This document shows positions 1 to 64,000 of a DNA stretch of 64,000 nt, in pieces. The stretch covers positions 191,413 to 255,412 of the forward strand of contig NZ_JAHKQH010000045.1 of NCBI RefSeq assembly GCF_018861025.1, given 5' to 3'. Every line of letters starts with the position of its first letter. Positions within the stretch are counted from its first letter, which is position 1. The stretch is from Psychrosphaera sp. B3R10. Lineage in GTDB: Bacteria > Pseudomonadota > Gammaproteobacteria > Enterobacterales > Alteromonadaceae. Made by a program: the position numbers and the translations under genes. Below the pieces are notes generated by a model. That model was given only the letters and a program-made list of their open reading frames with translations, did not search any database and was not told the origin of the DNA.

Positions 1-1
1 T

Positions 2-202
2 GAATCAAAGAGTGAATCAATAAATGGTTTTGAACTAGGCAACCATACAATTGAAAACCTTAACTTAGAGGCCGCCTGTTTAGTTGATGAATACCTCAAG
101 GCTCAAAAAGTACATGAGCTTAATGAATTTGGTGATCTGATGGATAGCATTAAAGCCAGAATGAAAACCAATCGTGATCTACGAAACAGCATTGGAGCGT
201 AA
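2..202 (+). CDS. C-terminal fragment of an unrecognised protein
   Basis: An open frame enters from the left edge and stops at TAA 200-202, so only about 66 C-terminal residues are visible (ending ...RNSIGA). The fragment is rich in Glu, Asn and Lys, looks soluble, and shows no motif I recognise. The next gene starts two bases after its stop, so the two are probably co-transcribed as part of the integrated element that occupies the first 4 kb. The start lies outside the window. Confidence 0.6.
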   Translation, partial: ESKSESINGFELGNHTIENLNLEAACLVDEYLKAQKVHELNEFGDLMDSIKARMKTNRDLRNSIGA

Positions 203-204
203 CT

Positions 205-576
205 ATGGCTGAGTTAAAAGCGGTTGTAAGCATTCAGAACGTTTTGGAGGCTGAGTTATATAAGCCTATTTCATTATTGCGGGTTTTGCGGTTAGCGTGT
301 CAGCAGTTAGACACCCCAAGCGCAATATCGTTTATTTCTAAACTTAATTCATTCGAATTGTGGTTACAGGAATTAACCAGGGGCGAATCAAAACAATATT
401 GTTTTATTGAAAGCTCATTAACTCAATTGTCGCTAATTTTAGAGGCTGTTACTGCTGAACGGGTGGTTTACTCAAAACAATTTGGAGAAGATATAACAAA
501 CGTTTTGTGTGAGGTTGAAAGCAGCGTTAAACAGATTTTAACTAACGTCAAAAACAGTAAACTAATAGCCGCATAA
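205..576 (+). CDS. Hypothetical protein of the integrated element
   Basis: A 123-residue soluble protein with no recognised domain, predominantly helical by composition (many Leu, Glu, Ser). It starts at ATG 205, two bases after the stop of the upstream fragment, which suggests translational coupling. Its place among an AlpA-type regulator and other unrecognised small genes makes it cargo or maintenance DNA of the element. No function can be assigned. Confidence 0.6.
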   Translation: MAELKAVVSIQNVLEAELYKPISLLRVLRLACQQLDTPSAISFISKLNSFELWLQELTRGESKQYCFIESSLTQLSLILEAVTAERVVYSKQFGEDITNVLCEVESSVKQILTNVKNSKLIAA

Positions 577-734
577 GTGGAAAATTCATTTATTAAATAG
601 GTTTGTTTTAGATGACCGAGTTCATAAACATGAGAATCAAACAAAGTTATATTGGAGTGACCACCAGCATTAAGGTAGTCTTATTCCATCCCTAAGCGGG
701 GATAGTTAATCAAAACCTAGGGTAGCTCCCGAAA

Positions 735-756
735 AAGGCGATCACCCAATCGCCTT
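735..756 (+). terminator. Hairpin, weak terminator or RNA element
   Basis: The arms AAGGCGAT and ATCGCCTT enclose a 6-nt loop and are followed by GGTTTTGG, a poor U tract. It sits in the 215-bp gap between the 123-aa gene and the DUF6387-like gene. It could end the upstream transcript or be a structured leader of the downstream gene. A second small hairpin (ATCCC/GGGAT, 688-703) lies just before it. Confidence 0.35.
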
Positions 757-791
757 GGTTTTGGTCTTAATTTGGGTGTCGCGGGGGCGAT

Positions 792-1688
792 ATGAAAAAG
801 ATAAAAACTATCAGTGATATTCCTGATTGGTTTAACTTAGATAATTACTCTTATTTAGATACAGCTGATGCAACAGAAATTTATGATGCGTTAGAAGATC
901 GCGGGCAGTGGGTATCAGGTTTGAATTCTCCCTCCGTTGTAGCTCAAAAAGACGCTGAACTTATCACTAAAATGATAAAATTAGGCAAAAAAACAACTGA
1001 ACGATATAAAGGTTACAAACAGTCACCATTCATTACCAAGTTCGATAGGGTAGTGACAGAGATAGAAACAGTTGAACGCCTTGATTTGGGTGGTGGTGGT
1101 CTTGTTGAACCGCTTTCATGTAATCACTTAGATAAACTTTATTCCACAATGATTAACGAGTTACCAAAGGTTGAGGAATATAAACAAAGACAATCCGAAA
1201 TTACTAAAACTCTCCTCGAGATGGAAAATAGAAACAGTACTGGTAATAGTAAATTATATTTAAACGAAATAGCCTTATGGGATTGCCCAGTTGACGCAGT
1301 GTTTAATGAAAAAAATATTAAACCATTTCGGGAGAAAAGCATTCACATTTCATTAGATTTGGCTGGTGGAAGTGATGAGCAGATCTTAGAAGAGTTATCA
1401 AAACTTTTACCTAAGTGGCGCCAGCGTTTAGTGATCCCAGAACCAGACTTACCAAAAATCCGAACAAATGATTTAAACAAAATTGTTGGAAATAAAATTA
1501 TTCCTTTAATTGATCTAATTTGTATATCTAGTCTAGAGGGGTATTCAATCACGAATGCCGTTTTAGCTCGCATTTTACATCCTACGGGCGATCGTGGGGA
1601 GATCCAATTAACCCAGACAGATATCCCATTTAGCCATAAGGTTTTAACTTTGGAATATAGAAAAAGTTTATCTGAAAAAATCTTATAA
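792..1688 (+). CDS. DUF6387-like protein
   Basis: A 298-residue soluble protein. The N-terminus, with ISDIPDWFNLDNY at about residues 8-20, resembles the conserved opening of DUF6387 proteins, which are common in integrative elements and islands; this match is from memory. No catalytic motif is evident. The start ATG 792 follows a G-rich stretch (GCGGGGGCGAT) that may act as ribosome binding site. The role is unknown; the context is the element's accessory region. Confidence 0.55.
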   Translation: MKKIKTISDIPDWFNLDNYSYLDTADATEIYDALEDRGQWVSGLNSPSVVAQKDAELITKMIKLGKKTTERYKGYKQSPFITKFDRVVTEIETVERLDLGGGGLVEPLSCNHLDKLYSTMINELPKVEEYKQRQSEITKTLLEMENRNSTGNSKLYLNEIALWDCPVDAVFNEKNIKPFREKSIHISLDLAGGSDEQILEELSKLLPKWRQRLVIPEPDLPKIRTNDLNKIVGNKIIPLIDLICISSLEGYSITNAVLARILHPTGDRGEIQLTQTDIPFSHKVLTLEYRKSLSEKIL

Positions 1689-1776
1689 AAAGAAAATTTT
1701 GGTAATTCGATAAACAATCATAATTATATGAATAAAATTTCATACCTGTTACTAACCCATTCAAAGGAAAACAGGT

Positions 1777-2031
1777 ATGAACCAACAAAATCAAACACGT
1801 ATTATTAGAAAGCCCGAAGTTATCCAGCTTTTAGGTATTTCTAAAACCACTTTACACTACCGCATTAAAGACGGCCTTTTACCGCAGCCTTTCCCTCTTG
1901 GCGCTAATTCCGTTGGTTGGTTAAACACAGAGATAAGACATATACAGGCTGTTATTGTTTCTGGCGCATCCACCAGCGAGCTAAAAGCGGCAGTTAAAGA
2001 AATTGTATCGCAACGTAAAGAAATGGCTTAA
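1777..2031 (+). CDS. AlpA-family DNA-binding regulator
   Basis: An 84-residue protein of the AlpA/MerR-like helix-turn-helix type. It opens with a strand and the segment RKPEVIQLLGISKTTLHYRI (residues 11-30), the usual AlpA recognition helix-turn-helix, followed by an LPQPFPLG-like turn and W49, as in phage and P4-like AlpA proteins. In P4-like elements, family members activate integrase or excision genes. The start ATG 1777 has AAGGA upstream. The next gene starts 9 bases after its stop, so an operon is likely. This gene is the best evidence that the left end is mobile DNA. Confidence 0.85.
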   Translation: MNQQNQTRIIRKPEVIQLLGISKTTLHYRIKDGLLPQPFPLGANSVGWLNTEIRHIQAVIVSGASTSELKAAVKEIVSQRKEMA

Positions 2032-2040
2032 GGGGGTTGT

Positions 2041-2376
2041 ATGGATAACAAACACAGCAACCAAAACAAGCGAACGCAGCCAACTAAACAAGAATTATGC
2101 TTAAGAGAGTTAATATCCAGAGGTAAACGAGGCATGTTCCAATTGGAGGCGTTAAGTTCTTATGGCGAAACGTGCTTAAATTCCACTATTTCAACTTTAG
2201 CCAATGAGCATGGTCTTATAGTAAGGCGTGTTCCTCATTACCACAAAAACCAGCATGGAGGTAAAACTAGGTTTACTAGATATAGCTTGGTTCATCCGGC
2301 CTCAATAGTTAAAGCTCAATCAATGATCGAGCATTATAAAGCGGAAAGGCTTAAGTTAATTGATGGCCTGAGGTAA
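2041..2376 (+). CDS. Hypothetical protein, possible winged-helix DNA binder
   Basis: A 111-residue basic protein starting 9 bases after the AlpA-type gene. Its central part (CLRELISRGKRGMFQLEALS, then TCLNSTISTLANEHGLIVRR) has the helix-helix-strand pattern of helix-turn-helix domains found in phage-like elements that govern variable-length inputs. This is a pattern judgement, not a family match. It ends 5 bases before the next gene, so alpA, this gene and the 282-aa gene look like one transcript. Confidence 0.5.
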   Translation: MDNKHSNQNKRTQPTKQELCLRELISRGKRGMFQLEALSSYGETCLNSTISTLANEHGLIVRRVPHYHKNQHGGKTRFTRYSLVHPASIVKAQSMIEHYKAERLKLIDGLR

Positions 2377-2381
2377 TTCCT

Positions 2382-3230
2382 ATGCTACTAAGAGAGCATT
2401 TAGCCTCCGGTGGCCTTGTTGAGTTACAAAGCGGCCTGTTAGTAATGAAATGCGCAGAGGGAAAGCCAATGCCCGCTGAGTGGCAGGAAAAACACCAATC
2501 TGAAATAGTACAATCAATCGCTAAGTTGATTAATATTCCTGTATTTCAATATCTAGGCTTTAGTACTGGTAGGTTCGCTGGTGGAAGATACTCAGGTGTT
2601 AAACTTGATTACTTGAACCTATTAGATTGGACAAGCCCATTTGCCATATTTAACGCTGAACTAGCACATAAAAGAAGTACTCGATCTCACAAAGCGGGAA
2701 CGCCATACAAAGGTAATAAGTTTCTTGTGGGTGATCGTTCAGCCTTTAAGATGATGTGGTTAAAGATGGGTTTGTCTTTACCTCAAAACAATTCTAAATA
2801 CTTTGAATGTATGGGAAGACTTAAACCAATTTTTATTACAGCTCAGGGTAAACAGCGCCATTCAGTAAGCAAAACAGTAAAGCTAGATAACGGAACTATT
2901 GAACCAGTCCATGTAACACGTAACACTTTATGTGGTCTTTTAGGTATCGATATAACTACTAATTTACTACCTAATATCTACCAAAATACTACTAATTTAC
3001 TACCAACAGTAACTACTAAGGAAAGCCACCAAAGCGCCACCATTAAAGGCTTGGAGGATGATTTAAACTGCGGGGTTGATAACTACGGGTTAAGTGTAAA
3101 GGGGGAACGGGTAAAGGGTGTTAATGAAACCTTTAATAATGAATTAATAAGGGAGCAATCTATAAAAGAACAATCTACAAAAGAGTGGTTATCAAGTTAT
3201 GGCGAAGTAGACTTTAATATCAACAATTAG
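2382..3230 (+). CDS. Hypothetical protein of the integrated element
   Basis: A 282-residue soluble protein with no recognised domain. The N-terminal 60 residues read like a small folded domain (MPAEWQEKHQSEIVQSIAKL). The middle is Lys/Arg-rich, and the tail after residue 190 is low-complexity with a short repeat of the kind TTNLLP occurring twice (near 193-209). Position immediately after the AlpA-type gene pair suggests a replication or host-takeover role, as in satellite-like elements, but nothing in the sequence proves it. Confidence 0.5.
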   Translation: MLLREHLASGGLVELQSGLLVMKCAEGKPMPAEWQEKHQSEIVQSIAKLINIPVFQYLGFSTGRFAGGRYSGVKLDYLNLLDWTSPFAIFNAELAHKRSTRSHKAGTPYKGNKFLVGDRSAFKMMWLKMGLSLPQNNSKYFECMGRLKPIFITAQGKQRHSVSKTVKLDNGTIEPVHVTRNTLCGLLGIDITTNLLPNIYQNTTNLLPTVTTKESHQSATIKGLEDDLNCGVDNYGLSVKGERVKGVNETFNNELIREQSIKEQSTKEWLSSYGEVDFNINN

Positions 3231-3305
3231 GTGGTGTTATCCCTAAATGGGATTAAGTAAAAAGAGAAAGATCATTCAAGGCCTTAATTTAAATCTGGGC
3301 AAATT

Positions 3306-3527
3306 ATGAATAAAAAATTAAATAACTTAAAAGAAGAATTAAACGACTACAAAGACGAACTAAGCTTTGTATTGAGGGCTACACACTGTTTAGTAAGTGA
3401 TAGTGGCCTAGTAAGCGATAATTACATCATGGGCATGTTACACACAGAACGAAGACTATTAGAAACGCTTTCAAGGCTCATTGATGGTATTAGTTATCCA
3501 GAGGAAGATAACGGCAGCATTAAATAA
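3306..3527 (+). CDS. Small hypothetical protein
   Basis: A 73-residue acidic protein, strongly helical at its N-terminus (KLNNLKEELNDYKDELSFVL), possibly a coiled coil. It is the last gene of the element before the non-coding right end. The start ATG 3306 has only a weak upstream GGG. The function is unknown. Confidence 0.45.
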   Translation: MNKKLNNLKEELNDYKDELSFVLRATHCLVSDSGLVSDNYIMGMLHTERRLLETLSRLIDGISYPEEDNGSIK

Positions 3528-3695
3528 TAAAAAGGTACTCCGGCAGGGTTTCACCTAAGGGTACGCAGCTCCGCAGAAAGCACATTGTGCGAGCATTTTT
3601 GAACCTGTTCAACGACAACATCGATTTGTTAAGAGTTGATAAACAAAGCGGTAAATAAAAAAGTAACGCACAGTCGAAAACGTATTGGTACCAAA

Positions 3696-3834
3696 AACGG
3701 TAACATTTAAAACTACTGGCCAGAATGGGAGGGGTAACAATTCGTTACCCCTCGAGGTTAAGCAATGTTCGACCAGGTCAATACATGAAATAGAACGGTG
3801 ATATTTAAAACTACTGGCCAAAATGGGAGGGGTA
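3696..3834. repeat. Pair of 41-bp direct repeats
   Basis: Copies at 3696-3736 and 3794-3834 begin AACGGT and share the block ATTTAAAACTACTGGCC and then AATGGGAGGGGTA, with three mismatches, at a 98-bp period. They lie in the non-coding end of the element. They may be binding sites for the element's recombinase or replication protein, or an iteron-like pair. Confidence 0.7.
3729..3753. repeat. Perfect 10-bp inverted repeat
   Basis: The arms GAGGGGTAAC and GTTACCCCTC enclose the 5-nt loop AATTC. The left arm overlaps the end of the first 41-bp direct repeat; the second direct repeat lacks the partner arm. No U tract follows on either strand, so a protein-binding site or replication hairpin is more likely than a terminator. 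Confidence 0.6.
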
Positions 3835-4284
3835 GACGAAATCTTTAGGCCTTTTAAACATAGTACCGCTGCCATAGCTTTTAATATACCTCCGCAACTT
3901 ACAGACTTTTTTTGTGGTCGGTTTTGATCGGATCAATAAAGTTAACCTAAGTATTATTTAGGGTAAAGCTGGTGGATTATTATCATTGGGGGAGGGGTGG
4001 TTTTATACCTGGTCGAAAACATTTATTAAAACCGCCCTCTTAGACAAATTTAGACAACCGCATAATTAAAACTTTTTTAGCATTAGAAAAATAATTGATT
4101 TTATTTTTTGGTGGTACTGCTGGTGGTACTGGCCTAAGTTGTGATTATTAAAGTGTATGAAATACAGTGGTTTAGATTGGATTGTCGGGGTACGGTGGGG
4201 ACGCCAACTTTCCTTTCTAACCAATTCAAACAAATTCAAAGCGGTTACGGCAAAAATTACAACTGGCTAAATGCGTTTAGTGTG

Positions 4285-4327
4285 AACAGCGACAGCCTTG
4301 GTTTTAAACCAATCGCCGCTGTTTTTT
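4285..4327 (+). terminator. Intrinsic terminator-like hairpin
   Basis: The outer arms AACAGCG and CGCTGTT and inner arms TTGGTTT and AAACCAA form a long hairpin followed by TTTTTT on the plus strand. On the minus strand no U tract follows, so it does not serve the MarC-family gene. It would stop plus-strand transcription from the element or from a gene lost at the junction. Confidence 0.6.
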
Positions 4328-4348
4328 ATGTTTAGTAATTGAGAAGTA

Positions 4349-4954
4349 TTAATAATATTCGCCGAGGCCCGCGAGGATGTTAGTTGTTGCAATCGAAGAT
4401 AATATTAGCCCCATAACTCGGCTAATAACGCTTGCGCCACTCTTGCCAACAACCTTGTTTATAAACCCTGCAAGTAACATAAAAATGTAAGTGATAAGTA
4501 AAACCGACAACATAACCATTGCAGTTTGCGTTTGTTCCCAAATCGTATAAACCGAATTTTTAGTTAGTAACACAGCTGCTAACATTGCCCCTGGACTGGC
4601 TATCGATGGCACAGCTAATGGGAATATTGCCGTTTCTTTGTGGGAGTCCTGTAGTAGTTTTATTTCTTCATCGGGTTTGCTGTCGCCAAAGATCATATTT
4701 AATGCGAATAAAAACAAAACAATTCCCCCTGAGATTTGAAAAGCAGGAAGTGGTATGGCTAAGGCGGTTAGTACAATTTCACCCACCATTAGAAAGAACA
4801 TAAGGACACAGGCGGAAACGATAGTGGCAAGCAAAGCGACACGGCGTCTGGTCTTTTGATCGTATTGTTCGGTGACCGCAATAAATACTGGGATGGTTCC
4901 GATGGGGTCGATAACAGCAAAAAATGTAATAAATACGGCAATAAAATCTATCAT
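4349..4954 (-). CDS. MarC-family integral membrane protein
   Basis: A 201-residue inner-membrane protein with about six hydrophobic segments. It opens IDFIAVFITFFAVIDPIGTIP and contains the second family signature around residues 110-120 (AVPSIASPGAM), which together define the MarC/NAAT family. The family's transported substrate is not settled. The start at 4954 has GGAG about 12 bases upstream on the minus strand. The gene stands alone next to the element boundary. The family call is secure; the cellular role is not. Confidence 0.88.
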   Translation of the reverse strand: MIDFIAVFITFFAVIDPIGTIPVFIAVTEQYDQKTRRRVALLATIVSACVLMFFLMVGEIVLTALAIPLPAFQISGGIVLFLFALNMIFGDSKPDEEIKLLQDSHKETAIFPLAVPSIASPGAMLAAVLLTKNSVYTIWEQTQTAMVMLSVLLITYIFMLLAGFINKVVGKSGASVISRVMGLILSSIATTNILAGLGEYY

Positions 4955-5082
4955 TTAAAGTTGCTCCAATTTAAGAGAATTGAGAAGTAATCGATGTCAT
5001 TACCGGCATCGATTTAAGGGTCATCATTTCAACCATGTAGATGGTTTGAAAAGAGTAATAAGTGATCTCTTGGTTGATAAGG

Positions 5083-5448
5083 CTATGCTAAATACGCTTT
5101 GATAAAACATATTGTACTCACTATTAAAAAAGCGATCCAAGATAAATGTTTGCCTTTAGTGAACCAAATTGCGAGTAAGGCACTGAGTAGAAACACAACA
5201 CCAATGACCTTGAGGGTAAAAACGTCACCTGTAGAAGCGTTATGTAAAATAGCCGCAAATCCCAGTGCGGCGACCGACATAATATGCCAACAAAAACGTA
5301 GCGTACCTTTTGTGAATTGATCACTGCCAAAAAGGTGTGGGATATTATCGCGTTTAAACAACCTCATTAGAATGTATTTTTCACCAAGGTATGAATGTAC
5401 AAAAGCAATTAAAATCAAAATAATTGATGCGACTAAAATCACAGACAT
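5083..5448 (-). CDS. Small four-helix membrane protein
   Basis: A 121-residue protein with four hydrophobic segments (about 2-18, 52-70, 76-95, 100-118). It resembles short uncharacterised inner-membrane proteins with an N-terminal H-S-Y-L-G-E-K segment at residues 18-24. No family name is offered. AGGAG lies only one base before the ATG at 5448, while a GTG at 5442 has ideal 7-base spacing, so translation may start two codons later. Confidence 0.6.
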   Translation of the reverse strand: MSVILVASIILILIAFVHSYLGEKYILMRLFKRDNIPHLFGSDQFTKGTLRFCWHIMSVAALGFAAILHNASTGDVFTLKVIGVVFLLSALLAIWFTKGKHLSWIAFLIVSTICFIKAYLA

Positions 5449-5601
5449 ACTCCTGAGTGATGGAGGTTATAAAAATAATTCGTGATCACCGACGCAGTTG
5501 AAAAAGCGCAAGCAACACAACAATTGCATTAAATATCGATAAGTGAATAGCACAGTTATACCAATTAAAATGTTAACGTTGTTTTAACTCAAGCCAAACA
5601 G

Positions 5602-5763
5602 CTATTCGCTCTCTACATTGCCACCTGGTGTTGTATCATCTTGACTAATTTCATCTTGAGGTTCTTCTTTTGCCTTTGCTTTTAGTAGACGTTTTTCTTC
5701 TTTCTTTTTCTTTTTAGCGAGTTCTTTTTGGCGCTTTTCGTAAGCGTAGTTTTGCTTAGCCAT
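5602..5763 (-). CDS. Small Lys/Glu-rich conserved-type protein
   Basis: A 53-residue frame starting MAKQNYAYEKRQKELAKKKK and ending in an acidic, Gly/Asn-containing tail. The charged helix of alternating KKK and EE blocks recalls a family of very short cytoplasmic proteins in Shewanella and relatives; that is from memory. It lies in a gap between larger genes and no overlapping frame competes. The function is unknown; the composition suggests RNA or ribosome association, which is inference. Confidence 0.6.
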   Translation of the reverse strand: MAKQNYAYEKRQKELAKKKKKEEKRLLKAKAKEEPQDEISQDDTTPGGNVESE

Positions 5764-6168
5764 GGTATCGTTCTCTCATTACTTGAATAGCAGTACCTTT
5801 AGAATACGATATTTTTCAAACGATTACGCAGATGATTACTTTTAAAAGCCAAAAATATGCTCTTACCCTAAATATCTTTGGGGTAATGTCTTAAAAAACT
5901 ACGCAATAATATAAAAATAGTGTTCATTTATGTTTATACAAACTGAGGTGGTTTTAATTTATTAAAACATTTAAATATTATAGGGTTATGGAATTTCGTG
6001 GTCCTTAAGGGGCGAACTTTTGAAAGTTGAAAGTTTAAAGATAAGATCTGGGTTCATTTAATTGCAAATATAAAATGCTCTGGCCGCAGGAAAGCGAGCA
6101 TACACTTAGCCGGTAATAAAGCAGAAATGGTTTGTGTTGCTACTAGGTTGTGTTTCTAAATTGGGCAC
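5764..6168. other. Non-coding stretch
   Basis: About 405 bp between two small minus-strand genes. I see no credible reading frame, no strong hairpin with a U tract and no repeat. The AT-rich part around 5840-5990 is where promoters for the 53-aa gene would be expected. Confidence 0.4.
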
Positions 6169-6342
6169 TTAAAAGAGCGCTACGAGCCAGTCGAAAGTTA
6201 AAACGGTTGTAAATACTTTAAGCGCGATAAGTCCAATAGTGGAAATAATGATTAAGAATTTAACCCTGCGGCTTTTTAGATTATTCCAATACAATAACTT
6301 TGCACCGAATTCCCGCTTAATTTGTTCAACTGAATTTTTCAC
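6169..6342 (-). CDS. Small single-helix membrane protein, GTG start
   Basis: A 57-residue frame starting at GTG 6342 (VKNSVEQIKREFGAKLLYWN) with a basic segment and then a hydrophobic helix from about residue 29 (FLIIISTIGLIALKVF). AGGA sits six bases before the GTG. The basic-then-hydrophobic layout is that of a small inner-membrane protein with its N-terminus inside. No homology is recalled; the call rests on composition and the ribosome binding site. Confidence 0.45.
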   Translation of the reverse strand: MKNSVEQIKREFGAKLLYWNNLKSRRVKFLIIISTIGLIALKVFTTVLTFDWLVALF

Positions 6343-6540
6343 ATATTCCTGCTTTTACGTAGTGATCAATGATAAATAGTTCTTATTAAAAAGGGGCAAT
6401 GACTTTAACAAAGTTACTGTGCTTGTTTTTATTACCACATTCTATTTTTTGTTGGTTTCTTCGTAACCGTAATTCAGTAGGTTATTTTTATAAACTGATT
6501 TTTACCAACAGAATCGAATAGTGCGCCCCTTTGATGAAAA

Positions 6541-6963
6541 CTAACATTTAATTTTGTTTAATAAATGTAACAACATATCTATTTCTGACTCGTCAAGTAA
6601 CGAAAAAGCCGATGTACAACTGTGGACAAAAGTAACATAAGCGTCGTTATATAAGGTGCGACCGACATCGGAAAGTCCAACTAAACTTTGACGAGCATCA
6701 CGTGGATTTGCCAACTTTTCCGTTATATTATTTTTTTCCATTGGTGCGAGTAGGCGAGTGACACCTGAAGCCGTAAGGCCTACCGCATCAGCGAGGGCGA
6801 TTCTGCTCATGTTACCCGTTGCTGAGGATGCAAGCTTATGCATGATAACAAATTCTGTCGTACTTATACCATGAACGCTTAATCCACCATCGAGCCGTTT
6901 ATTTAGCAGCGTGCTTACATAGCCTTGTTCTAACATTAAGGTAACGATTTTTTTAGAGTTCAT
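6541..6963 (-). CDS. MarR-family transcriptional regulator
   Basis: A 140-residue winged-helix regulator. The segment ADAVGLTASGVTRLLAPMEK (about residues 59-78) is the recognition helix-turn-helix, followed by the wing D-A-R-Q motif (NPRDARQSLVGLSDVGR), both standard for MarR. It is divergent from the thioredoxin-like/DUF4266/DUF3570/apbE operon, and a perfect palindrome in the shared intergenic region is the obvious operator. It probably represses itself and that operon in response to a small ligand. The ligand is not predictable; no conserved redox Cys pair is evident. Confidence 0.85.
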   Translation of the reverse strand: MNSKKIVTLMLEQGYVSTLLNKRLDGGLSVHGISTTEFVIMHKLASSATGNMSRIALADAVGLTASGVTRLLAPMEKNNITEKLANPRDARQSLVGLSDVGRTLYNDAYVTFVHSCTSAFSLLDESEIDMLLHLLNKIKC

Positions 6964-6998
6964 ATTTTAACCTCTTAGCAATGTGTGTTTGAATTTGA

Positions 6999-7032
6999 TT
7001 GCAATATACTTGAATAATCAAGTATATTGCAA
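6999..7032. promoter_or_regulatory. Perfect 34-bp palindromic operator
   Basis: The arms TTGCAATATACTTGA and TCAAGTATATTGCAA match exactly around the spacer ATAA. It lies 35 bp upstream of the MarR start and about 145 bp before the thioredoxin-like gene. MarR dimers bind palindromes of this size in divergent promoters, so this is the probable operator for both directions. The inference rests on position and symmetry. Confidence 0.75.
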
Positions 7033-7070
7033 GTTGTTTTTTGAAGCCATTAGATGAAGTCAGGAGTAGT

Positions 7071-7184
7071 ATGTGTCTAGGGAAATGCGAAAGTTATAGT
7101 ATTAATATAATAATTAAGCACCCTAAACTGATAAAATCCGCTAGAGTTAAATTAGACGTTTATGTTTTGGACCGTTATGACTAA
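7071..7184 (+). CDS. Possible 37-aa leader peptide
   Basis: A short frame with AGGAG four bases before its ATG 7071 (MCLGKCESYSIN...). Its stop at 7182-7184 overlaps the ATG at 7177 of the thioredoxin-like gene in the arrangement ATGACTAA, a layout typical of translational coupling. The downstream gene has no ribosome binding site of its own at 7177, which supports a coupling role. The peptide has two Cys near its start and no recognised family. It could equally be chance. Confidence 0.3.
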   Translation: MCLGKCESYSINIIIKHPKLIKSARVKLDVYVLDRYD

Positions 7185-7659
7185 ATCTTTACTAAGTTGT
7201 TCCACGTTATTTTTATTGATATTTAGTTTAGCAGTAACTGCTTTGGAGCAACCTAAAGCGTTGAATGATCCGCAGGCTCAACTGCAACAACTGTTAGAGC
7301 AAAATAAAGGGAAAGTTATTTATCTCGACTTCTGGGCGTCGTGGTGTATTCCTTGTCGACGCTCTTTTCCTTGGATGAATCAAATTAAATCAGATTTTGG
7401 TGCTGAGTCATTTACAGTTATCAGTGTTAACCTCGACGAAGAACGTCAACTTGCCGACGAGTTTCTACTTCAAAACACCGCTAACTTTGCTGTAGTTTTT
7501 AATCCAACGGGCAGCATCGCAGAGCAGTATAAAATTTTAGGCATGCCAAGCAGTTTCATTATCGACAAAACGGGTCAATTTCGTTTTGCTCACACTGGTT
7601 TTTTTAGCAATAAACAAGACCAATATGAATTGCAAATTAAGCAATTGTTAACTGAATAG
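7177..7659 (+). CDS. Exported TlpA-like thioredoxin-fold protein
   Basis: A periplasmic thiol-disulfide oxidoreductase of the TlpA/ResA type. The start ATG 7177 is preferred over ATG 7162 because it begins a clean signal peptide (MTKSLLSCSTLFLLIFSLAV). The active site is WCIPC within FWASWCIPCRRSFPW, and the cis-Pro loop is GMPSSF. Length (160 aa) fits the family. It leads an operon with DUF4266, DUF3570 and ApbE genes, so it may keep Cys residues of a partner reduced, the Cys-rich tail of the DUF4266 lipoprotein being the obvious candidate. That link is inference. Confidence 0.85.
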   Translation: MTKSLLSCSTLFLLIFSLAVTALEQPKALNDPQAQLQQLLEQNKGKVIYLDFWASWCIPCRRSFPWMNQIKSDFGAESFTVISVNLDEERQLADEFLLQNTANFAVVFNPTGSIAEQYKILGMPSSFIIDKTGQFRFAHTGFFSNKQDQYELQIKQLLTE

Positions 7660-7726
7660 AACGCCTAGCAATAAATTAGAAAACTCAACCGTGGTTTGAG
7701 AAAAAGAATCGAAAGGAGTGAACACA

Positions 7727-7951
7727 TTGTCGTTTCAAGTTCGTAAATTACTACTGGTTATAGTGGTATTGCATGTTTCTGCGTGCAGTTCGTTGGGTGT
7801 TAAACCTTGGGAGCGAAACCTATTAGCTAAAAAGCAAATGGCGTTAACATCGTCACCGATTAATGCGGCTCTGGATGATCATATTTATTTTAGTAAAGAG
7901 GCATCGAGTGGCGGTCGTGGATTTGCCGGTGGTGGTTGCGGATGCAATTGA
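7727..7951 (+). CDS. DUF4266 small lipoprotein
   Basis: A 74-residue lipoprotein. AAGGAG at 7713-7718 is 8 bases before TTG 7727, so TTG is preferred over GTG 7718, which overlaps that site. The signal peptide ends in the lipobox VSAC. The mature part contains GVKPWERNLLAKKQM and a C-terminal tail GGRGFAGGGCGCN, both hallmarks of DUF4266. The family has no established function and usually travels with DUF3570, a thioredoxin-like protein and ApbE, as here. The Gly/Cys tail could bind metal or be modified. The DUF3570 gene overlaps its end, indicating coupling. Confidence 0.85.
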   Translation: MSFQVRKLLLVIVVLHVSACSSLGVKPWERNLLAKKQMALTSSPINAALDDHIYFSKEASSGGRGFAGGGCGCN

Positions 7952-9249
7952 ATAAATCCTTAAGTTTTTCTGCTGCCTTATCAGCGGCGGTTAGCGCATT
8001 ATTTGTTGCGCCAGTAACGTCAGTTAAGGCAGAAGAAAGTAATGCTTGGAAACTCGACTCAGCTGTAATGTATTACGGAGAAACCGACCGAGTTCAAGCG
8101 GTCGAAGTTATTGTTGGTGGTAAAAAAGAATTTGAAGACGGTCACTTTTTGGATCTGAAATTTACCTTCGATACGCTAACTGGCGCATCGGCAACCGGCG
8201 CGGTGGCGCAACCCAATATTCAGTCCTTTACGCGGCCATCCGGTAATGGAAGATACACAGTTTCGGCAAATGAAACGCCTCTGGACGATACGTTCAAAGA
8301 TACACGTGTGCAACTTAATGCTCAGTGGACACAGCCACTTAAAGGAGAGTATACATTAAGCACTGGGGCTCATTTATCAAAAGAATATGATTATTTGTCA
8401 TTGGGGATAAATGCTGGATTAGCACGAGAATTTAATCAAAAAAATACGACGGTATCGGCAGGCCTGTCTTTAGGTCAAGACACGATAACGCCGGAAGGTG
8501 GGTTGCCAATTCCACTTTATGAAATGCCTCATTATATTAACTCGCCAAATGGTCAGCCAAATAATACCGAGGGCTCGAGTAGTGACTTTGACGCGAGTCG
8601 CGATCGTAGTTCAGATTCTAAGCAAATTGTCGATCTATTGTTTGGGGTAACTCAGGTGATAAATAGACGATTTATTACCCAATTTAATTACTCTTATTCT
8701 AATGTTGATGGTTACCAAACGGACCCATTTAAAGTCGTGAGTGTCGTCGACGAAAACGGTGTAACCCTCAATAATATCTACGAATCTCGACCTGATAAAC
8801 GTCAAAAAAACAGTGTGTATGCTCAAGGAAAATACCACCTAAGTAAGTCAGTTGTTGACGTGTCTTATCGTTATTTTTGGGATGACTGGGGAATAAAATC
8901 AAATTCAATCGACGCTAAATATTGGATGCCTATGGGCAAGGGGTATTTAGAGCCACACATTCGTTATTATCAACAAGACGAAGCTGATTTCTATCAACCT
9001 TTTGTGACACGGCAACCTGAGGTTGATTCTAATGTCAGTGCCGATTATCGCATTGGCAAACTGACAGGTCTAACATTAGGGCTCAGCTATGGATTTCCGT
9101 TAAATAACGGTCATGAGATCTCTTTTCGTGCAGAGTTATATCGCCAAAAAGTAACAGATCCAGGAGTGAATAACATTGGCGTCATTAATCAACTTGATAT
9201 TTTTCCGGATGTAGACGCGGTCATTTTTCAAACCAATTATTCGTTTTGA
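7942..9249 (+). CDS. DUF3570 outer-membrane barrel protein
   Basis: A 435-residue protein with a signal peptide (cleavage after about residue 30, ...SVKAEES) followed by many alternating amphipathic strands ending in Phe (NYSF), as in outer-membrane barrels. This matches DUF3570. Start ATG 7942 lies inside the end of the DUF4266 gene, so the two are coupled. Residues 77-83 read DTLTGAS, close to the D-x-x-(S/T)-G-A-(T/S) motif that ApbE enzymes flavinylate; the next gene is apbE-like. A covalently bound FMN on this protein is a hypothesis. The periplasmic or surface role is unknown. Confidence 0.85.
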   Translation: MQLNKSLSFSAALSAAVSALFVAPVTSVKAEESNAWKLDSAVMYYGETDRVQAVEVIVGGKKEFEDGHFLDLKFTFDTLTGASATGAVAQPNIQSFTRPSGNGRYTVSANETPLDDTFKDTRVQLNAQWTQPLKGEYTLSTGAHLSKEYDYLSLGINAGLAREFNQKNTTVSAGLSLGQDTITPEGGLPIPLYEMPHYINSPNGQPNNTEGSSSDFDASRDRSSDSKQIVDLLFGVTQVINRRFITQFNYSYSNVDGYQTDPFKVVSVVDENGVTLNNIYESRPDKRQKNSVYAQGKYHLSKSVVDVSYRYFWDDWGIKSNSIDAKYWMPMGKGYLEPHIRYYQQDEADFYQPFVTRQPEVDSNVSADYRIGKLTGLTLGLSYGFPLNNGHEISFRAELYRQKVTDPGVNNIGVINQLDIFPDVDAVIFQTNYSF

Positions 9250-10244
9250 GCGAATGGTTAAAAGCCATATTTACAAGCAACATGAAAGACCAAAAAATCG
9301 ATAAACGTACATTTAAAATAAGCCAGCGGCCAAACGGTTTAGCCATATTGTTCAACGCAATGGCTAGCCCCTGCGAGGTGTTAATAGAAACTGACGATTT
9401 TAATGAAACAGGCCGTATTGCTAAATTAATATGCGAACGTACGTGGCAAATTGAAGATAAATTCAGTCGATATAACCCATTAAGTATTGTTAGCAAGATT
9501 AATAACTCAAACAACAAACCTGTAGCAATAGACCCTGAAACCTACAGGTTATTACAGTTTTCCCATTCATGTTTTCAGATAAGTGGTGGTTTGTTTGACA
9601 TCACTTCCGGAATTTTACGACAAGTTTGGACTTTTGATGGCAGTGATAGAATCCCTAAAAAATCGGACGTTAATCGGTTGCTAAAAAGTATTGGTTGGCA
9701 GCATGTAAAGTGGGATGAGTCGTCGATTACTTTGCCTAACAATATGGAAATAGATTTAGGTGGCATTGGCAAAGAATACGCTGTAGATGTAGCCGTTCAG
9801 TTACTCAGAGCCGAAACACCGTACTCTGCTTTAGTTAATTTTGGTGGTGATATTGCCGTTACAAATCAACCGAAGTTTGACCCAGCACCGCAACAGCAAT
9901 TACATCAAAATAAAACAATAAATAGGGTAAAAACGGCTCACCCTTGGCATATCGCTATTGAACTGGGCGATAAACAAACATCAGATTTAACGACAATTGA
10001 ACTAACTACAGGAGCAATCGCCACAAGTGGTGATGCCAATCGATATCTAGTAAAAGATGGTCAACGTTACTGTCATATATTAAATCCAAAGACTGGCTGG
10101 CCGGTTGCTGGGGGACCGAGTTCAGTAACGGTCGCCGCGCCAACATGTATCGAAGCCGGCATCGCGGCTACGATAGCAATGCTGAAGGGGAATTCTGCGA
10201 AAGCTTTTTTAACTGAGAATCAAATTCAGCATTGGATTTATTGA
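9246..10244 (+). CDS. apbE: ApbE-family FAD:protein FMN transferase
   Basis: An enzyme that moves FMN from FAD onto Thr or Ser of exported proteins. Seen: FNAMASPCEVLIE (about 35-47), DLGGIGKEYAVD (about 170-181), NFGGDI and a C-terminal SGDANRY...HILNPKTGWP block, all typical of ApbE. The frame begins at TTG 9246, overlapping the DUF3570 stop; an ATG at 9282 is an alternative. No clear signal peptide or lipobox is visible, which is unusual for an ApbE expected to work in the periplasm, so localisation is uncertain. It is the last gene of the operon. Confidence 0.88.
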   Translation: MSEWLKAIFTSNMKDQKIDKRTFKISQRPNGLAILFNAMASPCEVLIETDDFNETGRIAKLICERTWQIEDKFSRYNPLSIVSKINNSNNKPVAIDPETYRLLQFSHSCFQISGGLFDITSGILRQVWTFDGSDRIPKKSDVNRLLKSIGWQHVKWDESSITLPNNMEIDLGGIGKEYAVDVAVQLLRAETPYSALVNFGGDIAVTNQPKFDPAPQQQLHQNKTINRVKTAHPWHIAIELGDKQTSDLTTIELTTGAIATSGDANRYLVKDGQRYCHILNPKTGWPVAGGPSSVTVAAPTCIEAGIAATIAMLKGNSAKAFLTENQIQHWIY

Positions 10245-10302
10245 TCAAACTAACATTATTCAAGGCAACCAAACTGTCTCAACAGTTCAATACGTCGAGG
10301 GT

Positions 10303-10803
10303 TTAATAAGCGCCAGCTGCGTATGTCAACTCATAACTGTGGCTATATATTTCAAGAATATTGCCAAACGGGTCTTCCATATAGATCATTCGGTATGGCT
10401 TTTCATCTGGGTAATAATAGCGCGGCGCTGCCATTCGTTTTTTTCCGCCAGCGTCGACAATTTTTTCAACAAGTTCTTCTAAATTAGGATCTTGCACACA
10501 AAAATGGAATACGCCTGTTTTCCAATACTCAAAATTGTCTTCTGGTTGTTGTTGATTAACAAACTCAAACAATTCTACGCCAATGCGGTCGCCAGTAGAT
10601 AGGTGCGCTATTTTAAATTTTTGCCAATTGGCACCAAATACATCAGTACACATTTCACCAATTGGACTTTTGTCTTCCGTTATTTCAGTCGGCTCCATAA
10701 TGAGATACCAACCTAAAACGTCGGTATAAAATTTAACGGCTTGCTCTAAATTAGGTACTGAAATTCCAATGTGTGAAAACGTTCTTGGATAAGGTTTAGT
10801 CAT
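10303..10803 (-). CDS. VOC-family (glyoxalase/dioxygenase fold) protein
   Basis: A 166-residue VOC protein. The N-terminal strand SHIGISVPNLEQAVKFYTDV and the C-terminal MIYMEDPFGNILEIYSHS give the paired beta-alpha-beta-beta-beta modules, with His near residue 11, His (FHFCV) near 99 and Glu (ILEIY) near 150 as likely metal ligands. Family members include lactoylglutathione lyases and ring-cleaving dioxygenases; the substrate cannot be told. It is divergent from a LysR gene with 94 bp between them, so that regulator probably controls it. Confidence 0.8.
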   Translation of the reverse strand: MTKPYPRTFSHIGISVPNLEQAVKFYTDVLGWYLIMEPTEITEDKSPIGEMCTDVFGANWQKFKIAHLSTGDRIGVELFEFVNQQQPEDNFEYWKTGVFHFCVQDPNLEELVEKIVDAGGKKRMAAPRYYYPDEKPYRMIYMEDPFGNILEIYSHSYELTYAAGAY

Positions 10804-10897
10804 GTTTTTTTCCTTTATTCATTTGATGGTTAAACTATACCGCCAGTGTTAAAGTATAAAAAATTATCGATTGTTATATTTATGAGTACATTTTGTA

Positions 10898-11779
10898 ATG
10901 ATTAATCAAACTTGGTTAAATACGTTTTGCACATTGGTTGAGGTAGGGCACTTTACCAAAACGGCAGAGAATCTTTTTATGACCCAGTCTGGTGTTAGCC
11001 AGCATATAAAAAAATTAGAAAACCAACTTGGTGTAGCTTTGTTAATTAGGCATGGCAAGTCATTTTCGCTAACGAATGCCGGAGAGCAACTTCATAAACG
11101 CGGAAGAGAATTACTTAATTCTTTCCAAGAATTAGAGGGGGTGATCAAATTTGACGAGCAATACGAAGGTAAAGTTAAAATTTCATCGCCGGGTAGCATT
11201 GGTCTAAAGCTATACCCCCATTTGCTCAACATTCAGCAAGTACATCCAAAGTTGATAATGGACTATACGTTTGCGCCGAATAAAAACATTGAGCAAAACT
11301 TATTAGAGCGAAAAATCGATTTAGGCCTGCTGACCGAACTCAGCGATTCAAGTCGGTTAGTGAGTAAAAAAATCGCAAATGAACCTTTGGTTTTAGTAAC
11401 AGCAAGTGATGTCAAATCAATAGATTGGGGGGTATTAATCGAGCTTGGGTTTATATCACATCCAGATGCAGCGCATCATGGCCGACTTCTCCTCAGTAAA
11501 AATTTTGAACAATTCGAAACCATAGAACAGTTTCAAATCAAGGGGTTTTCTAATCAAATAAGTCTTATTTTAGAACCGGTTAGCAAAGGATTCGGCTTTA
11601 CCATTTTACCACTTTATGCAGCCAAGGCATTTTATCAACAAGACAAGATTTACATTCATCAACTCGCCAAGCCTGTAGCCGAAAGTTTATTCCTGTGCAC
11701 TAATCGACATTCCATAATGGCAAATCGAATTAAATTTATTAGCCAAGTGGTGACGACTTACCTTGAAAGCAGCGATTAA
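10898..11779 (+). CDS. LysR-family transcriptional regulator
   Basis: A 293-residue regulator with an N-terminal winged helix (WLNTFCTLVEVGHFTKTAEN, then FMTQSGVSQHIKKLENQLGV) and a periplasmic-binding-protein-like effector domain from about residue 90. The start ATG 10898 fits the usual LysR N-terminus. Divergent orientation from the VOC gene is the classical LysR arrangement, in which the regulator activates its neighbour on binding an inducer. The inducer is unknown. Confidence 0.88.
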   Translation: MINQTWLNTFCTLVEVGHFTKTAENLFMTQSGVSQHIKKLENQLGVALLIRHGKSFSLTNAGEQLHKRGRELLNSFQELEGVIKFDEQYEGKVKISSPGSIGLKLYPHLLNIQQVHPKLIMDYTFAPNKNIEQNLLERKIDLGLLTELSDSSRLVSKKIANEPLVLVTASDVKSIDWGVLIELGFISHPDAAHHGRLLLSKNFEQFETIEQFQIKGFSNQISLILEPVSKGFGFTILPLYAAKAFYQQDKIYIHQLAKPVAESLFLCTNRHSIMANRIKFISQVVTTYLESSD

Positions 11780-11926
11780 TATAATCAAAGGTTGTTATGC
11801 AACGCCTTGCTTAAATCTATATCTTCAGTACATTAGAATTTGGTGTAAGTAACATCAACTTAAATTTGATGGATATATTGAAGGAAAGTGATTACTTGTA
11901 TTGATAACGGTAAATGGAAATTAGAA

Positions 11927-12343
11927 ATGTTAAATGCGAAAGCGAGTTGTCTGTGCGGTAACGTTAAGATTACCGCCAATGAAATAAATCCTAAATTCAC
12001 GGTTTGTCATTGTGATTCCTGTCGAGTGTGGGGCGGTGCGCCATTTTTCGCGGTGCAGTGTGGCACAAATGTCGAATTTGAGGGTGAGAATAACATCACT
12101 ATGTTTGATTCATCGAGTTGGGCATCGCGTGGTTTTTGTGCACAATGCGGTACGCATCTGTTTTATAAACTTAAAACAAGCGGTGAATATAATATGCCAG
12201 TCGGCTTCTTCCAAGATTTGACTGACCTAACCATGGATATGCAATATTTTAGTGACCAACGGCCAGCTTATTATTGTTTTTCTAACCAAACCAAAGAAAT
12301 GACAAAGGCTGAAATTATGGAATATTTCGCCAATAAAATATGA
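11927..12343 (+). CDS. GFA-family zinc-binding protein
   Basis: A 138-residue protein of the glutathione-dependent formaldehyde-activating (GFA/CENP-V) fold. The zinc ligands are visible as CLCGNVK near the N-terminus, CHCDSCRVWGG and CAQCGTHLF. ATG 11927 is chosen over the upstream GTG 11888 because family members begin a few residues before the first CxC. Most GFA proteins are not proven to act on formaldehyde. The gene stands alone. Confidence 0.85.
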   Translation: MLNAKASCLCGNVKITANEINPKFTVCHCDSCRVWGGAPFFAVQCGTNVEFEGENNITMFDSSSWASRGFCAQCGTHLFYKLKTSGEYNMPVGFFQDLTDLTMDMQYFSDQRPAYYCFSNQTKEMTKAEIMEYFANKI

Positions 12344-12472
12344 CAATCCATATTTTGTAGCGCGTAAAGTGTTTAATTCTTTTTTCTGTTTAGACTCATA
12401 TCGATTTTGAGTTTTAGTGATCTAGTTAGGTTGAAATAGAAATATTATGCAATTGCAAAATAAGGCAAGCTA

Positions 12473-13348
12473 ATGATAATACTCCGCACTTTAATGACAA
12501 TAATGATTAAAATTGTATTAGCTTGTCTGGCGATATTTGCAGGGATATTCGCGGTTAAGTTTTTGTTGTTTCCAGCCGTCTATTTTATTTTTAACATGCA
12601 AAGTGGTCAGTTGAAAGTAGTAGAGCAGTTTACAACGCTCATGTTTATCGGCTTGGGATACTACTTATATGTTAAATATTATGAAAAGCGCAGGCCTGAC
12701 GAGCTAACGTTTAGAGCGAGTCACCTCTTTTACGGCGCAGTTTCCGGTGCGGCTTTGATCTCGGTAACTAGCTTATTGCTCTTTTATTTGGGCTATTATG
12801 AAGTTGTGTCGTTTCAGGGATTAGAGGGCATACCGATTGTAGGGAGTACGATATTAGTCGCTGCAATGTTAGAAGAGTTTTTGTTTAGAGGTGTACTATT
12901 CCGTGTAATTGAAGCGCATGTTGGGACACTTTTCTCGTTGTCTTTTGTTGCAACCCTGTTTGGTCTGCTTCACCTCTTTAATGAAAATACGACCGTTGTA
13001 ACCGCATTTTCTGTAACCCTACTCGGTGTTTTTTGGGGAGGGATTTATGTATTAACGCGCAATATATGGGTTGTGGGGCTTAACCATGCGGCTTGGAACT
13101 TCTCAATTTTCTCTACGGGTATCCCCTTGTCTGGAAATGAAGATTGGCGTGCAGTTGCCCCTTTTGAAAGTATTTATAATGGACCTCTACTGTTAACTGG
13201 CGGTGAATTTGGACCAGAAGATTCAATTATTAATATTATTGTTCTACTTATTAGCGTTGTTGTAATATTTTATTTTGCACAAAAAAATAGGGCTATTGTC
13301 GGCTTTGGCGAAAATACCACGTCGCCTAAGTCGGAAAAGGAGGTTTAG
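12473..13348 (+). CDS. CPBP-family intramembrane metalloprotease
   Basis: A 291-residue polytopic membrane protein with about eight hydrophobic segments. The active-site motifs of the CAAX-protease/bacteriocin-processing (CPBP) family are present: EEFLFRG (EExxxR) near residue 137, LLHLF near 164 and HAAWNFS near 203. These Glu and His residues form the metal site in Rce1-type enzymes. The substrate is unknown. The next gene starts immediately after its stop with a strong ribosome binding site (AAAGGAGG) inside this gene's end, so they are co-transcribed. Confidence 0.85.
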   Translation: MIILRTLMTIMIKIVLACLAIFAGIFAVKFLLFPAVYFIFNMQSGQLKVVEQFTTLMFIGLGYYLYVKYYEKRRPDELTFRASHLFYGAVSGAALISVTSLLLFYLGYYEVVSFQGLEGIPIVGSTILVAAMLEEFLFRGVLFRVIEAHVGTLFSLSFVATLFGLLHLFNENTTVVTAFSVTLLGVFWGGIYVLTRNIWVVGLNHAAWNFSIFSTGIPLSGNEDWRAVAPFESIYNGPLLLTGGEFGPEDSIINIIVLLISVVVIFYFAQKNRAIVGFGENTTSPKSEKEV

Positions 13349-13816
13349 ATGACGCCTGGAATTAATGTCGCAAAGAAGAACAAAATTGCACATACGATAC
13401 ACGAATACACACATGATGAATCGGCCAGTTCATATGGTTTAGAGGCGTCTGAAAAGCTTGGCATACCACAGGGGCAGGTATTTAAGACCTTAGTGGTCGC
13501 AACTGATAATAAAGAATTGGTCGTCTCAATTATTCCTGTATCAAGCAAATTGAGCATGAAGCTGATAGCTAAGGCTGTTGGTGTGAAAAAAGCAGTGATG
13601 GCGGATAAGTCTGATGTAGAACGTTCTACGGGCTATGTATTAGGTGGCGTCAGTCCGCTAGGTCAAAAAAAACGACTCAAAACCATAATCCATAGTGCTG
13701 CCCTAGATTATGAAACCATCTTTGTCAGCGCTGGGCGGAGAGGACTAGAAATAGAGTTGTGCCCAAATGATTTGGCGAAGCTGACATCTGGAAAATTTGC
13801 GGAGATCTGCCAGTGA
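13349..13816 (+). CDS. ybaK: YbaK/EbsC-type Cys-tRNA(Pro) deacylase
   Basis: A 155-residue editing-domain protein that hydrolyses Cys-tRNA(Pro) made in error by prolyl-tRNA synthetase. Seen: the LGIPQGQVFKTLVV segment (about 35-48), KKAVMADKSDVERSTGYVLGG (70-90, with the conserved Lys, Asp and GxxxGGVSPLG loop) and SAGRRGLEIEL near the C-terminus. Length matches E. coli YbaK. It begins directly after the CPBP gene. Confidence 0.9.
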   Translation: MTPGINVAKKNKIAHTIHEYTHDESASSYGLEASEKLGIPQGQVFKTLVVATDNKELVVSIIPVSSKLSMKLIAKAVGVKKAVMADKSDVERSTGYVLGGVSPLGQKKRLKTIIHSAALDYETIFVSAGRRGLEIELCPNDLAKLTSGKFAEICQ

Positions 13817-13828
13817 AAACTCGTTCCG

Positions 13829-15067
13829 TTATAGATAGATAAGGTAGGGTTTTCTATCTGCTAGAAACTTTTGTAAACCCGGTTGCCATTGTTGTTTAAT
13901 TTGCTCAATGCTATGGCCCGCCAATATGCTTTTTCTTACTTTGTCAGTCCCCGCTAATTTGTCCATAAACTCTGGCCGTTCAAAAAACTCAAGATCATTT
14001 TCTTTAAACATTTGGTACCATTTTATAAAAATGGCCAGATCTAATCCTTGGATCTTTGATGAGGATAACAACTCACCAGTTAATAGTTTGCCTTTGAGCT
14101 TAGGAAAAGGAGCGGCATGAGCAATGGGTTGTGGCGTGAACTGGAATTTATCCTTGGCCAAAAAGTTATTACTTACAAGGTCATGACCGACAACTTGAAA
14201 TGGAAATGGGGTGCCCCGACCAATGCTCGCGGGAGTTGCTTCAAAAAAACATAGTGATGGATATAAGCGGACCGCAATCTCATTAGGCAAGTTGGGGCTT
14301 GGTGGTATGGGCAAAATATAAGGTGTTGTTCTGTTGTAGTTCGCTACCGGAATAACCCTTAGATCTAATGTGGGCAACTCACTTTGGGTAGTTGTGCTTG
14401 ATGTATTTGAGTGCTCAATCGACAACCAGTTTTCACCAATAATCATTTGGGCCAATTCTCCTACCGTTAAACCATGTAATAGCGGAATAGGGTGTATACC
14501 AACAAAAGAGCGAAACGCTGGTTCCAGCACAGGTCCATCTACATGCATAATATTGGGATTAGGTCGATCTAAGACGATAAACGTAACACTAGATTCAGCG
14601 GCGGCTTGCATTACATAATGCATAGAGCTGATATAGGTGTAAAAACGCGTGCCGACATCTTGAATATCAAAAAGCATGACATCAATCGAGTCCATTATCT
14701 GCGCTGAAGGCTTTTTGTTTTTGCCATATATCGAAACGATGTCTAGGCCAGTGATAGGATCTTTGCCTGAACTGACCTTTTCACCTGCGCCATGATCGCC
14801 TCTAAATCCATGTTCCGGGGCAAAGATATATGTAATGTTGACATCATGGCTTAATAAAATATCAACAAGGTGTTGGTCGCCCACCATAGAGGTTTGATTA
14901 ACGACTAACCCAACGGATTTGTTTTTTAGTAATGGTAAGTATTTTTTTAATTGAGCGGCGCCAACCACCACATCATTATTAGTTGGTGGTTGAGCATGTT
15001 GAGCAATAACAGAAAACGTTGAAGCGGCGAGTAATATCAACACTGTCAAAAATATTCTAATCCACAT
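13829..15067 (-). CDS. namZ: Exported NamZ-type (DUF1343) exo-N-acetylmuramidase
   Basis: A 412-residue DUF1343 protein with a signal peptide (MWIRIFLTVLILLAASTFSV). Family blocks seen: VGLVVNQTSMVG, FAPEHGFRGDHGAGE, DVMLFDIQDVGTRFYTYIS and LDRPNPN. The Bacillus subtilis member NamZ removes MurNAc from the non-reducing end of peptidoglycan fragments. The gene lies 73 bp downstream of a kinase-MurQ fusion on the same strand, so a MurNAc recovery pathway is strongly suggested: release outside the cytoplasm, uptake, phosphorylation, etherase. No transporter is in view. Confidence 0.88.
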   Translation of the reverse strand: MWIRIFLTVLILLAASTFSVIAQHAQPPTNNDVVVGAAQLKKYLPLLKNKSVGLVVNQTSMVGDQHLVDILLSHDVNITYIFAPEHGFRGDHGAGEKVSSGKDPITGLDIVSIYGKNKKPSAQIMDSIDVMLFDIQDVGTRFYTYISSMHYVMQAAAESSVTFIVLDRPNPNIMHVDGPVLEPAFRSFVGIHPIPLLHGLTVGELAQMIIGENWLSIEHSNTSSTTTQSELPTLDLRVIPVANYNRTTPYILPIPPSPNLPNEIAVRLYPSLCFFEATPASIGRGTPFPFQVVGHDLVSNNFLAKDKFQFTPQPIAHAAPFPKLKGKLLTGELLSSSKIQGLDLAIFIKWYQMFKENDLEFFERPEFMDKLAGTDKVRKSILAGHSIEQIKQQWQPGLQKFLADRKPYLIYL

Positions 15068-15140
15068 GATTTACTCTTTATGTACGGCATTGTGGCTACG
15101 TTAATAGCCGGTTAGTTACCTAATTATTTGTTTTATCATT

Positions 15141-16988
15141 TTACTCTGTTGCCTGTTTTACGCTTTGTAAGGCATGCCGTAAAAAACCACCATTACGAAC
15201 CAATTCTTGTTGGATATCTTGGATATTTTCATTCGTCAAAATATGAACAATCGCCAGTTTGGCATTGTAGTGCGTTAAGTCGAGGGCGACTTGCGCCGTA
15301 TGGGCGTCGCATCCTGTAGCCTGCATCACAATTCGGATTGCTCTGACATACAACTTTTTGTTGCTGGCGTTTACGTCAACCATAAGATTTTCATAAACCT
15401 TACCAATGCGGATCATACTGGCAGTACTCAACATATTTAGAATGAGCTTTTGTGCCGTTCCCGACTTCATTCTTGTTGAACCTGTTAATACTTCCGGGCC
15501 AACTACAGCGCAAATATTAATGTCACAATAACTGGCTAACTGACTGCTCGGGTTACAGCTGATGGAAATGGTTTTTGTACCTATGCTTTTGGCATAGTCA
15601 ATTGCGCCAATTACGTAGGGTGTGCGACCACTAGCGGCAATCCCCACAAGGATGTCGTTTTCACCATAATTGATATTGATAAGATCATTTCTACCGAGTT
15701 CAAACGAGTCTTCAGCACCTTCAACGGCCTTATAAATCGCCTGGCTGCCTCCGGCAATAATGCCAACAACTTGTTTACTCGAAACGCTAAAGGTTGGCGG
15801 ACATTCAACGGCGTCGAGAACACCTAAACGACCACTGGTACCAGCACCAATATAGATAAGTCGACCACCTTTATTAAACGCGTTCACAATCTCTTCAACC
15901 GCTTTCCCTATTTCTGGAATACAGGCTTTTATTGCGTTGGGAACAATGGCATCCGCTTGATTTATTTTGGTTAATAGTTGTTCGGTATCAACTAAATCGA
16001 GATCTAAAGTATCTGGGTTTCGAGTCTCCGAAACCATATTGTCTAGCTGTGCGAGCAGACTATCGCGTTCATTGTTATCGTATTTACTGCTTTTACTGCG
16101 ATCAATTACATCGCTTGAGTTACTGCCTAGTTGAAGTTTTGCTAAGAAGCACGCGCCATCTAATGAACTGCCGCCGGTGAGTTTGCAATAAGACTTAATT
16201 CGGTCGTTTAGCAAAGGTAATGTGACTTCGGCTAGGCCGCCCATAATTACCACATCAACTTTGCTGTCTAATCGAGTTTGTTGAATAAGTTGTTCTGTGT
16301 CTAACACATGTTGTTCAATTAAACTGTTGGCCACAGGACAAGCATTGTGAAGAGAAAATACATCGGTGCTTAATGTTGCATAATCTTTAGCTTGAGATTG
16401 CGCCAACCAATTTGCGATTTGCTGTTTATCTGTACCTAGTTTTTCGGCGAGTTTTTTTGTGGTGACTGAGACAGCTTGGTTATGCCAGTTAATGTCAGCT
16501 AGTAGCTTTTGAACCGCGTTAAAACCAAGTTTTGCGCCACTGGCTTCGTCACCGATTGGAAATCCCCAACCACCAACATAATGCTCTTTGCCATTTTTAT
16601 CTAATCGAGCACCAACCGATCCTGTGCCCAGTGCAACCACAGCGATAGGCTCGCCATTGTTTGCACCATATAGCGATGTTTTTGCATCATTAACAACGTC
16701 TAATGAGGCAAAAGCAAAGGGGAGTTCATCTTTTAGTTGATTCGCTTGATTTGCCACTCCGCCGCCTGCAACACCGATAAGAACGTGCACGTTTAACGCG
16801 GAGGCTTGAAATTTAAGTAGCAGTTTCTCGATTAATTCTTTTAAAACAATTTGGGCATTTGCAAAGTCGTTGCTTAATGACGAAGCGCCAGCTTGCAAGG
16901 TGTGACTTTCACCGGTAGAAAGCTTTTCAATTCGACCTATGGTTTTTGTGCCACCACCGTCGATACCGATTACGTATTTTTGTACCAC
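15141..16988 (-). CDS. Fused BadF-type amino-sugar kinase and MurQ etherase
   Basis: A 615-residue fusion. Residues 1-290 are a BadF/N-acetylglucosamine-kinase domain (GIDGGGTKT at 8-16, ALGTGSVG at about 119-126, [13 protein letters not shown]). Residues 312-615 are MurNAc-6-phosphate etherase MurQ with a SIS fold: [17 protein letters not shown] with Glu396 and [12 protein letters not shown] with Glu426 correspond to the two catalytic glutamates of E. coli MurQ. By analogy with clostridial MurK, the kinase would make MurNAc-6-P and the etherase turn it into GlcNAc-6-P and lactate. E. coli obtains MurNAc-6-P by PTS import instead. It is transcribed with the NamZ gene. Confidence 0.9.
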
Positions 16989-17193
16989 TAAGATTCCTTA
17001 GAATATGTGCTGATGCAAGTTTGGGCAGTTGAGGTGGCTTTTTAAGAGATCAATAAAACGTGATAAAGCCGCACCTATGAAACGTTGCCTAACTGATCCA
17101 AACTTCATTATCCAGATAACAATTTTACAATTATCAATTTCCATATTGTTGTATTTGCAGAATATATAATTCGCAATGGAATGTAAAAATTAA

Positions 17194-17422
17194 ACTCGCT
17201 TATTAGTGCGATATGACGCCAATTCTGCGGCAACTTACCCGGTTGTTTATCAGTTAGGTGGCGATTATGTTTACCACGGAGAGTCTGGAATATTGGACCT
17301 CATGACGAATAAGGTCATTTACTTTCGCAACAATCGGCACTGAAAGTGCTGTTAAATCTGCGTTAAGTTATTATCAAAAAGCCCTTGTTTTGGCCAAGAA
17401 ATACAAAAGTAATCAGTGGTAA
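17194..17422 (+). pseudogene. Remnant of an esterase gene with TPR tail
   Basis: The 570 bp between 16989 and 17559 contain two pieces of coding-like sequence in different frames. From about 17194 one frame reads RYDANSAATYPVVYQLGGDY then HGESGILDLMTN, like the start of alpha/beta-hydrolase esterases (PF00756: YPVIYVLDGD...). It stops at 17342. A second frame covering about 17310-17422 reads ESAVKSALSYYQKALVLAKK and ends YKSNQW-stop, like the TPR tail that ends many such esterases. The middle, including the nucleophile, is gone. This looks like an internally deleted, frameshifted gene. Confidence 0.6.
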
Positions 17423-17559
17423 ATATATAATATAAAGGCTAACATCATGAAAGATAAAGGTTAAAACCTTTTTGATTAATATAAACTTGAGTTGGTTATT
17501 TCTACTAGAAACCTCACTCGGTCGTATTCTCATAAAAATGCAGTAAGGATGAGTTAGGA

Positions 17560-18009
17560 ATGCAGTTTTCAGACAATTTTGTGAAATATTTATTTGCCGC
17601 GTTATCGACAGGGTTATTTGCTTTTTATTTAGGCGAGTTATTTACAAAAGGTGACGCGAACAGTTTCTTTATTGTGTTCGCAATATTTTCAGCGTTTTAT
17701 TCGTATAAATTTTCAAGCCACTATAAAACTAAGAACGCAGTGGAACAATTAATAACGAGAAATGGCGAAAGCATTCAATTTTCTTCTGTTAAAACGTTGC
17801 TATTTGTTAATCCGTCTCGCGTTGAGAATATTGACGTTAACCGTATATCGGTTGCAAACATAGGTAAAAACTGGCTTTCAATAATCATCGACGGTAATGG
17901 CAATGGATTTGACTTTCAATTATGCGGCTCACGGCAAGATATTGAATCTCATATTAAGTCACTTTTAGATGACCAAGAATTATCGAAAATTGACTTTAGG
18001 CTGATCTAA
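17560..18009 (+). CDS. Hypothetical protein with two membrane helices
   Basis: A 149-residue protein with hydrophobic segments at about 9-27 and 35-52 and a soluble C-terminal domain of about 90 residues that reads like a small beta-rich PH-type fold (strands around FSSVKTLLFV, RISVANIG, LSIIIDGN). AAGGA and a second GGA lie upstream of ATG 17560. No family is recognised. Confidence 0.55.
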   Translation: MQFSDNFVKYLFAALSTGLFAFYLGELFTKGDANSFFIVFAIFSAFYSYKFSSHYKTKNAVEQLITRNGESIQFSSVKTLLFVNPSRVENIDVNRISVANIGKNWLSIIIDGNGNGFDFQLCGSRQDIESHIKSLLDDQELSKIDFRLI

Positions 18010-18146
18010 CGATCTTCTAGCTTACTCCGGTAAATCGTATTAGAGTCACCTAAGGTTGAAATATATTTTATTTTCTTACTTTCAGATTTACGAACGAGAA
18101 ATTACGGTTTAAAAACGTTTATTTTAGGGCGATAAAAATAGAGAGT

Positions 18147-18503
18147 TTGCACTATGGCGCGGTTGTGAGATATTTTTTACTTTTTATAGGCTGGTCCTCG
18201 GTTGTTGGTAGCTTTGGCGATGGTGCACTTGGCCTTTACGCGCTGTGGATTAATTTTTTGAACGATTGGACGCTATTAGATTTTTCAATTAATGAATTTT
18301 TAAAAGACTACGTGCCTTTTATATATTGGGTTAAAAGTATCGCGTTTTATGTGCTGCCTGAAAACATCGTTTTGTGGTTGTTTAATTTACCCGCCTTATT
18401 ATATTTTCCGACACGAATTGTTATGAGTATTATTATTGGCTGGTGGGCTTTGTCAAAAGCCGAACAGTTGGCAAATAGAAAAGTCCCAGTTAAGCAGAAC
18501 TAA
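18147..18503 (+). CDS. Hypothetical membrane protein ending in 10-bp repeats
   Basis: A 118-residue protein with about three hydrophobic segments (8-25, 50-72, 92-108). The start is unsure: TTG 18147 is the longest; GTG 18165 begins VRYFLLFIGW, a more usual membrane-protein start. The stop codon falls inside the second unit of a 10-bp tandem repeat, so repeat gain or loss would change the C-terminus (VKQN). No family is recognised. Confidence 0.45.
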   Translation: MHYGAVVRYFLLFIGWSSVVGSFGDGALGLYALWINFLNDWTLLDFSINEFLKDYVPFIYWVKSIAFYVLPENIVLWLFNLPALLYFPTRIVMSIIIGWWALSKAEQLANRKVPVKQN

Positions 18504-18540
18504 GCAGAACTAAGCAGAATTAAGCACAACTAAACTCAAC
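18491..18540. repeat. Five 10-bp tandem repeats
   Basis: The units are TAAGCAGAAC, TAAGCAGAAC, TAAGCAGAAT, TAAGCACAAC and TAAACTCAAC, in exact register and decaying downstream. They overlap the 3' end of the preceding gene. Because 10 is not a multiple of 3 and each unit carries TAA, any copy change leaves a stop nearby. Confidence 0.8.
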
Positions 18541-18560
18541 ATTCCGTCATTCAAAATCAA

Positions 18561-18738
18561 CAGAAAAAACGTCATTCAAAAAGAGCATTAGCGATATTAG
18601 GAACAACCAACCGAGTGCAGAGGAAGTTCATAATTTGCCCCAAATTGGCTCGTAATTTCAGAACAAAAAACGTCATCCTAAAAGAGCCTTAGCGATATTC
18701 AGGATCTCCAACCAAGTGCGAGGAAGTTCATAATTTGC
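18561..18738. repeat. Two imperfect ~80-bp direct repeats
   Basis: Copies at 18561-18638 and 18659-18738 share CGTCATYC, AAAGAGC, TTAGCGATATT, CCAACC, AGTGC and an identical end GAGGAAGTTCATAATTTGC, with scattered substitutions and small indels. They carry no reading frame and look like a decayed duplication or members of a dispersed intergenic repeat family. Confidence 0.7.
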
Positions 18739-18891
18739 ATTGCAGGTTTCGCCTTTTAGCTAAATCAAAGACCAATTGTTTGCAACAGAGAGTTAGTAGT
18801 AAAGGTCCAATAATTTTGATACAAATATGGTTATCGTAAAAAAGAGAGTCGGTTTCCTGTCAATAGGTTGTTAGCAGGTAAAGGAATAACT

Positions 18892-19068
18892 ATGAATAAG
18901 TGGAATAATTCTAACAAATTAAAGAAACCTGTGCTTTTTGGTATAGCAATGGGAGTTGCTATTGGCGCAAGTATAGGTGTTGCATTAAACAGTGCTACTT
19001 TCGGTATTAGTATTGGAATTGCTATGGCAGTTGCTTTCTGGGCTTCTGCCAAAAACTCAAATAAATAA
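18892..19068 (+). CDS. Small Gly/Ala-rich membrane protein
   Basis: A 58-residue protein starting at ATG 18892 with AAAGGA seven bases upstream. After a charged N-terminus (MNKWNNSNKLKK) it has two hydrophobic stretches of glycine-zipper style (FGIAMGVAIGASIGVAL and FGISIGIAMAVAFWAS). Such proteins often oligomerise in the membrane; the role here is unknown. A longer frame from 18868 lacks a ribosome binding site. Confidence 0.6.
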   Translation: MNKWNNSNKLKKPVLFGIAMGVAIGASIGVALNSATFGISIGIAMAVAFWASAKNSNK

Positions 19069-19189
19069 TTGTTTACCGTATCATCCATACAAGCAATTAA
19101 TCAGGAAAAATATCAGTTGGTTGTGACTCCTGTGCCGCTACTACTCAATCAACTAGATAGCCGCATTTTTATGTGGCCTTAGGTGCTCT

Positions 19190-19540
19190 ATGAATCCAGT
19201 CGTCACATTAGGTAGAAAATCTGTCGATTTAAAGTTTAAAGCATTTGGTTTAAAAATAATTCAGGATATTCCAACTGACGACTTTAATCGTATATTGGAA
19301 TTTCATCTTAAAAATGGCTGGATCAAAACTTACGAATACGATGGTTTTGATGCTTGGATCGATTACGGCAAAGTTAAGTTGTCAAATGAAGGTCGTAAAC
19401 TTAAGTTTGAGTGGGATAATTGGCGTGAAGGTGAAATATCGGGCAAAGCAAGTGATGTTGAAGCTTTAGCCGCTAAATTTAACTACACCGCGCGAGAAAC
19501 GCCAAACTGGTGGCCAGCAACTAGCAAAACATTCAAATAG
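19190..19540 (+). CDS. Hypothetical soluble protein
   Basis: A 116-residue protein, aromatic and charged (GWIKTYEYDGFDAWIDYGKV), with no signal peptide or membrane segment and an alpha/beta look. It starts at ATG 19190 in a patch of unrelated small genes on the same strand. I recall similar uncharacterised proteins in Alteromonadales but no named family. Confidence 0.6.
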   Translation: MNPVVTLGRKSVDLKFKAFGLKIIQDIPTDDFNRILEFHLKNGWIKTYEYDGFDAWIDYGKVKLSNEGRKLKFEWDNWREGEISGKASDVEALAAKFNYTARETPNWWPATSKTFK

Positions 19541-19644
19541 GCAAGAAATTGCGGATATCCTGTTTAGTGCTGTTTCGTTCCGATTTATCAGAGAAATGCG
19601 GTCTTAGCTGCTTCATGTCTTGTTTTATATAAGGAGACCTAAAA

Positions 19645-19869
19645 TTGAATATTAACGTAACGTTTTATGGCGAACTCATTTTCTATTCGATGTTTATCGT
19701 AGGTGGATTGAGTTATTACTTAGGCAAACGAAAAACAAACAATCCTAAAATTGTGACATTAGTGGGAGTTTTATTATGCATTACGCCACCTTTAAACTTA
19801 GTGTATTTGTTTGTTCTAGCAATTAAAAATAAAGAAGCCCCAGAGAGTGTCGTTGAAAACAAAGTTTGA
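19645..19869 (+). CDS. Small membrane protein, TTG start
   Basis: A 74-residue protein with two hydrophobic segments (about 8-25 and 36-60). TTG 19645 is supported by AAGGAG nine bases upstream (19630-19635). No family is recognised. Confidence 0.55.
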   Translation: MNINVTFYGELIFYSMFIVGGLSYYLGKRKTNNPKIVTLVGVLLCITPPLNLVYLFVLAIKNKEAPESVVENKV

Positions 19870-19946
19870 TTTGGTTAACACAACTCATTTAATCTGGGAA
19901 CGTAACGCACAATATGTGTTATTAGACGGGCAAGCTGGGGTTTATT

Positions 19947-20249
19947 TTGACGGTTTCAGATAAAACGAAGAGAAATTTTTTTGGTGCTTTGTTTATCATA
20001 TTCATTGTGATTTTAAGTTACAGCGTTGTACCTAATCGTATCCCTGTTGTGTCATGTGAAGATGTAACTTGGAACGACGTTGTGCTGTTAGTTCAACCTC
20101 ATCTTGATGATACGCTTAACGCGGCACTCGTTATGCAGGGACAAAGTTCAGAATATCATCCATCAGCCGCTGCGATACAGGTGATGGATGAACCATTACC
20201 AGAAAATATAAAGCGTACATTAAAAGCAATAATCAAAGCCGATTGCTAG
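19947..20249 (+). CDS. Hypothetical protein with N-terminal anchor
   Basis: A 100-residue protein with one hydrophobic segment at about 12-27 (FGALFIIFIVILSYSVV), then an extracytoplasmic part with two Cys (VSCEDVTW and a C-terminal ADC) that could pair. TTG 19947 is the only available start and lacks a clear ribosome binding site, so the N-terminus is uncertain. Confidence 0.4.
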   Translation: MTVSDKTKRNFFGALFIIFIVILSYSVVPNRIPVVSCEDVTWNDVVLLVQPHLDDTLNAALVMQGQSSEYHPSAAAIQVMDEPLPENIKRTLKAIIKADC

Positions 20250-20451
20250 CGGTAAACTTCCCTTACAAAGTTATTCTCAGACGAACGGCTTCCTCTGCAT
20301 TCTACTAAGAAGTTTGACATCCCATTCATTAACCCTCTACCTGTCTTTATTAGCCTATATAAACCATAACTTAAGCTATTAGAACTTCTCCGATAATACT
20401 ATTTAGGTCAACTTTTAGTTGAGCCTAGCGTAAATGAAGTCCTATCTTTTT

Positions 20452-20743
20452 TTACGCGCTCATCTCAATGTTATCAGCCAAATTTGTAGGTATCAGCAAG
20501 TTCACTTCATCGCTGCTCAAAATCGGATTTATTGCTCTGAATTTATCAACTACACAATTGTTGTTTCCAGTTCAAGTTTGAAAAATTTTTATCTAACGAT
20601 TTGAGGTGAGAAGCAGAATCCAATTCGATGATCTGGGCTGTTCCAGTTAAATCCTGAATTATGCCCATAAAGTCCAGATAAACTATGAATTCTACTTTTT
20701 CGCATGATGAATCGATAGTTATAAGTAGATCTAGGCAAAGCAA
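20452..20743 (-). pseudogene. Probable frameshifted gene remnant
   Basis: On the minus strand a frame from TTG 20743 (with AGGAAGG about six bases upstream) runs 65 codons to 20546. Near 20560 another frame continues in protein-like sequence, NCVVDKFRAINPILSSDEVN then LLIPTNLADNIEMSA-stop, ending at 20452. The two halves together would be about 100 residues. One base change in frame near 20560-20570 would join them. No family is recognised. It may instead be a single short gene or chance. Confidence 0.4.
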
Positions 20744-20947
20744 AATATACCTTCCTGAGGTAAATCTTAGTCGGGTTTAACGGATATTCAGCAAAATAAG
20801 GGGAGTAGCTATTTGCAATGATGCGGTAATGTTGAAATTGTTCACTAAAACATGTGGTTACGGTGCGTTTTAAACTGGAATGTGTTAAAACTGACAGCGA
20901 AAATTATTGCGTCTGCTTTACTGCCAAGAATTTAATAAGGATTGTTG

Positions 20948-21835
20948 ATGTCGCGTTTTAACTGCTCTGCTTTTGTGGGCGTTTGTTCATTACTACTTTT
21001 CTCTTTTGCGCCGAATACTGTGGCTTCTTGGGAAGATCTAAAATCTGATGCTCTCATTGAAATCAAAGAGGCGAGTGGTTTCTTACCTGCCATAGTCCAA
21101 TCTAATGTAAATATTCGGTCTAAGCCTTCTACCGATGGCAAGAAACTAGGCTTGTTGCAAGGTGGAAAATCAATTCGTGCGGAATTTCTAACTGACTCTG
21201 ATTGGGCAAGAATTAATTTTCGCGGAGATGGCAGTTATGCAAGCCAAGATGCTTATGTTCATAAGTCTGCATTGATAAAGCAGGTCTACAAAGCTGACAT
21301 TAATTATGAAATGAATAGCAACAACAGTACGGTTTTCGCAATGTCGGGTTGGCATTATTCGTATTTACCAGGCAGCTATTTTTTGAGTTATCAGAGCAAC
21401 AAATATGGCATTGCGACCTTTGGCCCAATTGATGGCAGTGGATATGCGGCGATAGGCAGTTACTTATACAAAGTCGATTACGACAAACGCGATGTATATT
21501 TGGCGACAGGCCATGATTCAGGAAACCGGACTTATTACACGCCATACTTAGCTTTCCCTACGGAAAAAGAGTTGGTTGTTTATCAATTACCGACGTTCAC
21601 ATCCAATGACTCAAATAGCCTTTCAATTGACGGGGATACGCTGATATACGAAGGCAAGTCATATAGTAGCTGCTGTGATTATGAGAAGTTTGAGCTTAGG
21701 TTTAATCTGGCAGATTTAAGCTATGAAGGCTCTGAATATTATTACGATCGAGATAGCGAGAATGAAAACCCGCCTCTTGAAAGGGGAAAATTGCAGCTAT
21801 ATCTAAAAAAAATCCCAATGGAAAAAAGCCGTTAG
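20948..21835 (+). CDS. Exported SH3-domain protein
   Basis: A 295-residue exported protein. ATG 20948 is chosen because AAGGA lies six bases upstream and it begins a signal peptide (MSRFNCSAFVGVCSLLLFSF, cleavage near AS-WED). Residues about 35-95 form a bacterial SH3 domain (VNIRSKPSTDGKKLGLLQGG, then DSDWARINF). The C-terminal 190 residues are beta-rich with a Cys pair (SSCCDYEKF) and no recognised family. It probably binds cell wall or works in the periplasm. Two further exported-protein genes follow closely on the same strand. Confidence 0.65.
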   Translation: MSRFNCSAFVGVCSLLLFSFAPNTVASWEDLKSDALIEIKEASGFLPAIVQSNVNIRSKPSTDGKKLGLLQGGKSIRAEFLTDSDWARINFRGDGSYASQDAYVHKSALIKQVYKADINYEMNSNNSTVFAMSGWHYSYLPGSYFLSYQSNKYGIATFGPIDGSGYAAIGSYLYKVDYDKRDVYLATGHDSGNRTYYTPYLAFPTEKELVVYQLPTFTSNDSNSLSIDGDTLIYEGKSYSSCCDYEKFELRFNLADLSYEGSEYYYDRDSENENPPLERGKLQLYLKKIPMEKSR

Positions 21836-21865
21836 AACTGGTTTTAGAAATTCAAGGAAGTATCA

Positions 21866-22954
21866 GTGCGTATCTTACAAATTATATTATTGCTATTAAT
21901 GCCAATGAAGGCCCTTGCTACTCAACAAGCGCCTGATATCTTACTACACAATGGAAAAGAGCTAAGACTTGAGGCTAGTTGGGCCTATCCATCTCCCCTA
22001 GAAACTTACTATAAGCAGTCAGGAAAGGTTTCACCATTTAAAGGCACAAGTACAGGTCTTTATCGTGGACATATTGCAACTTGGCTCATCGAAAATGATT
22101 ACTTCTATCTAAATCAAATTGAGGCCAAAGGAGAGGTAATTGCCCCAACTGAAATAGGCACGGGGTTAGGTCAAAAGCATTCTTCAAATGGTTCGCTTTC
22201 CGCGGATTGGTTTAGTGGAGTATTGCAAGCTACGGAATTGAAGTATACCGATAGCGAACGAATCTTTGTGGCTCAGTATTATTTTAATGTTAAACATGGG
22301 AAGGTTTTGGAATCTGTTCGTCTAACAAGAGATGACCTAGAACATAAATATAGTGGAGAGGCTAAAGGAGCATCATTACAAAGCTTAGCAATAACAGAGC
22401 TTTATCAACGTTATACCGACTATTATTTTCGCTTGAGCACTAAAGATGAAGTCAATTGGAATGGCAAAACGTTAAAATTAAACTCTACTTCAGGCATGAG
22501 TCCACTTCTTGAATTGTACGAAAATGACCACTTAAACTGGCCTTTCAATTGGAATAATGAAGCTAAAAATGGTGCACCTAACTGTCGCTGGTACATAGAC
22601 AAAGACAATCGCCTTTATATTGAAAAGGTACAAATCCTAACAGGCTCAAACATCTATAAAGCCGAAGCGACTGAATTACCTTTAAGCGAGTCAGTCCCTG
22701 ACAATAAAAGTAACCAGGCAGTATTTGCTAATTGGGTTGATGGTATTTATTTATTGGAAGAGGGCAGCATGGTCGAAGAGTACGGCTACAAATCCTTCAA
22801 AGCTGAGATAGGACATTTTGTGACAATAAACAGTGGTGTAGTTGGAGAGCACTATGAGGTAGATGCTACCGCTGATTTGGAACAGATTGAATCAAGCGCA
22901 GATCAGAACTTCATTAAGCTTTTTGAAGAATGGAAAGAGAAAGTGGGAAGATAG
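21866..22954 (+). CDS. Exported hypothetical protein
   Basis: A 362-residue protein with a signal peptide (MRILQIILLLLMPMKALATQ). GTG 21866 has AAGGAAG about nine bases upstream. The mature part is beta-rich and aromatic, contains no motif I recognise, and looks like an uncharacterised periplasmic protein. It sits 30 bp after the SH3-domain gene and one base before the next small gene, so the three probably form an operon. Confidence 0.6.
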   Translation: MRILQIILLLLMPMKALATQQAPDILLHNGKELRLEASWAYPSPLETYYKQSGKVSPFKGTSTGLYRGHIATWLIENDYFYLNQIEAKGEVIAPTEIGTGLGQKHSSNGSLSADWFSGVLQATELKYTDSERIFVAQYYFNVKHGKVLESVRLTRDDLEHKYSGEAKGASLQSLAITELYQRYTDYYFRLSTKDEVNWNGKTLKLNSTSGMSPLLELYENDHLNWPFNWNNEAKNGAPNCRWYIDKDNRLYIEKVQILTGSNIYKAEATELPLSESVPDNKSNQAVFANWVDGIYLLEEGSMVEEYGYKSFKAEIGHFVTINSGVVGEHYEVDATADLEQIESSADQNFIKLFEEWKEKVGR

Positions 22955-22955
22955 A

Positions 22956-23240
22956 ATGAACCAAAAATGTTTTGTTTTTCATAGACCTAAATTTGTTCTG
23001 TTAGTTCTAGTTTTATCATTATTCTCTAACATTTCAAATGCGAAAAGCCACAAGGAACTTGTTAACGGGCTAGGCCCTGCTGAAAGTTGGTTAGTTGGAG
23101 CCAATGAGTTGCTTGATTTGATGTTTGTCGGCCCTCAGGAAGCTTGTTTACTAATGTCCCAAATGAGTAGTTCGACAAAGCTAAGGAAAATGTTAGATTT
23201 CTTTAAGAATCAAAGAGGGTTCGAATCACTTGGTTTGTAG
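22956..23240 (+). CDS. Small exported hypothetical protein
   Basis: A 94-residue frame starting at ATG 22956, one base after the previous stop. It has a signal-like segment (FVLLVLVLSLFSNISNAKS) and a mature part of about 65 residues with a Cys. The open frame extends back to 22863 inside the upstream gene but that part is a shadow. The upstream GGGAAG serves as a ribosome binding site. The function is unknown. A 375-bp gap with the mraZ promoter follows. Confidence 0.5.
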   Translation: MNQKCFVFHRPKFVLLVLVLSLFSNISNAKSHKELVNGLGPAESWLVGANELLDLMFVGPQEACLLMSQMSSSTKLRKMLDFFKNQRGFESLGL

Positions 23241-23497
23241 TGGCATATCGCTTAAGAGGCGATAACTAATTTTCTCCACCACCCAAAATTAAGAATACAA
23301 TCCATCCAGTTCAATATAACCGGACAAAGTTCAAAGCTGAACTAAAAACAACACAATGGAACTGGATCCGACACAAAGTCAACCTATTTTCAGGTAAATA
23401 AAAATTAATTTCCCACAAATTACCACCAAATCTCTTTTCTAATCAAAGACCTTATTTTTTAAAGGATCTTATAAGTTAAATTGGATGATCCTACCTC

Positions 23498-23560
23498 TTG
23501 ACATTGTTGACAGTGAGAGCCTAAACTCTAATTTGTGGGAAAAAGTGGAATTTTTTGGAT
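23498..23560 (+). promoter_or_regulatory. mraZ promoter with MraZ-box repeats
   Basis: TTGACA at 23498-23503 (a second at 23507-23512) with TAAACT 18 bp further gives a plausible sigma-70 promoter. Immediately after come GTGGGA, GTGGAA and TTGGAT at 23535, 23545 and 23555, an exact 10-bp period. MraZ is known to bind repeated TGGG-type boxes with this period in its own leader. The expected role is autoregulation of the whole cluster. Confidence 0.7.
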
Positions 23561-23615
23561 CTTGTTCCCATATTTACGTTTTTAGTGGAAATAATAACCA
23601 TAAAATGGAGTAAAC

Positions 23616-24074
23616 ATGTTTCGCGGTGCGAATCCTCTTTCAATAGATAGCAAAGGCCGGTTGTCGATCCCGACACGTCACCGGGATATTTTGCTGTCTG
23701 AATCTGAAGGACGATTAGTTTGCACTGTGGATTTACATCAGCCGTGTTTATTGTTGTATCCACTTATCGAATGGGAAGACGTTGAATATAAATTGCGCGG
23801 GTTGTCGTCGATGAACCCGCAAGAACGTCGAGTACAACGTGTATTACTTGGTAACGCACATGAAATCGATATGGATAAAAGCGGTCGTGTGTTGTTGCCT
23901 AATCAATTACGTCAGCATGCTGGATTGGAAAAAGAGATCCGGCTTGTGGGGCAATTAAACAAATTTGAAATTTGGTCTGAGTCTCGATGGATTGAACAGA
24001 TGGCTGAAGATATCGAAACAGAGCTGACGGGTGACTTTGAGTTAACCGAAAGACTGAAAGACTTTTCGTTTTAA
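23616..24074 (+). CDS. mraZ: Transcriptional regulator MraZ
   Basis: A 152-residue AbrB-like regulator made of two repeats, each with a D-x-K-G-R core: [16 protein letters not shown] (about 11-26) and [16 protein letters not shown] (about 87-102). It forms ring-shaped multimers and binds direct repeats upstream of itself. It is the first gene of the dcw cluster, and the boxes at 23535-23560 are its likely site. Confidence 0.97.
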
Positions 24075-24097
24075 CAAAATAACTAAACGGTAGAATC

Positions 24098-25042
24098 ATG
24101 ACGCAAGCGCACGTTTCAGTGTTACTCAAGGAGTCAATTGATGCCTTGGCTATTAAGCCAGATGGCATTTACATCGACTGCACCTTTGGTCGCGGCGGGC
24201 ATTCTGGCGAGATACTAAAATTATTAAATTCTGACGGTCGATTAATCGCAATTGACCGCGATCCTAGCGCAATAGAAGCCGCTAAAAAATTCGAAGATAA
24301 CCCTTCATTTATTATTGAACATAGCCCATTTTCTGAAATTCTCGACGTTGCTAAAAAGCACGGTGTTGTCGGTAAAGTAGACGGTATTTTAATGGACTTA
24401 GGTGTGTCTTCACCACAATTAGATGAAGCAGACCGTGGTTTTAGTTTTATGAAACCAGGCCCTTTGGATATGCGTATGGACTATACGCGCGGCATTTCTG
24501 CTGCCGATTGGTTGGCTAAAGCTGAAGAAGCGGACATCGTTTTTGCGTTAAAAACCTACGGTGAAGAAAAATTTGCCAAACGCATTGCCAGAAAAATTCT
24601 AGAACAGCGTGATGAAACGCCGTTTACCACAACGGACGAACTCGCAAAATTAGTGGCGAGCTGTGTGCCTAAAAGTAAGGCGGAGAAAAAACATCCAGCC
24701 ACTCGCACATTCCAAGGTATTCGAATTTACATCAATAGTGAATTGGTTGAAATTGAAAAAGCCCTTGAAAGTTCATTAGAAGTTCTTGCTCCAAATGGAC
24801 GATTGTCGGTGATCAGTTTTCATTCGTTGGAAGATAGAATTGTAAAACAGTTTATTCGTAAAGAAAGCCAAGGTAAGCAAGTCCCAAGAGGGTTGCCAAT
24901 TACCGAAGCGGAATTGAACCTAGGGATCAAATTAAAATCCGTTGGTAAGGCGATAAAGCCTACTGACGAGGAAATAACGATTAATAGTCGTGCGCGCAGC
25001 TCTGTTTTGAGAATTGCAGAAAGGCTCAACAATGATAACTAA
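24098..25042 (+). CDS. rsmH: 16S rRNA C1402 N4-methyltransferase
   Basis: A 314-residue SAM-dependent enzyme methylating the N4 of C1402 in 16S rRNA. Seen: [13 protein letters not shown] at the start, the SAM loop [14 protein letters not shown] (about 29-42), [18 protein letters not shown] and the [13 protein letters not shown] segment. Standard length and position after mraZ; its end overlaps the start of ftsL. Confidence 0.97.
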
Positions 25043-25355
25043 AATAAACATTGAAGCCGATCTTGCGAAGTATATTTTTCAAGACTTAAGTAAGTACAAA
25101 CTTACAATGGGGCTTCTGTTACTCAATGTTATCCTGGCGTTAGCTGTGGTGCATTGGGCTCAGTTAAATAGGCAAATGGTTATCCAACAAGATGTGTTAT
25201 TACAACAACGTGATGACATAGACTTGCGATGGCGCCATTTGTTGTTGGAACAACGAGCATTAGCCGAACACAGCCGAGTCGAACAAATCGCAAGAGAGCG
25301 TTTGGCTATGGGCAGACCAACTACTGAAGCTGAAGTGGTGGTAACCTTGCCGTGA
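25032..25355 (+). CDS. ftsL: Cell division protein FtsL
   Basis: A 107-residue bitopic divisome protein. ATG 25032 ([15 protein letters not shown]) overlaps the rsmH stop; the frame from TTG 25014 is unnecessary. A transmembrane helix at about 27-45 is followed by a periplasmic heptad-type coiled coil ([20 protein letters not shown]), as expected for the FtsQLB complex that activates FtsWI. Confidence 0.92.
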
Positions 25356-27172
25356 ATGACTGGTTAAACTCGAAGCTGACAAAAAAGTCAAAAGCAAGGC
25401 GTTCAACACGCTCGAGTTCATCATTGCCTAAAGGCAAACAAGCAAAACAAATCGCGAAACCATCGTTTAACCGATGGCGATTTCAGTTTGTGGTTGTCAG
25501 TTTGGTGGTGATTTTTAGTACGGTTGTGTTTCGCGCGGCATTTCTGCAAATCATTCAACCCGAAAGACTGATCAAAGAGGGCGACAACCGCACGGTACGG
25601 ATTAAACGTTCTACGGTTCAACGTGGCATGATCACTGACCGTAATGGTGTTGAACTGGCGGTAAGTGTGCCGGTACAAACCATTTGGGCTGACCCAAAAC
25701 GTGTTCTTGAATATCCTGAATTTGAAACCGACGTTCGTTGGAAAGCGCTGGCAAAAGTATTACAGGTTGAAGAACAAGAACTAATTTCAAAGATTACGAC
25801 AAATCACACCAAACGGTTTATCTATCTAAAGCGTAAAACAAATCCCGCCGTTGCCGATTATGTTGAACAACTCCAGATCCCAGGTGTACGTCTAAGAGAA
25901 GAATCCAAACGTTATTATCCTGCGGGCGAAATTACAGCCCATGTTGTCGGTTTTACTAATATTGACGGTAAAGGTATTGAAGGCATTGAGTTACGACATA
26001 ACGACAGAATGGTTGGCACACCGGGCAAACGTACGGTCATTAAAGATGCCAAAGGCCGTGAAATTGAAGTCCTCGAAGAAGAAAAGGGCTCGTTGCCACA
26101 AAACATTCGTTTAACTATTGATCAGCGTATTCAATCTGTTGTCTATCAAGAATTAAAAAAAGCGGTACAAACTTACGAAGCGGCCTCAGGCAGTGCAATT
26201 GTTGTAGATATCGAAACAGCGGAAGTTCTTGCTATGGTGAACAGCCCATCGTTCAATCCTAATAATCGCGTTAATGTGCCCATTCATCGATACCGAAATC
26301 GAGCCATTACCGATACGTTTGAACCGGGGTCGACAATGAAACCTTTGGCGGTAATGAACGCCTTGGATTACGGCTCATACGGGACGTTAGATTTAGTCGA
26401 TACTTCACCTGGTTTTGTGCGTATTGGTGGCCGTCGGATCCCTGATCCTAAAAACCGTGGCATGTTAAGTTTGGCCGATGTTTTGAAATATTCATCAAAT
26501 GTGGGTTCAACCAAACTTGCGTTGTCGACGCCAAAAGATTCATTTTTAAGTTTGTTTTACAGAATGGGATTAGTGGACTCAAGCGGAGTTGATTTAGTAG
26601 GTGAAAGCGCTGGTTTGTTTAATGAACAACGACGTTGGTCTGATTCAGAAATCGCAAGTTTGTCGTTTGGCTACGGAATATCGGTAACTGCGGCGCAACT
26701 CGCTAGGATGTATACCACGATTGGCGCTGGTGGTATAAGTAGACCATTGTCGATTGTTAAAACTGACTTTGAAAAACCAGCAGATAAAGTCGTGTCAGAA
26801 GACGTTGCCCGTGACGTACTGAGTATGATGGAAAGCGTGATAAGCACAGAAGGTTCGGGTAAAAATGCGATTGTTAAAGGTTATCGACTAGCCGGTAAAA
26901 CTGGCACAAGTCAAAAGGCGACCGCGGGTGGTTATGGCCACGATTATGTCAATACATTTGCCGGAATTGGACCTGTTTCAAATCCTCGTATTGTCACCGT
27001 TGTCGTTATTAATGATCCAAAAGGGGATTATTATTACGGTGGCGAAACCGCAGCACCAACGTTTGGTAAAATCATGCAGCAAACCCTCAGGTTACTTAAT
27101 GTGCCACCGGATGCTGCCGACCAACAAATCCAGTTAGCCGAAATAAAACGAGGCTCGAGCAATGTTAACTAA
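25352..27172 (+). CDS. ftsI: Septal transpeptidase FtsI (PBP3)
   Basis: A 606-residue class B penicillin-binding protein. GTG 25352 overlaps the ftsL stop. A basic N-terminus is followed by a membrane helix (about 47-67), a pedestal domain, and a transpeptidase domain with S327-T-M-K (EPGSTMKPL), S-S-N (KYSSNVGS) and KTGT motifs. It crosslinks septal peptidoglycan together with FtsW. Confidence 0.97.
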   Translation: MNDWLNSKLTKKSKARRSTRSSSSLPKGKQAKQIAKPSFNRWRFQFVVVSLVVIFSTVVFRAAFLQIIQPERLIKEGDNRTVRIKRSTVQRGMITDRNGVELAVSVPVQTIWADPKRVLEYPEFETDVRWKALAKVLQVEEQELISKITTNHTKRFIYLKRKTNPAVADYVEQLQIPGVRLREESKRYYPAGEITAHVVGFTNIDGKGIEGIELRHNDRMVGTPGKRTVIKDAKGREIEVLEEEKGSLPQNIRLTIDQRIQSVVYQELKKAVQTYEAASGSAIVVDIETAEVLAMVNSPSFNPNNRVNVPIHRYRNRAITDTFEPGSTMKPLAVMNALDYGSYGTLDLVDTSPGFVRIGGRRIPDPKNRGMLSLADVLKYSSNVGSTKLALSTPKDSFLSLFYRMGLVDSSGVDLVGESAGLFNEQRRWSDSEIASLSFGYGISVTAAQLARMYTTIGAGGISRPLSIVKTDFEKPADKVVSEDVARDVLSMMESVISTEGSGKNAIVKGYRLAGKTGTSQKATAGGYGHDYVNTFAGIGPVSNPRIVTVVVINDPKGDYYYGGETAAPTFGKIMQQTLRLLNVPPDAADQQIQLAEIKRGSSNVN

Positions 27173-28712
27173 TTGGGCACAGATTAAAGAACAGTTGCTC
27201 AGAAGCAACTTCAAATTACCGGCAACAGCACAAATGGTGCAAGATAGCCGGAAGTTAAAGCCGGGTGACGTATTTGTTGCCTTAGTTGGCTATTTAACAG
27301 ACGGCTCTCGGTTCGTTGATAAAGCCATTCACAGTGGTGCGAGCTTGATTTTGGTATCGTCCAATTGTGACGAAGTTCATTATCAAAACAGAGGTGCTCA
27401 AGGGGCACCTTTGTTGGTTATTGAAGATTTGGAAACTAATCTGCCATCAATCGCCAGAGAGTTTTATGAGTTTGAACAAAACAGAATGCCGATCGTTGGC
27501 ATTACCGGCACAAACGGCAAAACGTCAATTAGTCATTTCCTCGCGCAATTAAGTGAACTGGCCAACTCCCAGCACCTAGCGGTAATAGGGACAATGGGCA
27601 CAGGCCGTATTGATCAATTGGTTCCTGCAGAAAATACCACACCGGGTGTGACGGAAGTTTATCAACTTATTCAACAGTTTAGTCGAGACTCTAAGACAAA
27701 TTATAGTGGCGTCGCGATGGAAGTTTCTTCTCACGCGCTACACCAAAGTCGTGTAAAAGGCATTTCCTTTGATGTCGGGATCTTTACCAATCTAACATTA
27801 GATCATTTGGACTATCACGGTTCAATGGAACAATACTTTGCTGCTAAAGCTAAGTTATTCACTGAATATGCCACTAAACGTGCTGTGATTAATATTGATG
27901 ATGAGTTTGGTCAGCGATTGTTGGATATGTTACCTGAGTATGCGTTAGCAGTGGCTGTAGGTCGCTCAAAACAAGTTAAAGCATATTCAGATTATGTTCA
28001 TATTGTTGATTCTGAATGTCATGCTCAGGGCATCATTTTGTCGCTCGATTGGCAAATTGGTGGGCATCGAGATTTTATCGAACTGCAATTACCAATCTTT
28101 GGTGAATTTAATGGTTTTAATATCGCAGCAGTATTTGCCACTTCGATTCTATTGGGTTGGTCAGTCCAAGCGACCCATTTTAGTTTTCTCAAGTCGGTTC
28201 CAGGGCGATTGGAAATGTATGTGCAACCAAAGCTTCCTATTGCGGTCGTAGATTACGCCCATACACCAGACGCTTTAGAGCAGTCTATTCAGTCGTTAAG
28301 GCAACATTGTTCTGGCGAAATATACACGATATTTGGTTGTGGTGGAGACAGAGATCGAAGCAAACGACGGGTCATGGCCGAAATTGCGGAACGTTTATCT
28401 GACCATGTCATAATTACCAATGACAATCCAAGAACTGAATCGCAGGAACGTATTGTCGCTGACATACTTACCGGTTTAACCGGCCAACATAAAGTGATCT
28501 ACGATCGAAAAGAAGCCATCGTCGATACGTTATTGCGGGCCAAAGCAGAAGACACAATTTTAATCGCAGGCAAAGGCCACGAGACTTATCAAATCATTGG
28601 AACTGTGTCCCATGATTACGATGAAAGAGCATTTACCAATCAAATATTGCAAGCACTTGCGGATGGTAAAGATATTCGTTTGGAATTAGAAAAAATAAAG
28701 GCGGGTTTATGA
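27162..28712 (+). CDS. murE: UDP-MurNAc-tripeptide synthetase MurE
   Basis: A 516-residue Mur ligase that adds the third amino acid to UDP-MurNAc-L-Ala-D-Glu. The ATP loop GITGTNGKTS is near residue 114. The DNPRTE motif (ITNDNPRTES, about 425) marks the meso-diaminopimelate-specific type, as expected for a Gram-negative cell. ATG 27162 overlaps the ftsI stop. Confidence 0.97.
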   Translation: MLTNWAQIKEQLLRSNFKLPATAQMVQDSRKLKPGDVFVALVGYLTDGSRFVDKAIHSGASLILVSSNCDEVHYQNRGAQGAPLLVIEDLETNLPSIAREFYEFEQNRMPIVGITGTNGKTSISHFLAQLSELANSQHLAVIGTMGTGRIDQLVPAENTTPGVTEVYQLIQQFSRDSKTNYSGVAMEVSSHALHQSRVKGISFDVGIFTNLTLDHLDYHGSMEQYFAAKAKLFTEYATKRAVINIDDEFGQRLLDMLPEYALAVAVGRSKQVKAYSDYVHIVDSECHAQGIILSLDWQIGGHRDFIELQLPIFGEFNGFNIAAVFATSILLGWSVQATHFSFLKSVPGRLEMYVQPKLPIAVVDYAHTPDALEQSIQSLRQHCSGEIYTIFGCGGDRDRSKRRVMAEIAERLSDHVIITNDNPRTESQERIVADILTGLTGQHKVIYDRKEAIVDTLLRAKAEDTILIAGKGHETYQIIGTVSHDYDERAFTNQILQALADGKDIRLELEKIKAGL

Positions 28713-30208
28713 TAGCCGCAACGTTGAAATGGGTTTCTGACGTATTAAATCGCCCATTTGAAAACTACGGATCAGCAGGACGAACTGTTGATATGGAACA
28801 ACAGGTGGTTGGTATCACCACGGATAGCCGCAACATTGTAAGTGGCGAAGTATTTTTGGCGCTGAAAGGCCCTAATTTTGATGCCCATAAGTTTATTGCT
28901 GAAGTTAAAACTAAAGGGGCGATTGCCGCGGTTGTTGAACAAGCAGATACTACAGTGGATTTACCTCAAATTGTGGTCCCAAATACGCTACGTGCATTAG
29001 GTCTTTTGGGGGCCGCTGTCGCCAAAACCGTTAACGCAAAAACTATTGCGATTACAGGTAGTGTGGGTAAAACCTCTGTGAAGGAAATGTGCGCAGAGAT
29101 TCTAAAGCAAAAAGGTGAAGTTCTCGCGACCGCCGGTAATTTTAACAATGAAATTGGCGTGCCATTGACTTTGCTTAGACTTGAGCCAAAGCACCAATTT
29201 GCAGTTGTTGAATTAGGCGCGAATCATTTAGGTGAAATCGCATATACCACAAGATTGGCCTCGCCAGATGTCGCAATACTCAATAATGTTGCTGAAGCTC
29301 ACCTAGAAGGCTTTGGAGATTTGAACGGGGTTGCAACCGCTAAAAGTGAAATATTTGAGGGGCTTAAATCAGGCGGAACTGCTGTTTTTGATCGTCATTC
29401 AGATTATCGTTCACAATGGTTAAGCAAGTTAGAACAGCAGTTTGCTGAAACTCCAGGGCAAGTGGTTGAATTTAATGCGAATGACGAAACGGCCGAGGAA
29501 AATCAATTTTCTGCGTCGGATATTACATTAGATGAACGTGGCTGTGCCAAATTTGTCATGCATTTCGAACAACACAAGTTAGCGATAACCCTCAATGTAC
29601 CGGGTAAACATAATGTGGCGAATGCACTAGCCGCTGCCGCCGCTTGTTATCAAATTGGGGCGACATTGCAGCAGATCGCCGCTGGATTAAATGCAGCAAA
29701 GTCGGTTAAGGGGCGTGTCAATTTACACCCGGTAAATGACCAAGTTTTGATCATAGACGATACGTATAATGCCAATGTGCAATCGGTTAAAGCAGCAATA
29801 GATCTGTTGCAAAGTTATCAAGGTTTACGAATTTTAGTCCTTGGTGATATGGCAGAACTTGGTGCAGATGCAAGGCGACTGCATCAAGAAGTTGGGGTTT
29901 ATGGCGTTCAACAAGGCATAGATAAACTGTTTAGTTTTGGTGTGTTAAGCCAAAACACATCGACTGAGTTTGAACGTAATGGAGCACATTATTCTTCCCA
30001 GGCACAGTTGATTAAAGATATTCACTTGGTTATAGCCAGCGCGGGTAACGAAGTCAATAAACAGCCAGTAGTCGTATTAGTTAAAGGCTCACGCAGTGCC
30101 AAAATGGAATTGGTGGTTGAGGAGTTAATCAAGCAAATCGAATTCAGCGTTAATGATGACAACGATAAAAATAATAACAAAAACAGTAAAGGTACAGCAT
30201 CATGTTAG
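28709..30208 (+). CDS. murF: UDP-MurNAc-pentapeptide ligase MurF
   Basis: A 499-residue ligase that adds D-Ala-D-Ala. The ATP loop is [14 protein letters not shown] (near 113-126), and the central and C-terminal Mur ligase domains are intact ([15 protein letters not shown]). ATG 28709 overlaps the murE stop by four bases. The C-terminus ends in a short Asn/Lys/Asp-rich tail ([13 protein letters not shown]), slightly unusual but harmless. Confidence 0.96.
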
Positions 30209-31284
30209 TTTGGCTGGCAGAGTATTTAACTCAATTTCATAGTGGCTTTAATGTCTTTTCGTATCTTACGTTACGGGCAATTCTTAGTGTTTTGACAGCA
30301 ATGTGTTTGTCACTTTATTTTGGTCCTAAATTGATCCGAAAATTACAACAAATGCAGATTGGTCAAACCGTTCGCAATGACGGCCCTGAGAGTCATTTTT
30401 CCAAAGCCGGAACACCGACTATGGGCGGGATTTTAATTCTGGCGTCCATTATTGTCTCTACTTTATTGTGGGCAGATCTCACCAACAAGTACGTTTGGGT
30501 TGTTATGGCAGTCGTTGCAGGTTACGGCACCATAGGGTTTATTGACGATTACCGAAAAGTGATCCGCAAAGACAGTGCTGGTCTTATCGCCAAATGGAAA
30601 TATTTTTGGCAGTCGGTGATTGCGATTGGAGTTGCAATTTATCTCTATAGTACAGCGCAACAACCTGAAGAAACTCAATTGTTAGTGCCATTTTTCAAAG
30701 ACGTTATGCCGCAATTAGGTTTGATGTATTTAGCCGTTGTTTACTTTACGGTTGTTGGTACAAGTAATGCGGTTAACCTCACTGACGGTTTAGATGGGTT
30801 GGCAATTGTGCCTACTATTATGGTTGCGGGGGCATTAGCCTTGTTTGCGTATGTAACGAGTAATGTGAACTTTTCAGCCTATTTACATATTCCATACCTG
30901 CCATTAGCTGACGAATTAACTGTGGTATGTACCGCTATCGTCGGCGCAGGACTAGGCTTTCTTTGGTTTAATACGTATCCAGCTCAAGTCTTTATGGGCG
31001 ATGTTGGGTCGTTGGCATTGGGTGGCGCGCTGGGGATTATTGCTATTTTGGTTCGACAAGAACTTGTTCTAATCATTATGGGTGGTGTCTTTGTAGTTGA
31101 AACGTTGTCGGTGATTTTACAAGTGGGTTCTTACAAATTACGTGGTGAACGGGTGTTTAAAATGGCTCCTATTCATCATCATTACGAACTAAGTGGTTGG
31201 CCTGAACCTAGGGTTATTGTTCGTTTTTGGATCATTTCTCTCGTGTTAGTTTTGGTCGGTATTGCGACCTTAAAGATCCGTTAA
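30202..31284 (+). CDS. mraY: Phospho-MurNAc-pentapeptide translocase MraY
   Basis: A 360-residue polytopic enzyme that makes lipid I. Seen: [44 protein letters not shown] and the [11 protein letters not shown] motif near the end, all diagnostic. ATG 30202 overlaps murF by seven bases. Confidence 0.98.
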
Positions 31285-31293
31285 GGCCAAACC

Positions 31294-32655
31294 ATGAATT
31301 CAATGTTCGATACGCTTAAAGATATGAAAAACGGTAAAGTTGCCGTTGTTGGACTTGGTTTGTCTGGCATTTCTACTGTGGACTACTTGCTTCGTAATGG
31401 GATCTCACCAGACCTATTCGATTCGCGAATTACACCACCAAATAAAGATGCAATTGAAGAAAAGTACAAATCATTAAAACAGTCTTTTGGCGTATTCAGT
31501 GACAACGAATTTTTAGATTACACTTATGTCATTGTTAGCCCAGGGATCACGCTAAAAACACCAGCATTAGCTAATGCTTTAAGACACAACGAGAACGTAT
31601 TTTGTGATGTTGAGTTGTTTGCGCGAATTAATACTAAACCTGTTTTAGCGATTACCGGTTCTAACGGTAAATCCACTGCGGTTGGTTGGTTGGAACATGC
31701 GTTAAACGGGTTGGGAATTAAAGCCGCTGCCTGCGGAAATTATGGTGTTCCGGTACTCGATGTCATTGATAAAGACGTCGATGTTTTTGTTATTGAACTG
31801 TCAAGTTTTCAGTTAGAGTCGGTGCAAAGCTTAGAATGCGCGGCAGCCGTTGTGCTTAATGTGTCAGAGGATCATATGGACAGATATGATTCCTTTGAAG
31901 ACTACAGTAAAGCCAAAAACAAGATCTATCGACATGCCGATCTTTGTATTTACAATCAAGATGACTTTCAAACAAAACCCCTTATCAGCCATGATAATGT
32001 CGTTTCATTTGGTTCTTTTGATGAATGCTGTGAACAAACTTGTTGGCAGTATGATGTTATAAATAAATTGTTACTTAAAAATGGTCGCGAGATCGCATGT
32101 TTAGACGATTTTAATATTAGTGGGAATCACAATGGCCTGAATGGTTTAGTGGTACTGGCGATGGCACAGGCAATTGGGGTCGATGTTGAACTAGATTCTA
32201 CCTTAGCGGTATTTAAATCTTTTGCAGGATTACCTCATAGATGCCAGTTGGCCCTAGACGCTAATGGTGTTCGTTATATTGATGATTCCAAAGCGACAAA
32301 TGTAGCGTCTACCTTAGCTGCATTAAATGGTTTAGCGAATGACAAAAATATTATCTTAATCGCAGGCGGCGATGCGAAAGGTGCAGACTTAGCTGAACTT
32401 GCTGATGCAATAGACCGTGATGTGAAATTTGTGGTGGCGTTAGGCAAGGACAAACAGCAATTTGAATCATTTGTACCAGCCGAAAAATTGAGTATTGTAG
32501 ATGATCTTAAACAGGCGGTGGAACAAGCAGGTAAAGTCTCTGTTAGTGGTGATTGCGTTTTATTGTCACCCGCGTGTGCCAGTATTGATATGTTTAAAAA
32601 TTATCAGCAACGCGGTTTGATGTTTCAATCTCTAGTAAAGGAATTGAGACAGTAA
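31294..32655 (+). CDS. murD: UDP-MurNAc-L-Ala:D-Glu ligase MurD
   Basis: A 453-residue Mur ligase that adds D-Glu. The N-terminal UDP-binding domain opens KVAVVGLGLSGIST. The ATP loop is AITGSNGKSTAVGW (near 115), and DDSKATNVAST plus the C-terminal LLSPACASID block are present. It follows mraY by nine bases. Confidence 0.97.
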   Translation: MNSMFDTLKDMKNGKVAVVGLGLSGISTVDYLLRNGISPDLFDSRITPPNKDAIEEKYKSLKQSFGVFSDNEFLDYTYVIVSPGITLKTPALANALRHNENVFCDVELFARINTKPVLAITGSNGKSTAVGWLEHALNGLGIKAAACGNYGVPVLDVIDKDVDVFVIELSSFQLESVQSLECAAAVVLNVSEDHMDRYDSFEDYSKAKNKIYRHADLCIYNQDDFQTKPLISHDNVVSFGSFDECCEQTCWQYDVINKLLLKNGREIACLDDFNISGNHNGLNGLVVLAMAQAIGVDVELDSTLAVFKSFAGLPHRCQLALDANGVRYIDDSKATNVASTLAALNGLANDKNIILIAGGDAKGADLAELADAIDRDVKFVVALGKDKQQFESFVPAEKLSIVDDLKQAVEQAGKVSVSGDCVLLSPACASIDMFKNYQQRGLMFQSLVKELRQ

Positions 32656-32656
32656 A

Positions 32657-33862
32657 ATGAGTCGTATCGGATTTGGCTTAGTTAGCTTAACTGCACGAAA
32701 TAAAGAACCTGAAGCAATGGTTGAACCTATGTACGACCGCCATTTGCTATTTTTGGTTTTGAGTTTGATGTGTTTTGGTTGGGTAATGGTGACCTCAGCG
32801 TCAATGCCTGTTTCGGAAAAGCTTTATGTAAACGAATTTTATATTTCCATTAAACATGCAGTATTTATTGTTATCGCGTCTGTTGCGATGTTGGCCGTGA
32901 TGTTTTTCCCAATGAGTTGGTGGAAAAAATACAATATGGCATTGCTGTTTGTTGCTCTAGTGTTGTTGATAGCCGTATTAGCTGTAGGTTCAACCGTTAA
33001 TGGTAGTCGGCGTTGGTTGCCATTGGGCATATTTAACCTACAAGCCGCGGAAGTCGCGAAGTTGTTTTTCTTTAGTTTTTTAGCGGGTTATTTGGTAAGA
33101 CAACATGAACAACTTAGAGAAAATGTATTTGGTTTTGCTAAACCCTTAGTCATCTTTTTTGTTCTCGCAGTATTGTTATTAATGCAGCCTGATTTAGGCA
33201 CAGTAATCGTGATGTTTGTCACGACAGTTGCTTTATTATTTTTAGCAGGCGCAAAACTTTGGCAATTTTTTGCCTTGATAGGTGTCGGCGCATTTGCCGT
33301 TATAAGCTTAATTATTCTAGAGCCCTATCGGATGCGCAGGGTCACGTCGTTTCTCGCACCTTGGGACGACCCATTCGGTAGCGGCTATCAGCTAACACAG
33401 TCTTTGATGGCATATGGTCGAGGCAATTGGTTTGGTTTGGGCTTAGGTAACAGTATTCAAAAATTAGATTACCTACCAGAGGCGCATACAGACTTTATTG
33501 CGGCCGTTATCGCTGAAGAACTTGGTTTTATTGGTCTGAGCATTGTCGTCTTAGTTATGGGCTTATTGGTTTTAAGAATTCTAAAAATTGGTCAAATCGC
33601 GATGGAAAAAGAACATCACTTTGAAGGATTTTTTGCCTATGCAATAGGTATTTGGATTGCGTTTCAAGTGTTTGTAAATATCGGCGCAAGCGCAGGTATG
33701 TTGCCTACAAAGGGACTGACTTTACCATTTATCTCCTACGGTGGTAGTAGCCTTATTGTGTTTGCCGTCGCCACGGCAGTTGTCGTGCGAATTGATTACG
33801 AATTACGGATACACGAACGGAACTCCGGTTCGACAGAAAAAGGTGCGGCTAATGAAGTCTAA
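32657..33862 (+). CDS. ftsW: Septal peptidoglycan polymerase FtsW
   Basis: A 401-residue SEDS protein with about ten membrane helices. It polymerises lipid II with FtsI at the septum. Signature regions include NGSRRWLPLG, AEVAKLFFF, QPDLGTVIV, the loop EAHTDFIAAVIAEELGF and the C-terminal FISYGGSS. Its end overlaps the murG start. Confidence 0.97.
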   Translation: MSRIGFGLVSLTARNKEPEAMVEPMYDRHLLFLVLSLMCFGWVMVTSASMPVSEKLYVNEFYISIKHAVFIVIASVAMLAVMFFPMSWWKKYNMALLFVALVLLIAVLAVGSTVNGSRRWLPLGIFNLQAAEVAKLFFFSFLAGYLVRQHEQLRENVFGFAKPLVIFFVLAVLLLMQPDLGTVIVMFVTTVALLFLAGAKLWQFFALIGVGAFAVISLIILEPYRMRRVTSFLAPWDDPFGSGYQLTQSLMAYGRGNWFGLGLGNSIQKLDYLPEAHTDFIAAVIAEELGFIGLSIVVLVMGLLVLRILKIGQIAMEKEHHFEGFFAYAIGIWIAFQVFVNIGASAGMLPTKGLTLPFISYGGSSLIVFAVATAVVVRIDYELRIHERNSGSTEKGAANEV

Positions 33863-34949
33863 AACCGCTTTGATAATGGCTGGTGGTACCGGAGGCCATA
33901 TTTTCCCAGGGCTGGCGTTAGCTGAAAAGTTAATTCAACATGGTTGGAATGTGGAATGGATGGGAACGGCAGACAGACTGGAAGCCGACCTAGTTCCAAA
34001 ACATAATATTCCTATCCATTTTATCGAAATTAAGGGCCTGCGTGGCAATGGTTTGCTGCGAAAATTAGGTTTTCCTTTTTCGATTTTAAAAGCGTTTTTA
34101 CAAGCTAAAAAGATCATTAGTAACATGAAGCCAGATGTTGTAATTGGTTTTGGGGGTTATGCTTCAGGCCCCGGTGGATTGGCGGTGAAAGCCTTAAATA
34201 TTCCGCTAATTGTGCATGAACAAAATGCGGTTTTGGGCATGACCAATAAATGGCTAAGTAAATTTTCTGCCCATACCTGTCTGGCGTTTGAACTTTCAGG
34301 CGGGACTAAATTACCTAATGCAGAAGTGATTGGTAATCCTGTTCGACACGAAATCGTTGAGTTAGGTAAATTACCAAAGCGGACCCTAACGCCGGAAAGT
34401 CATTTTAGGATCTTAGTGATAGGCGGTAGCTTAGGCGCAAAAGTATTTAACGAGGAATTGCCCGCACTATTTGGCAACTTTGCGCAAGCACATAGTGTCG
34501 AAATTCGACATCAGTGCGGTAAAGACAACAAAACTGCAGTGCTAGCCGGCTATACGCAGTTGGCAATGGACGATGGTCAATTACTTGTCGAGGTAGATGA
34601 ATTTATTCACGATATGACTAGTGCACTTAGTTGGTGTGATTTGGTAGTATGCAGAGCAGGCGCATTGACTGTGTCGGAACTCGCGGCGTCGGGAAATGCC
34701 GGAATTTTTGTGCCATTGCCACATGCGGTAGACGATCATCAGACCGCTAATGCAATGTGGTTAGTAGAGCAGAGCGCAGGGTTACTAGTGCCTCAGGCAA
34801 ATTTAGGCAAGTTAACTTCTGTGTTGACTGAACTTGCCCTTAACCCAAATAAAATTAATGAAATGCAAAGTCGTGCAAACAAGGTTGCACGTAATGACGC
34901 AACGCAAGAGTTGTATTCTTTGTGTCAAAAATTGGAAATAAGCAATTGA
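33852..34949 (+). CDS. murG: Lipid II synthase MurG
   Basis: A 365-residue GT28 glycosyltransferase that adds GlcNAc to lipid I at the inner face of the membrane. ATG 33852 is the proper start ([20 protein letters not shown]); the frame from 33741 is a shadow inside ftsW. Further family blocks: [34 protein letters not shown] and [15 protein letters not shown]. Confidence 0.97.
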
Positions 34950-36385
34950 GTATTCAAGATAATATCGTAAATCCAGCGATGAGAAAGTTACAGGCAATTC
35001 ATTTTATCGGCATCGGTGGTGCGGGTATGGGTGGCATTGCGGAAGTATTATTAAATGATGGTTACCAAGTCACTGGTTCAGATATAAATCAAAATGTCGT
35101 ATGCGAGCGATTGACTCGATTAGGTGCAAAAATCTACATCGGGCACCGTGCTGAAAATGTATTAGACGCTAGTGTTGTCGTTGTTTCTAGTGCGATAGAT
35201 GAAAACAATGTCGAAATCATGTCTGCAAGAGAGCACCGTATTCCTATCGTTCGCCGAGCAGAAATGTTAGCTGAACTTATGCGATTTCGCTTTGGTATCG
35301 CAGTCGCGGGCACACATGGTAAAACGACCACAACAAGTTTAGTCGCCAGTATTTTTGCCGAAGCGGAATTAGATCCAACGTTTATCATCGGTGGTTTGTT
35401 AAATAGTGCAGGGACCAATGCACGACTAGGAAAAAGTCGTTATTTAATTGCGGAAGCGGACGAGAGTGACGCGTCATTTTTGCATTTACAGCCAATGATA
35501 TCGGTTGTAACTAACATCGAAGCCGATCATATGGAAACCTATGACGGTGACTTTGAGGTAATGAAAAAAACCTACGTTGAATTTTTACATAATTTACCGT
35601 TTTATGGTTTAGCAACAATGTGTGGTGATGACCCTGTTATTCGTGAGCTTATTCCGACCTTAGGTCGCCGAGTTGTGACCTATGGTTTTGAAGATTCGAA
35701 TGATTATGTGATCACTAACTTTGTTCAAAAGGGCACGCAGAGCCATTTTACTGTAAGCCACAATCAAACATCGTTTGAGTTAACCCTGAACTTACCTGGG
35801 GTTCATAACGCGTTAAATGCGACAGCAGCGATTGCAGTTGCACATGAAGAAGGCATAGATAATCAACATATTATTCAAGCCTTGGAAAAATTTGAAGGCA
35901 TTGGCCGTCGTTTTCAACAATATGGTGAATTTGAAACCGGTAATGGCAAAGTGAGATTGATGGATGACTATGGCCATCATCCAACTGAAGTTTTGGCGAC
36001 CATTAAAGCGGTTCGTGCCGCATGGCCTGAACAGCGGATCGTAATGTGTTATCAACCACATAGATACAGTCGTACGCGTGATTTATATGACGATTTCACA
36101 AGAGTATTGTCGCAGGTAGACTGTTTATTATTGTTAGAAGTTTACCCGGCGGGTGAAAAGCCGATTAACGGTGCCGACGGACGCAGTTTGGCGCATTCAA
36201 TTCGCCAACGAAACCTAGTCGATCCGATTTATGTGGCGCTGCCTGAAGATATTCCAGCTGAATTAGCAAACATCATCCAAGACGGTGATATTGTTATTAC
36301 ACAAGGTGCTGGCAACATTAACTCGATTATTAAAACGTTGACCGATTATAAGATGGATATCTCCTTAATGGCGGAGGCAAATTAA
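34946..36385 (+). CDS. murC: UDP-MurNAc:L-alanine ligase MurC
   Basis: A Mur ligase that adds the first amino acid. TTG 34946 overlaps the murG stop and gives about 479 residues; GTG 34922 is eight codons longer but lacks a ribosome binding site. Seen: [17 protein letters not shown] near the N-terminus, the ATP loop [26 protein letters not shown] and [10 protein letters not shown]. All key blocks are intact. Confidence 0.95.
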
Positions 36386-36386
36386 G

Positions 36387-37316
36387 ATGAGCAGTACGTT
36401 ATCTCAACAATTTGGTAAAGTCGCCGTCATGTTTGGCGGCAAATCAGCAGAGCGTGAAGTGTCGTTGAACTCTGGTCAAGCGGTACTAAATGCGTTGGTT
36501 TCTCAAGGGATAGATGCCCATAAGTTTGATCCAAAAGATCAGCCTATAACCGATTTAATTGCCGGTGAATTCGACCGAGTATTTATCGTTTTACATGGTC
36601 GCGGAGGCGAAGACGGCAGTTTGCAAGGCGCACTCGATTTGTTTGGCATACCGTATACCGGTAGTGGCCAGCAAGGCTCCGCATTGGCGATGGATAAAGT
36701 TAGAAGTAAATATTTATTTGTTGGTGCCAATTTATCTACTGCCCCGTTTGCTGTCGCCACTGAAGGCAAACCTTTTGATGCTGAGGCCATTATGAAGTCA
36801 CTCGGTGACAAAGTAATGGTAAAACCCGCTAATGAAGGGTCGAGTATCGGCATGTCTCAGGCTAACTCGGCGGAAGAATTAGAAAAAGCTTTGGAAAATG
36901 CGTACCAATACGATCATGAAGTGCTCATAGAACAATGGATCACGGGCCAAGAAGTCACTGTTTCGATATTAAATGGCGAGGCCTTACCCATTATTGAAAT
37001 GAGAACTCCACACCAGTTTTATGATTACGACGCTAAATATAAAAGTGATTCAACGGTATACTTATGTCCAGCACCACTAGCTCAAGAATTAACCGATAAA
37101 ATAAAGCATCTTGCCGTTGAAGCATTTGCGTTACTTGGCTGTAAGGGGTGGGGGCGAGTTGATTTGTTAATTGACGCTAATGAACAGCCTAAATTGTTAG
37201 AGGTAAATACCGTCCCAGGGATGACAACTACGTCTCTAGTGCCAAAAGCGGCAAAAGCCGAAGGCATTAGTTTTGAACAATTAGTAGTCAATATTTTGCG
37301 TGGAACACTTGCATGA
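36387..37316 (+). CDS. ddl: D-alanine:D-alanine ligase
   Basis: A 309-residue ATP-grasp enzyme of the DdlB type. Seen: AVMFGGKSAEREVSLNSG, LHGRGGEDGSLQGAL, YTGSGQQGSALAMDK, KPANEGSSIGMS and the C-terminal EVNTVPGMTTTSLVPKAA. It supplies D-Ala-D-Ala to MurF and starts one base after murC. Confidence 0.97.
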   Translation: MSSTLSQQFGKVAVMFGGKSAEREVSLNSGQAVLNALVSQGIDAHKFDPKDQPITDLIAGEFDRVFIVLHGRGGEDGSLQGALDLFGIPYTGSGQQGSALAMDKVRSKYLFVGANLSTAPFAVATEGKPFDAEAIMKSLGDKVMVKPANEGSSIGMSQANSAEELEKALENAYQYDHEVLIEQWITGQEVTVSILNGEALPIIEMRTPHQFYDYDAKYKSDSTVYLCPAPLAQELTDKIKHLAVEAFALLGCKGWGRVDLLIDANEQPKLLEVNTVPGMTTTSLVPKAAKAEGISFEQLVVNILRGTLA

Positions 37317-38059
37317 GTAGTGAAGCCGTACAAAAGATCAAACAATCCAGTTTTATAGTTGGAATTGTTTTCTTTTTAACGGTTATTTTATTACTGATAT
37401 GGGGGTATAATGGACTGCTGAATTGGGCTCAGGATAAAAACGATGCGCCGATTAATGAAGTCGTTATTCACGGCGACTTTATTTATATTGATAGAGACGA
37501 GTTAACGTCTGGAATTCAGCAAAAATTAGATGGTAGCTTTTTCACGCTTGATGTTGATTGGTTACGTGGCCAAATAGAAGAAAACCCTTGGGTTTATGCC
37601 GCATCAATTCGTAAAGAATGGCCGCAAAAAATACATGTCTTTGTTGTAGAACAAGATGTATTTGGTGTTTGGAATAACGACTTATTACTCAATAAGTTTG
37701 GCGATGTGTTTTATGCCGACGGAGTTGCAGTGGATGAGTCTCTACCGCGCCTATTTGGACCGGAAGGAAATGAAAAGGACGTACTTAAAGGGTACGTTAA
37801 AATGCAGCATTTACTTGACCTGCATAAGTTTAAAATTAAAGAAGCTGTGTTGTCGGAGCGATATGCTTGGCAACTCTGGCTAGAAGTCGGCATACATTTA
37901 AATTTAGGCCGCTCAGATAAGATGAAAAGAGTACAACGATTTGTTGATTTGTACCCTATTTTATCTGAGTATGGCGACAAGGACATCGCGCGCGTTGATT
38001 TACGTTACGACATAGGTCTAGCGGTAGCGTGGCGAGATAAACATAATAATGAAAGTTAA
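37313..38059 (+). CDS. ftsQ: Cell division protein FtsQ
   Basis: A 248-residue bitopic divisome protein with a membrane helix at about 14-37, a POTRA domain (starting INEVVIHGDFIYIDRDEL) and the FtsQ beta domain. It partners FtsL and FtsB. ATG 37313 overlaps the ddl stop by four bases. Confidence 0.94.
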   Translation: MSSEAVQKIKQSSFIVGIVFFLTVILLLIWGYNGLLNWAQDKNDAPINEVVIHGDFIYIDRDELTSGIQQKLDGSFFTLDVDWLRGQIEENPWVYAASIRKEWPQKIHVFVVEQDVFGVWNNDLLLNKFGDVFYADGVAVDESLPRLFGPEGNEKDVLKGYVKMQHLLDLHKFKIKEAVLSERYAWQLWLEVGIHLNLGRSDKMKRVQRFVDLYPILSEYGDKDIARVDLRYDIGLAVAWRDKHNNES

Positions 38060-38075
38060 GTGCGTAATATAAAAT

Positions 38076-39305
38076 ATGAACCCAGGTGCAAAAGCCGTTG
38101 AAAGAAATCTAATCGTTGGACTTGATGTTGGCACTTCTAAAGTGGTGGCGGTCGTCGGCGAAATTACACCAGACCAACAAATTAGTATTGTTGGTGTTGG
38201 TCACCATACCAGTCATGGAATGGATAAAGGCGGCGTAAACGATTTAAATCTAGTCATTGGTTCGGTACAAAGCGCGATTAACGAAGCAGAATTAATGGCG
38301 GATTGCCGTATTTCTTCGGTTTACTTAGCGATAAGCGGTAAACATATTTCATGTCAGAATGAGAGTGGCATGGTGCCAATTCACGACGCTGAAGTGACAA
38401 ACGAAGATGTAGAAAATGTTATTCATGCAGCCAAAGCAGTACCAATGGCCGCAGAGCGTAAAATGTTACATGTTTTACCTCAAGAGTTTTCGGTTGATAT
38501 GCAAGAGGGAATTAAAAGCCCAGTGGGTATGTCAGGCGTTCGAATGGAAGCAAAAGTTCACATAGTGACGTGTGCCAATGACATGGCAAAAAACATCGTT
38601 AAATGTGTAGAACGTTGCGAACTTAAAGAAGACCAATTGATTTTTAGTGCACTGGCCTCCAGTTATTCTGTTTTAACAGAAGACGAAAAGGAGCTTGGTG
38701 TATGTGTTGTTGATATGGGCGGCGGTACGCTGGACATTGCTATTTATGCAAATGGGGCCATCCGTCACTCAGCTGTATTACCTATTGCAGGTAATCAGGT
38801 AACCAACGACATAGCTAAAATTTTCCGTACGCCTATAAGTCATGCGGAAGATATAAAAGTTAAATATGGTGCGGCTTACAGTAATTTAGCCAGTGCCGAA
38901 GACAATATAGAAGTACCGAGTGTCGGAGGCCGCCCTGCGCGAATTATGTCACGACACACGTTAGCTGAGGTAATTGAGCCTCGCTATCAAGAGATATATG
39001 AATTGATTTTAGATGAAATTCGAAAATCAGGTTTGGAAGATCAAATTGCAGCTGGCATAGTACTAACAGGTGGCACCGCAAAAATGACGGGCGCCGTAGA
39101 ATATGCAGAGCTGGTATTTCAAATGCCTGTTCGAGTTGGCACCCCAGTCGGTGTAAAAGGACTAACAGAATACGTGCAAGACCCCAGTTACGCCACAGCA
39201 GTTGGTTTGTTGTTATACGGTATGGAAAAACAGCAAGGCAATGATGAAGAAAAACAACAGAATTGGTGGCAGAGAATTGCAAGTTGGTTCAAAGGTGAAT
39301 TTTAA
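38076..39305 (+). CDS. ftsA: Cell division actin homologue FtsA
   Basis: A 409-residue actin-fold protein that tethers FtsZ to the membrane. Seen: NLIVGLDVGTSKVVAVVGE, VVDMGGGTLDIAIY and ILTGGTAKM-type ATP-site motifs (here VLTGGTAKMTG). The C-terminal amphipathic helix WWQRIASWFKGEF is the membrane-targeting sequence. Confidence 0.97.
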   Translation: MNPGAKAVERNLIVGLDVGTSKVVAVVGEITPDQQISIVGVGHHTSHGMDKGGVNDLNLVIGSVQSAINEAELMADCRISSVYLAISGKHISCQNESGMVPIHDAEVTNEDVENVIHAAKAVPMAAERKMLHVLPQEFSVDMQEGIKSPVGMSGVRMEAKVHIVTCANDMAKNIVKCVERCELKEDQLIFSALASSYSVLTEDEKELGVCVVDMGGGTLDIAIYANGAIRHSAVLPIAGNQVTNDIAKIFRTPISHAEDIKVKYGAAYSNLASAEDNIEVPSVGGRPARIMSRHTLAEVIEPRYQEIYELILDEIRKSGLEDQIAAGIVLTGGTAKMTGAVEYAELVFQMPVRVGTPVGVKGLTEYVQDPSYATAVGLLLYGMEKQQGNDEEKQQNWWQRIASWFKGEF

Positions 39306-39325
39306 AAGGTTTTTAGACGGAGAGT

Positions 39326-40495
39326 ATGACAATGTTTGAGTTGATGGACGATCATAACGAAGAAGCTGTCATCAAGGTATTTGGTGTAGGTGGTGGTGGC
39401 GGTAACGCTGTTGATCACATGGTGAGCGCTTCGATTGAAGGTGTAGAGTTTATTGCTGCGAATACGGATGCTCAAGCATTACGTAAGTCAGAAGCGGGTA
39501 CGACTTTACAATTAGGTTCAGAAGTAACTAAAGGGTTAGGTGCTGGGGCGAATCCAGAAATTGGACGTCAGGCAGCTATCGAAGACAGAGAAACAATTTC
39601 TGCCGCAATGCAAGGTGCAGACATGATCTTTATCGCAGCCGGAATGGGCGGCGGTACAGGTACAGGTGCAGCTCCAGTTGTTGCTGAAATTGCAAAAGAG
39701 CTAGGCATTTTAACGGTTGCTGTTGTAACTAAACCGTTTAACTTTGAAGGCAAAAAGCGTTTGAGCTATGCCGAACAAGGTATTGCACAATTGGCGAATT
39801 CTGTTGATTCTTTGATTACAGTTCCAAACGATAAATTATTAAAAGTACTTGGTCCTAAAACCAGCTTACTTGACGCTTTTAAAGAAGCAAATAATGTATT
39901 ACTTGGTGCGGTTCAAGGTATTGCTGAGTTAATCACCCGTTCTGGTTTGATTAACGTTGACTTCGCCGACGTAAAAACGGTGATGTCTGAAATGGGCAAT
40001 GCAATGATGGGAACTGGCGCATCGTCTGGTTCTGACCGTGCACAAGAAGCGGCGGAAGCTGCGATTTCTTCTCCACTATTAGAAGACATCGACTTGGCAG
40101 GCGCTAAAGGTATTTTGGTTAATGTTACTGCAGGTATGGACTTAACAATTGAAGAGTTCGATACCATCGGTAACACAGTTAAAGCATTTGCCTCTGAAAA
40201 TGCGACGGTAGTAATTGGTACTGTTATTGATATGGATATGCAGGACGAATTGCGAGTTACTGTAGTTGCTACAGGCATCGGCGGTGACAAACGTGCGGAT
40301 ATTTCTCTTGTTCCAGCAACGCCATCAGCAGCGACTGCGACGGGGACTATGGGTTCAATGGGCGGTTCTTCTGCGGCAAGACAACCACGTTCTCATGTTC
40401 AGCCAGAACAACAACCGTTGATTGAAGCTGAAGAGAAAAAGGAAGAAGAAAACTACTTCGATATTCCTGCATTTTTGAGAAAACAGGCTGACTAA
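39326..40495 (+). CDS. ftsZ: Cell division tubulin homologue FtsZ
   Basis: A 389-residue GTPase that forms the Z ring. Seen: [15 protein letters not shown], the tubulin signature [10 protein letters not shown] (near 105-114), NVDFADV for the T7 loop region, a short Gly/Ser/Thr-rich linker and the C-terminal peptide [10 protein letters not shown] that binds FtsA and ZipA. A good ribosome binding site (GACGGAGAG) precedes the ATG. Confidence 0.98.
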
Positions 40496-40584
40496 AAAAT
40501 AATCACTTGTTAGCTGGTCTGATATGTAGTAAAATGTCTGCCGCTTTTTATGATTGATATACAAATAGAGAGAAAACAGCTTAA

Positions 40585-41496
40585 ATGATTAAACAACGCA
40601 CTATCAAATCACAGATTACAACTACTGGGATTGGATTGCACAAAGGCGAGAAGGTCACCCTTACTCTTCGTCCAGCAGCCGAAAATACAGGTATTGTATT
40701 TCGACGTGTGGACTTGTCGCCTATTGCTGAATTTCCGTCAAGCCCAGAGCTTGTTGGCGATACACAGATGTGTACGTGTTTGATTAATGCCGACGGTCAA
40801 CGTTTGTCTACGACAGAACATTTGATGGCGGCGCTTGCTAGCTTAGCAATCGATAACTTGATTGTAGAGGTGGACGCAGCTGAGATCCCAATTATGGATG
40901 GCAGCTCGCTACCATTTATCTATTTGTTACAGCAAGCTGAAATAATCGAGCAAGACGCATTACGTCGCTATATAAAGATCACGAAACCGGTTCGCGTAGA
41001 GATTGACGACAAATGGGCTGAATTACGTCCATATGACGGGTTTAAAATTGATTTTGAAATTGAGTTTAACCACCCAATTATTTCTCAGTCTAAACAACGT
41101 GTCTCTTTAGATATCACTGCTGAATCGTTTTTAAAACAAATAAGTCGTGCACGTACATTTGGTTTTATGCGTGACATCGAATATTTACGTAACAATAATT
41201 TAGCCCTTGGCGGCAACATGGACAATGCAATTGTATTGGACGAGTTTAGGGTATTAAACCCAGATGGATTACGTTACGAAGATGAATTTGTTAAGCACAA
41301 AATTCTAGACGCTGTTGGCGACCTATATATGGGAAGCAAACCATTGTTGGCAGAATTTGTGGCATTTAAGTCAGGACATGACTTGAACAACAAGGTCTTA
41401 GTAGAATTGATGAAAAATCAAGATTGTTGGGAATACGTAACCTTTGGTGATAAAAAGCCAGAAGCAATTGGCGACATTGTACCGCAATTTGCCTAA
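40585..41496 (+). CDS. lpxC: UDP-3-O-acyl-GlcNAc deacetylase LpxC
   Basis: A 303-residue zinc enzyme catalysing the committed step of lipid A synthesis. Seen: the zinc His in [12 protein letters not shown] (about 74-85), the [13 protein letters not shown] motif (about 237-249) and HDLNNKVL (about 264-271). It ends the cluster and is followed by a strong terminator. No secM-like gene follows. Confidence 0.98.
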
Positions 41497-41517
41497 GTTA
41501 TTCTCATATTAAAATTG

Positions 41518-41540
41518 AGCCAGCGTAAGCTGGCTTTTTT
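41518..41540 (+). terminator. Intrinsic terminator after lpxC
   Basis: The stem AGCCAGC/GCTGGCT with a GTAA loop is followed by TTTTT. It lies 20 bp after the lpxC stop and ends the dcw transcript. The next 270 bp hold no gene and should carry the promoter of the dioxygenase gene. Confidence 0.92.
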
Positions 41541-41812
41541 GTATCCGCACTTTAGGTTCTGCTCACTTCACGATAAAAACACAAGCTCTTGTTTTATTGC
41601 TGTATCTAATTCTATACACCCCGTAAAACATCCCCTGTAAGCCAATCAAACCGCCACTTCATTGATGTAAACAATACTTTCCCAATTCGCTGTAGCCCTT
41701 ATTTTTAAAGGCTTTGGAAAGAAGTGTTAGCTGGGTATGATGGCGCAAAATAAAGTAGTAATTCTTACTATAGTTAATAATCAATAGCGTAAGCTGAAAT
41801 GAGGAAAATGCG

Positions 41813-42892
41813 GTGGCAGATTTATTTGAAAATCCAATTGGGTTAGATGGCTTTGAATATGTAGAATTCTGTGCCCCCGAAAAAGGTATATTAGAAGCTG
41901 CTTTTGAAGTGATGGGCTTTACCTTAGTTGCGCGACATAAATCAAAAGACGTTGAACTGTGGCGTCAAGGTGATATTAATTTTATTACTAACTACGAAAA
42001 AAACAGCCACGCCTTTTATTATGCTGAAGAACATGGTCCATCTGCTTGTGGCCTAGCGTTTCGAGTTAAAGATGCACAGCTAGCTTATGCTGAAGTTCAA
42101 AAACGTGGTGCCCAACCCGTTAAAGTTGAAACGGGTCCTATGGAATTGCGTTTACCAGCGATTAAAGGCATCGGTGGTGCGAACTTATATCTAATAGACC
42201 GTTATCAAGGCAGTAATACAATTTATGACATCGACTTCAATTGGATTGAAGGCGTTGACCGTCATCCTGAAGGATGCGGCTTCCACACGTTGGACCATTT
42301 AACCCATAATGTTTACCGTGGCCGTATGGATTATTGGGCTAAATATTATGAAAGCCTATTTAACTTTCGTGAAATTCGTTATTTTGACATTAAAGGCGAA
42401 TATACCGGATTGTTGTCAAAAGCAATGACGGCACCAGACGGCAAAATTCGTATTCCGTTAAATGAGGAAGCGGCTGGTGGCGGCGGTCAAATCGAAGAGT
42501 TTTTGATGCAATATAATGGCGAAGGTATTCAGCATATTGCCTTCTCCTGCGATGATTTATTGGCATGTTGGGATCGCTTAAAAGCTAACGGTGTTAAGTT
42601 TATGACCGCACCACCAAGCACCTATTACGACATGTTGGAAGAGCGTTTAACCGGACACGGCGAACCTGTAGATGAATTACAAGCTCGTGGTATTTTGTTA
42701 GACGGAACAACCGAAGGTGAAACACCTCGTTTATTGTTACAAATATTCTCTGAAGCAACGCTTGGTCCGGTATTTTTTGAGTTTATACAGCGTAAAGAAG
42801 ATGATGGATTTGGTGAAGGAAACTTCAAAGCACTGTTTGAATCAATCGAACGTGATCAAATGGCCCGTGGCATTATAGGCGAAGACAAATAG
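41813..42892 (+). CDS. hpd: 4-hydroxyphenylpyruvate dioxygenase
   Basis: A 359-residue Fe(II) dioxygenase with two VOC halves that turns 4-hydroxyphenylpyruvate into homogentisate. The C-terminal catalytic half shows the iron ligands in [18 protein letters not shown] and FFEFIQRK, with the typical LLQIFSE strand before the last. GTG 41813 has GAGGA about eight bases upstream. It leads a three-gene group with a VOC protein and a fumarylacetoacetase-family hydrolase. Homogentisate dioxygenase is not in the window. Confidence 0.95.
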
Positions 42893-42910
42893 TCGTCGTT
42901 AGGAGTGGTT

Positions 42911-43453
42911 ATGAAAATTAATCGAATACATCACGTTGCATATCGCTGTAAAAATGCGAAAGAGACGGTAGCGTTTTACCGTGACCTTTTGGACATGGAA
43001 TTCATGTTAGCGATTGCTGAAGATGAAGTGCCGTCAACTAAAGAGCCAGATCCGTACATGCATGTCTTTCTTGACGCAGGACAGGGCAACGTATTGGCAT
43101 TTTTTGAAATACCTAATGCTCCTGATATGGACCGCGATAATAATACGCCACTTTGGGTTCAACACATTGCATTTGAAGTCGATACAATAGATGAATTAAC
43201 TGAAGCGAAAACTCGTTTAGAAGATGCGGGGATCAGTGTTTTAGGTCCAACAGATCATACTATTTTTAAATCAATATACTTTTTTGATCCTAACGGGCAT
43301 CGAATTGAACTTGCAGCAAATACTGCTAAACCAGGTATGCTGGAAGAGTTAAAGCGCGTAGCGCCTGCGATGTTAGACGAGTGGGACAAAACAAAAAAAG
43401 CACCTCAGCATGCAGCTTGGCTGCATTCGGGTGAAGATTTTCCGGGGAAATAA
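42911..43453 (+). CDS. VOC-family metalloprotein of the tyrosine group
   Basis: A 180-residue VOC protein. ATG 42911 is preferred over GTG 42905 because AGGAG lies five bases upstream. A glyoxalase-like ligand set is visible: IHHVAYRC (His), AFFEIP (Glu), VQHIAFEVD (His) and HRIELAAN (Glu). The substrate is unknown. Its place between hpd and a fumarylacetoacetase-family gene suggests a step in aromatic amino acid catabolism. Confidence 0.8.
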   Translation: MKINRIHHVAYRCKNAKETVAFYRDLLDMEFMLAIAEDEVPSTKEPDPYMHVFLDAGQGNVLAFFEIPNAPDMDRDNNTPLWVQHIAFEVDTIDELTEAKTRLEDAGISVLGPTDHTIFKSIYFFDPNGHRIELAANTAKPGMLEELKRVAPAMLDEWDKTKKAPQHAAWLHSGEDFPGK

Positions 43454-43454
43454 G

Positions 43455-44462
43455 ATGAAATTAGCAAGTTTAAAGTCAGGTCGTGATGGTCAATTAGTTG
43501 TTGTTAATTCGGCACTCACTAAAATGACGCGTGTAACAGACATCGCGCCGACCATGCAAGCAGCAATAGACCAATGGCAAGAAATTGAACCACAACTTAA
43601 AGTTCGTTTTCAGCAACTGGAAAACGGCCAAGTAGAGGCAGAAGATTTTGATCAAACAAAATGCGAATCGCCACTTCCTCGGGCTTATCAGTGGGCCGAT
43701 GGCAGTGCTTATGTCAATCATGTGGAGTTAGTTCGCAAGGCTCGAAATGCTGAAATGCCAGCCACGTTTTGGACTGATCCACTGATGTATCAAGGCGGAT
43801 CTGATAGCTTTTTAGCACCGCGTGACAATATTGTAATGCCTCAAACTGACGGGTTTGGTGTTGATTTTGAAGCAGAAGTCGCAGTAATAACAAATGACGT
43901 ACCTATGGGGGTTAACCCAGAAGATGCATTACAACATATTAAACTTATTATGATTGTAAATGACGTTTCATTACGTGGACTTATTCCAGGAGAGCTTGCA
44001 AAAGGGTTTGGTTTTTTCCAGTCTAAACCAAGCAGCGCATTTAGCCCTGTGTGTGTAACGCCTGATATGTTAGGTGACGCGTGGCAAGGTGGAAAGTTAT
44101 CATTGCCTTTAATGTCACATTACAACGGCACACTATTTGGCAAGCCTGAAGCTGGAATTGATATGACATTCCATTTTGGACAGTTAGTGGCGCACGCCGC
44201 TAAAACAAGACCGCTGTGCGCCGGTACAGTAATCGGTTCGGGTACGGTTTCTAATAAATTAAATGACGGCCCTGGTAAACCAGTTGCTGAAGGTGGTGTT
44301 GGTTATAGTTGTATTGCTGAGATTCGAATGATTGAAACAATCCAAAATGGTGCACCAACAACTCCATTTATGCAGTTTGGCGATAACATCCAAATTGAAA
44401 TGTTCGATAAATCGGGTCAATCTATTTTTGGGCAAATAAACCAAAATGTAGAGCCTCAATAA
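43455..44462 (+). CDS. Fumarylacetoacetase-family hydrolase
   Basis: A 335-residue FAH-superfamily protein. ATG 43455 lies one base after the upstream stop, with GGGGAAA upstream; the frame from 43410 is an overrun. Metal-site residues are visible in DFEAEVAVI (Glu pair and Asp block), and IMIVNDVSLRGLIPGELAKG is the typical central segment. In tyrosine breakdown such enzymes cleave fumarylacetoacetate. The group with hpd supports this role; the exact substrate is inferred. Confidence 0.88.
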   Translation: MKLASLKSGRDGQLVVVNSALTKMTRVTDIAPTMQAAIDQWQEIEPQLKVRFQQLENGQVEAEDFDQTKCESPLPRAYQWADGSAYVNHVELVRKARNAEMPATFWTDPLMYQGGSDSFLAPRDNIVMPQTDGFGVDFEAEVAVITNDVPMGVNPEDALQHIKLIMIVNDVSLRGLIPGELAKGFGFFQSKPSSAFSPVCVTPDMLGDAWQGGKLSLPLMSHYNGTLFGKPEAGIDMTFHFGQLVAHAAKTRPLCAGTVIGSGTVSNKLNDGPGKPVAEGGVGYSCIAEIRMIETIQNGAPTTPFMQFGDNIQIEMFDKSGQSIFGQINQNVEPQ

Positions 44463-44479
44463 ATATTAGGCACTCTATT

Positions 44480-44514
44480 TAGGGCACTCTGATTAAGGGC
44501 GCCCTATCTTTTTT
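44480..44514 (+). terminator. Intrinsic terminator after the tyrosine group
   Basis: The arms TAGGGC and GCCCTA, with a loop that itself contains GGGC, are followed by TCTTTTTT. The hairpin lies about 18 bp after the FAH-family stop. Confidence 0.7.
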
Positions 44515-44692
44515 ATCTAAACCTTCTACATTTGCTCTTATATCGTCGCTAAACCTCACATTTTTGTCATAATATCCGCTTAAATTATCTAAAAGTTGTT
44601 TTAACTTTATTTTACATTGTGTTTGTTTTTACTTTTACTGGTATGATTCTTAACTTATAGATTGGAACTTAAAGTAATAATTTGAACAGAAA

Positions 44693-46486
44693 ATGAACGT
44701 ATCAACGGAATATTTAATTGAGTTGCTAAAAGCGAGCTCTGACTTTAATCAACTGTCAGAAGGTGCCATGATCGGACTTGCGGAAGCGCTTGAAGTTATT
44801 ACGGTTGCCGGCGGTGCAGAAGTTATTCGGGAAGGCGCTGAATCTGATTCAATGTTTATTTTGGTTAGTGGTCGTCTTAGGGTTTCTCGAACCGATAAAA
44901 ATGGCCAACGTTTGTTATACAACGAAGTTTTGCCAGGTGATTGTGTTGGCGAAACGGGAATGATTTTACGCCAAGCGAGAACGGCAGACATTACGTCTAT
45001 GCGGGAGTCGCAACTTGCTGTCCTTTCTGATAAAGCCTATGAAGAACTTATAGCGAAACATCCATCGGAGTTAAACAGAGCGTTTTCTCAGGCTATTTAT
45101 CGTCATCTCAGACATGACCGTAGAGTCGCAGAACGTCGCAGAGCACAAAGCTTTTTCTTAATCCCAATCCACGAAACGGTAGATATGTCGGTATTCACTT
45201 CTCAAATGAAGTTGAACTTGACCAAGTATGGTTCAACCGAGGTTGTGCCCGTTAGTTTAATTGATGCTGAACGCACTGTTGGCGATGACGGTTACCTTAA
45301 TCTTGATAAATTAGAAGCGGATTTCGATTATATAATTTATCAGGGTGAATTAAATCTTGATGAACAATTAAATGAAACGTTTGAACATGCTGATCAGGTA
45401 ATATTTGTCGCTGACGGCACCAAAAGTTCGTCATTAACAAAATTAGAAGAGTCACTTCGATCACGTTTTGATATAGCCCTGATCCGTAGTCATTTAGCGC
45501 TAGTTTATCCAGAATCTGAAGTGAGTTGTGGTGACCGGGCTGAGTGGAATAAAGAACGAAAAACCGAGCGTGTCTACCCGATTAAATTGGCGAGTAGTGA
45601 TGACTTTGGGCGGTTAGTTCGATTTTTACTTGGCAAAGCCATCGGTGTTGTTTTAGGTGGCGGGGGCGCACGTGGTTTTGCTCATTTAGGTGTATTAAGA
45701 GCATTTGAAGAGTCAAATATCCCCATTGATCTCATTGGCGGCAACAGTATGGGAGCACTTATTGGTGCTTGTTATGTTTCGGGAATGCCTCGAGAGTCTA
45801 TCCATAAAGAAATATTGAGGTATTCAAAGGGGGGAATGAAACTTACTTTCCCACTTGTCGCACTTATGTCGAATAAAAACCTAAAAGGTGCGTTTCAAGA
45901 AGCCCTAGGCAATTTAGATATTCAAAGAATTTGGACGCCTTATTTTGCAGCCGCGTGTAATTTAACAACAGCAGAAACCTTGGTACTTGAAGAAGGGCCA
46001 CTTTGGCAAGCGGTATTGGCAAGCAATTCACCAGCCGGGTTGTTTCCGCCAGTAGTGGTTGATGGGCAATTATTAGTGGACGGTGCAATACTTGAAAATG
46101 TTCCAGTGCAAGCAATGCGTCAACGTCTATCGACGCCACTTGAGCGCCGTCGAGGTAATGGTGCGGTAATTGCTATTGATGTTGATGTTAAAGATGCGTT
46201 TGAAGTTAATAAAAATGTCACGGATCTATCCTCATGGAATAAGCTTAAATCTCATTTTGAAAAAGCCCATGATAACTTACCGGGCATAGTTGATATTCTC
46301 ATGCAAGTCGCACATATCGGTGGGTTGGCTCAGCGTCAGCAGACAAAACATGCAGCGGACATTTATTTTGAGCCGCCGTTAAGTAACTTCAGCATAATGG
46401 ACTATAAAAAAGCTGAAGAGATAATTGAAGTTGGGTATGAATATGCGATGCAACAAATAAACGTGATTAAATCGAGTATTCAGTAA
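44693..46486 (+). CDS. Cyclic-nucleotide-binding patatin phospholipase
   Basis: A 597-residue protein like a bacterial neuropathy-target-esterase homologue. Residues about 10-130 form a cNMP-binding domain (DSMFILVSGRLRVSR, LPGDCVGETGMI, RTADITSMRESQLAV). A linker of unclear fold follows. From about 313 comes a patatin domain with the oxyanion loop GGGGARGFAHLGVL, nucleophile Ser352 in GNSMG, and the partner Asp463 in DGAILENVP. It likely hydrolyses phospholipids or lysophospholipids at the membrane. The NRPS gene starts 19 bp after its stop on the same strand, so they are probably co-expressed. Confidence 0.9.
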   Translation: MNVSTEYLIELLKASSDFNQLSEGAMIGLAEALEVITVAGGAEVIREGAESDSMFILVSGRLRVSRTDKNGQRLLYNEVLPGDCVGETGMILRQARTADITSMRESQLAVLSDKAYEELIAKHPSELNRAFSQAIYRHLRHDRRVAERRRAQSFFLIPIHETVDMSVFTSQMKLNLTKYGSTEVVPVSLIDAERTVGDDGYLNLDKLEADFDYIIYQGELNLDEQLNETFEHADQVIFVADGTKSSSLTKLEESLRSRFDIALIRSHLALVYPESEVSCGDRAEWNKERKTERVYPIKLASSDDFGRLVRFLLGKAIGVVLGGGGARGFAHLGVLRAFEESNIPIDLIGGNSMGALIGACYVSGMPRESIHKEILRYSKGGMKLTFPLVALMSNKNLKGAFQEALGNLDIQRIWTPYFAAACNLTTAETLVLEEGPLWQAVLASNSPAGLFPPVVVDGQLLVDGAILENVPVQAMRQRLSTPLERRRGNGAVIAIDVDVKDAFEVNKNVTDLSSWNKLKSHFEKAHDNLPGIVDILMQVAHIGGLAQRQQTKHAADIYFEPPLSNFSIMDYKKAEEIIEVGYEYAMQQINVIKSSIQ

Positions 46487-46505
46487 ACATATAGCAAGGA
46501 CGGCA

Positions 46506-49500
46506 ATGGCAACTATTCCCTTATCACTAAGTCAAAAAGACATATGGACTGAGATTTTAGCTTGGTCAAATAGTTGTCATCTAAATATTGGTGGTTTCTC
46601 TCGGATTGTAGGAGAAATTGATGCCGCTTTATTTCAGCAAGCGTTAGACAATTTAACGGCAGCGGAAGATGCATTGAGGCTTGTGCCGACAAGTGAAGGC
46701 AATCAAATATTACTCGATACTTACCGTTATCCGCTAGTCATTAAAAATTTTACAGATCAACCAAATGGTGAAGATTTAGCAACGTTATGGCAACAAGGAT
46801 GGATGTCGGAGCCGTTTGAAATAGGCAAGCAGCCAACAATACGTTTTGCTTTGGTGACTGCCACCCCTCAATTACATTATGTGGTAATTCAGAGTTTGCA
46901 CATTGCTATGGATGGCTGGAGTTTATCTAATGCAGTGCAGAAGCTTGGGCAACATTACACTTCATTATTAACAAATGACCCCTCATTGATTGCGGAAAGC
47001 CGAGACTATCAAGACTTTATTGTCGACTCGAATAGTTATAAGTCAGGTAAGCAATTTCAAAAAGATGTCGATTATTGGAACTTAGCAATACCGCAACTTC
47101 CTGAGCCGGTATTTGAAGCACGGTACAATGCGCCTATCATTTCCGGAGTGTCTCGGGCCTATGTCGAAAACTGCAAAATTCAACGAGCACTAATAGACCA
47201 GTTAAAAACCTTATGTACTGCCAATAAACATACTATTTTTCATGGGTTTTTGGCGCTGTTGGCGATTTATATATTTAAAAGTCAAAACCGTAGTGAGTTT
47301 ATAATTGGCGTTCCAAGTCTCAATCGTGGGGGAAACAAGTTTAAGAATACCCTCGGTATGTTTGTTGGGGTTATACCGATAAAGGTCACGCTAGAGCAGG
47401 ACGATACACCAGCAACCGTCGTAGAAAAAATATCGAAATTTCTAAAGCAAGCTTACCGGCATGCAAAATATCCTTTGAGTGAGCAATTTAAACGATTAAA
47501 AGCGATAAAGCAGGGGCGAGATCGTTTATTTGACGTCATATTTTCATACGAAGAATTTGAGTTTGCTAGTCAATACGGAGATGCTAAAGTCGGTGCGACA
47601 AATCAAACATTCGCCGGGTTTAGTCGCTATCCATTAGCAATCTCGGTATGTGACTTTCTGGATGGAGACGATGCTGAAATTGTTTTAGAGGGTAACGAGC
47701 AGTACTTCACAGCACCTGAAACCAATTTGATTGGCAATCGACTTATCTACTTGGCTGAGCAAGTCATTAATGACTTTAATATGCCAGTGAGTTCACTTGA
47801 TATTTGTTCATCAGCCGAGCGCACCAGACAATTGACGGCAGGTATAAGTCTGGCTGAAAACCCTCAGGCAGTATTGCCTTTTGTGAAGCAATTTGAACAA
47901 CGTGCATTATTACATCCAAAATCCAACGCCTGTATTTCAGCAGAGGTAAAACTGACTTACTCAGAACTGCTGCATTGCTCTAATCAGTTAGCGCTGCAAC
48001 TATTGGCAAATGGGGTCGGCAAAGGCGATATCGTCGCTTTTGTTCTGGACAAAGGCGCAGAGGTTCTCATCGCGCAGTTAGCCATTACTCAAATTGGCGC
48101 AGCGTTTTTGCCTAATGACGTTGAAATACCCATCACCCGTTTGGAATTGATATTAAGTGAAAGCCAGTCTAAATGCTTATTGGTAAACAACAATATTGAT
48201 AGTCGTTTTAAGGCGTTAGACGGTACACAAATTACAATAAATGTTGGTTCACTTTTAAAAGAAAAAGCATCCACAGCTCAACTGGCCGATATAACCGTTG
48301 AACCGGATTTATGCGCTTATGTGTTGTTTACATCTGGTACAACAGGAAAACCGAAAGGGGTAGCCGTAAGTCATAGAGCATTATCGCTACGATTGTCGTG
48401 GATATGCGAAAAATGGAGCATAACTTCCACTGATAGGTCTCTCAATGCGACTCAAGTTAATTTTGATCCTGCATTAATCGAATTGTTAACGCCAATAATA
48501 CGGGGCGGCAGTGTGGCCTTTCCACCGCCGGGCAGGCTATTACCTGAAGCTTTACCAGCATATTTGGTTCAATTTAACGCGACAATGATGGCGTTTGTTC
48601 CCTCTACATTAACGCGTTTCTTAGATGGCATTAAACAACCAGATAAACTGAAATTACGAGTTTGTTGTTGTGGTGGCGAAATTTTGTCAAAGGAAATTGC
48701 AGTTCGTTTTATCAAACAAACAAATGCCATTTTATATAATGTCTACGGCCCGACCGAGGCAACTATTTTTGCCTCGAGTTGGCAAGTTAAGTTAAACGAT
48801 GACAATCATAAAGCGATGCCAGTCGGCGCCGCACTTACCGACGTTCAGCTTTATATACTAGATGAACAACATGCTTTAATGCCCTATGGTGTCGTGGGGC
48901 GAGTGTTTATTGGTGGACTGACACTGAGCGATGGTTATCTTCGTCAAGATGACAGTAACGCGGATAAGTTCATTACAGTTGATTCTATTTCGAGCCATCC
49001 GCTTTATGATACAGGTGACAGCGGCTGGTTAGATACCGATGGGGTACTGCATTTTAGTGGTCGCAATGACAGACAGATAAAACTTCGCGGTTATCGTATC
49101 GAGTTAAATGAGATCGAGAATAGCCTGCTGCATTTGCCTGGTGTGAAGGCCGCAGCCGCAAAACTGGTAGGGCAAGGATCTAAATCTCAAATTCACAGTT
49201 GGGTCGTTATAGGATCAGAAGCACAACCTGAAGCGTATCGGTCTAAGTTATCTGGGATCTTACCAGACTACATGTTACCAAATCGGATCCACATTTTAGA
49301 TCAAATGCCTTACACACCAAACGGTAAAATTGACTACCCTAAATTAATAAATAGCGGTCATGTGATCGAAAAGTCAGCTGCCCGTGAACCGGTAGGTCGG
49401 TTGGAAAAGTCGATATTAAAAATCTGGAAAAACGCGCTAGAACAACCTAATTTAACGGTACTTGATAACTTCTTTGAAAGTGGCGGCGATTCATTATCTG

Positions 49501-50327
49501 CTGTAATTACCCTCCACGAAATAGAAAAGCTACTAGGAAAAAGGCTGTCTTTGCATCAGTTGGTTGAAAACGCAACCGTATCGTCATTAGCCGAGTGCGT
49601 CGAAGCCGAATTAAATTTACCGCAGTTGTTGGTCAGCCTTGGTGATACAACTCGTAAAGTGAGTATGTATATTTGTGCGTCCGGTAACGGCGATATGCTG
49701 CGATTTAAAGCGCTTGCCAAGGAGATGTATGGTGTCTGCGATCTGCATATGTTGCAACCTCCAGGAAATCAAACAAGCATTGAAATAAAAGAATTAGCGA
49801 CACTTTATGCAAATAAAATAAAGCAACGTGGCGAATCTGAAGTCTATATTGCAGGGTTTTCGGTCGGGGGACTCGCAGCGCTAGAAACAGCAAAGTTACT
49901 TCAAAAAGATAATATTAAAGTAAATGAGTTATTTATTGTCGATACAATATTGCTCCGTATGCCAAAACTCGGACTCATGGCGTGGCGTCTTATAATGAAG
50001 ATGTTGGGTGAAAACGGAGGGCGGCATCGACGATTTATTTCGACTCAATTGGGCAATACACTTAGAGATAAGGGATTGTTTATGCAAGTTAAAGCGATGA
50101 AGGGTTATCGATTGTCTAAGTATGACGGTTCGTTAGTGCTATTAAAATCAACGGCTTACCGATACTTACAAAAGTGGTTATTAGGCGGTTGGTATAAAGA
50201 AGTAAATGCGGATCTGGTGTCGTTTAAAATTGATACGCCGCACAATGGCTTTTTTGAACCAGGCCGTGTAAAAATGTTAGCTCAAAAATTAGCTGAACGT
50301 ATTAACCTACAAAACGATGGAAGTTAA
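46506..50327 (+). CDS. Single-module NRPS, C-A-PCP-TE
   Basis: A 1273-residue one-module synthetase. The condensation domain (about 5-430) keeps H132-I-A-M-D136-G, with Leu in place of the first His. The adenylation domain (about 460-955) has LFTSGTTGKPKGVAVSH near 607, NVYGPTEATIFA near 745, YDTGDSGW, the RNDRQIKLRGYRIELNEIE block and NGKIDYPKL. The carrier domain has the phosphopantetheine Ser996 in FFESGGDSLSA. The thioesterase domain (about 1055-1270) has Ser1119 in GFSVGG and a late His in TPHNGFF. All domains look intact. A leading C domain with no loading module suggests it acylates one amino acid with a donor made elsewhere. The product is unknown. Confidence 0.93.
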   Translation: MATIPLSLSQKDIWTEILAWSNSCHLNIGGFSRIVGEIDAALFQQALDNLTAAEDALRLVPTSEGNQILLDTYRYPLVIKNFTDQPNGEDLATLWQQGWMSEPFEIGKQPTIRFALVTATPQLHYVVIQSLHIAMDGWSLSNAVQKLGQHYTSLLTNDPSLIAESRDYQDFIVDSNSYKSGKQFQKDVDYWNLAIPQLPEPVFEARYNAPIISGVSRAYVENCKIQRALIDQLKTLCTANKHTIFHGFLALLAIYIFKSQNRSEFIIGVPSLNRGGNKFKNTLGMFVGVIPIKVTLEQDDTPATVVEKISKFLKQAYRHAKYPLSEQFKRLKAIKQGRDRLFDVIFSYEEFEFASQYGDAKVGATNQTFAGFSRYPLAISVCDFLDGDDAEIVLEGNEQYFTAPETNLIGNRLIYLAEQVINDFNMPVSSLDICSSAERTRQLTAGISLAENPQAVLPFVKQFEQRALLHPKSNACISAEVKLTYSELLHCSNQLALQLLANGVGKGDIVAFVLDKGAEVLIAQLAITQIGAAFLPNDVEIPITRLELILSESQSKCLLVNNNIDSRFKALDGTQITINVGSLLKEKASTAQLADITVEPDLCAYVLFTSGTTGKPKGVAVSHRALSLRLSWICEKWSITSTDRSLNATQVNFDPALIELLTPIIRGGSVAFPPPGRLLPEALPAYLVQFNATMMAFVPSTLTRFLDGIKQPDKLKLRVCCCGGEILSKEIAVRFIKQTNAILYNVYGPTEATIFASSWQVKLNDDNHKAMPVGAALTDVQLYILDEQHALMPYGVVGRVFIGGLTLSDGYLRQDDSNADKFITVDSISSHPLYDTGDSGWLDTDGVLHFSGRNDRQIKLRGYRIELNEIENSLLHLPGVKAAAAKLVGQGSKSQIHSWVVIGSEAQPEAYRSKLSGILPDYMLPNRIHILDQMPYTPNGKIDYPKLINSGHVIEKSAAREPVGRLEKSILKIWKNALEQPNLTVLDNFFESGGDSLSAVITLHEIEKLLGKRLSLHQLVENATVSSLAECVEAELNLPQLLVSLGDTTRKVSMYICASGNGDMLRFKALAKEMYGVCDLHMLQPPGNQTSIEIKELATLYANKIKQRGESEVYIAGFSVGGLAALETAKLLQKDNIKVNELFIVDTILLRMPKLGLMAWRLIMKMLGENGGRHRRFISTQLGNTLRDKGLFMQVKAMKGYRLSKYDGSLVLLKSTAYRYLQKWLLGGWYKEVNADLVSFKIDTPHNGFFEPGRVKMLAQKLAERINLQNDGS

Positions 50328-50335
50328 ATTTAGAC

Positions 50336-50404
50336 AAAAAAAAGCGAGCATTAAAAAATGCTCGCGAATAAAACAACAACTTTCAGGGAATAAAACTTAA
50401 TAAC
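50336..50404 (-). ncRNA. Predicted small RNA, array unit 1
   Basis: The -35 TTGAAC is at 50434-50439 and the -10 TCTAAC at 50411-50416, so a start near 50404 is estimated. The terminator stem is at 50344-50365 (arms GCGAGCATT/AATGCTCGC) with eight Ts to 50336. The RNA would be about 69 nt. It ends nine bases from the NRPS stop codon. Confidence 0.75.
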
Positions 50405-50517
50405 TATAAAGTTAGACAGGCTAATTCAATTTAGTTCAAATAAACCCAAATTAATTTTTCAATCCATCGTCTATCGGCATTTACCAATAACCCCTGTGTG
50501 ATCTACAAATTTTGAAC

Positions 50518-50586
50518 AAAAAAAAGCGAGCATTAAAAAACGCTCGCGAATAAAACAACAACTTTCAGGGAATAAAACTTAACAAC
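50518..50586 (-). ncRNA. Predicted small RNA, array unit 2
   Basis: The -35 is at 50616-50621, the -10 at 50593-50598 and the terminator stem at 50526-50547. One stem base differs from unit 1; the change gives a G-U pair in the minus-strand RNA but an A-C clash in a plus-strand RNA, which supports the assigned strand. Confidence 0.75.
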
Positions 50587-50697
50587 TATAAAGTTAGACA
50601 GGCTAATTCAATTTAGTTCAAATAAACCCAAATTAATTTTTCAACCCTTCGTCTATCGGCGTTTACCAATACCTTGCGTGATCTACAAATTTTGAAC

Positions 50698-50766
50698 AAA
50701 AAAAAGCGAGCATTAAAAAATGCTCGCGAATAAAACAACAACTTTCAGGGAATAAAACTTAACAAC
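50698..50766 (-). ncRNA. Predicted small RNA, array unit 3
   Basis: The -35 is at 50796-50801, the -10 at 50773-50778, and the terminator stem at 50706-50727 is identical to unit 1, with eight Ts. The upstream spacer is of a second type shared with unit 4. Confidence 0.75.
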
Positions 50767-50886
50767 TATACAGTTAGACACAGCAATTGGATTTAGTTCA
50801 ATAAAATGAGAAATAAATTTAAAGCTTTATTTTTAGGCGGTCAGGAGCTGTATTTTCGCTGCTTATTCCGACCTCAAATGTTAGGC

Positions 50887-50955
50887 AAAAAAAAGCGAGC
50901 ATTAAAAAATGCTCGCGAATAAAACAACAACTTTCAGGGAATAAAACTTAACAAC
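50887..50955 (-). ncRNA. Predicted small RNA, array unit 4
   Basis: The -35 is at 50985-50990, the -10 at 50962-50967, and the terminator stem is at 50895-50916 with eight Ts. The core is identical to the other units. Confidence 0.75.
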
Positions 50956-51075
50956 TATACAGTTAGACACAGCAATTGGAATTAGTTCAATAAAACGAGA
51001 ATTAAATTTAAAACTTTATTTTTAGGCGGTCAGGAGCCGTATTTTCGCTGCTTATTCCGACCTTAAATGTTAGGC

Positions 51076-51144
51076 AAAAAAAAGCGAGCATTAAAAAATG
51101 CTCGCGAATAAAACAACAACTTTCAGGGAATAAAACTTAATAAC
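51076..51144 (-). ncRNA. Predicted small RNA, array unit 5
   Basis: The -35 is at 51174-51179, the -10 at 51151-51156, and the terminator stem is at 51084-51105 with eight Ts. Its upstream spacer is diverged from those of units 3 and 4. Confidence 0.75.
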
Positions 51145-51261
51145 TATACAGTTAGACACACTCATTGCATTTAGTTCAATAAAATTCGAATTAAATATAG
51201 AGTTTTTAATTGGGGCGTTAAGAAATGAGATTGAGGTTTTTAAGAAATTTAAATTTTAGGC

Positions 51262-51329
51262 AAAAAAAACGAGCATTAAAAAATGCTCGTGAATAAAACA
51301 ACAACTTTCAGGGAATAAAACTTAACAAC
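51262..51329 (-). ncRNA. Predicted small RNA, array unit 6
   Basis: The -35 is at 51359-51364, the -10 at 51336-51341 and the terminator stem at 51269-51290. The basal G-C pair of units 1-5 is replaced by A-U through changes on both arms, a compensatory change that keeps the stem. Confidence 0.75.
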
Positions 51330-51423
51330 TGTACAGTTAGACACGCTATGTGAATTTAGTTCAAAAAAATCGAAATTATTTTCTCAACGACTTACTATTT
51401 ACTAATAAACGCGAATATCAAGC

Positions 51424-51491
51424 AAAAAAAAACGAGCACTAATAAATGCTCGTAAATAAAACAACAACTTTCAGGGAATAAAACTTGAAAC
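51424..51491 (-). ncRNA. Predicted small RNA, array unit 7
   Basis: The -35 is at 51521-51526, the -10 at 51498-51503 and the terminator stem at 51432-51453. It shares the compensatory basal A-U pair with unit 6 and has a further change that is G-U only in the minus-strand RNA. It is the outermost and most diverged unit, yet its 32-nt core is unchanged. Confidence 0.72.
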
Positions 51492-51526
51492 TATAAGGTT
51501 AGACAGGCTAATTTTAAAAAGTTCAA

Positions 51527-51868
51527 ATAATTTGCAAACTAGTTTAATTAGGTGAGATTTCGTCTTGTTTCTGATGTAAAAGATCAATCGTTAATATTTA
51601 AATTAAAGGCAAAACGACAGATTTGACTTATGTGTCGCAGTAAGTTCGAACCCCTGGGCATAAAAAAGCTTAAGCACGACGTTAAAGCGATAGAATCGTA
51701 AATAACGACAATGTTGAATTTAAAGTAATAGGTCTGAGCGTTACGAGTCGGTAAAAAATAAAAAGCGGATTATTAAGTGCCAATAGGTTTAAAATAGTTA
51801 AACTAAGGTTAAAGGTAATGAAAGTTTATGAGAGAAAATTCATAAACGTTATATAGGGAGACTTCATT
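51527..51868. other. Non-coding stretch beside the RNA array
   Basis: About 340 bp with no credible frame. It should hold the promoter of the lipoprotein gene at 51869, which has AGGGAGA about seven bases upstream of its ATG. Near 51647 a GTTCGAAC appears but no tRNA fold surrounds it. Confidence 0.5.
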
Positions 51869-52483
51869 ATGTTCACAAAAATTATAGCCACAATTTTTTT
51901 TAGCTTGCTTCTTTACGGTTGCACGACCCCCCCGCCAAAAAATGTAAATAACATTTGCGAAATTTTTGAAGAACGACCGGATTGGTGGGATGCAGCTAGT
52001 GATATGCAGGACAAGTGGGGAACCCCGGTGAATGTCATCATGTCTATGATGTATCAAGAGAGCTCCTTTAGAGCCGATGCTGCGCCTCCAATGGAGTATT
52101 TTCTCGGATTTATTCCTATTGGGCGGGCGAGCAGTGCGTATGGTTATTCTCAGGCTAAAACTGGTACCTGGGATGAATATATAAAAGAGACTGGAAATAG
52201 TTGGGCTGACAGGGACGATTACGATGACGCTATTGATTTTATGGGGTGGTTTACAAATAAAACAAATAAAATCAATAAAGTATCGAAATGGGACGCTAAA
52301 AATCAGTATTTAAACTACCATGAGGGGTGGGGTGGTTATAAGCGTAAAACTTACCGTAAGAAACAATGGCTAGTTCGTGTTGCAAATAAAGTTGATAGTC
52401 GAGCTAAAACCTATGGACAGCAATTGAAAGGGTGTGAAGATTATCTAAATTCAAGCTGGTTGTGGCGCCTTATTTTTTATTGA
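51869..52483 (+). CDS. Lytic-transglycosylase-like lipoprotein
   Basis: A 204-residue lipoprotein: signal peptide with lipobox LYGC (Cys18), then an SLT-type region with Glu64 in MMYQESSF as the probable catalytic acid and the AYGYSQAKTGTWDEY block that matches the second SLT motif (GLMQ-like GYSQ). It would cleave peptidoglycan glycan strands from the outer membrane. The C-terminal part (YHEGWGGYKRKTY) is also typical of this subgroup. Confidence 0.8.
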   Translation: MFTKIIATIFFSLLLYGCTTPPPKNVNNICEIFEERPDWWDAASDMQDKWGTPVNVIMSMMYQESSFRADAAPPMEYFLGFIPIGRASSAYGYSQAKTGTWDEYIKETGNSWADRDDYDDAIDFMGWFTNKTNKINKVSKWDAKNQYLNYHEGWGGYKRKTYRKKQWLVRVANKVDSRAKTYGQQLKGCEDYLNSSWLWRLIFY

Positions 52484-52523
52484 TTTTAGCAAGTAAATTA
52501 ATTTAGGAAACTAGGAAATGATA

Positions 52524-53462
52524 ATGGAAAGTATTTTTGAACATGTTTTAACGTTTCAATTTGCGTTATTGGTATTGATAGTTGTATTACTAAAGTCGTC
52601 AATTAAATTTGTACCGCAAAATAGAGCTTTTTTAATCGAACGTTTTGGTAAATTTAATAAGTCGATAGAAGCGGGTCTTAACTTTATCGTGCCATTTATT
52701 GATAAAGTTGCTTACGACAGATCGTTAAAAGAGCAAGCTGTAGACGTGCCAAGTCAGTCCGCAATTACCCGGGACAATATATCATTGACCGTTGATGGCG
52801 TATTATATTTCCGTGTTCTTGACCCATACAAAGCATCGTATGGTGTCGACAATTACATCTTTGCTGTTATTCAGTTGTCACAAACAACGATGCGAAGCGA
52901 AATCGGTAAAATGGAATTGGATAAAACGTTTGAAGAACGTGATAGTTTAAATAGTAATATCGTGTCTGCTATTAATGATGCCGCGGCGCCATGGGGTGTT
53001 CAGGTTTTAAGATATGAAATAAAAGACATTGTCCCACCTTCTTCTGTTATGGAAGCGATGGAACGACAAATGAAAGCTGAACGAGAAAAACGCGCGCAGG
53101 TTTTAGAATCGGAAGGTGATAGACAAGCGGCGATCAATGTAGCAGAAGGACAAAAGCAGGCCCAAGTATTGGCGGCTGAAGGTGAGAAAGCTGAGCAAAT
53201 ATTACGTGCTGAAGGTGAAGCACTCGCTATTATGCAAGTTGCCAAAGCTCAGGCTGAGGCGCTTGAAACGGTTGGTAATATCGCGAAAACAGAACAGGGT
53301 CAAAGTGCGGTTCAACTAGATTTAGCTACAAAAGCAATTGCGGCTAAACAAGCAATTGCTAAAGAATCATCTGTGGTTTTATTACCTGACAGTAGCACAG
53401 ACGCGTCAAACATTGTGGCGCAAGCGATGACCATAATTAACACACTAAACTCAAAAAAGTAA
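52524..53462 (+). CDS. qmcA: SPFH-domain membrane protein QmcA
   Basis: A 312-residue stomatin-like protein: membrane helix at the N-terminus, SPFH domain (KFVPQNRAFLIERFGKF through IKDIVPPSSV) and a long Ala/Glu/Gln coiled coil (EGQKQAQVLAAEGEKAEQIL). ATG 52524 is chosen over 52518 because AGGA is seven bases upstream. It forms a pair with the NfeD gene 12 bp downstream, the usual arrangement for membrane microdomain organisers. Confidence 0.93.
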   Translation: MESIFEHVLTFQFALLVLIVVLLKSSIKFVPQNRAFLIERFGKFNKSIEAGLNFIVPFIDKVAYDRSLKEQAVDVPSQSAITRDNISLTVDGVLYFRVLDPYKASYGVDNYIFAVIQLSQTTMRSEIGKMELDKTFEERDSLNSNIVSAINDAAAPWGVQVLRYEIKDIVPPSSVMEAMERQMKAEREKRAQVLESEGDRQAAINVAEGQKQAQVLAAEGEKAEQILRAEGEALAIMQVAKAQAEALETVGNIAKTEQGQSAVQLDLATKAIAAKQAIAKESSVVLLPDSSTDASNIVAQAMTIINTLNSKK

Positions 53463-53474
53463 GGTGGAAAGCCA

Positions 53475-53936
53475 ATGACGCTATTTAGTGAAACTTATCA
53501 AGTATTGTTAGCGGCGGGTCTTATACTCGCGGCCATCGATATTCTCGCTATGGGATTTGCTACATTTTTCCTGACTATTTTGGGTTTAGCCACTATATTG
53601 ACTGGTACGTTAGTGTTCTTTGGCCTAATTGGTGAAGGTATGCTCGCCATAAGTTTGTCTATAGCGTTATTTTCTATCGTTTGTACGTTGTTGCTTTATA
53701 AGCCATTAAAATTATTACAAAGTAATTCAAGTGCTGCTCCGGCAGCAGTACATTCAGATTTGACTGACATGACCTTCATTCTTGAAGACGATGTTGGACC
53801 AAATCTAGTAGTCAACTATCATTATTCAGGCATTGATTGGAAGCTTAAAGCGAATGAGCATATAGGCTCAGGGACATTGGTTGCTGTTTATAAACTTGAA
53901 GTTGGCGAAATGTATGTCCAACCTTTTACAGATTAG
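53475..53936 (+). CDS. NfeD-family membrane protein
   Basis: A 153-residue partner of QmcA with three or four membrane helices in the first 80 residues and a C-terminal OB-fold domain (about 95-150, with GIDWKLKANEHIGSGT and VAVYKLEVGEMYV). It corresponds to YbbJ/NfeD1b-type proteins that act with SPFH proteins. Confidence 0.9.
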   Translation: MTLFSETYQVLLAAGLILAAIDILAMGFATFFLTILGLATILTGTLVFFGLIGEGMLAISLSIALFSIVCTLLLYKPLKLLQSNSSAAPAAVHSDLTDMTFILEDDVGPNLVVNYHYSGIDWKLKANEHIGSGTLVAVYKLEVGEMYVQPFTD

Positions 53937-54053
53937 TTGAATATACGACGTAATGTTCACACTAGTAAATTTAAACCCTACTTTCTATCTTTTGAAACGA
54001 GATTGAGCGCCTATAGTAAACCTGTAGGCGCTTCCGTTGGTTAAAGGAATATT

Positions 54054-56759
54054 TTGAAAAACATATCAATTGTATTATTTGCATTTATTGCAGAATTTAT
54101 TTTCTCGAAAATTGGGTTAATGTTTGCTATTCCCTTTGGCTTTGCAAGTTCTATCTGGCCAGCAGCCGGCATTTCGTTAGGTATTTATTTATTATTTGGG
54201 CGTCCTGCTCTTGTTGGTGTGTTCTTTGGTTACCTTCTCGCTGTCTATCACTCAGGTATGGCGTTTGATTTGGAAACATGGGCTCTGCCAGTGACCTTAT
54301 GTGTGTGCAGTTTATTACAACTGATTATTACAAAACGCATAATATTCAAATATATAAAGCTACCAGTGGAGACCTCTAAGCTTTCTAAACTCGTTAAATT
54401 TTTGCTCATAATTGGACCGCTATCCTGTTTAGTTGCAAGTGCCTTAGGCGCGTCAATTCTTTATGTTGTAAATGATTTGAATTACCAAGAAGCCATTTTC
54501 ACGTGGGCTATTTGGTGGGTCGGTGACTTTACAGGCGTACTTTTTTTTGCACCTTTAGTTCTATTTATTAAACCCAACGCCATTGTTGAAACCCCTGCAC
54601 AACCTTTAAAAATAGTATTCTCTAACGTCATTGTTTTTTGTTTTATTAGTCTGCTGTTTGCATTCTCAAGTGATAAATATCAAGCGCAAAATCAATTAAC
54701 ATTTGAACAAAAAACAACAGCATTTATTAAGCAATTTGAAAATGCTCAGGAATCAATTAAACATCAACTTTTAGCATTAAGTGGCTTGTTTCAATCAAGT
54801 GACTTTGTCTCGCGTAATGATTTCGAAAACTTTAGTCAAAAAATAGCGGATAAAAATATTAATTTACGTGCTGTTGCGTGGATCCCAAAAGTAACCCGAG
54901 GCAATAGAGCTGCGTTTGAACAAAAGGCTAAAAGTGAAGGGTTCGACGATTTTGAGATTAAGTATCTTGCTGCTAAAGGGTTTAAAACATCCCCTCAAGC
55001 CGCCGTATATTTTCCAATTTTATACTCCGAACCGTTAAAGTCCAACAGAGCCGCGTTGGGGTTGGACTTAAATAGTCATCCGTCGGTAAAAAATGAGCTT
55101 CGCGAAGCAATGGAGAATGATAAGTTTACTGTTACCGCAACTCTACCGCTTGTGCAACAGCAAGATAAGTTCACTGGAGTGATTGTCTACTATCCGGTAT
55201 ATAAGTCAGGTGCGCTCGATCCTACTCGTCCTCATTTGGAGCAACTTCTTGGTTCGGTAGAGGCTGTGTTCGAACTCGACGTTTTGCTCCAAAATCTACC
55301 TGCCGCCGATCAAGACGAGTTTGCGTTTGAGTTTACGTATGGCGCGGGCAATACGTTTCAATCAAAGGGGTTTAACAGTAATGGATTGTTTTCCCATCAA
55401 GTATTAGTCGATGTATTTGATAAACAAGGGACATTGCGATTTACCAGTTTAAAAGAGTTTGAAAGTCATTTAGTCGATTGGGCAAGTTGGTTGGTTGTCG
55501 TTGGTGGCACCTTGTTTGGGGTTGTCAGCATTATCTTTTTATATTCCATCACAAGTTTTAGTGCCAATTTAGAAATGCAAGTTTTGAAAAAGACTCAAGA
55601 CTTAACTGAAAGTAATAAAAAACTGGAATTAGCGAATAGGGCCAAAACCATGTTTTTAGCCAATATGAGCCATGAATATCGTACACCACTAAATGCTATT
55701 ATTGGGTTTACCGAAATTGCAAAACGACAAACCAAAGATGTTGAAGCAAGCAAATACCTAGGGAAAATTGAAGCCAGTTCACAAACCATGCTAAATATCG
55801 TCAATGATGTGTTAGATATTTCTAAGATCCAAACAAATGAGTTTGAGCTCGAAAATTCCTCGTTTCAACCAACTGAAAGTTTGAATCATGTCGCAGACAT
55901 GCTTAGAGAAATTGCCCTTGGCAAAGGTTTAGATTTTATAGTTGATATTGATGACCTTGGTGATATTTGGGTCAAAGGTGATAATTATCGCTTTAAACAA
56001 ATCGCAATTAATTTACTAAGTAACGCCATTAAGTTTACAGATAATGGGTTTGTTAAATTGTCCGCCACAGTTTTTAGCAAAACAGTTGATAGTTACCAGC
56101 TTCAAGTCGTCGTTAGTGATTCAGGTTTGGGAATTGAAGAAGATAAGCAAAAGATTATTTTTAAACCGTTTCAGCAGGCGGAAAGCACTACAACTCGGCG
56201 GTTTGGTGGAACAGGGCTAGGACTATCGATAGTCAACGAACTAACGCACTTAATGTACGGTGATATTCAAGTATCAAGTAAAGTAGGTGCGGGCAGTGAG
56301 TTTAGAGCAATGTTAATGTTTAGTAAAAGTGAGCCACAGATTCTAAAAGCCACCTTAGACGATAAAGAAGAGGTTAATGAAGAGAGTTTTGTTGGCTTAA
56401 ATGTCCTTATTGTTGAAGATAATTTAGTTAATCAAGAAGTTGTTAAAAAGCAATTGGAGTCGCTTGGTGCGGTACCTTCAGTGAGTAATAACGGGCAAGA
56501 ATGCTTAGATTATTTGCAATCAAACACGCCGGATATCATTTTGATGGATTTACAAATGCCGGTTCTCGATGGTTTTATGACGTCTAAAGCTATTAGAAAT
56601 AATCCAAATTGGGATGGTATTTCAATCATTATCCTCAGTGCCAGCGTTACGCAAGAAGATAGGTTAATTGCAAGAGAATTAGGGATAAAGTCGTATCTTG
56701 CAAAACCATTTTTCCTAGAACAGCTCAAAGCGGTTTTAAGAGTCAACCTGCCTTCATAA
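54054..56759 (+). CDS. MASE1-CHASE hybrid histidine kinase
   Basis: A 901-residue hybrid sensor kinase. Order: MASE1 membrane sensor (about 1-215), periplasmic CHASE-type domain (about 225-470, with WIPKVTRGNRAAFEQKA), a further membrane helix near 480-500, HisKA with His540 in MSHEYRTPLNA, HATPase with GTGLGLSIV, and a C-terminal receiver with Asp832 in ILMDLQMP and Lys near 885 in YLAKPF. No separate response regulator adjoins it. The start is TTG 54054 with AAGGA upstream. The signal is unknown. Confidence 0.92.
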   Translation: MKNISIVLFAFIAEFIFSKIGLMFAIPFGFASSIWPAAGISLGIYLLFGRPALVGVFFGYLLAVYHSGMAFDLETWALPVTLCVCSLLQLIITKRIIFKYIKLPVETSKLSKLVKFLLIIGPLSCLVASALGASILYVVNDLNYQEAIFTWAIWWVGDFTGVLFFAPLVLFIKPNAIVETPAQPLKIVFSNVIVFCFISLLFAFSSDKYQAQNQLTFEQKTTAFIKQFENAQESIKHQLLALSGLFQSSDFVSRNDFENFSQKIADKNINLRAVAWIPKVTRGNRAAFEQKAKSEGFDDFEIKYLAAKGFKTSPQAAVYFPILYSEPLKSNRAALGLDLNSHPSVKNELREAMENDKFTVTATLPLVQQQDKFTGVIVYYPVYKSGALDPTRPHLEQLLGSVEAVFELDVLLQNLPAADQDEFAFEFTYGAGNTFQSKGFNSNGLFSHQVLVDVFDKQGTLRFTSLKEFESHLVDWASWLVVVGGTLFGVVSIIFLYSITSFSANLEMQVLKKTQDLTESNKKLELANRAKTMFLANMSHEYRTPLNAIIGFTEIAKRQTKDVEASKYLGKIEASSQTMLNIVNDVLDISKIQTNEFELENSSFQPTESLNHVADMLREIALGKGLDFIVDIDDLGDIWVKGDNYRFKQIAINLLSNAIKFTDNGFVKLSATVFSKTVDSYQLQVVVSDSGLGIEEDKQKIIFKPFQQAESTTTRRFGGTGLGLSIVNELTHLMYGDIQVSSKVGAGSEFRAMLMFSKSEPQILKATLDDKEEVNEESFVGLNVLIVEDNLVNQEVVKKQLESLGAVPSVSNNGQECLDYLQSNTPDIILMDLQMPVLDGFMTSKAIRNNPNWDGISIIILSASVTQEDRLIARELGIKSYLAKPFFLEQLKAVLRVNLPS

Positions 56760-56834
56760 GTCTGGGCGCGTTGTTGTACAAGTGCATTTCAAAATTGAAA
56801 AATATGTAGTTATCGAAAGTAGGAGATTTGGTTG

Positions 56835-58037
56835 ATGAAAGGTTGGTTTAATCGATTTTCAGCCCAGATATTAGCCACTCTACCACCGCAAAGATTATTG
56901 TCTCTTGATGTTTTTCGTGGCGTTACGATAACGGCGATGGTGCTCGTCAATAATCCCGGTAGTTGGTCCTATACATATGCCCCTATGGCCCACGCGAAGT
57001 GGCATGGTTGGACCCCGACAGATCTTATATTTCCTTTTTTTGTGTTTATCATTGGCATATCTATGGCCATCGTTATGGATAGAAAACCCAAAACCCCTGA
57101 AATAAATACCAAGTTGATTAAAACAGCATTTGTCCGGGGAGCTAAATTATTTGCGCTTGGGTTGTTTTTAGCCGTTTTTTATTATGATTTTACAAATCCA
57201 AAATTTGATTGGCTCGAACAGCAAGTTATGTCTATTCGTATTATGGGCGTTCTACAGCGCCTAGGCCTAATATTTTTTGCAACAGTTTGCATTGTACTCT
57301 GGTTTAAACAAGTCGGCAGAGCGTTGATTATGGCAACGTTATTATTAGGATATTGGGCGATATTGATGTGGGTGCCATACGGTAACGAACATACTGGCCT
57401 TTTTGTGGGGAAATTGGAATTTGGTAATAATATAAGTGCGTGGTTGGATGACACTTTATTTGCTTCTAAAAATCTCTATTTTTCTTCTGCAACGCCGTTT
57501 GCGTTTGATCCCGAAGGTGTTTTAAGCACGTTTCCTGCAATTGCCGGAGCATTAGCCGGGGTATTCACTGGTGAATTATTGTTAAAAAAACATATCCCTT
57601 TAATTAAGAAGGTAAAATTAATGTTGATTGCCGGAGGGGTATGTTTATTCGTGGCAAAAATTTGGTCTATTTATTTGCCAATTAATAAGTCAATTTGGAC
57701 TTCAAGTTATGTGGTGATGAGCACGGGATGGGGCCTAGTTTGTTTAGGCGTGTTGACATACATTGTCGATATTAAAAAATTCAAATATTGGACAGCGCCA
57801 TTTGTTATATTTGGTGCCAACGCCATTGCATTTTATATGTTCTCAGCGATAGTCGCGCGGTTACTTATAATGATTCCTGTTGCAGACACGACATTGCACG
57901 GTTGGCTTTTTCAAAAACTATTCCAACCCTTATTTGGGAATTATCTCGGTTCGTTGATGTTTGCTATTGCATTTTGCCTTGGCAGTTTTTTAGTTATGAA
58001 ATGGCTCTACCAAAAGAAGATATTTTTTAAGGTTTAA
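56835..58037 (+). CDS. NagX-like (HGSNAT-type) membrane acyltransferase
   Basis: A 400-residue polytopic protein of the DUF5009/heparan-alpha-glucosaminide N-acetyltransferase type: LLSLDVFRGVTITAMVLVNN, HAKWHGWTPTDLIFPFFVF and RIMGVLQRLG are characteristic. Bacterial relatives (NagX) occur with N-acetylglucosamine utilisation genes, though none adjoin it here. ATG 56835 has AGGAG nine bases upstream. The substrate is not proven. Confidence 0.87.
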   Translation: MKGWFNRFSAQILATLPPQRLLSLDVFRGVTITAMVLVNNPGSWSYTYAPMAHAKWHGWTPTDLIFPFFVFIIGISMAIVMDRKPKTPEINTKLIKTAFVRGAKLFALGLFLAVFYYDFTNPKFDWLEQQVMSIRIMGVLQRLGLIFFATVCIVLWFKQVGRALIMATLLLGYWAILMWVPYGNEHTGLFVGKLEFGNNISAWLDDTLFASKNLYFSSATPFAFDPEGVLSTFPAIAGALAGVFTGELLLKKHIPLIKKVKLMLIAGGVCLFVAKIWSIYLPINKSIWTSSYVVMSTGWGLVCLGVLTYIVDIKKFKYWTAPFVIFGANAIAFYMFSAIVARLLIMIPVADTTLHGWLFQKLFQPLFGNYLGSLMFAIAFCLGSFLVMKWLYQKKIFFKV

Positions 58038-58053
58038 GCAAATAGTAAGCATA

Positions 58054-58084
58054 AAATAGGCCTCAATTGAAATGAGGCCTATTT
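58054..58084. terminator. Bidirectional terminator-like hairpin
   Basis: The 12-bp arms AAATAGGCCTCA and TGAGGCCTATTT surround a 7-nt loop, between the convergent NagX-like and NhaC-type genes. Short U runs flank both sides. Confidence 0.85.
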
Positions 58085-58145
58085 AGTAAATATTCTATAT
58101 CTATTGGCATTACGCTATTGAACACCCAAAGGAGTTATGGCGTCG

Positions 58146-59528
58146 CTAAATCATCATTAATCCCAACACAACATAACCGATAATCGATAGTGCACCACCA
58201 AATAGAGCATATGGGAGTTGTGTTTTAACGTGCTCTAATAAGTCACAACCAGACGCCACAGAGCTCACAGCGGTTGTATCTGAAATAGGGGAGCAGTGAT
58301 CGCCAAATATGCCGCCACCTAAAATAGCCGCTAGAATTAGTGGTGCAGGAAGACCGATTTCGATTACAAGTGGCATTCCAATGGGGATTAATATTGCGAA
58401 CGTTCCCCAGGATGTACCCGTCGAAAATGACATTAAACCGCCAGCAATAAATAACATGGCTGGGACTAGAAATAGCGGTAAGTTATCTGCGACCAAATTA
58501 GCAATAAAAGCACCCGTACCTAATTCTTTAAGGCTAGCGCCAAGTGCCAGTGAAAATAATACAATTGTCACTAAAGGAAGAAGGTCTGACATGCCTCGGA
58601 AGCCTAATGCAGTAGCCTCTTTATGATTAAACTTTTTAGAGCCAATTAACATAAAATACGCTGTTAAGCAGGCAAGAGATGTCGCATATAATACAGACTT
58701 AGAACCCGAACCGTCGGTAAAATTACCATTTCCTGTTAAAAACATAAAACCGACCATAGACACTGACATAACGGCTAACGGTATTAACATAAAGGCTGGA
58801 TGACTAGAGTGACTGGTTATTTCCGACTCTTGTTCGTTTAAGCTTGTATTTTGTTCCGCGACTTTCATCGGCCCGTGGGTCTTATCGGCAATGATGGTAT
58901 AGAGCACGATAAGCAAAGTGATAATTGGGTATAAATTAAAAGGGATTGTCTGCAATAAAATGCTCACCGTCGATTGTTCTAATTCATAAGCTCCCATTAG
59001 TCCTAATATGTAGGCTCCCCAGCCGTTAAGTAAAATGAGGATACATATTGGTGCTGAGGTGCTATCGATAATATAAGCCAAGCGCGCTCGGCTCATTTTG
59101 AACTTATCAAACAGACCACGGGAGATAATACCTGCCATTAAAACACTTAAATTTGATTCGATGAAAATTGCCACACCGGTGAAAAAGGCTAGGAAACGAG
59201 CACGTCGAGGCGTACCGCTTAAACCTTTCTTAATCAAATAGTTGACCGTTGCCGTTACACCGCCAGATTTACGCATAAATATGAGTAAGGCGCCGACTAA
59301 CATCGAAAATATTAAGATCCTGGTATTTCCCGGAGAACTAAAAACCGCCACAATACGGTCGATACCGGCCAATAAAAAATGACTAATTGCGGGGTCGTCT
59401 TGTTGTTTAAACATGAGCAGCAATTCTGAGCTAAACATCGCCAATAGCAACGCTAGAACAACTTCTTTTTGCCACAATACAACTATTATGGCGATAATTG
59501 GGGGAAGAACGGTTAACCACTCAGACAC
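58146..59528 (-). CDS. NhaC-type Na+/H+ antiporter
   Basis: A 460-residue transporter with about eleven helices. GGLMSFSTGTSWGTFAILIP (about 366-385), then GGGIFGDHCSPISDTT and VASGCD are the strongest NhaC-family signatures. It exchanges Na+ (or an amino-acid-type substrate in some members) for protons or other ions, in keeping with a marine habitat. The gene stands alone. Confidence 0.9.
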   Translation of the reverse strand: MSEWLTVLPPIIAIIVVLWQKEVVLALLLAMFSSELLLMFKQQDDPAISHFLLAGIDRIVAVFSSPGNTRILIFSMLVGALLIFMRKSGGVTATVNYLIKKGLSGTPRRARFLAFFTGVAIFIESNLSVLMAGIISRGLFDKFKMSRARLAYIIDSTSAPICILILLNGWGAYILGLMGAYELEQSTVSILLQTIPFNLYPIITLLIVLYTIIADKTHGPMKVAEQNTSLNEQESEITSHSSHPAFMLIPLAVMSVSMVGFMFLTGNGNFTDGSGSKSVLYATSLACLTAYFMLIGSKKFNHKEATALGFRGMSDLLPLVTIVLFSLALGASLKELGTGAFIANLVADNLPLFLVPAMLFIAGGLMSFSTGTSWGTFAILIPIGMPLVIEIGLPAPLILAAILGGGIFGDHCSPISDTTAVSSVASGCDLLEHVKTQLPYALFGGALSIIGYVVLGLMMI

Positions 59529-59763
59529 AAAAACTCCTCATTCGGACACTTAGCAATTGTCTTTTTACTATTGCAGTAATGTTAACTGGTTCAAATAAAA
59601 AAGATAGTTAGATTCGTTAGACATCTGGAACAAAAGCGATAAAGCGTATTGTGAGCGACAACGTGCGGTGAATTTACCGAAAAGCGCTAAACATCCGCTA
59701 AAAGATGCAATCACGCGCGAATAAACTAACTAAGGAGTTTTTAAAGCTCTTTGTGTCAAAGTT

Positions 59764-61518
59764 TTATTGGTTCACGAGTGCGAGTTGATTGGCAAAGACT
59801 TGATCTCGGCCACCGTGCTTAGCACCATAAAGAGCGTCATCGGCAAGCTGAATGAGATCTTCAAGTCTTACGGCTTTGACATTTTTACCATTAATATGAG
59901 AATCATGAGTACCAGCAACGCCGATGCTTGCGGTGACATATAAAGTCTCGCCACCATAATAAATGGCGCTAGAACTCACTGCGACTCGAAGTTTTTCTGC
60001 CAGTAGAATACCTTCTTTTTGATTTGTATCAGGCAGCAATAATATAAACTCTTCCCCCCCCCAACGAGCCAAAATATCGCCACGGCGGGCTGTTCTATCT
60101 AGAACTTTCGCTATGTGACTCAAAACCAAATCTCCAGTTGCATGTCCGTACTTGTCATTTAGCGACTTAAATTTATCAATGTCGAGCAATACAGCTGTGA
60201 CGTCTTTTTTCTCGTGCCGCAATCGCTGCCAAAGTGGTGCAATAGCCTCTCTGAATCCTCGACGATTGTTTAGTGAGGTTAGTTCGTCAGTACGAGCATT
60301 TTCTTCGGCGATAATTTTATCTCGCTGTGCCGTCCTAAATCGTTCAGCAAGTAAAATGGCCAATAATATACCCTCTAACGCCATACCGACTTCAATCGCT
60401 TTAAAAGTAAAGTCGTTGTAAGGCAAGATGCCAGCGACAGCAGAAGTGCTGATCCCAATGCATGAGGCAGCCGTTACAGATGCGAAGAAAAACAAGTTTG
60501 CCGAAGCTATGTTATTTTTTACTGCTTTGAAGCCCATAATAATAAATAAAAAGGCAAATGATGAATTAAGTGCAAATGCCAGTATCATCGAAATTTGGAG
60601 ATTATTAAACAACGCCCCAATTAACATTCCAATAGGTATACTGCTTGCTACCCAAACCACAAATTTATTTAGTTTTGGCGCATACATTTTGGTTTTTAAC
60701 GTTGTCCTCGCAAAGTGCAACCCAAATACACTGTAAGTAATCATCAAGGAGATATCCATCCAGTCTTGATATAACGGACCCAAATTAGGTGTGAATATGG
60801 TATGCAGTTGTCCTGTATAGGACAAGCTGTTAAAGACAAATCCAGTTAGATACAGTGCATATAACCCAAATTCATTTTGCCTAATTTTGATAAATAAAAT
60901 GAAATTATATGCAGCGAGAGCAAACATCAATCCATAAATTAGACCATATTCATATGCCGTACTAATGTCACGTTGAATCGCTTGTTGAACCTCATCAAGC
61001 CTGATTGGAATAACCATAGGGCCTTTAGATTCAACTCTGATAAAAATCTCAGAATAACCAACTTCAAATCCAGTCTCAAACGCAAATACTCGATATTGCA
61101 TCGGTCTTTCTTCATAAGGAATGCCGTCGCCCCCACTAACCGCACTTAAGGTTTTGCTGTTGTGGACAATATACGTGTCAACGTAGTCCAACCAAGGTGT
61201 TTCGATAGCCAGGCGGTAATTTAAATCTAAATGAGCGGGGCGATATATCCTTGTTTTCAACCATACTGTTGGTACCCCTAGACCAAAGGTGAGGGAGCTC
61301 CCAGTACTTTTTTTTACATTGCCTTGGGTAAAACGCAATTTCGCTTGTTCAAGGGTTAATCGTTGCCCGTCTATTTCTTGGAAATAGCTGACATATTTGC
61401 CAATGGCGCCTGAATTAAAACGGTCGAGGTGAATTGTTTCTTCGGAAGTTGCTGAAAAACTAATGAGAATTAAAAGTAGCACTAGGATAGCATTCGATAT
61501 TTGTTGAAAAACAAACAT
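59764..61518 (-). CDS. 7TMR-DISM diguanylate cyclase
   Basis: A membrane sensor making c-di-GMP. ATG 61518 is chosen since it begins a signal-type segment (MFVFQQISNAILVLLLILIS); the frame extends 30 codons upstream to 61608. A periplasmic 7TMR-DISM extracellular domain of about 130 residues is followed by seven membrane helices and a GGDEF domain with the active signature RWGGEEF near the C-terminus and the LDIDKFKSLNDKYGH block. No clear RxxD inhibitory site precedes the motif. Confidence 0.9.
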   Translation of the reverse strand: MFVFQQISNAILVLLLILISFSATSEETIHLDRFNSGAIGKYVSYFQEIDGQRLTLEQAKLRFTQGNVKKSTGSSLTFGLGVPTVWLKTRIYRPAHLDLNYRLAIETPWLDYVDTYIVHNSKTLSAVSGGDGIPYEERPMQYRVFAFETGFEVGYSEIFIRVESKGPMVIPIRLDEVQQAIQRDISTAYEYGLIYGLMFALAAYNFILFIKIRQNEFGLYALYLTGFVFNSLSYTGQLHTIFTPNLGPLYQDWMDISLMITYSVFGLHFARTTLKTKMYAPKLNKFVVWVASSIPIGMLIGALFNNLQISMILAFALNSSFAFLFIIMGFKAVKNNIASANLFFFASVTAASCIGISTSAVAGILPYNDFTFKAIEVGMALEGILLAILLAERFRTAQRDKIIAEENARTDELTSLNNRRGFREAIAPLWQRLRHEKKDVTAVLLDIDKFKSLNDKYGHATGDLVLSHIAKVLDRTARRGDILARWGGEEFILLLPDTNQKEGILLAEKLRVAVSSSAIYYGGETLYVTASIGVAGTHDSHINGKNVKAVRLEDLIQLADDALYGAKHGGRDQVFANQLALVNQ

Positions 61519-61700
61519 AATGTTTACTGCCTCGAATGTCGGTACTAATTTAAATGGGTGTGTAAATTTTAGAATAAAAAACTGTAATATGCAGTAATAA
61601 ATCAACATTTAACCTTACTTCATAACACTTCGACGGGGTTACAAAGTCTATTCTGTTTAATGTTTGAGGCTTTATAATGTTAAGTTTTTGATTATGTGTA

Positions 61701-62399
61701 TTATTTCTCGTGCATTTTTAAGGCGTCAATTATCTTGTTGGCGTTGGCAATGTACTTTTCATTCTGCGCATTTTTATAACATACCATAGCTTCATCCGCT
61801 TCGTAGATAGGCTGCTCTTTATCGTAGTAAGGAAGGTGTCTTTCCCCTATTTTGTGCTGCGCTGCAATAAGGTCAGGAAGGTATGCCACGATTGCATCAA
61901 CACGTTCTCTTTTAAGCATTTTCAGCACAAGTTCGTCTGTGTTAAGTTCAACGTAATTTGCAAAAATTCGGTTCCGAATATTACCAAAACCTAGGCCGCG
62001 CTTTAACGCAATATTTTTGTCGGCTAAAGATTGGTTTAGTAACGCTTTATTTTTAACAAATATGTACGCATATATAGTCTTCAGTGGCTTACTCTGGATG
62101 AACCTTTCCTTATTACGCATCTGGGCGGTACTGGCTGGAAAAATACAATCTACAAGTTTACGCTCAAACATTCGGTCTGCCCGAGCCATAGGTACAAAAT
62201 CCAATGTTGAATCTTCTAGTTGTCGGATAAAGTTCATATAGTCGTTTGATAATTTTGAATTTACGTCAATAGCGCCGGGAATAATTCCAATGGTAACTTT
62301 TGTGACTGCATAGGATTTGAAAGACAGCAAAACCGCGCACATCAATGTGCACACGAGGAAAATTAAGTCCGTTTTGTTTAGCCGCGTCATTATTACCAC
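61701..62399 (-). CDS. Periplasmic solute-binding-like protein
   Basis: A 232-residue exported protein of the extracellular solute-binding family 3 kind, without transporter genes nearby. After a signal segment (LIFLVCTLMCAVLLSFKSYA) come VTIGIIPGAIDVN and FVPMARADRMFERKLVDCIF, as in stand-alone sensor-type binding proteins of Alteromonadales. It may feed a signalling protein; the neighbours are c-di-GMP enzymes. ATG 62390, three codons in, is an alternative start. Confidence 0.75.
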   Translation of the reverse strand: MVIMTRLNKTDLIFLVCTLMCAVLLSFKSYAVTKVTIGIIPGAIDVNSKLSNDYMNFIRQLEDSTLDFVPMARADRMFERKLVDCIFPASTAQMRNKERFIQSKPLKTIYAYIFVKNKALLNQSLADKNIALKRGLGFGNIRNRIFANYVELNTDELVLKMLKRERVDAIVAYLPDLIAAQHKIGERHLPYYDKEQPIYEADEAMVCYKNAQNEKYIANANKIIDALKMHEK

Positions 62400-62735
62400 T
62401 CTTGAAGCTCTGAATTCTTATTCAAGCAAATTGGGGATTAATATGCCAATTTAAAAAACTATAACTTATTAAATATTTGTTTGTCGCTATATTTTAGCTC
62501 TGTAAAATAAATTTATCTATGTAGATAATTTGTAACCTAAATTTCAATTGTTTGCTAAAATTTTCAATTATAAGTGCATTAAGGTGTTAAGAAAGCGTTA
62601 AAAATCAGTTAGTCTTAATTACTTAAAAAGGTAATGTTATGGTCAAACCAAGTTCAATGCATTATTAATGCTTTGCTTCTTTAAGTAACATTAATAGAAT
62701 TGCTCAAAGGTAATAACCATTTACAAAAGGATTGT
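62400..62735. other. Divergent intergenic region
   Basis: 336 bp between the divergent solute-binding-like and EAL genes, with both promoters expected inside. GCATTATTAATGC, a near-palindrome at about 62658-62670, is the only symmetrical element noticed. No small gene is supported. Confidence 0.5.
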
Positions 62736-64000
62736 ATGTCAAGTTCTTCCACAGCGTCTTTTGACCGAGTTGTTGCATTAGTTTCGGTTGTTATTTTAGC
62801 CGTTTTAATGTGGTTTTCTGCGTCTTTATATTTTGAAAATGATATTAAAAGGAAGTTAGTAAGAGAAGCCCAATCGGGCATTGAAAAGTTAGACATCATT
62901 ATTTCAGAAGTCGCCGATACTCTGCATCAGTTAAACAACATACCCGAACAAAATTGCAGCAAAGATTTACTAATTCAAATGCGTCGAGAGTTGTTTAAAT
63001 CTAACTTTATAAATGACATTGGATTTATACGCAATGGCAAGTTGGTTTGCACAACAGGCTTAGGCGTCTTAGACAACCCGATAGATGCCGCTGATTCTGA
63101 CTATGTGAGTTTAAACGGTTTTGAAGTTTCAGTTAACCATAATATTGCGCTATTTGATAACCTATATTTAGCCAGTATCGCCCGCTTAAAATCTTATAAC
63201 GCAGTTATTAGAGATGAGTCTTTAAATGGCTTAGTGGACAACCAATTTCATTGGCAGTTGGTATATCAAGATAATGGAAAAAACATTCACATTGTCGGTG
63301 AAAAAGGCATATTTCAGCCTGATAATTTGTCCACCTATTCTAATTTTGGTTGCAGTAAAAAAGCACCTTATTGTATAGGCTTGTTAAGTGACAAAGGTCA
63401 GCTATATAAACATTATCATCAAAGTCTTAATTTAACCTACCTACTTATTATTTGCTTATCGTTAATTTTTTACGTGTTAATTAGAAAACAATTACGTAAA
63501 TATCGCTCAATAAAATCAAGAATTAGGCGTGGATTTGGCAATGATGCATTTTATTGCCTTTACCAACCAATAGTTGAATTACGCTCAGGCAAGATTGTTG
63601 GGTGTGAAGTTTTGGCTCGATATAAAGATATTCAGGGGCATGTGTATCCTGATGAATTTATACCGCTAATTAACAAATTGGAGCTTACCTGGTCATTTAC
63701 TGAAAAAGTTATTTTAGAAACGCTTAGAGATGTAGAGTTGATTGCCCCAGAATTGAAAGGGTTTAAATTTAACATCAACTTTTTTGCTAAAGATATATCT
63801 AGTTCACAAGTGTTGGAAATCCTTAAATTACCCGAATTGTTAGAGTCAAAGGTGCAGCTCGTTATTGAGATCACAGAAGATGAAAAATTGTCGACTCGAA
63901 GCAGTGCTAAAGCGCTTAAAAAACTTTCTGATAAAGGCTTTTTAATTGCCGTAGATGACTTTGGTACTGGCTATTCAAACCTTAAGCAATTACGAGACAT
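62736..64000 (+). CDS. CSS-motif EAL c-di-GMP phosphodiesterase, truncated by window
   Basis: A frame from ATG 62736, with AAAGGA upstream, stays open to the window edge (more than 420 codons). A membrane helix at about 12-29, a periplasmic CSS-motif-type domain (Cys in NIPEQNCSKD and VCTTG, later FGCSKKAPYC), a second helix near 230-248, then an EAL domain: YQPIVELRSGKIVGCEVLAR carries EVL, an accepted variant of EAL, and VDDFGTGYSNL holds the metal-site Asp pair. It hydrolyses c-di-GMP, probably under redox control of the periplasmic Cys. The end is outside the window. Confidence 0.9.
   Translation, partial: MSSSSTASFDRVVALVSVVILAVLMWFSASLYFENDIKRKLVREAQSGIEKLDIIISEVADTLHQLNNIPEQNCSKDLLIQMRRELFKSNFINDIGFIRNGKLVCTTGLGVLDNPIDAADSDYVSLNGFEVSVNHNIALFDNLYLASIARLKSYNAVIRDESLNGLVDNQFHWQLVYQDNGKNIHIVGEKGIFQPDNLSTYSNFGCSKKAPYCIGLLSDKGQLYKHYHQSLNLTYLLIICLSLIFYVLIRKQLRKYRSIKSRIRRGFGNDAFYCLYQPIVELRSGKIVGCEVLARYKDIQGHVYPDEFIPLINKLELTWSFTEKVILETLRDVELIAPELKGFKFNINFFAKDISSSQVLEILKLPELLESKVQLVIEITEDEKLSTRSSAKALKKLSDKGFLIAVDDFGTGYSNLKQLRD

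Follow-up and report, generated by a model that had tools for sequence, protein, structure and literature searches.

A tandem array of seven predicted small-RNA units

The stretch of Psychrosphaera sp. B3R10 DNA analysed here at its full length of 64,000 nucleotides (the window) carries seven tandem units on the minus strand, which together span exactly 50336-51526, as an earlier note on this DNA had described (Table 1). All seven have the promoter layout TTGAAC, 17 nt and TCTAAC, a core of 32 nt (AAGTTTTATTCCCTGAAAGTTGTTGTTTTATT) without any difference among the copies, and a terminator made of a 9-pair stem followed by a run of 8-9 T. The RNA length of 68-69 nt proposed in the earlier note was about right. 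If transcription begins seven bases downstream of GTCTAA, a position chosen after the GAAAG start of micA, the predicted lengths are 69 nt for two units and 70 nt for five. Likewise, the proposal that variable spacers separate constant promoters, cores and terminators is borne out by the relatives (see below) but not by all spacers of the array itself, which are not all independent: two adjacent 189-bp repeats are 95% identical.

Table 1. Positions of the seven units and of other features of the window (numbered from its first nucleotide), with the scores of model R2 described in the text.
Feature	Position	Strand	-35	-10 (TCTAAC)	Predicted RNA	RNA length	R2 (bits)	Remarks
Unit 1	51424..51526	-	51526-51521	51503-51498	51492-51424	69 nt	39.8	
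Unit 2	51262..51364	-	51364-51359	51341-51336	51330-51262	69 nt	37.5	
Unit 3	51076..51179	-	51179-51174	51156-51151	51145-51076	70 nt	36.9	
Unit 4	50887..50990	-	50990-50985	50967-50962	50956-50887	70 nt	39.0	
Unit 5	50698..50801	-	50801-50796	50778-50773	50767-50698	70 nt	38.1	
Unit 6	50518..50621	-	50621-50616	50598-50593	50587-50518	70 nt	38.1	
Unit 7	50336..50439	-	50439-50434	50416-50411	50405-50336	70 nt	37.5	
SLT_4 lipoprotein gene	51869..52483	+						Pfam PF19489; 204 aa; divergent neighbour of the array, kept within the genus and beyond
NRPS-like gene	46506..50327	+						1273 aa; single module (Condensation, AMP-binding, PP-binding, Thioesterase)
int-alpA RNA (RF02996)	710..778	+						42.7 bits, above cut-off
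Tandem repeat	18491..18533							10-bp unit TAAGCAGAAC, 4.3 copies

The array stands out clearly from its surroundings. Tandem Repeats Finder gave the region scores of 988 and 1008, and a finder combining promoter and terminator returned exactly the seven units from both strands of the window, compared with three matches, none of them unit-like, from both strands of 680 kb of control DNA. Between 49800 and 52000 there are eight terminator-like sites where shuffled sequences lead one to expect 1.7, and seven of them are the stems of the units. The core, searched with up to three mismatches in the 4.74-Mb genome, matched seven times, always in the array (reversed-pattern control, 0). Folding predictions for three window units leave GUUGUUGUUUUAUU largely unpaired.

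The end of unit 7 adjoins the 3' end of the plus-strand NRPS-like gene, which stops 8 bp short of the last terminator of the array; other genes occupy this side in the relatives that we read. The SLT_4 lipoprotein gene served as a synteny anchor, separate from the RNA genes. Directly after the T run, G[CT]C (often GCCTA) occurs in 50 of 101 distinct units (window and loci L083-L259) and in 2 of 44 strong control terminators from stretches of three genomes; it may act in pausing or termination, or belong to some longer element. Elsewhere, the int-alpA RNA at the left window edge suggests a mobile element there, and a short tandem repeat lies at some distance from the array.

Unit promoters of the sigmaE type by sequence

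By their sequence, the promoters are of the sigmaE (RpoE) type and not of the sigma70 type. A sigma70 scan reported none of the seven unit promoters and revealed no promoter excess (7 found, 7.2 expected). The motif of the units is GAACT...TGTCTAA; TTGAACT and TGTCTAAC are invariant over the seven copies, and AACT and GTC.AAC are invariant over 21 aligned Psychrosphaera units from eight genomes. Reading by eye, we found GAACTTTTT...GTCATA upstream of rpoE in all eight Psychrosphaera genomes; a scripted pattern gave no match there because this -10 was outside the pattern. Taken together, the invariant boxes, the motif upstream of rpoE and the null result of the sigma70 scan argue for the sigmaE assignment. 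The micA and rybB promoters of Salmonella also have sigmaE -35 and -10 motifs, conserved in other gamma-proteobacteria (PMC1804206). RpoE itself scored above the curated cut-off in 8 of 8 Psychrosphaera genomes. The host genome has 12 matches to RpoE-like sigma factors, the eleven further ones weaker, so that RpoE is a probable, not a certain, assignment. When the strict promoter pattern was used as a regulon finder, it occurred at 11 places in the host genome, seven of which are the array and four of which correspond to the level of the reversed control, so this exact motif revealed no wider regulon. Hfq is encoded in 8 of 8 Psychrosphaera genomes, and together with this gene the T8-9 tail in 7 of 7 units and the open core are features of Hfq-dependent sRNAs, a group to which the array RNAs probably belong.

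Copy number varies among Psychrosphaera relatives

NCBI taxonomy places Psychrosphaera in the Pseudoalteromonadaceae, Alteromonadales. Family f1, the family of the host in our genome tool, appears to be broader, because its units resemble named Pseudoalteromonas and Colwellia loci. With up to three mismatches, the 32-nt core matched none of the other 59 genomes in a set of 60, since the relatives diverge more than that, and viral contigs contained no exact copy of the core. Relatives were instead found via the conserved lipoprotein gene, which all eight genomes of the genus carry. Divergent from it are two units each in G004, G005 and G007, three in G006 (one weak), four in G002 and four in the G003 array; in G001 the array reaches the contig end at both sides, with two units per side, the outer one cut. 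The variation in copy number suspected earlier is therefore real.

The seven other Psychrosphaera genomes and many other genera keep the promoter boxes, a core and the terminator where the intervening DNA changes, as expected from the earlier suggestion of separate sRNA genes under selection. Copies in relatives differ in their 5' parts and vary in core length, and five of the nine pairs of the consensus terminator stem show double compensatory changes. A check for relatives in which promoter or terminator pairs are not conserved, proposed in the earlier note, turned up no such case. A tree of 24 Psychrosphaera units unites the seven window copies in a single group with a support of 100/100, pointing to recent duplication or homogenisation in the host lineage. 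The gshA gene of the window genome lies on another contig with a unit-free flank, so the array persists without an adjoining gshA.

Model R1, built from the 21 Psychrosphaera units, was used as a lead only. Two weak R1 matches on opposite strands in G003 (513278-513431) are a palindromic terminator and no unit. An eighth, weak match in the host genome (G000 C44:46309-46414, locus L428, minus strand, 32.7 bits) lacks a sigmaE promoter and lies just 3' of an unrelated gene for a predicted secreted protein ending at L428:1098. It consists of CTGGAAGTTGTTGTTG and then a strong terminator with T9 and GTCT, and is possibly a 3'-UTR RNA having the pairing core of the array in common. One MAG contig titled Desulfuromonadaceae (L184) encodes a lipoprotein 69% identical to that of the window, and this identity indicates that the contig is probably misbinned and gammaproteobacterial.

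Units antisense at the gshA 3' end in a wider family

At E<=0.01, R1 matched 50 of 295 family genomes, many of them weakly. Because many of these weak matches lay between gshA and the lipoprotein gene, we adopted gshA as an anchor. It is present in 72 of 78 relatives, and the 3' flanks of 70 of these 72 were examined (G047 and G056 were left out). In f1, units lie antisense at the gshA 3' end, 1-4 per genome and within 1270 bp, in 37 of 47 genomes, adding up to 55 antisense units and no sense unit; since the strict finder misses further units seen on inspection, 37 of 47 is a floor. The same finder reported two tandem units in each of the two genomes of family f2, presumably Shewanella, and one unit in an enteric-like genome of f18, which is Rfam MicA. 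The remaining 20 genomes, from 17 families, gave none at gshA, and among these families is f10, which has Rfam MicA there. Candidates at f5, f12 and f20 were added by R2, a second model introduced below. The two f2 loci (L139 and L142) have a different core (GTGCAAGAGTTGTTTTTTCATTTTT), antisense at gshA in both, and their tandem pair is an independent-looking duplication.

The lipoprotein anchor gave the same orientation bias. Upstream antisense units were found at 26 of 80 named lipoprotein loci, with 43 antisense and 0 sense units: five in Colwellia sp. RSH04, four each in Colwellia sp. D2M02 and P. saromensis, and one each at the Pseudoalteromonas and Rheinheimera loci. Shewanella accounts for most of the 54 negative loci. 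R2, applied to 39 of the 80 loci, found units at four negative ones (L200, L235, L238 and L250) and weak matches at two more. TCCCT is present in 77 of the 101 distinct units and a looser form of it in 94. Five arrays (L106, L112, L117, L182 and L236) mix cores, CCTCCCTGGACTGCTTTC, which can form a hairpin, and TTCCCTTAGTGTTTCATG, so that the RNAs of a single locus differ in their pairing regions.

Relation to MicA

In E. coli, micA occupies the antisense strand of the interval from gshA to luxS, at a distance of 8 bp from gshA; the published placement of MicA agrees (PMC2956633). A MicA-like place, antisense at the gshA 3' end, is found in the relatives of the genus and in the 37 f1 genomes; the host genome itself has no unit there. 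The earlier note could not assign the core to a named family, and indeed no Rfam family reached its threshold for the units in the window; at the gathering score and at lax E-values, only chance-level names came up for them. MicA had no match in the window, was absent among 18 lax Rfam matches over the array and did not appear in the host genome at E<=1. At the gathering score on 20 loci, Rfam recognised MicA in two, L140 and L135. The array is outside the Rfam MicA family.

Two further models separate promoter from RNA body. R2 was built from one unit per genus over 29 genera, without Psychrosphaera and without MicA, and includes the promoter. In the window it recovered 7 of 7 units at 36.9-39.8 bits, the next best match having 15.9 bits. 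In all 23 records that it was given (21 loci above the Rfam MicA cut-off, two of them given twice), it also found the MicA place, at 23.9-44.2 bits, with nothing else at E<=1. E. coli micA scored 41.1 bits and rybB 18.1 bits, micL was not called, and the maximum over 680 kb of control DNA was 19.6 bits. R3, the RNA part only with the promoter left out, again recovered all seven window units (32.7-37.0 bits), and its 12.9 bits for E. coli micA are noise given a control maximum of 19.7. Among the 21 Rfam-MicA loci, only L070 (f10) exceeded this maximum with 26.6 bits, and L073 equalled it with 19.8; the Rfam MicA scores of these two loci, 55.8 and 47.4 bits, are both over the cut-off. None of the f2, f5, f12 and f20 candidates was found by R3, and R1 found nothing at E. 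coli micA. The units and MicA have place and promoter in common, and by these two features of the sequence the sigmaE RNAs at gshA, MicA included, are the nearest relatives of the array. The units probably share descent with MicA via intermediates, a descent that R3 does not directly show for the RNA body.

MicA has been described in a review as conserved in Enterobacteriaceae by BLAST, with one Lactobacillus match (PMC4618604). Bordetella CT_532 was proposed in 2025 as a MicA homolog, and its level was unchanged in an rseA mutant (PMC12235514).

Predicted pairing with TonB-dependent receptor leaders

The host genome encodes 50 TonB-dependent receptors (Plug matches). We took the region from -60 to +20 as the leader and dropped genes whose leader was short or that had no ATG/GTG start fit for use. 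This retained 47 of 50 receptor leaders in the host (G000), 27 of 28 in G003 and 39 in G061, a genome of another genus, where 42 of 45 had been fetched. The controls for the host were 212 genes from the window and from 14 stretches of 20 kb. The statistics cover TonB-dependent receptors only, with OMP_b-brl genes left out.

The mean duplex energy of the host core was -14.42 for the 47 receptor leaders and -11.99 for the controls (AUC 0.713, p=2.5e-6), a difference reached by 0 of 200 dinucleotide-shuffled cores. Colwellia and Pseudoalteromonas cores on the host leaders gave AUC values of 0.27-0.51, and the reversed own core had a weak receptor preference (AUC 0.594, p=0.02). The preference remained with signal-peptide genes as controls (n=50, p=4e-5), and the residual after base composition was significant (p=2.3e-7), so neither property explains the receptor effect. 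Eleven of the 47 receptor leaders contain AACAAC, compared with 7 of 212 controls. The best pairings fall within about 45 nt upstream of the start codon at L276 (TTTTCAGGGA), L271 (ATAAAACAACAAC) and L284 (AACAACAACTT); L314 and L306 also rank among the top candidate leaders. A candidate seed consisting of UCCCU alone was weakened, as the receptor 7-mers enriched in the host (p<0.01) fall on GUUGUUGUUU and UUUUAUU.

The host core favoured receptor leaders of P. saromensis (AUC 0.67, p=0.004) and, to a lesser degree, of G061 (AUC 0.61, p=0.02), and Psychrosphaera cores also favoured the G061 receptor leaders (0.58-0.65 for three). On their own 27 leaders, the P. saromensis units reached 0.56-0.64, with p<0.05 in two of four. 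Units B and C of G061 reached 0.61 (p=0.02) and 0.56 (p=0.14) on the leaders of their own genome and 0.42-0.51 on the two Psychrosphaera leader sets, and unit A had no receptor preference in any leader set (AUC 0.43). Of 60 shuffles each, the own value was reached by 4 for G003 u1, 0 for G003 u2, 1 for G061 B and 0 for G061 C. In several comparisons with exact k-mers, foreign cores matched receptor leaders above controls; this and the liking of Psychrosphaera cores for G061 leaders count against receptors as targets. On balance, these complementarities make receptor mRNAs somewhat more probable than not as targets of the array RNAs.

Proposed function and alternative explanations

We propose that the array is an amplified set of sigmaE-controlled sRNA genes, probably Hfq-dependent, whose RNAs would repress TonB-dependent receptors; we give this reading a probability of about two in three (0.68). 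Judging from the promoter sequence, envelope stress that frees RpoE would cause all seven copies to be transcribed together. Each copy would yield an RNA of 69-70 nt with a short 5' part, a core UUCCCUGAAAGUUGUUGUUUUAUU that is mostly open in the predicted structure, and the terminator, ending in a U8-9 tail of the kind held by Hfq. From its complementarity, the core would pair around the ribosome-binding sites of receptor mRNAs and lower their translation, and fewer beta-barrel proteins would then arrive at the stressed outer membrane. In Salmonella, MicA and RybB lower omp mRNAs during envelope stress (PMC1804206). The seven copies could plausibly provide a high or graded dose of one regulator, as the earlier note put forward. 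The locus would be the local form of a sigmaE RNA gene that elsewhere lies antisense to the 3' end of gshA, where enterics have MicA; in the host lineage this gene would have been multiplied to seven, parted from gshA and kept beside the SLT lipoprotein gene.

The alternative that deserves most attention keeps the sRNA array and changes its targets: the main ones would be other mRNAs, for example those of small OMPs or a few regulators, and the fit to receptors would mostly reflect A/C-rich leaders. The A+C content of the receptor leaders, 0.577 against about 0.50, points in this direction, as do the exact k-mer matches of foreign cores and G061 unit A with its missing receptor preference. Against it stand the dinucleotide shuffles, the residual after composition and the excess of AACAAC in receptor leaders, and we regard this explanation as rather unlikely, though far from negligible. 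A housekeeping (sigma70) sRNA array is improbable: TTGAAC, 17 nt and TCTAAC do form a loose sigma70-like layout, but the scan recognised none of the seven, and the bases without variation belong to a sigmaE promoter and match the motif upstream of rpoE.

Cis-antisense control of gshA or a neighbouring gene, in place of trans-acting RNAs, would fit the units that many genera have antisense to the 3' end of gshA and their divergence from the lipoprotein gene. It is very improbable for this array, given that gshA of the window genome is on another, unit-free contig, that some relatives have other genes or several hundred bp in between, and that the units have their own terminators and do not require overlap with coding DNA. 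Hardly credible is a set of non-transcribed repeats, be it an integron-like attC array, a REP-type element or a series of plus-strand short reading frames. Every unit does contain GTCTAAC, and GTCTAAC / GTTAGAC is similar to attC core boxes; an 11-codon plus-strand frame starting within the terminator is also readable in several copies. However, unit 6 lacks the ATG, the varying core length in relatives breaks such a frame, the core has no further copy in the genome, and relatives retain the order of promoter, core and terminator with compensatory stem changes at a place fixed across genera.

The proposed repression of receptors by a sigmaE-type array can be set in a wider, more tentative frame. 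The gshA 3' locus may be an old sRNA nursery, in which one sigmaE RNA gene common to Alteromonadales and enterics (there as MicA) was repeatedly duplicated in marine lineages to 2-7 copies; some arrays would keep identical cores for dose, as here, and others would diversify their cores following their own receptor leaders. We hold this scenario to be conceivable and short of an even chance. Were it true, tandem copy number would set the strength with which RpoE switches off TonB-dependent transport. SigmaE-type RNA genes occupy this position in the majority of the marine-family genomes sampled, and this envelope-stress branch therefore appears to be of greater age and plasticity than is on record. 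For marine bacteria and their dozens of TonB receptors, the array suggests a post-transcriptional brake. Its seven copies, each with a promoter of its own, are also a strong example of sRNA gene amplification, in which the effect of RNA dose on outer-membrane repression could be tested directly.

Comparison with known systems

We found no report of these units in the open-access literature searched, with subscription papers mostly outside that search. MicA resembles the units of the relatives in being antisense at the gshA 3' end with its promoter facing the next gene, and resembles the array in the sigmaE-type promoter, the UCCCUG motif, the terminator and a length of about 70 nt, E. coli MicA being annotated with 73 nt (PMC2956633, PMC4618604). 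It differs in its single copy as opposed to seven, in its neighbour luxS where the array has the SLT lipoprotein gene, and in its sequence, of which the array core GUUGUUGUU is not part.

MicL and MicV are sigmaE RNAs that repress outer-membrane proteins. So are RybB, which has a sigmaE promoter (PMC1804206), and VrrA (PMC2628432). In contrast to the units, the genes of all four are at other places, and R2 left rybB at control level and micL uncalled. The Qrr RNAs of Vibrio, which the earlier note offered for comparison, are similar in being several near-identical sRNAs, but this parallel is not supported. Qrr genes are dispersed and near-identical and are controlled by sigma54/LuxO, unlike the array with its promoter boxes of another type. 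In the array there was no Rfam match to Qrr, either at the gathering score or among the lax matches.

The LhrC genes of Listeria are clustered in tandem. The sibling sRNAs LhrC1-5 are induced by cell-envelope stress and repress surface or uptake proteins at the Shine-Dalgarno region (PMC5880928). They differ from the array in their LisRK two-component control and Gram-positive host, and have no Rfam match in the array; as an analogy, they are the best functional parallel to the several envelope-stress siblings proposed here.
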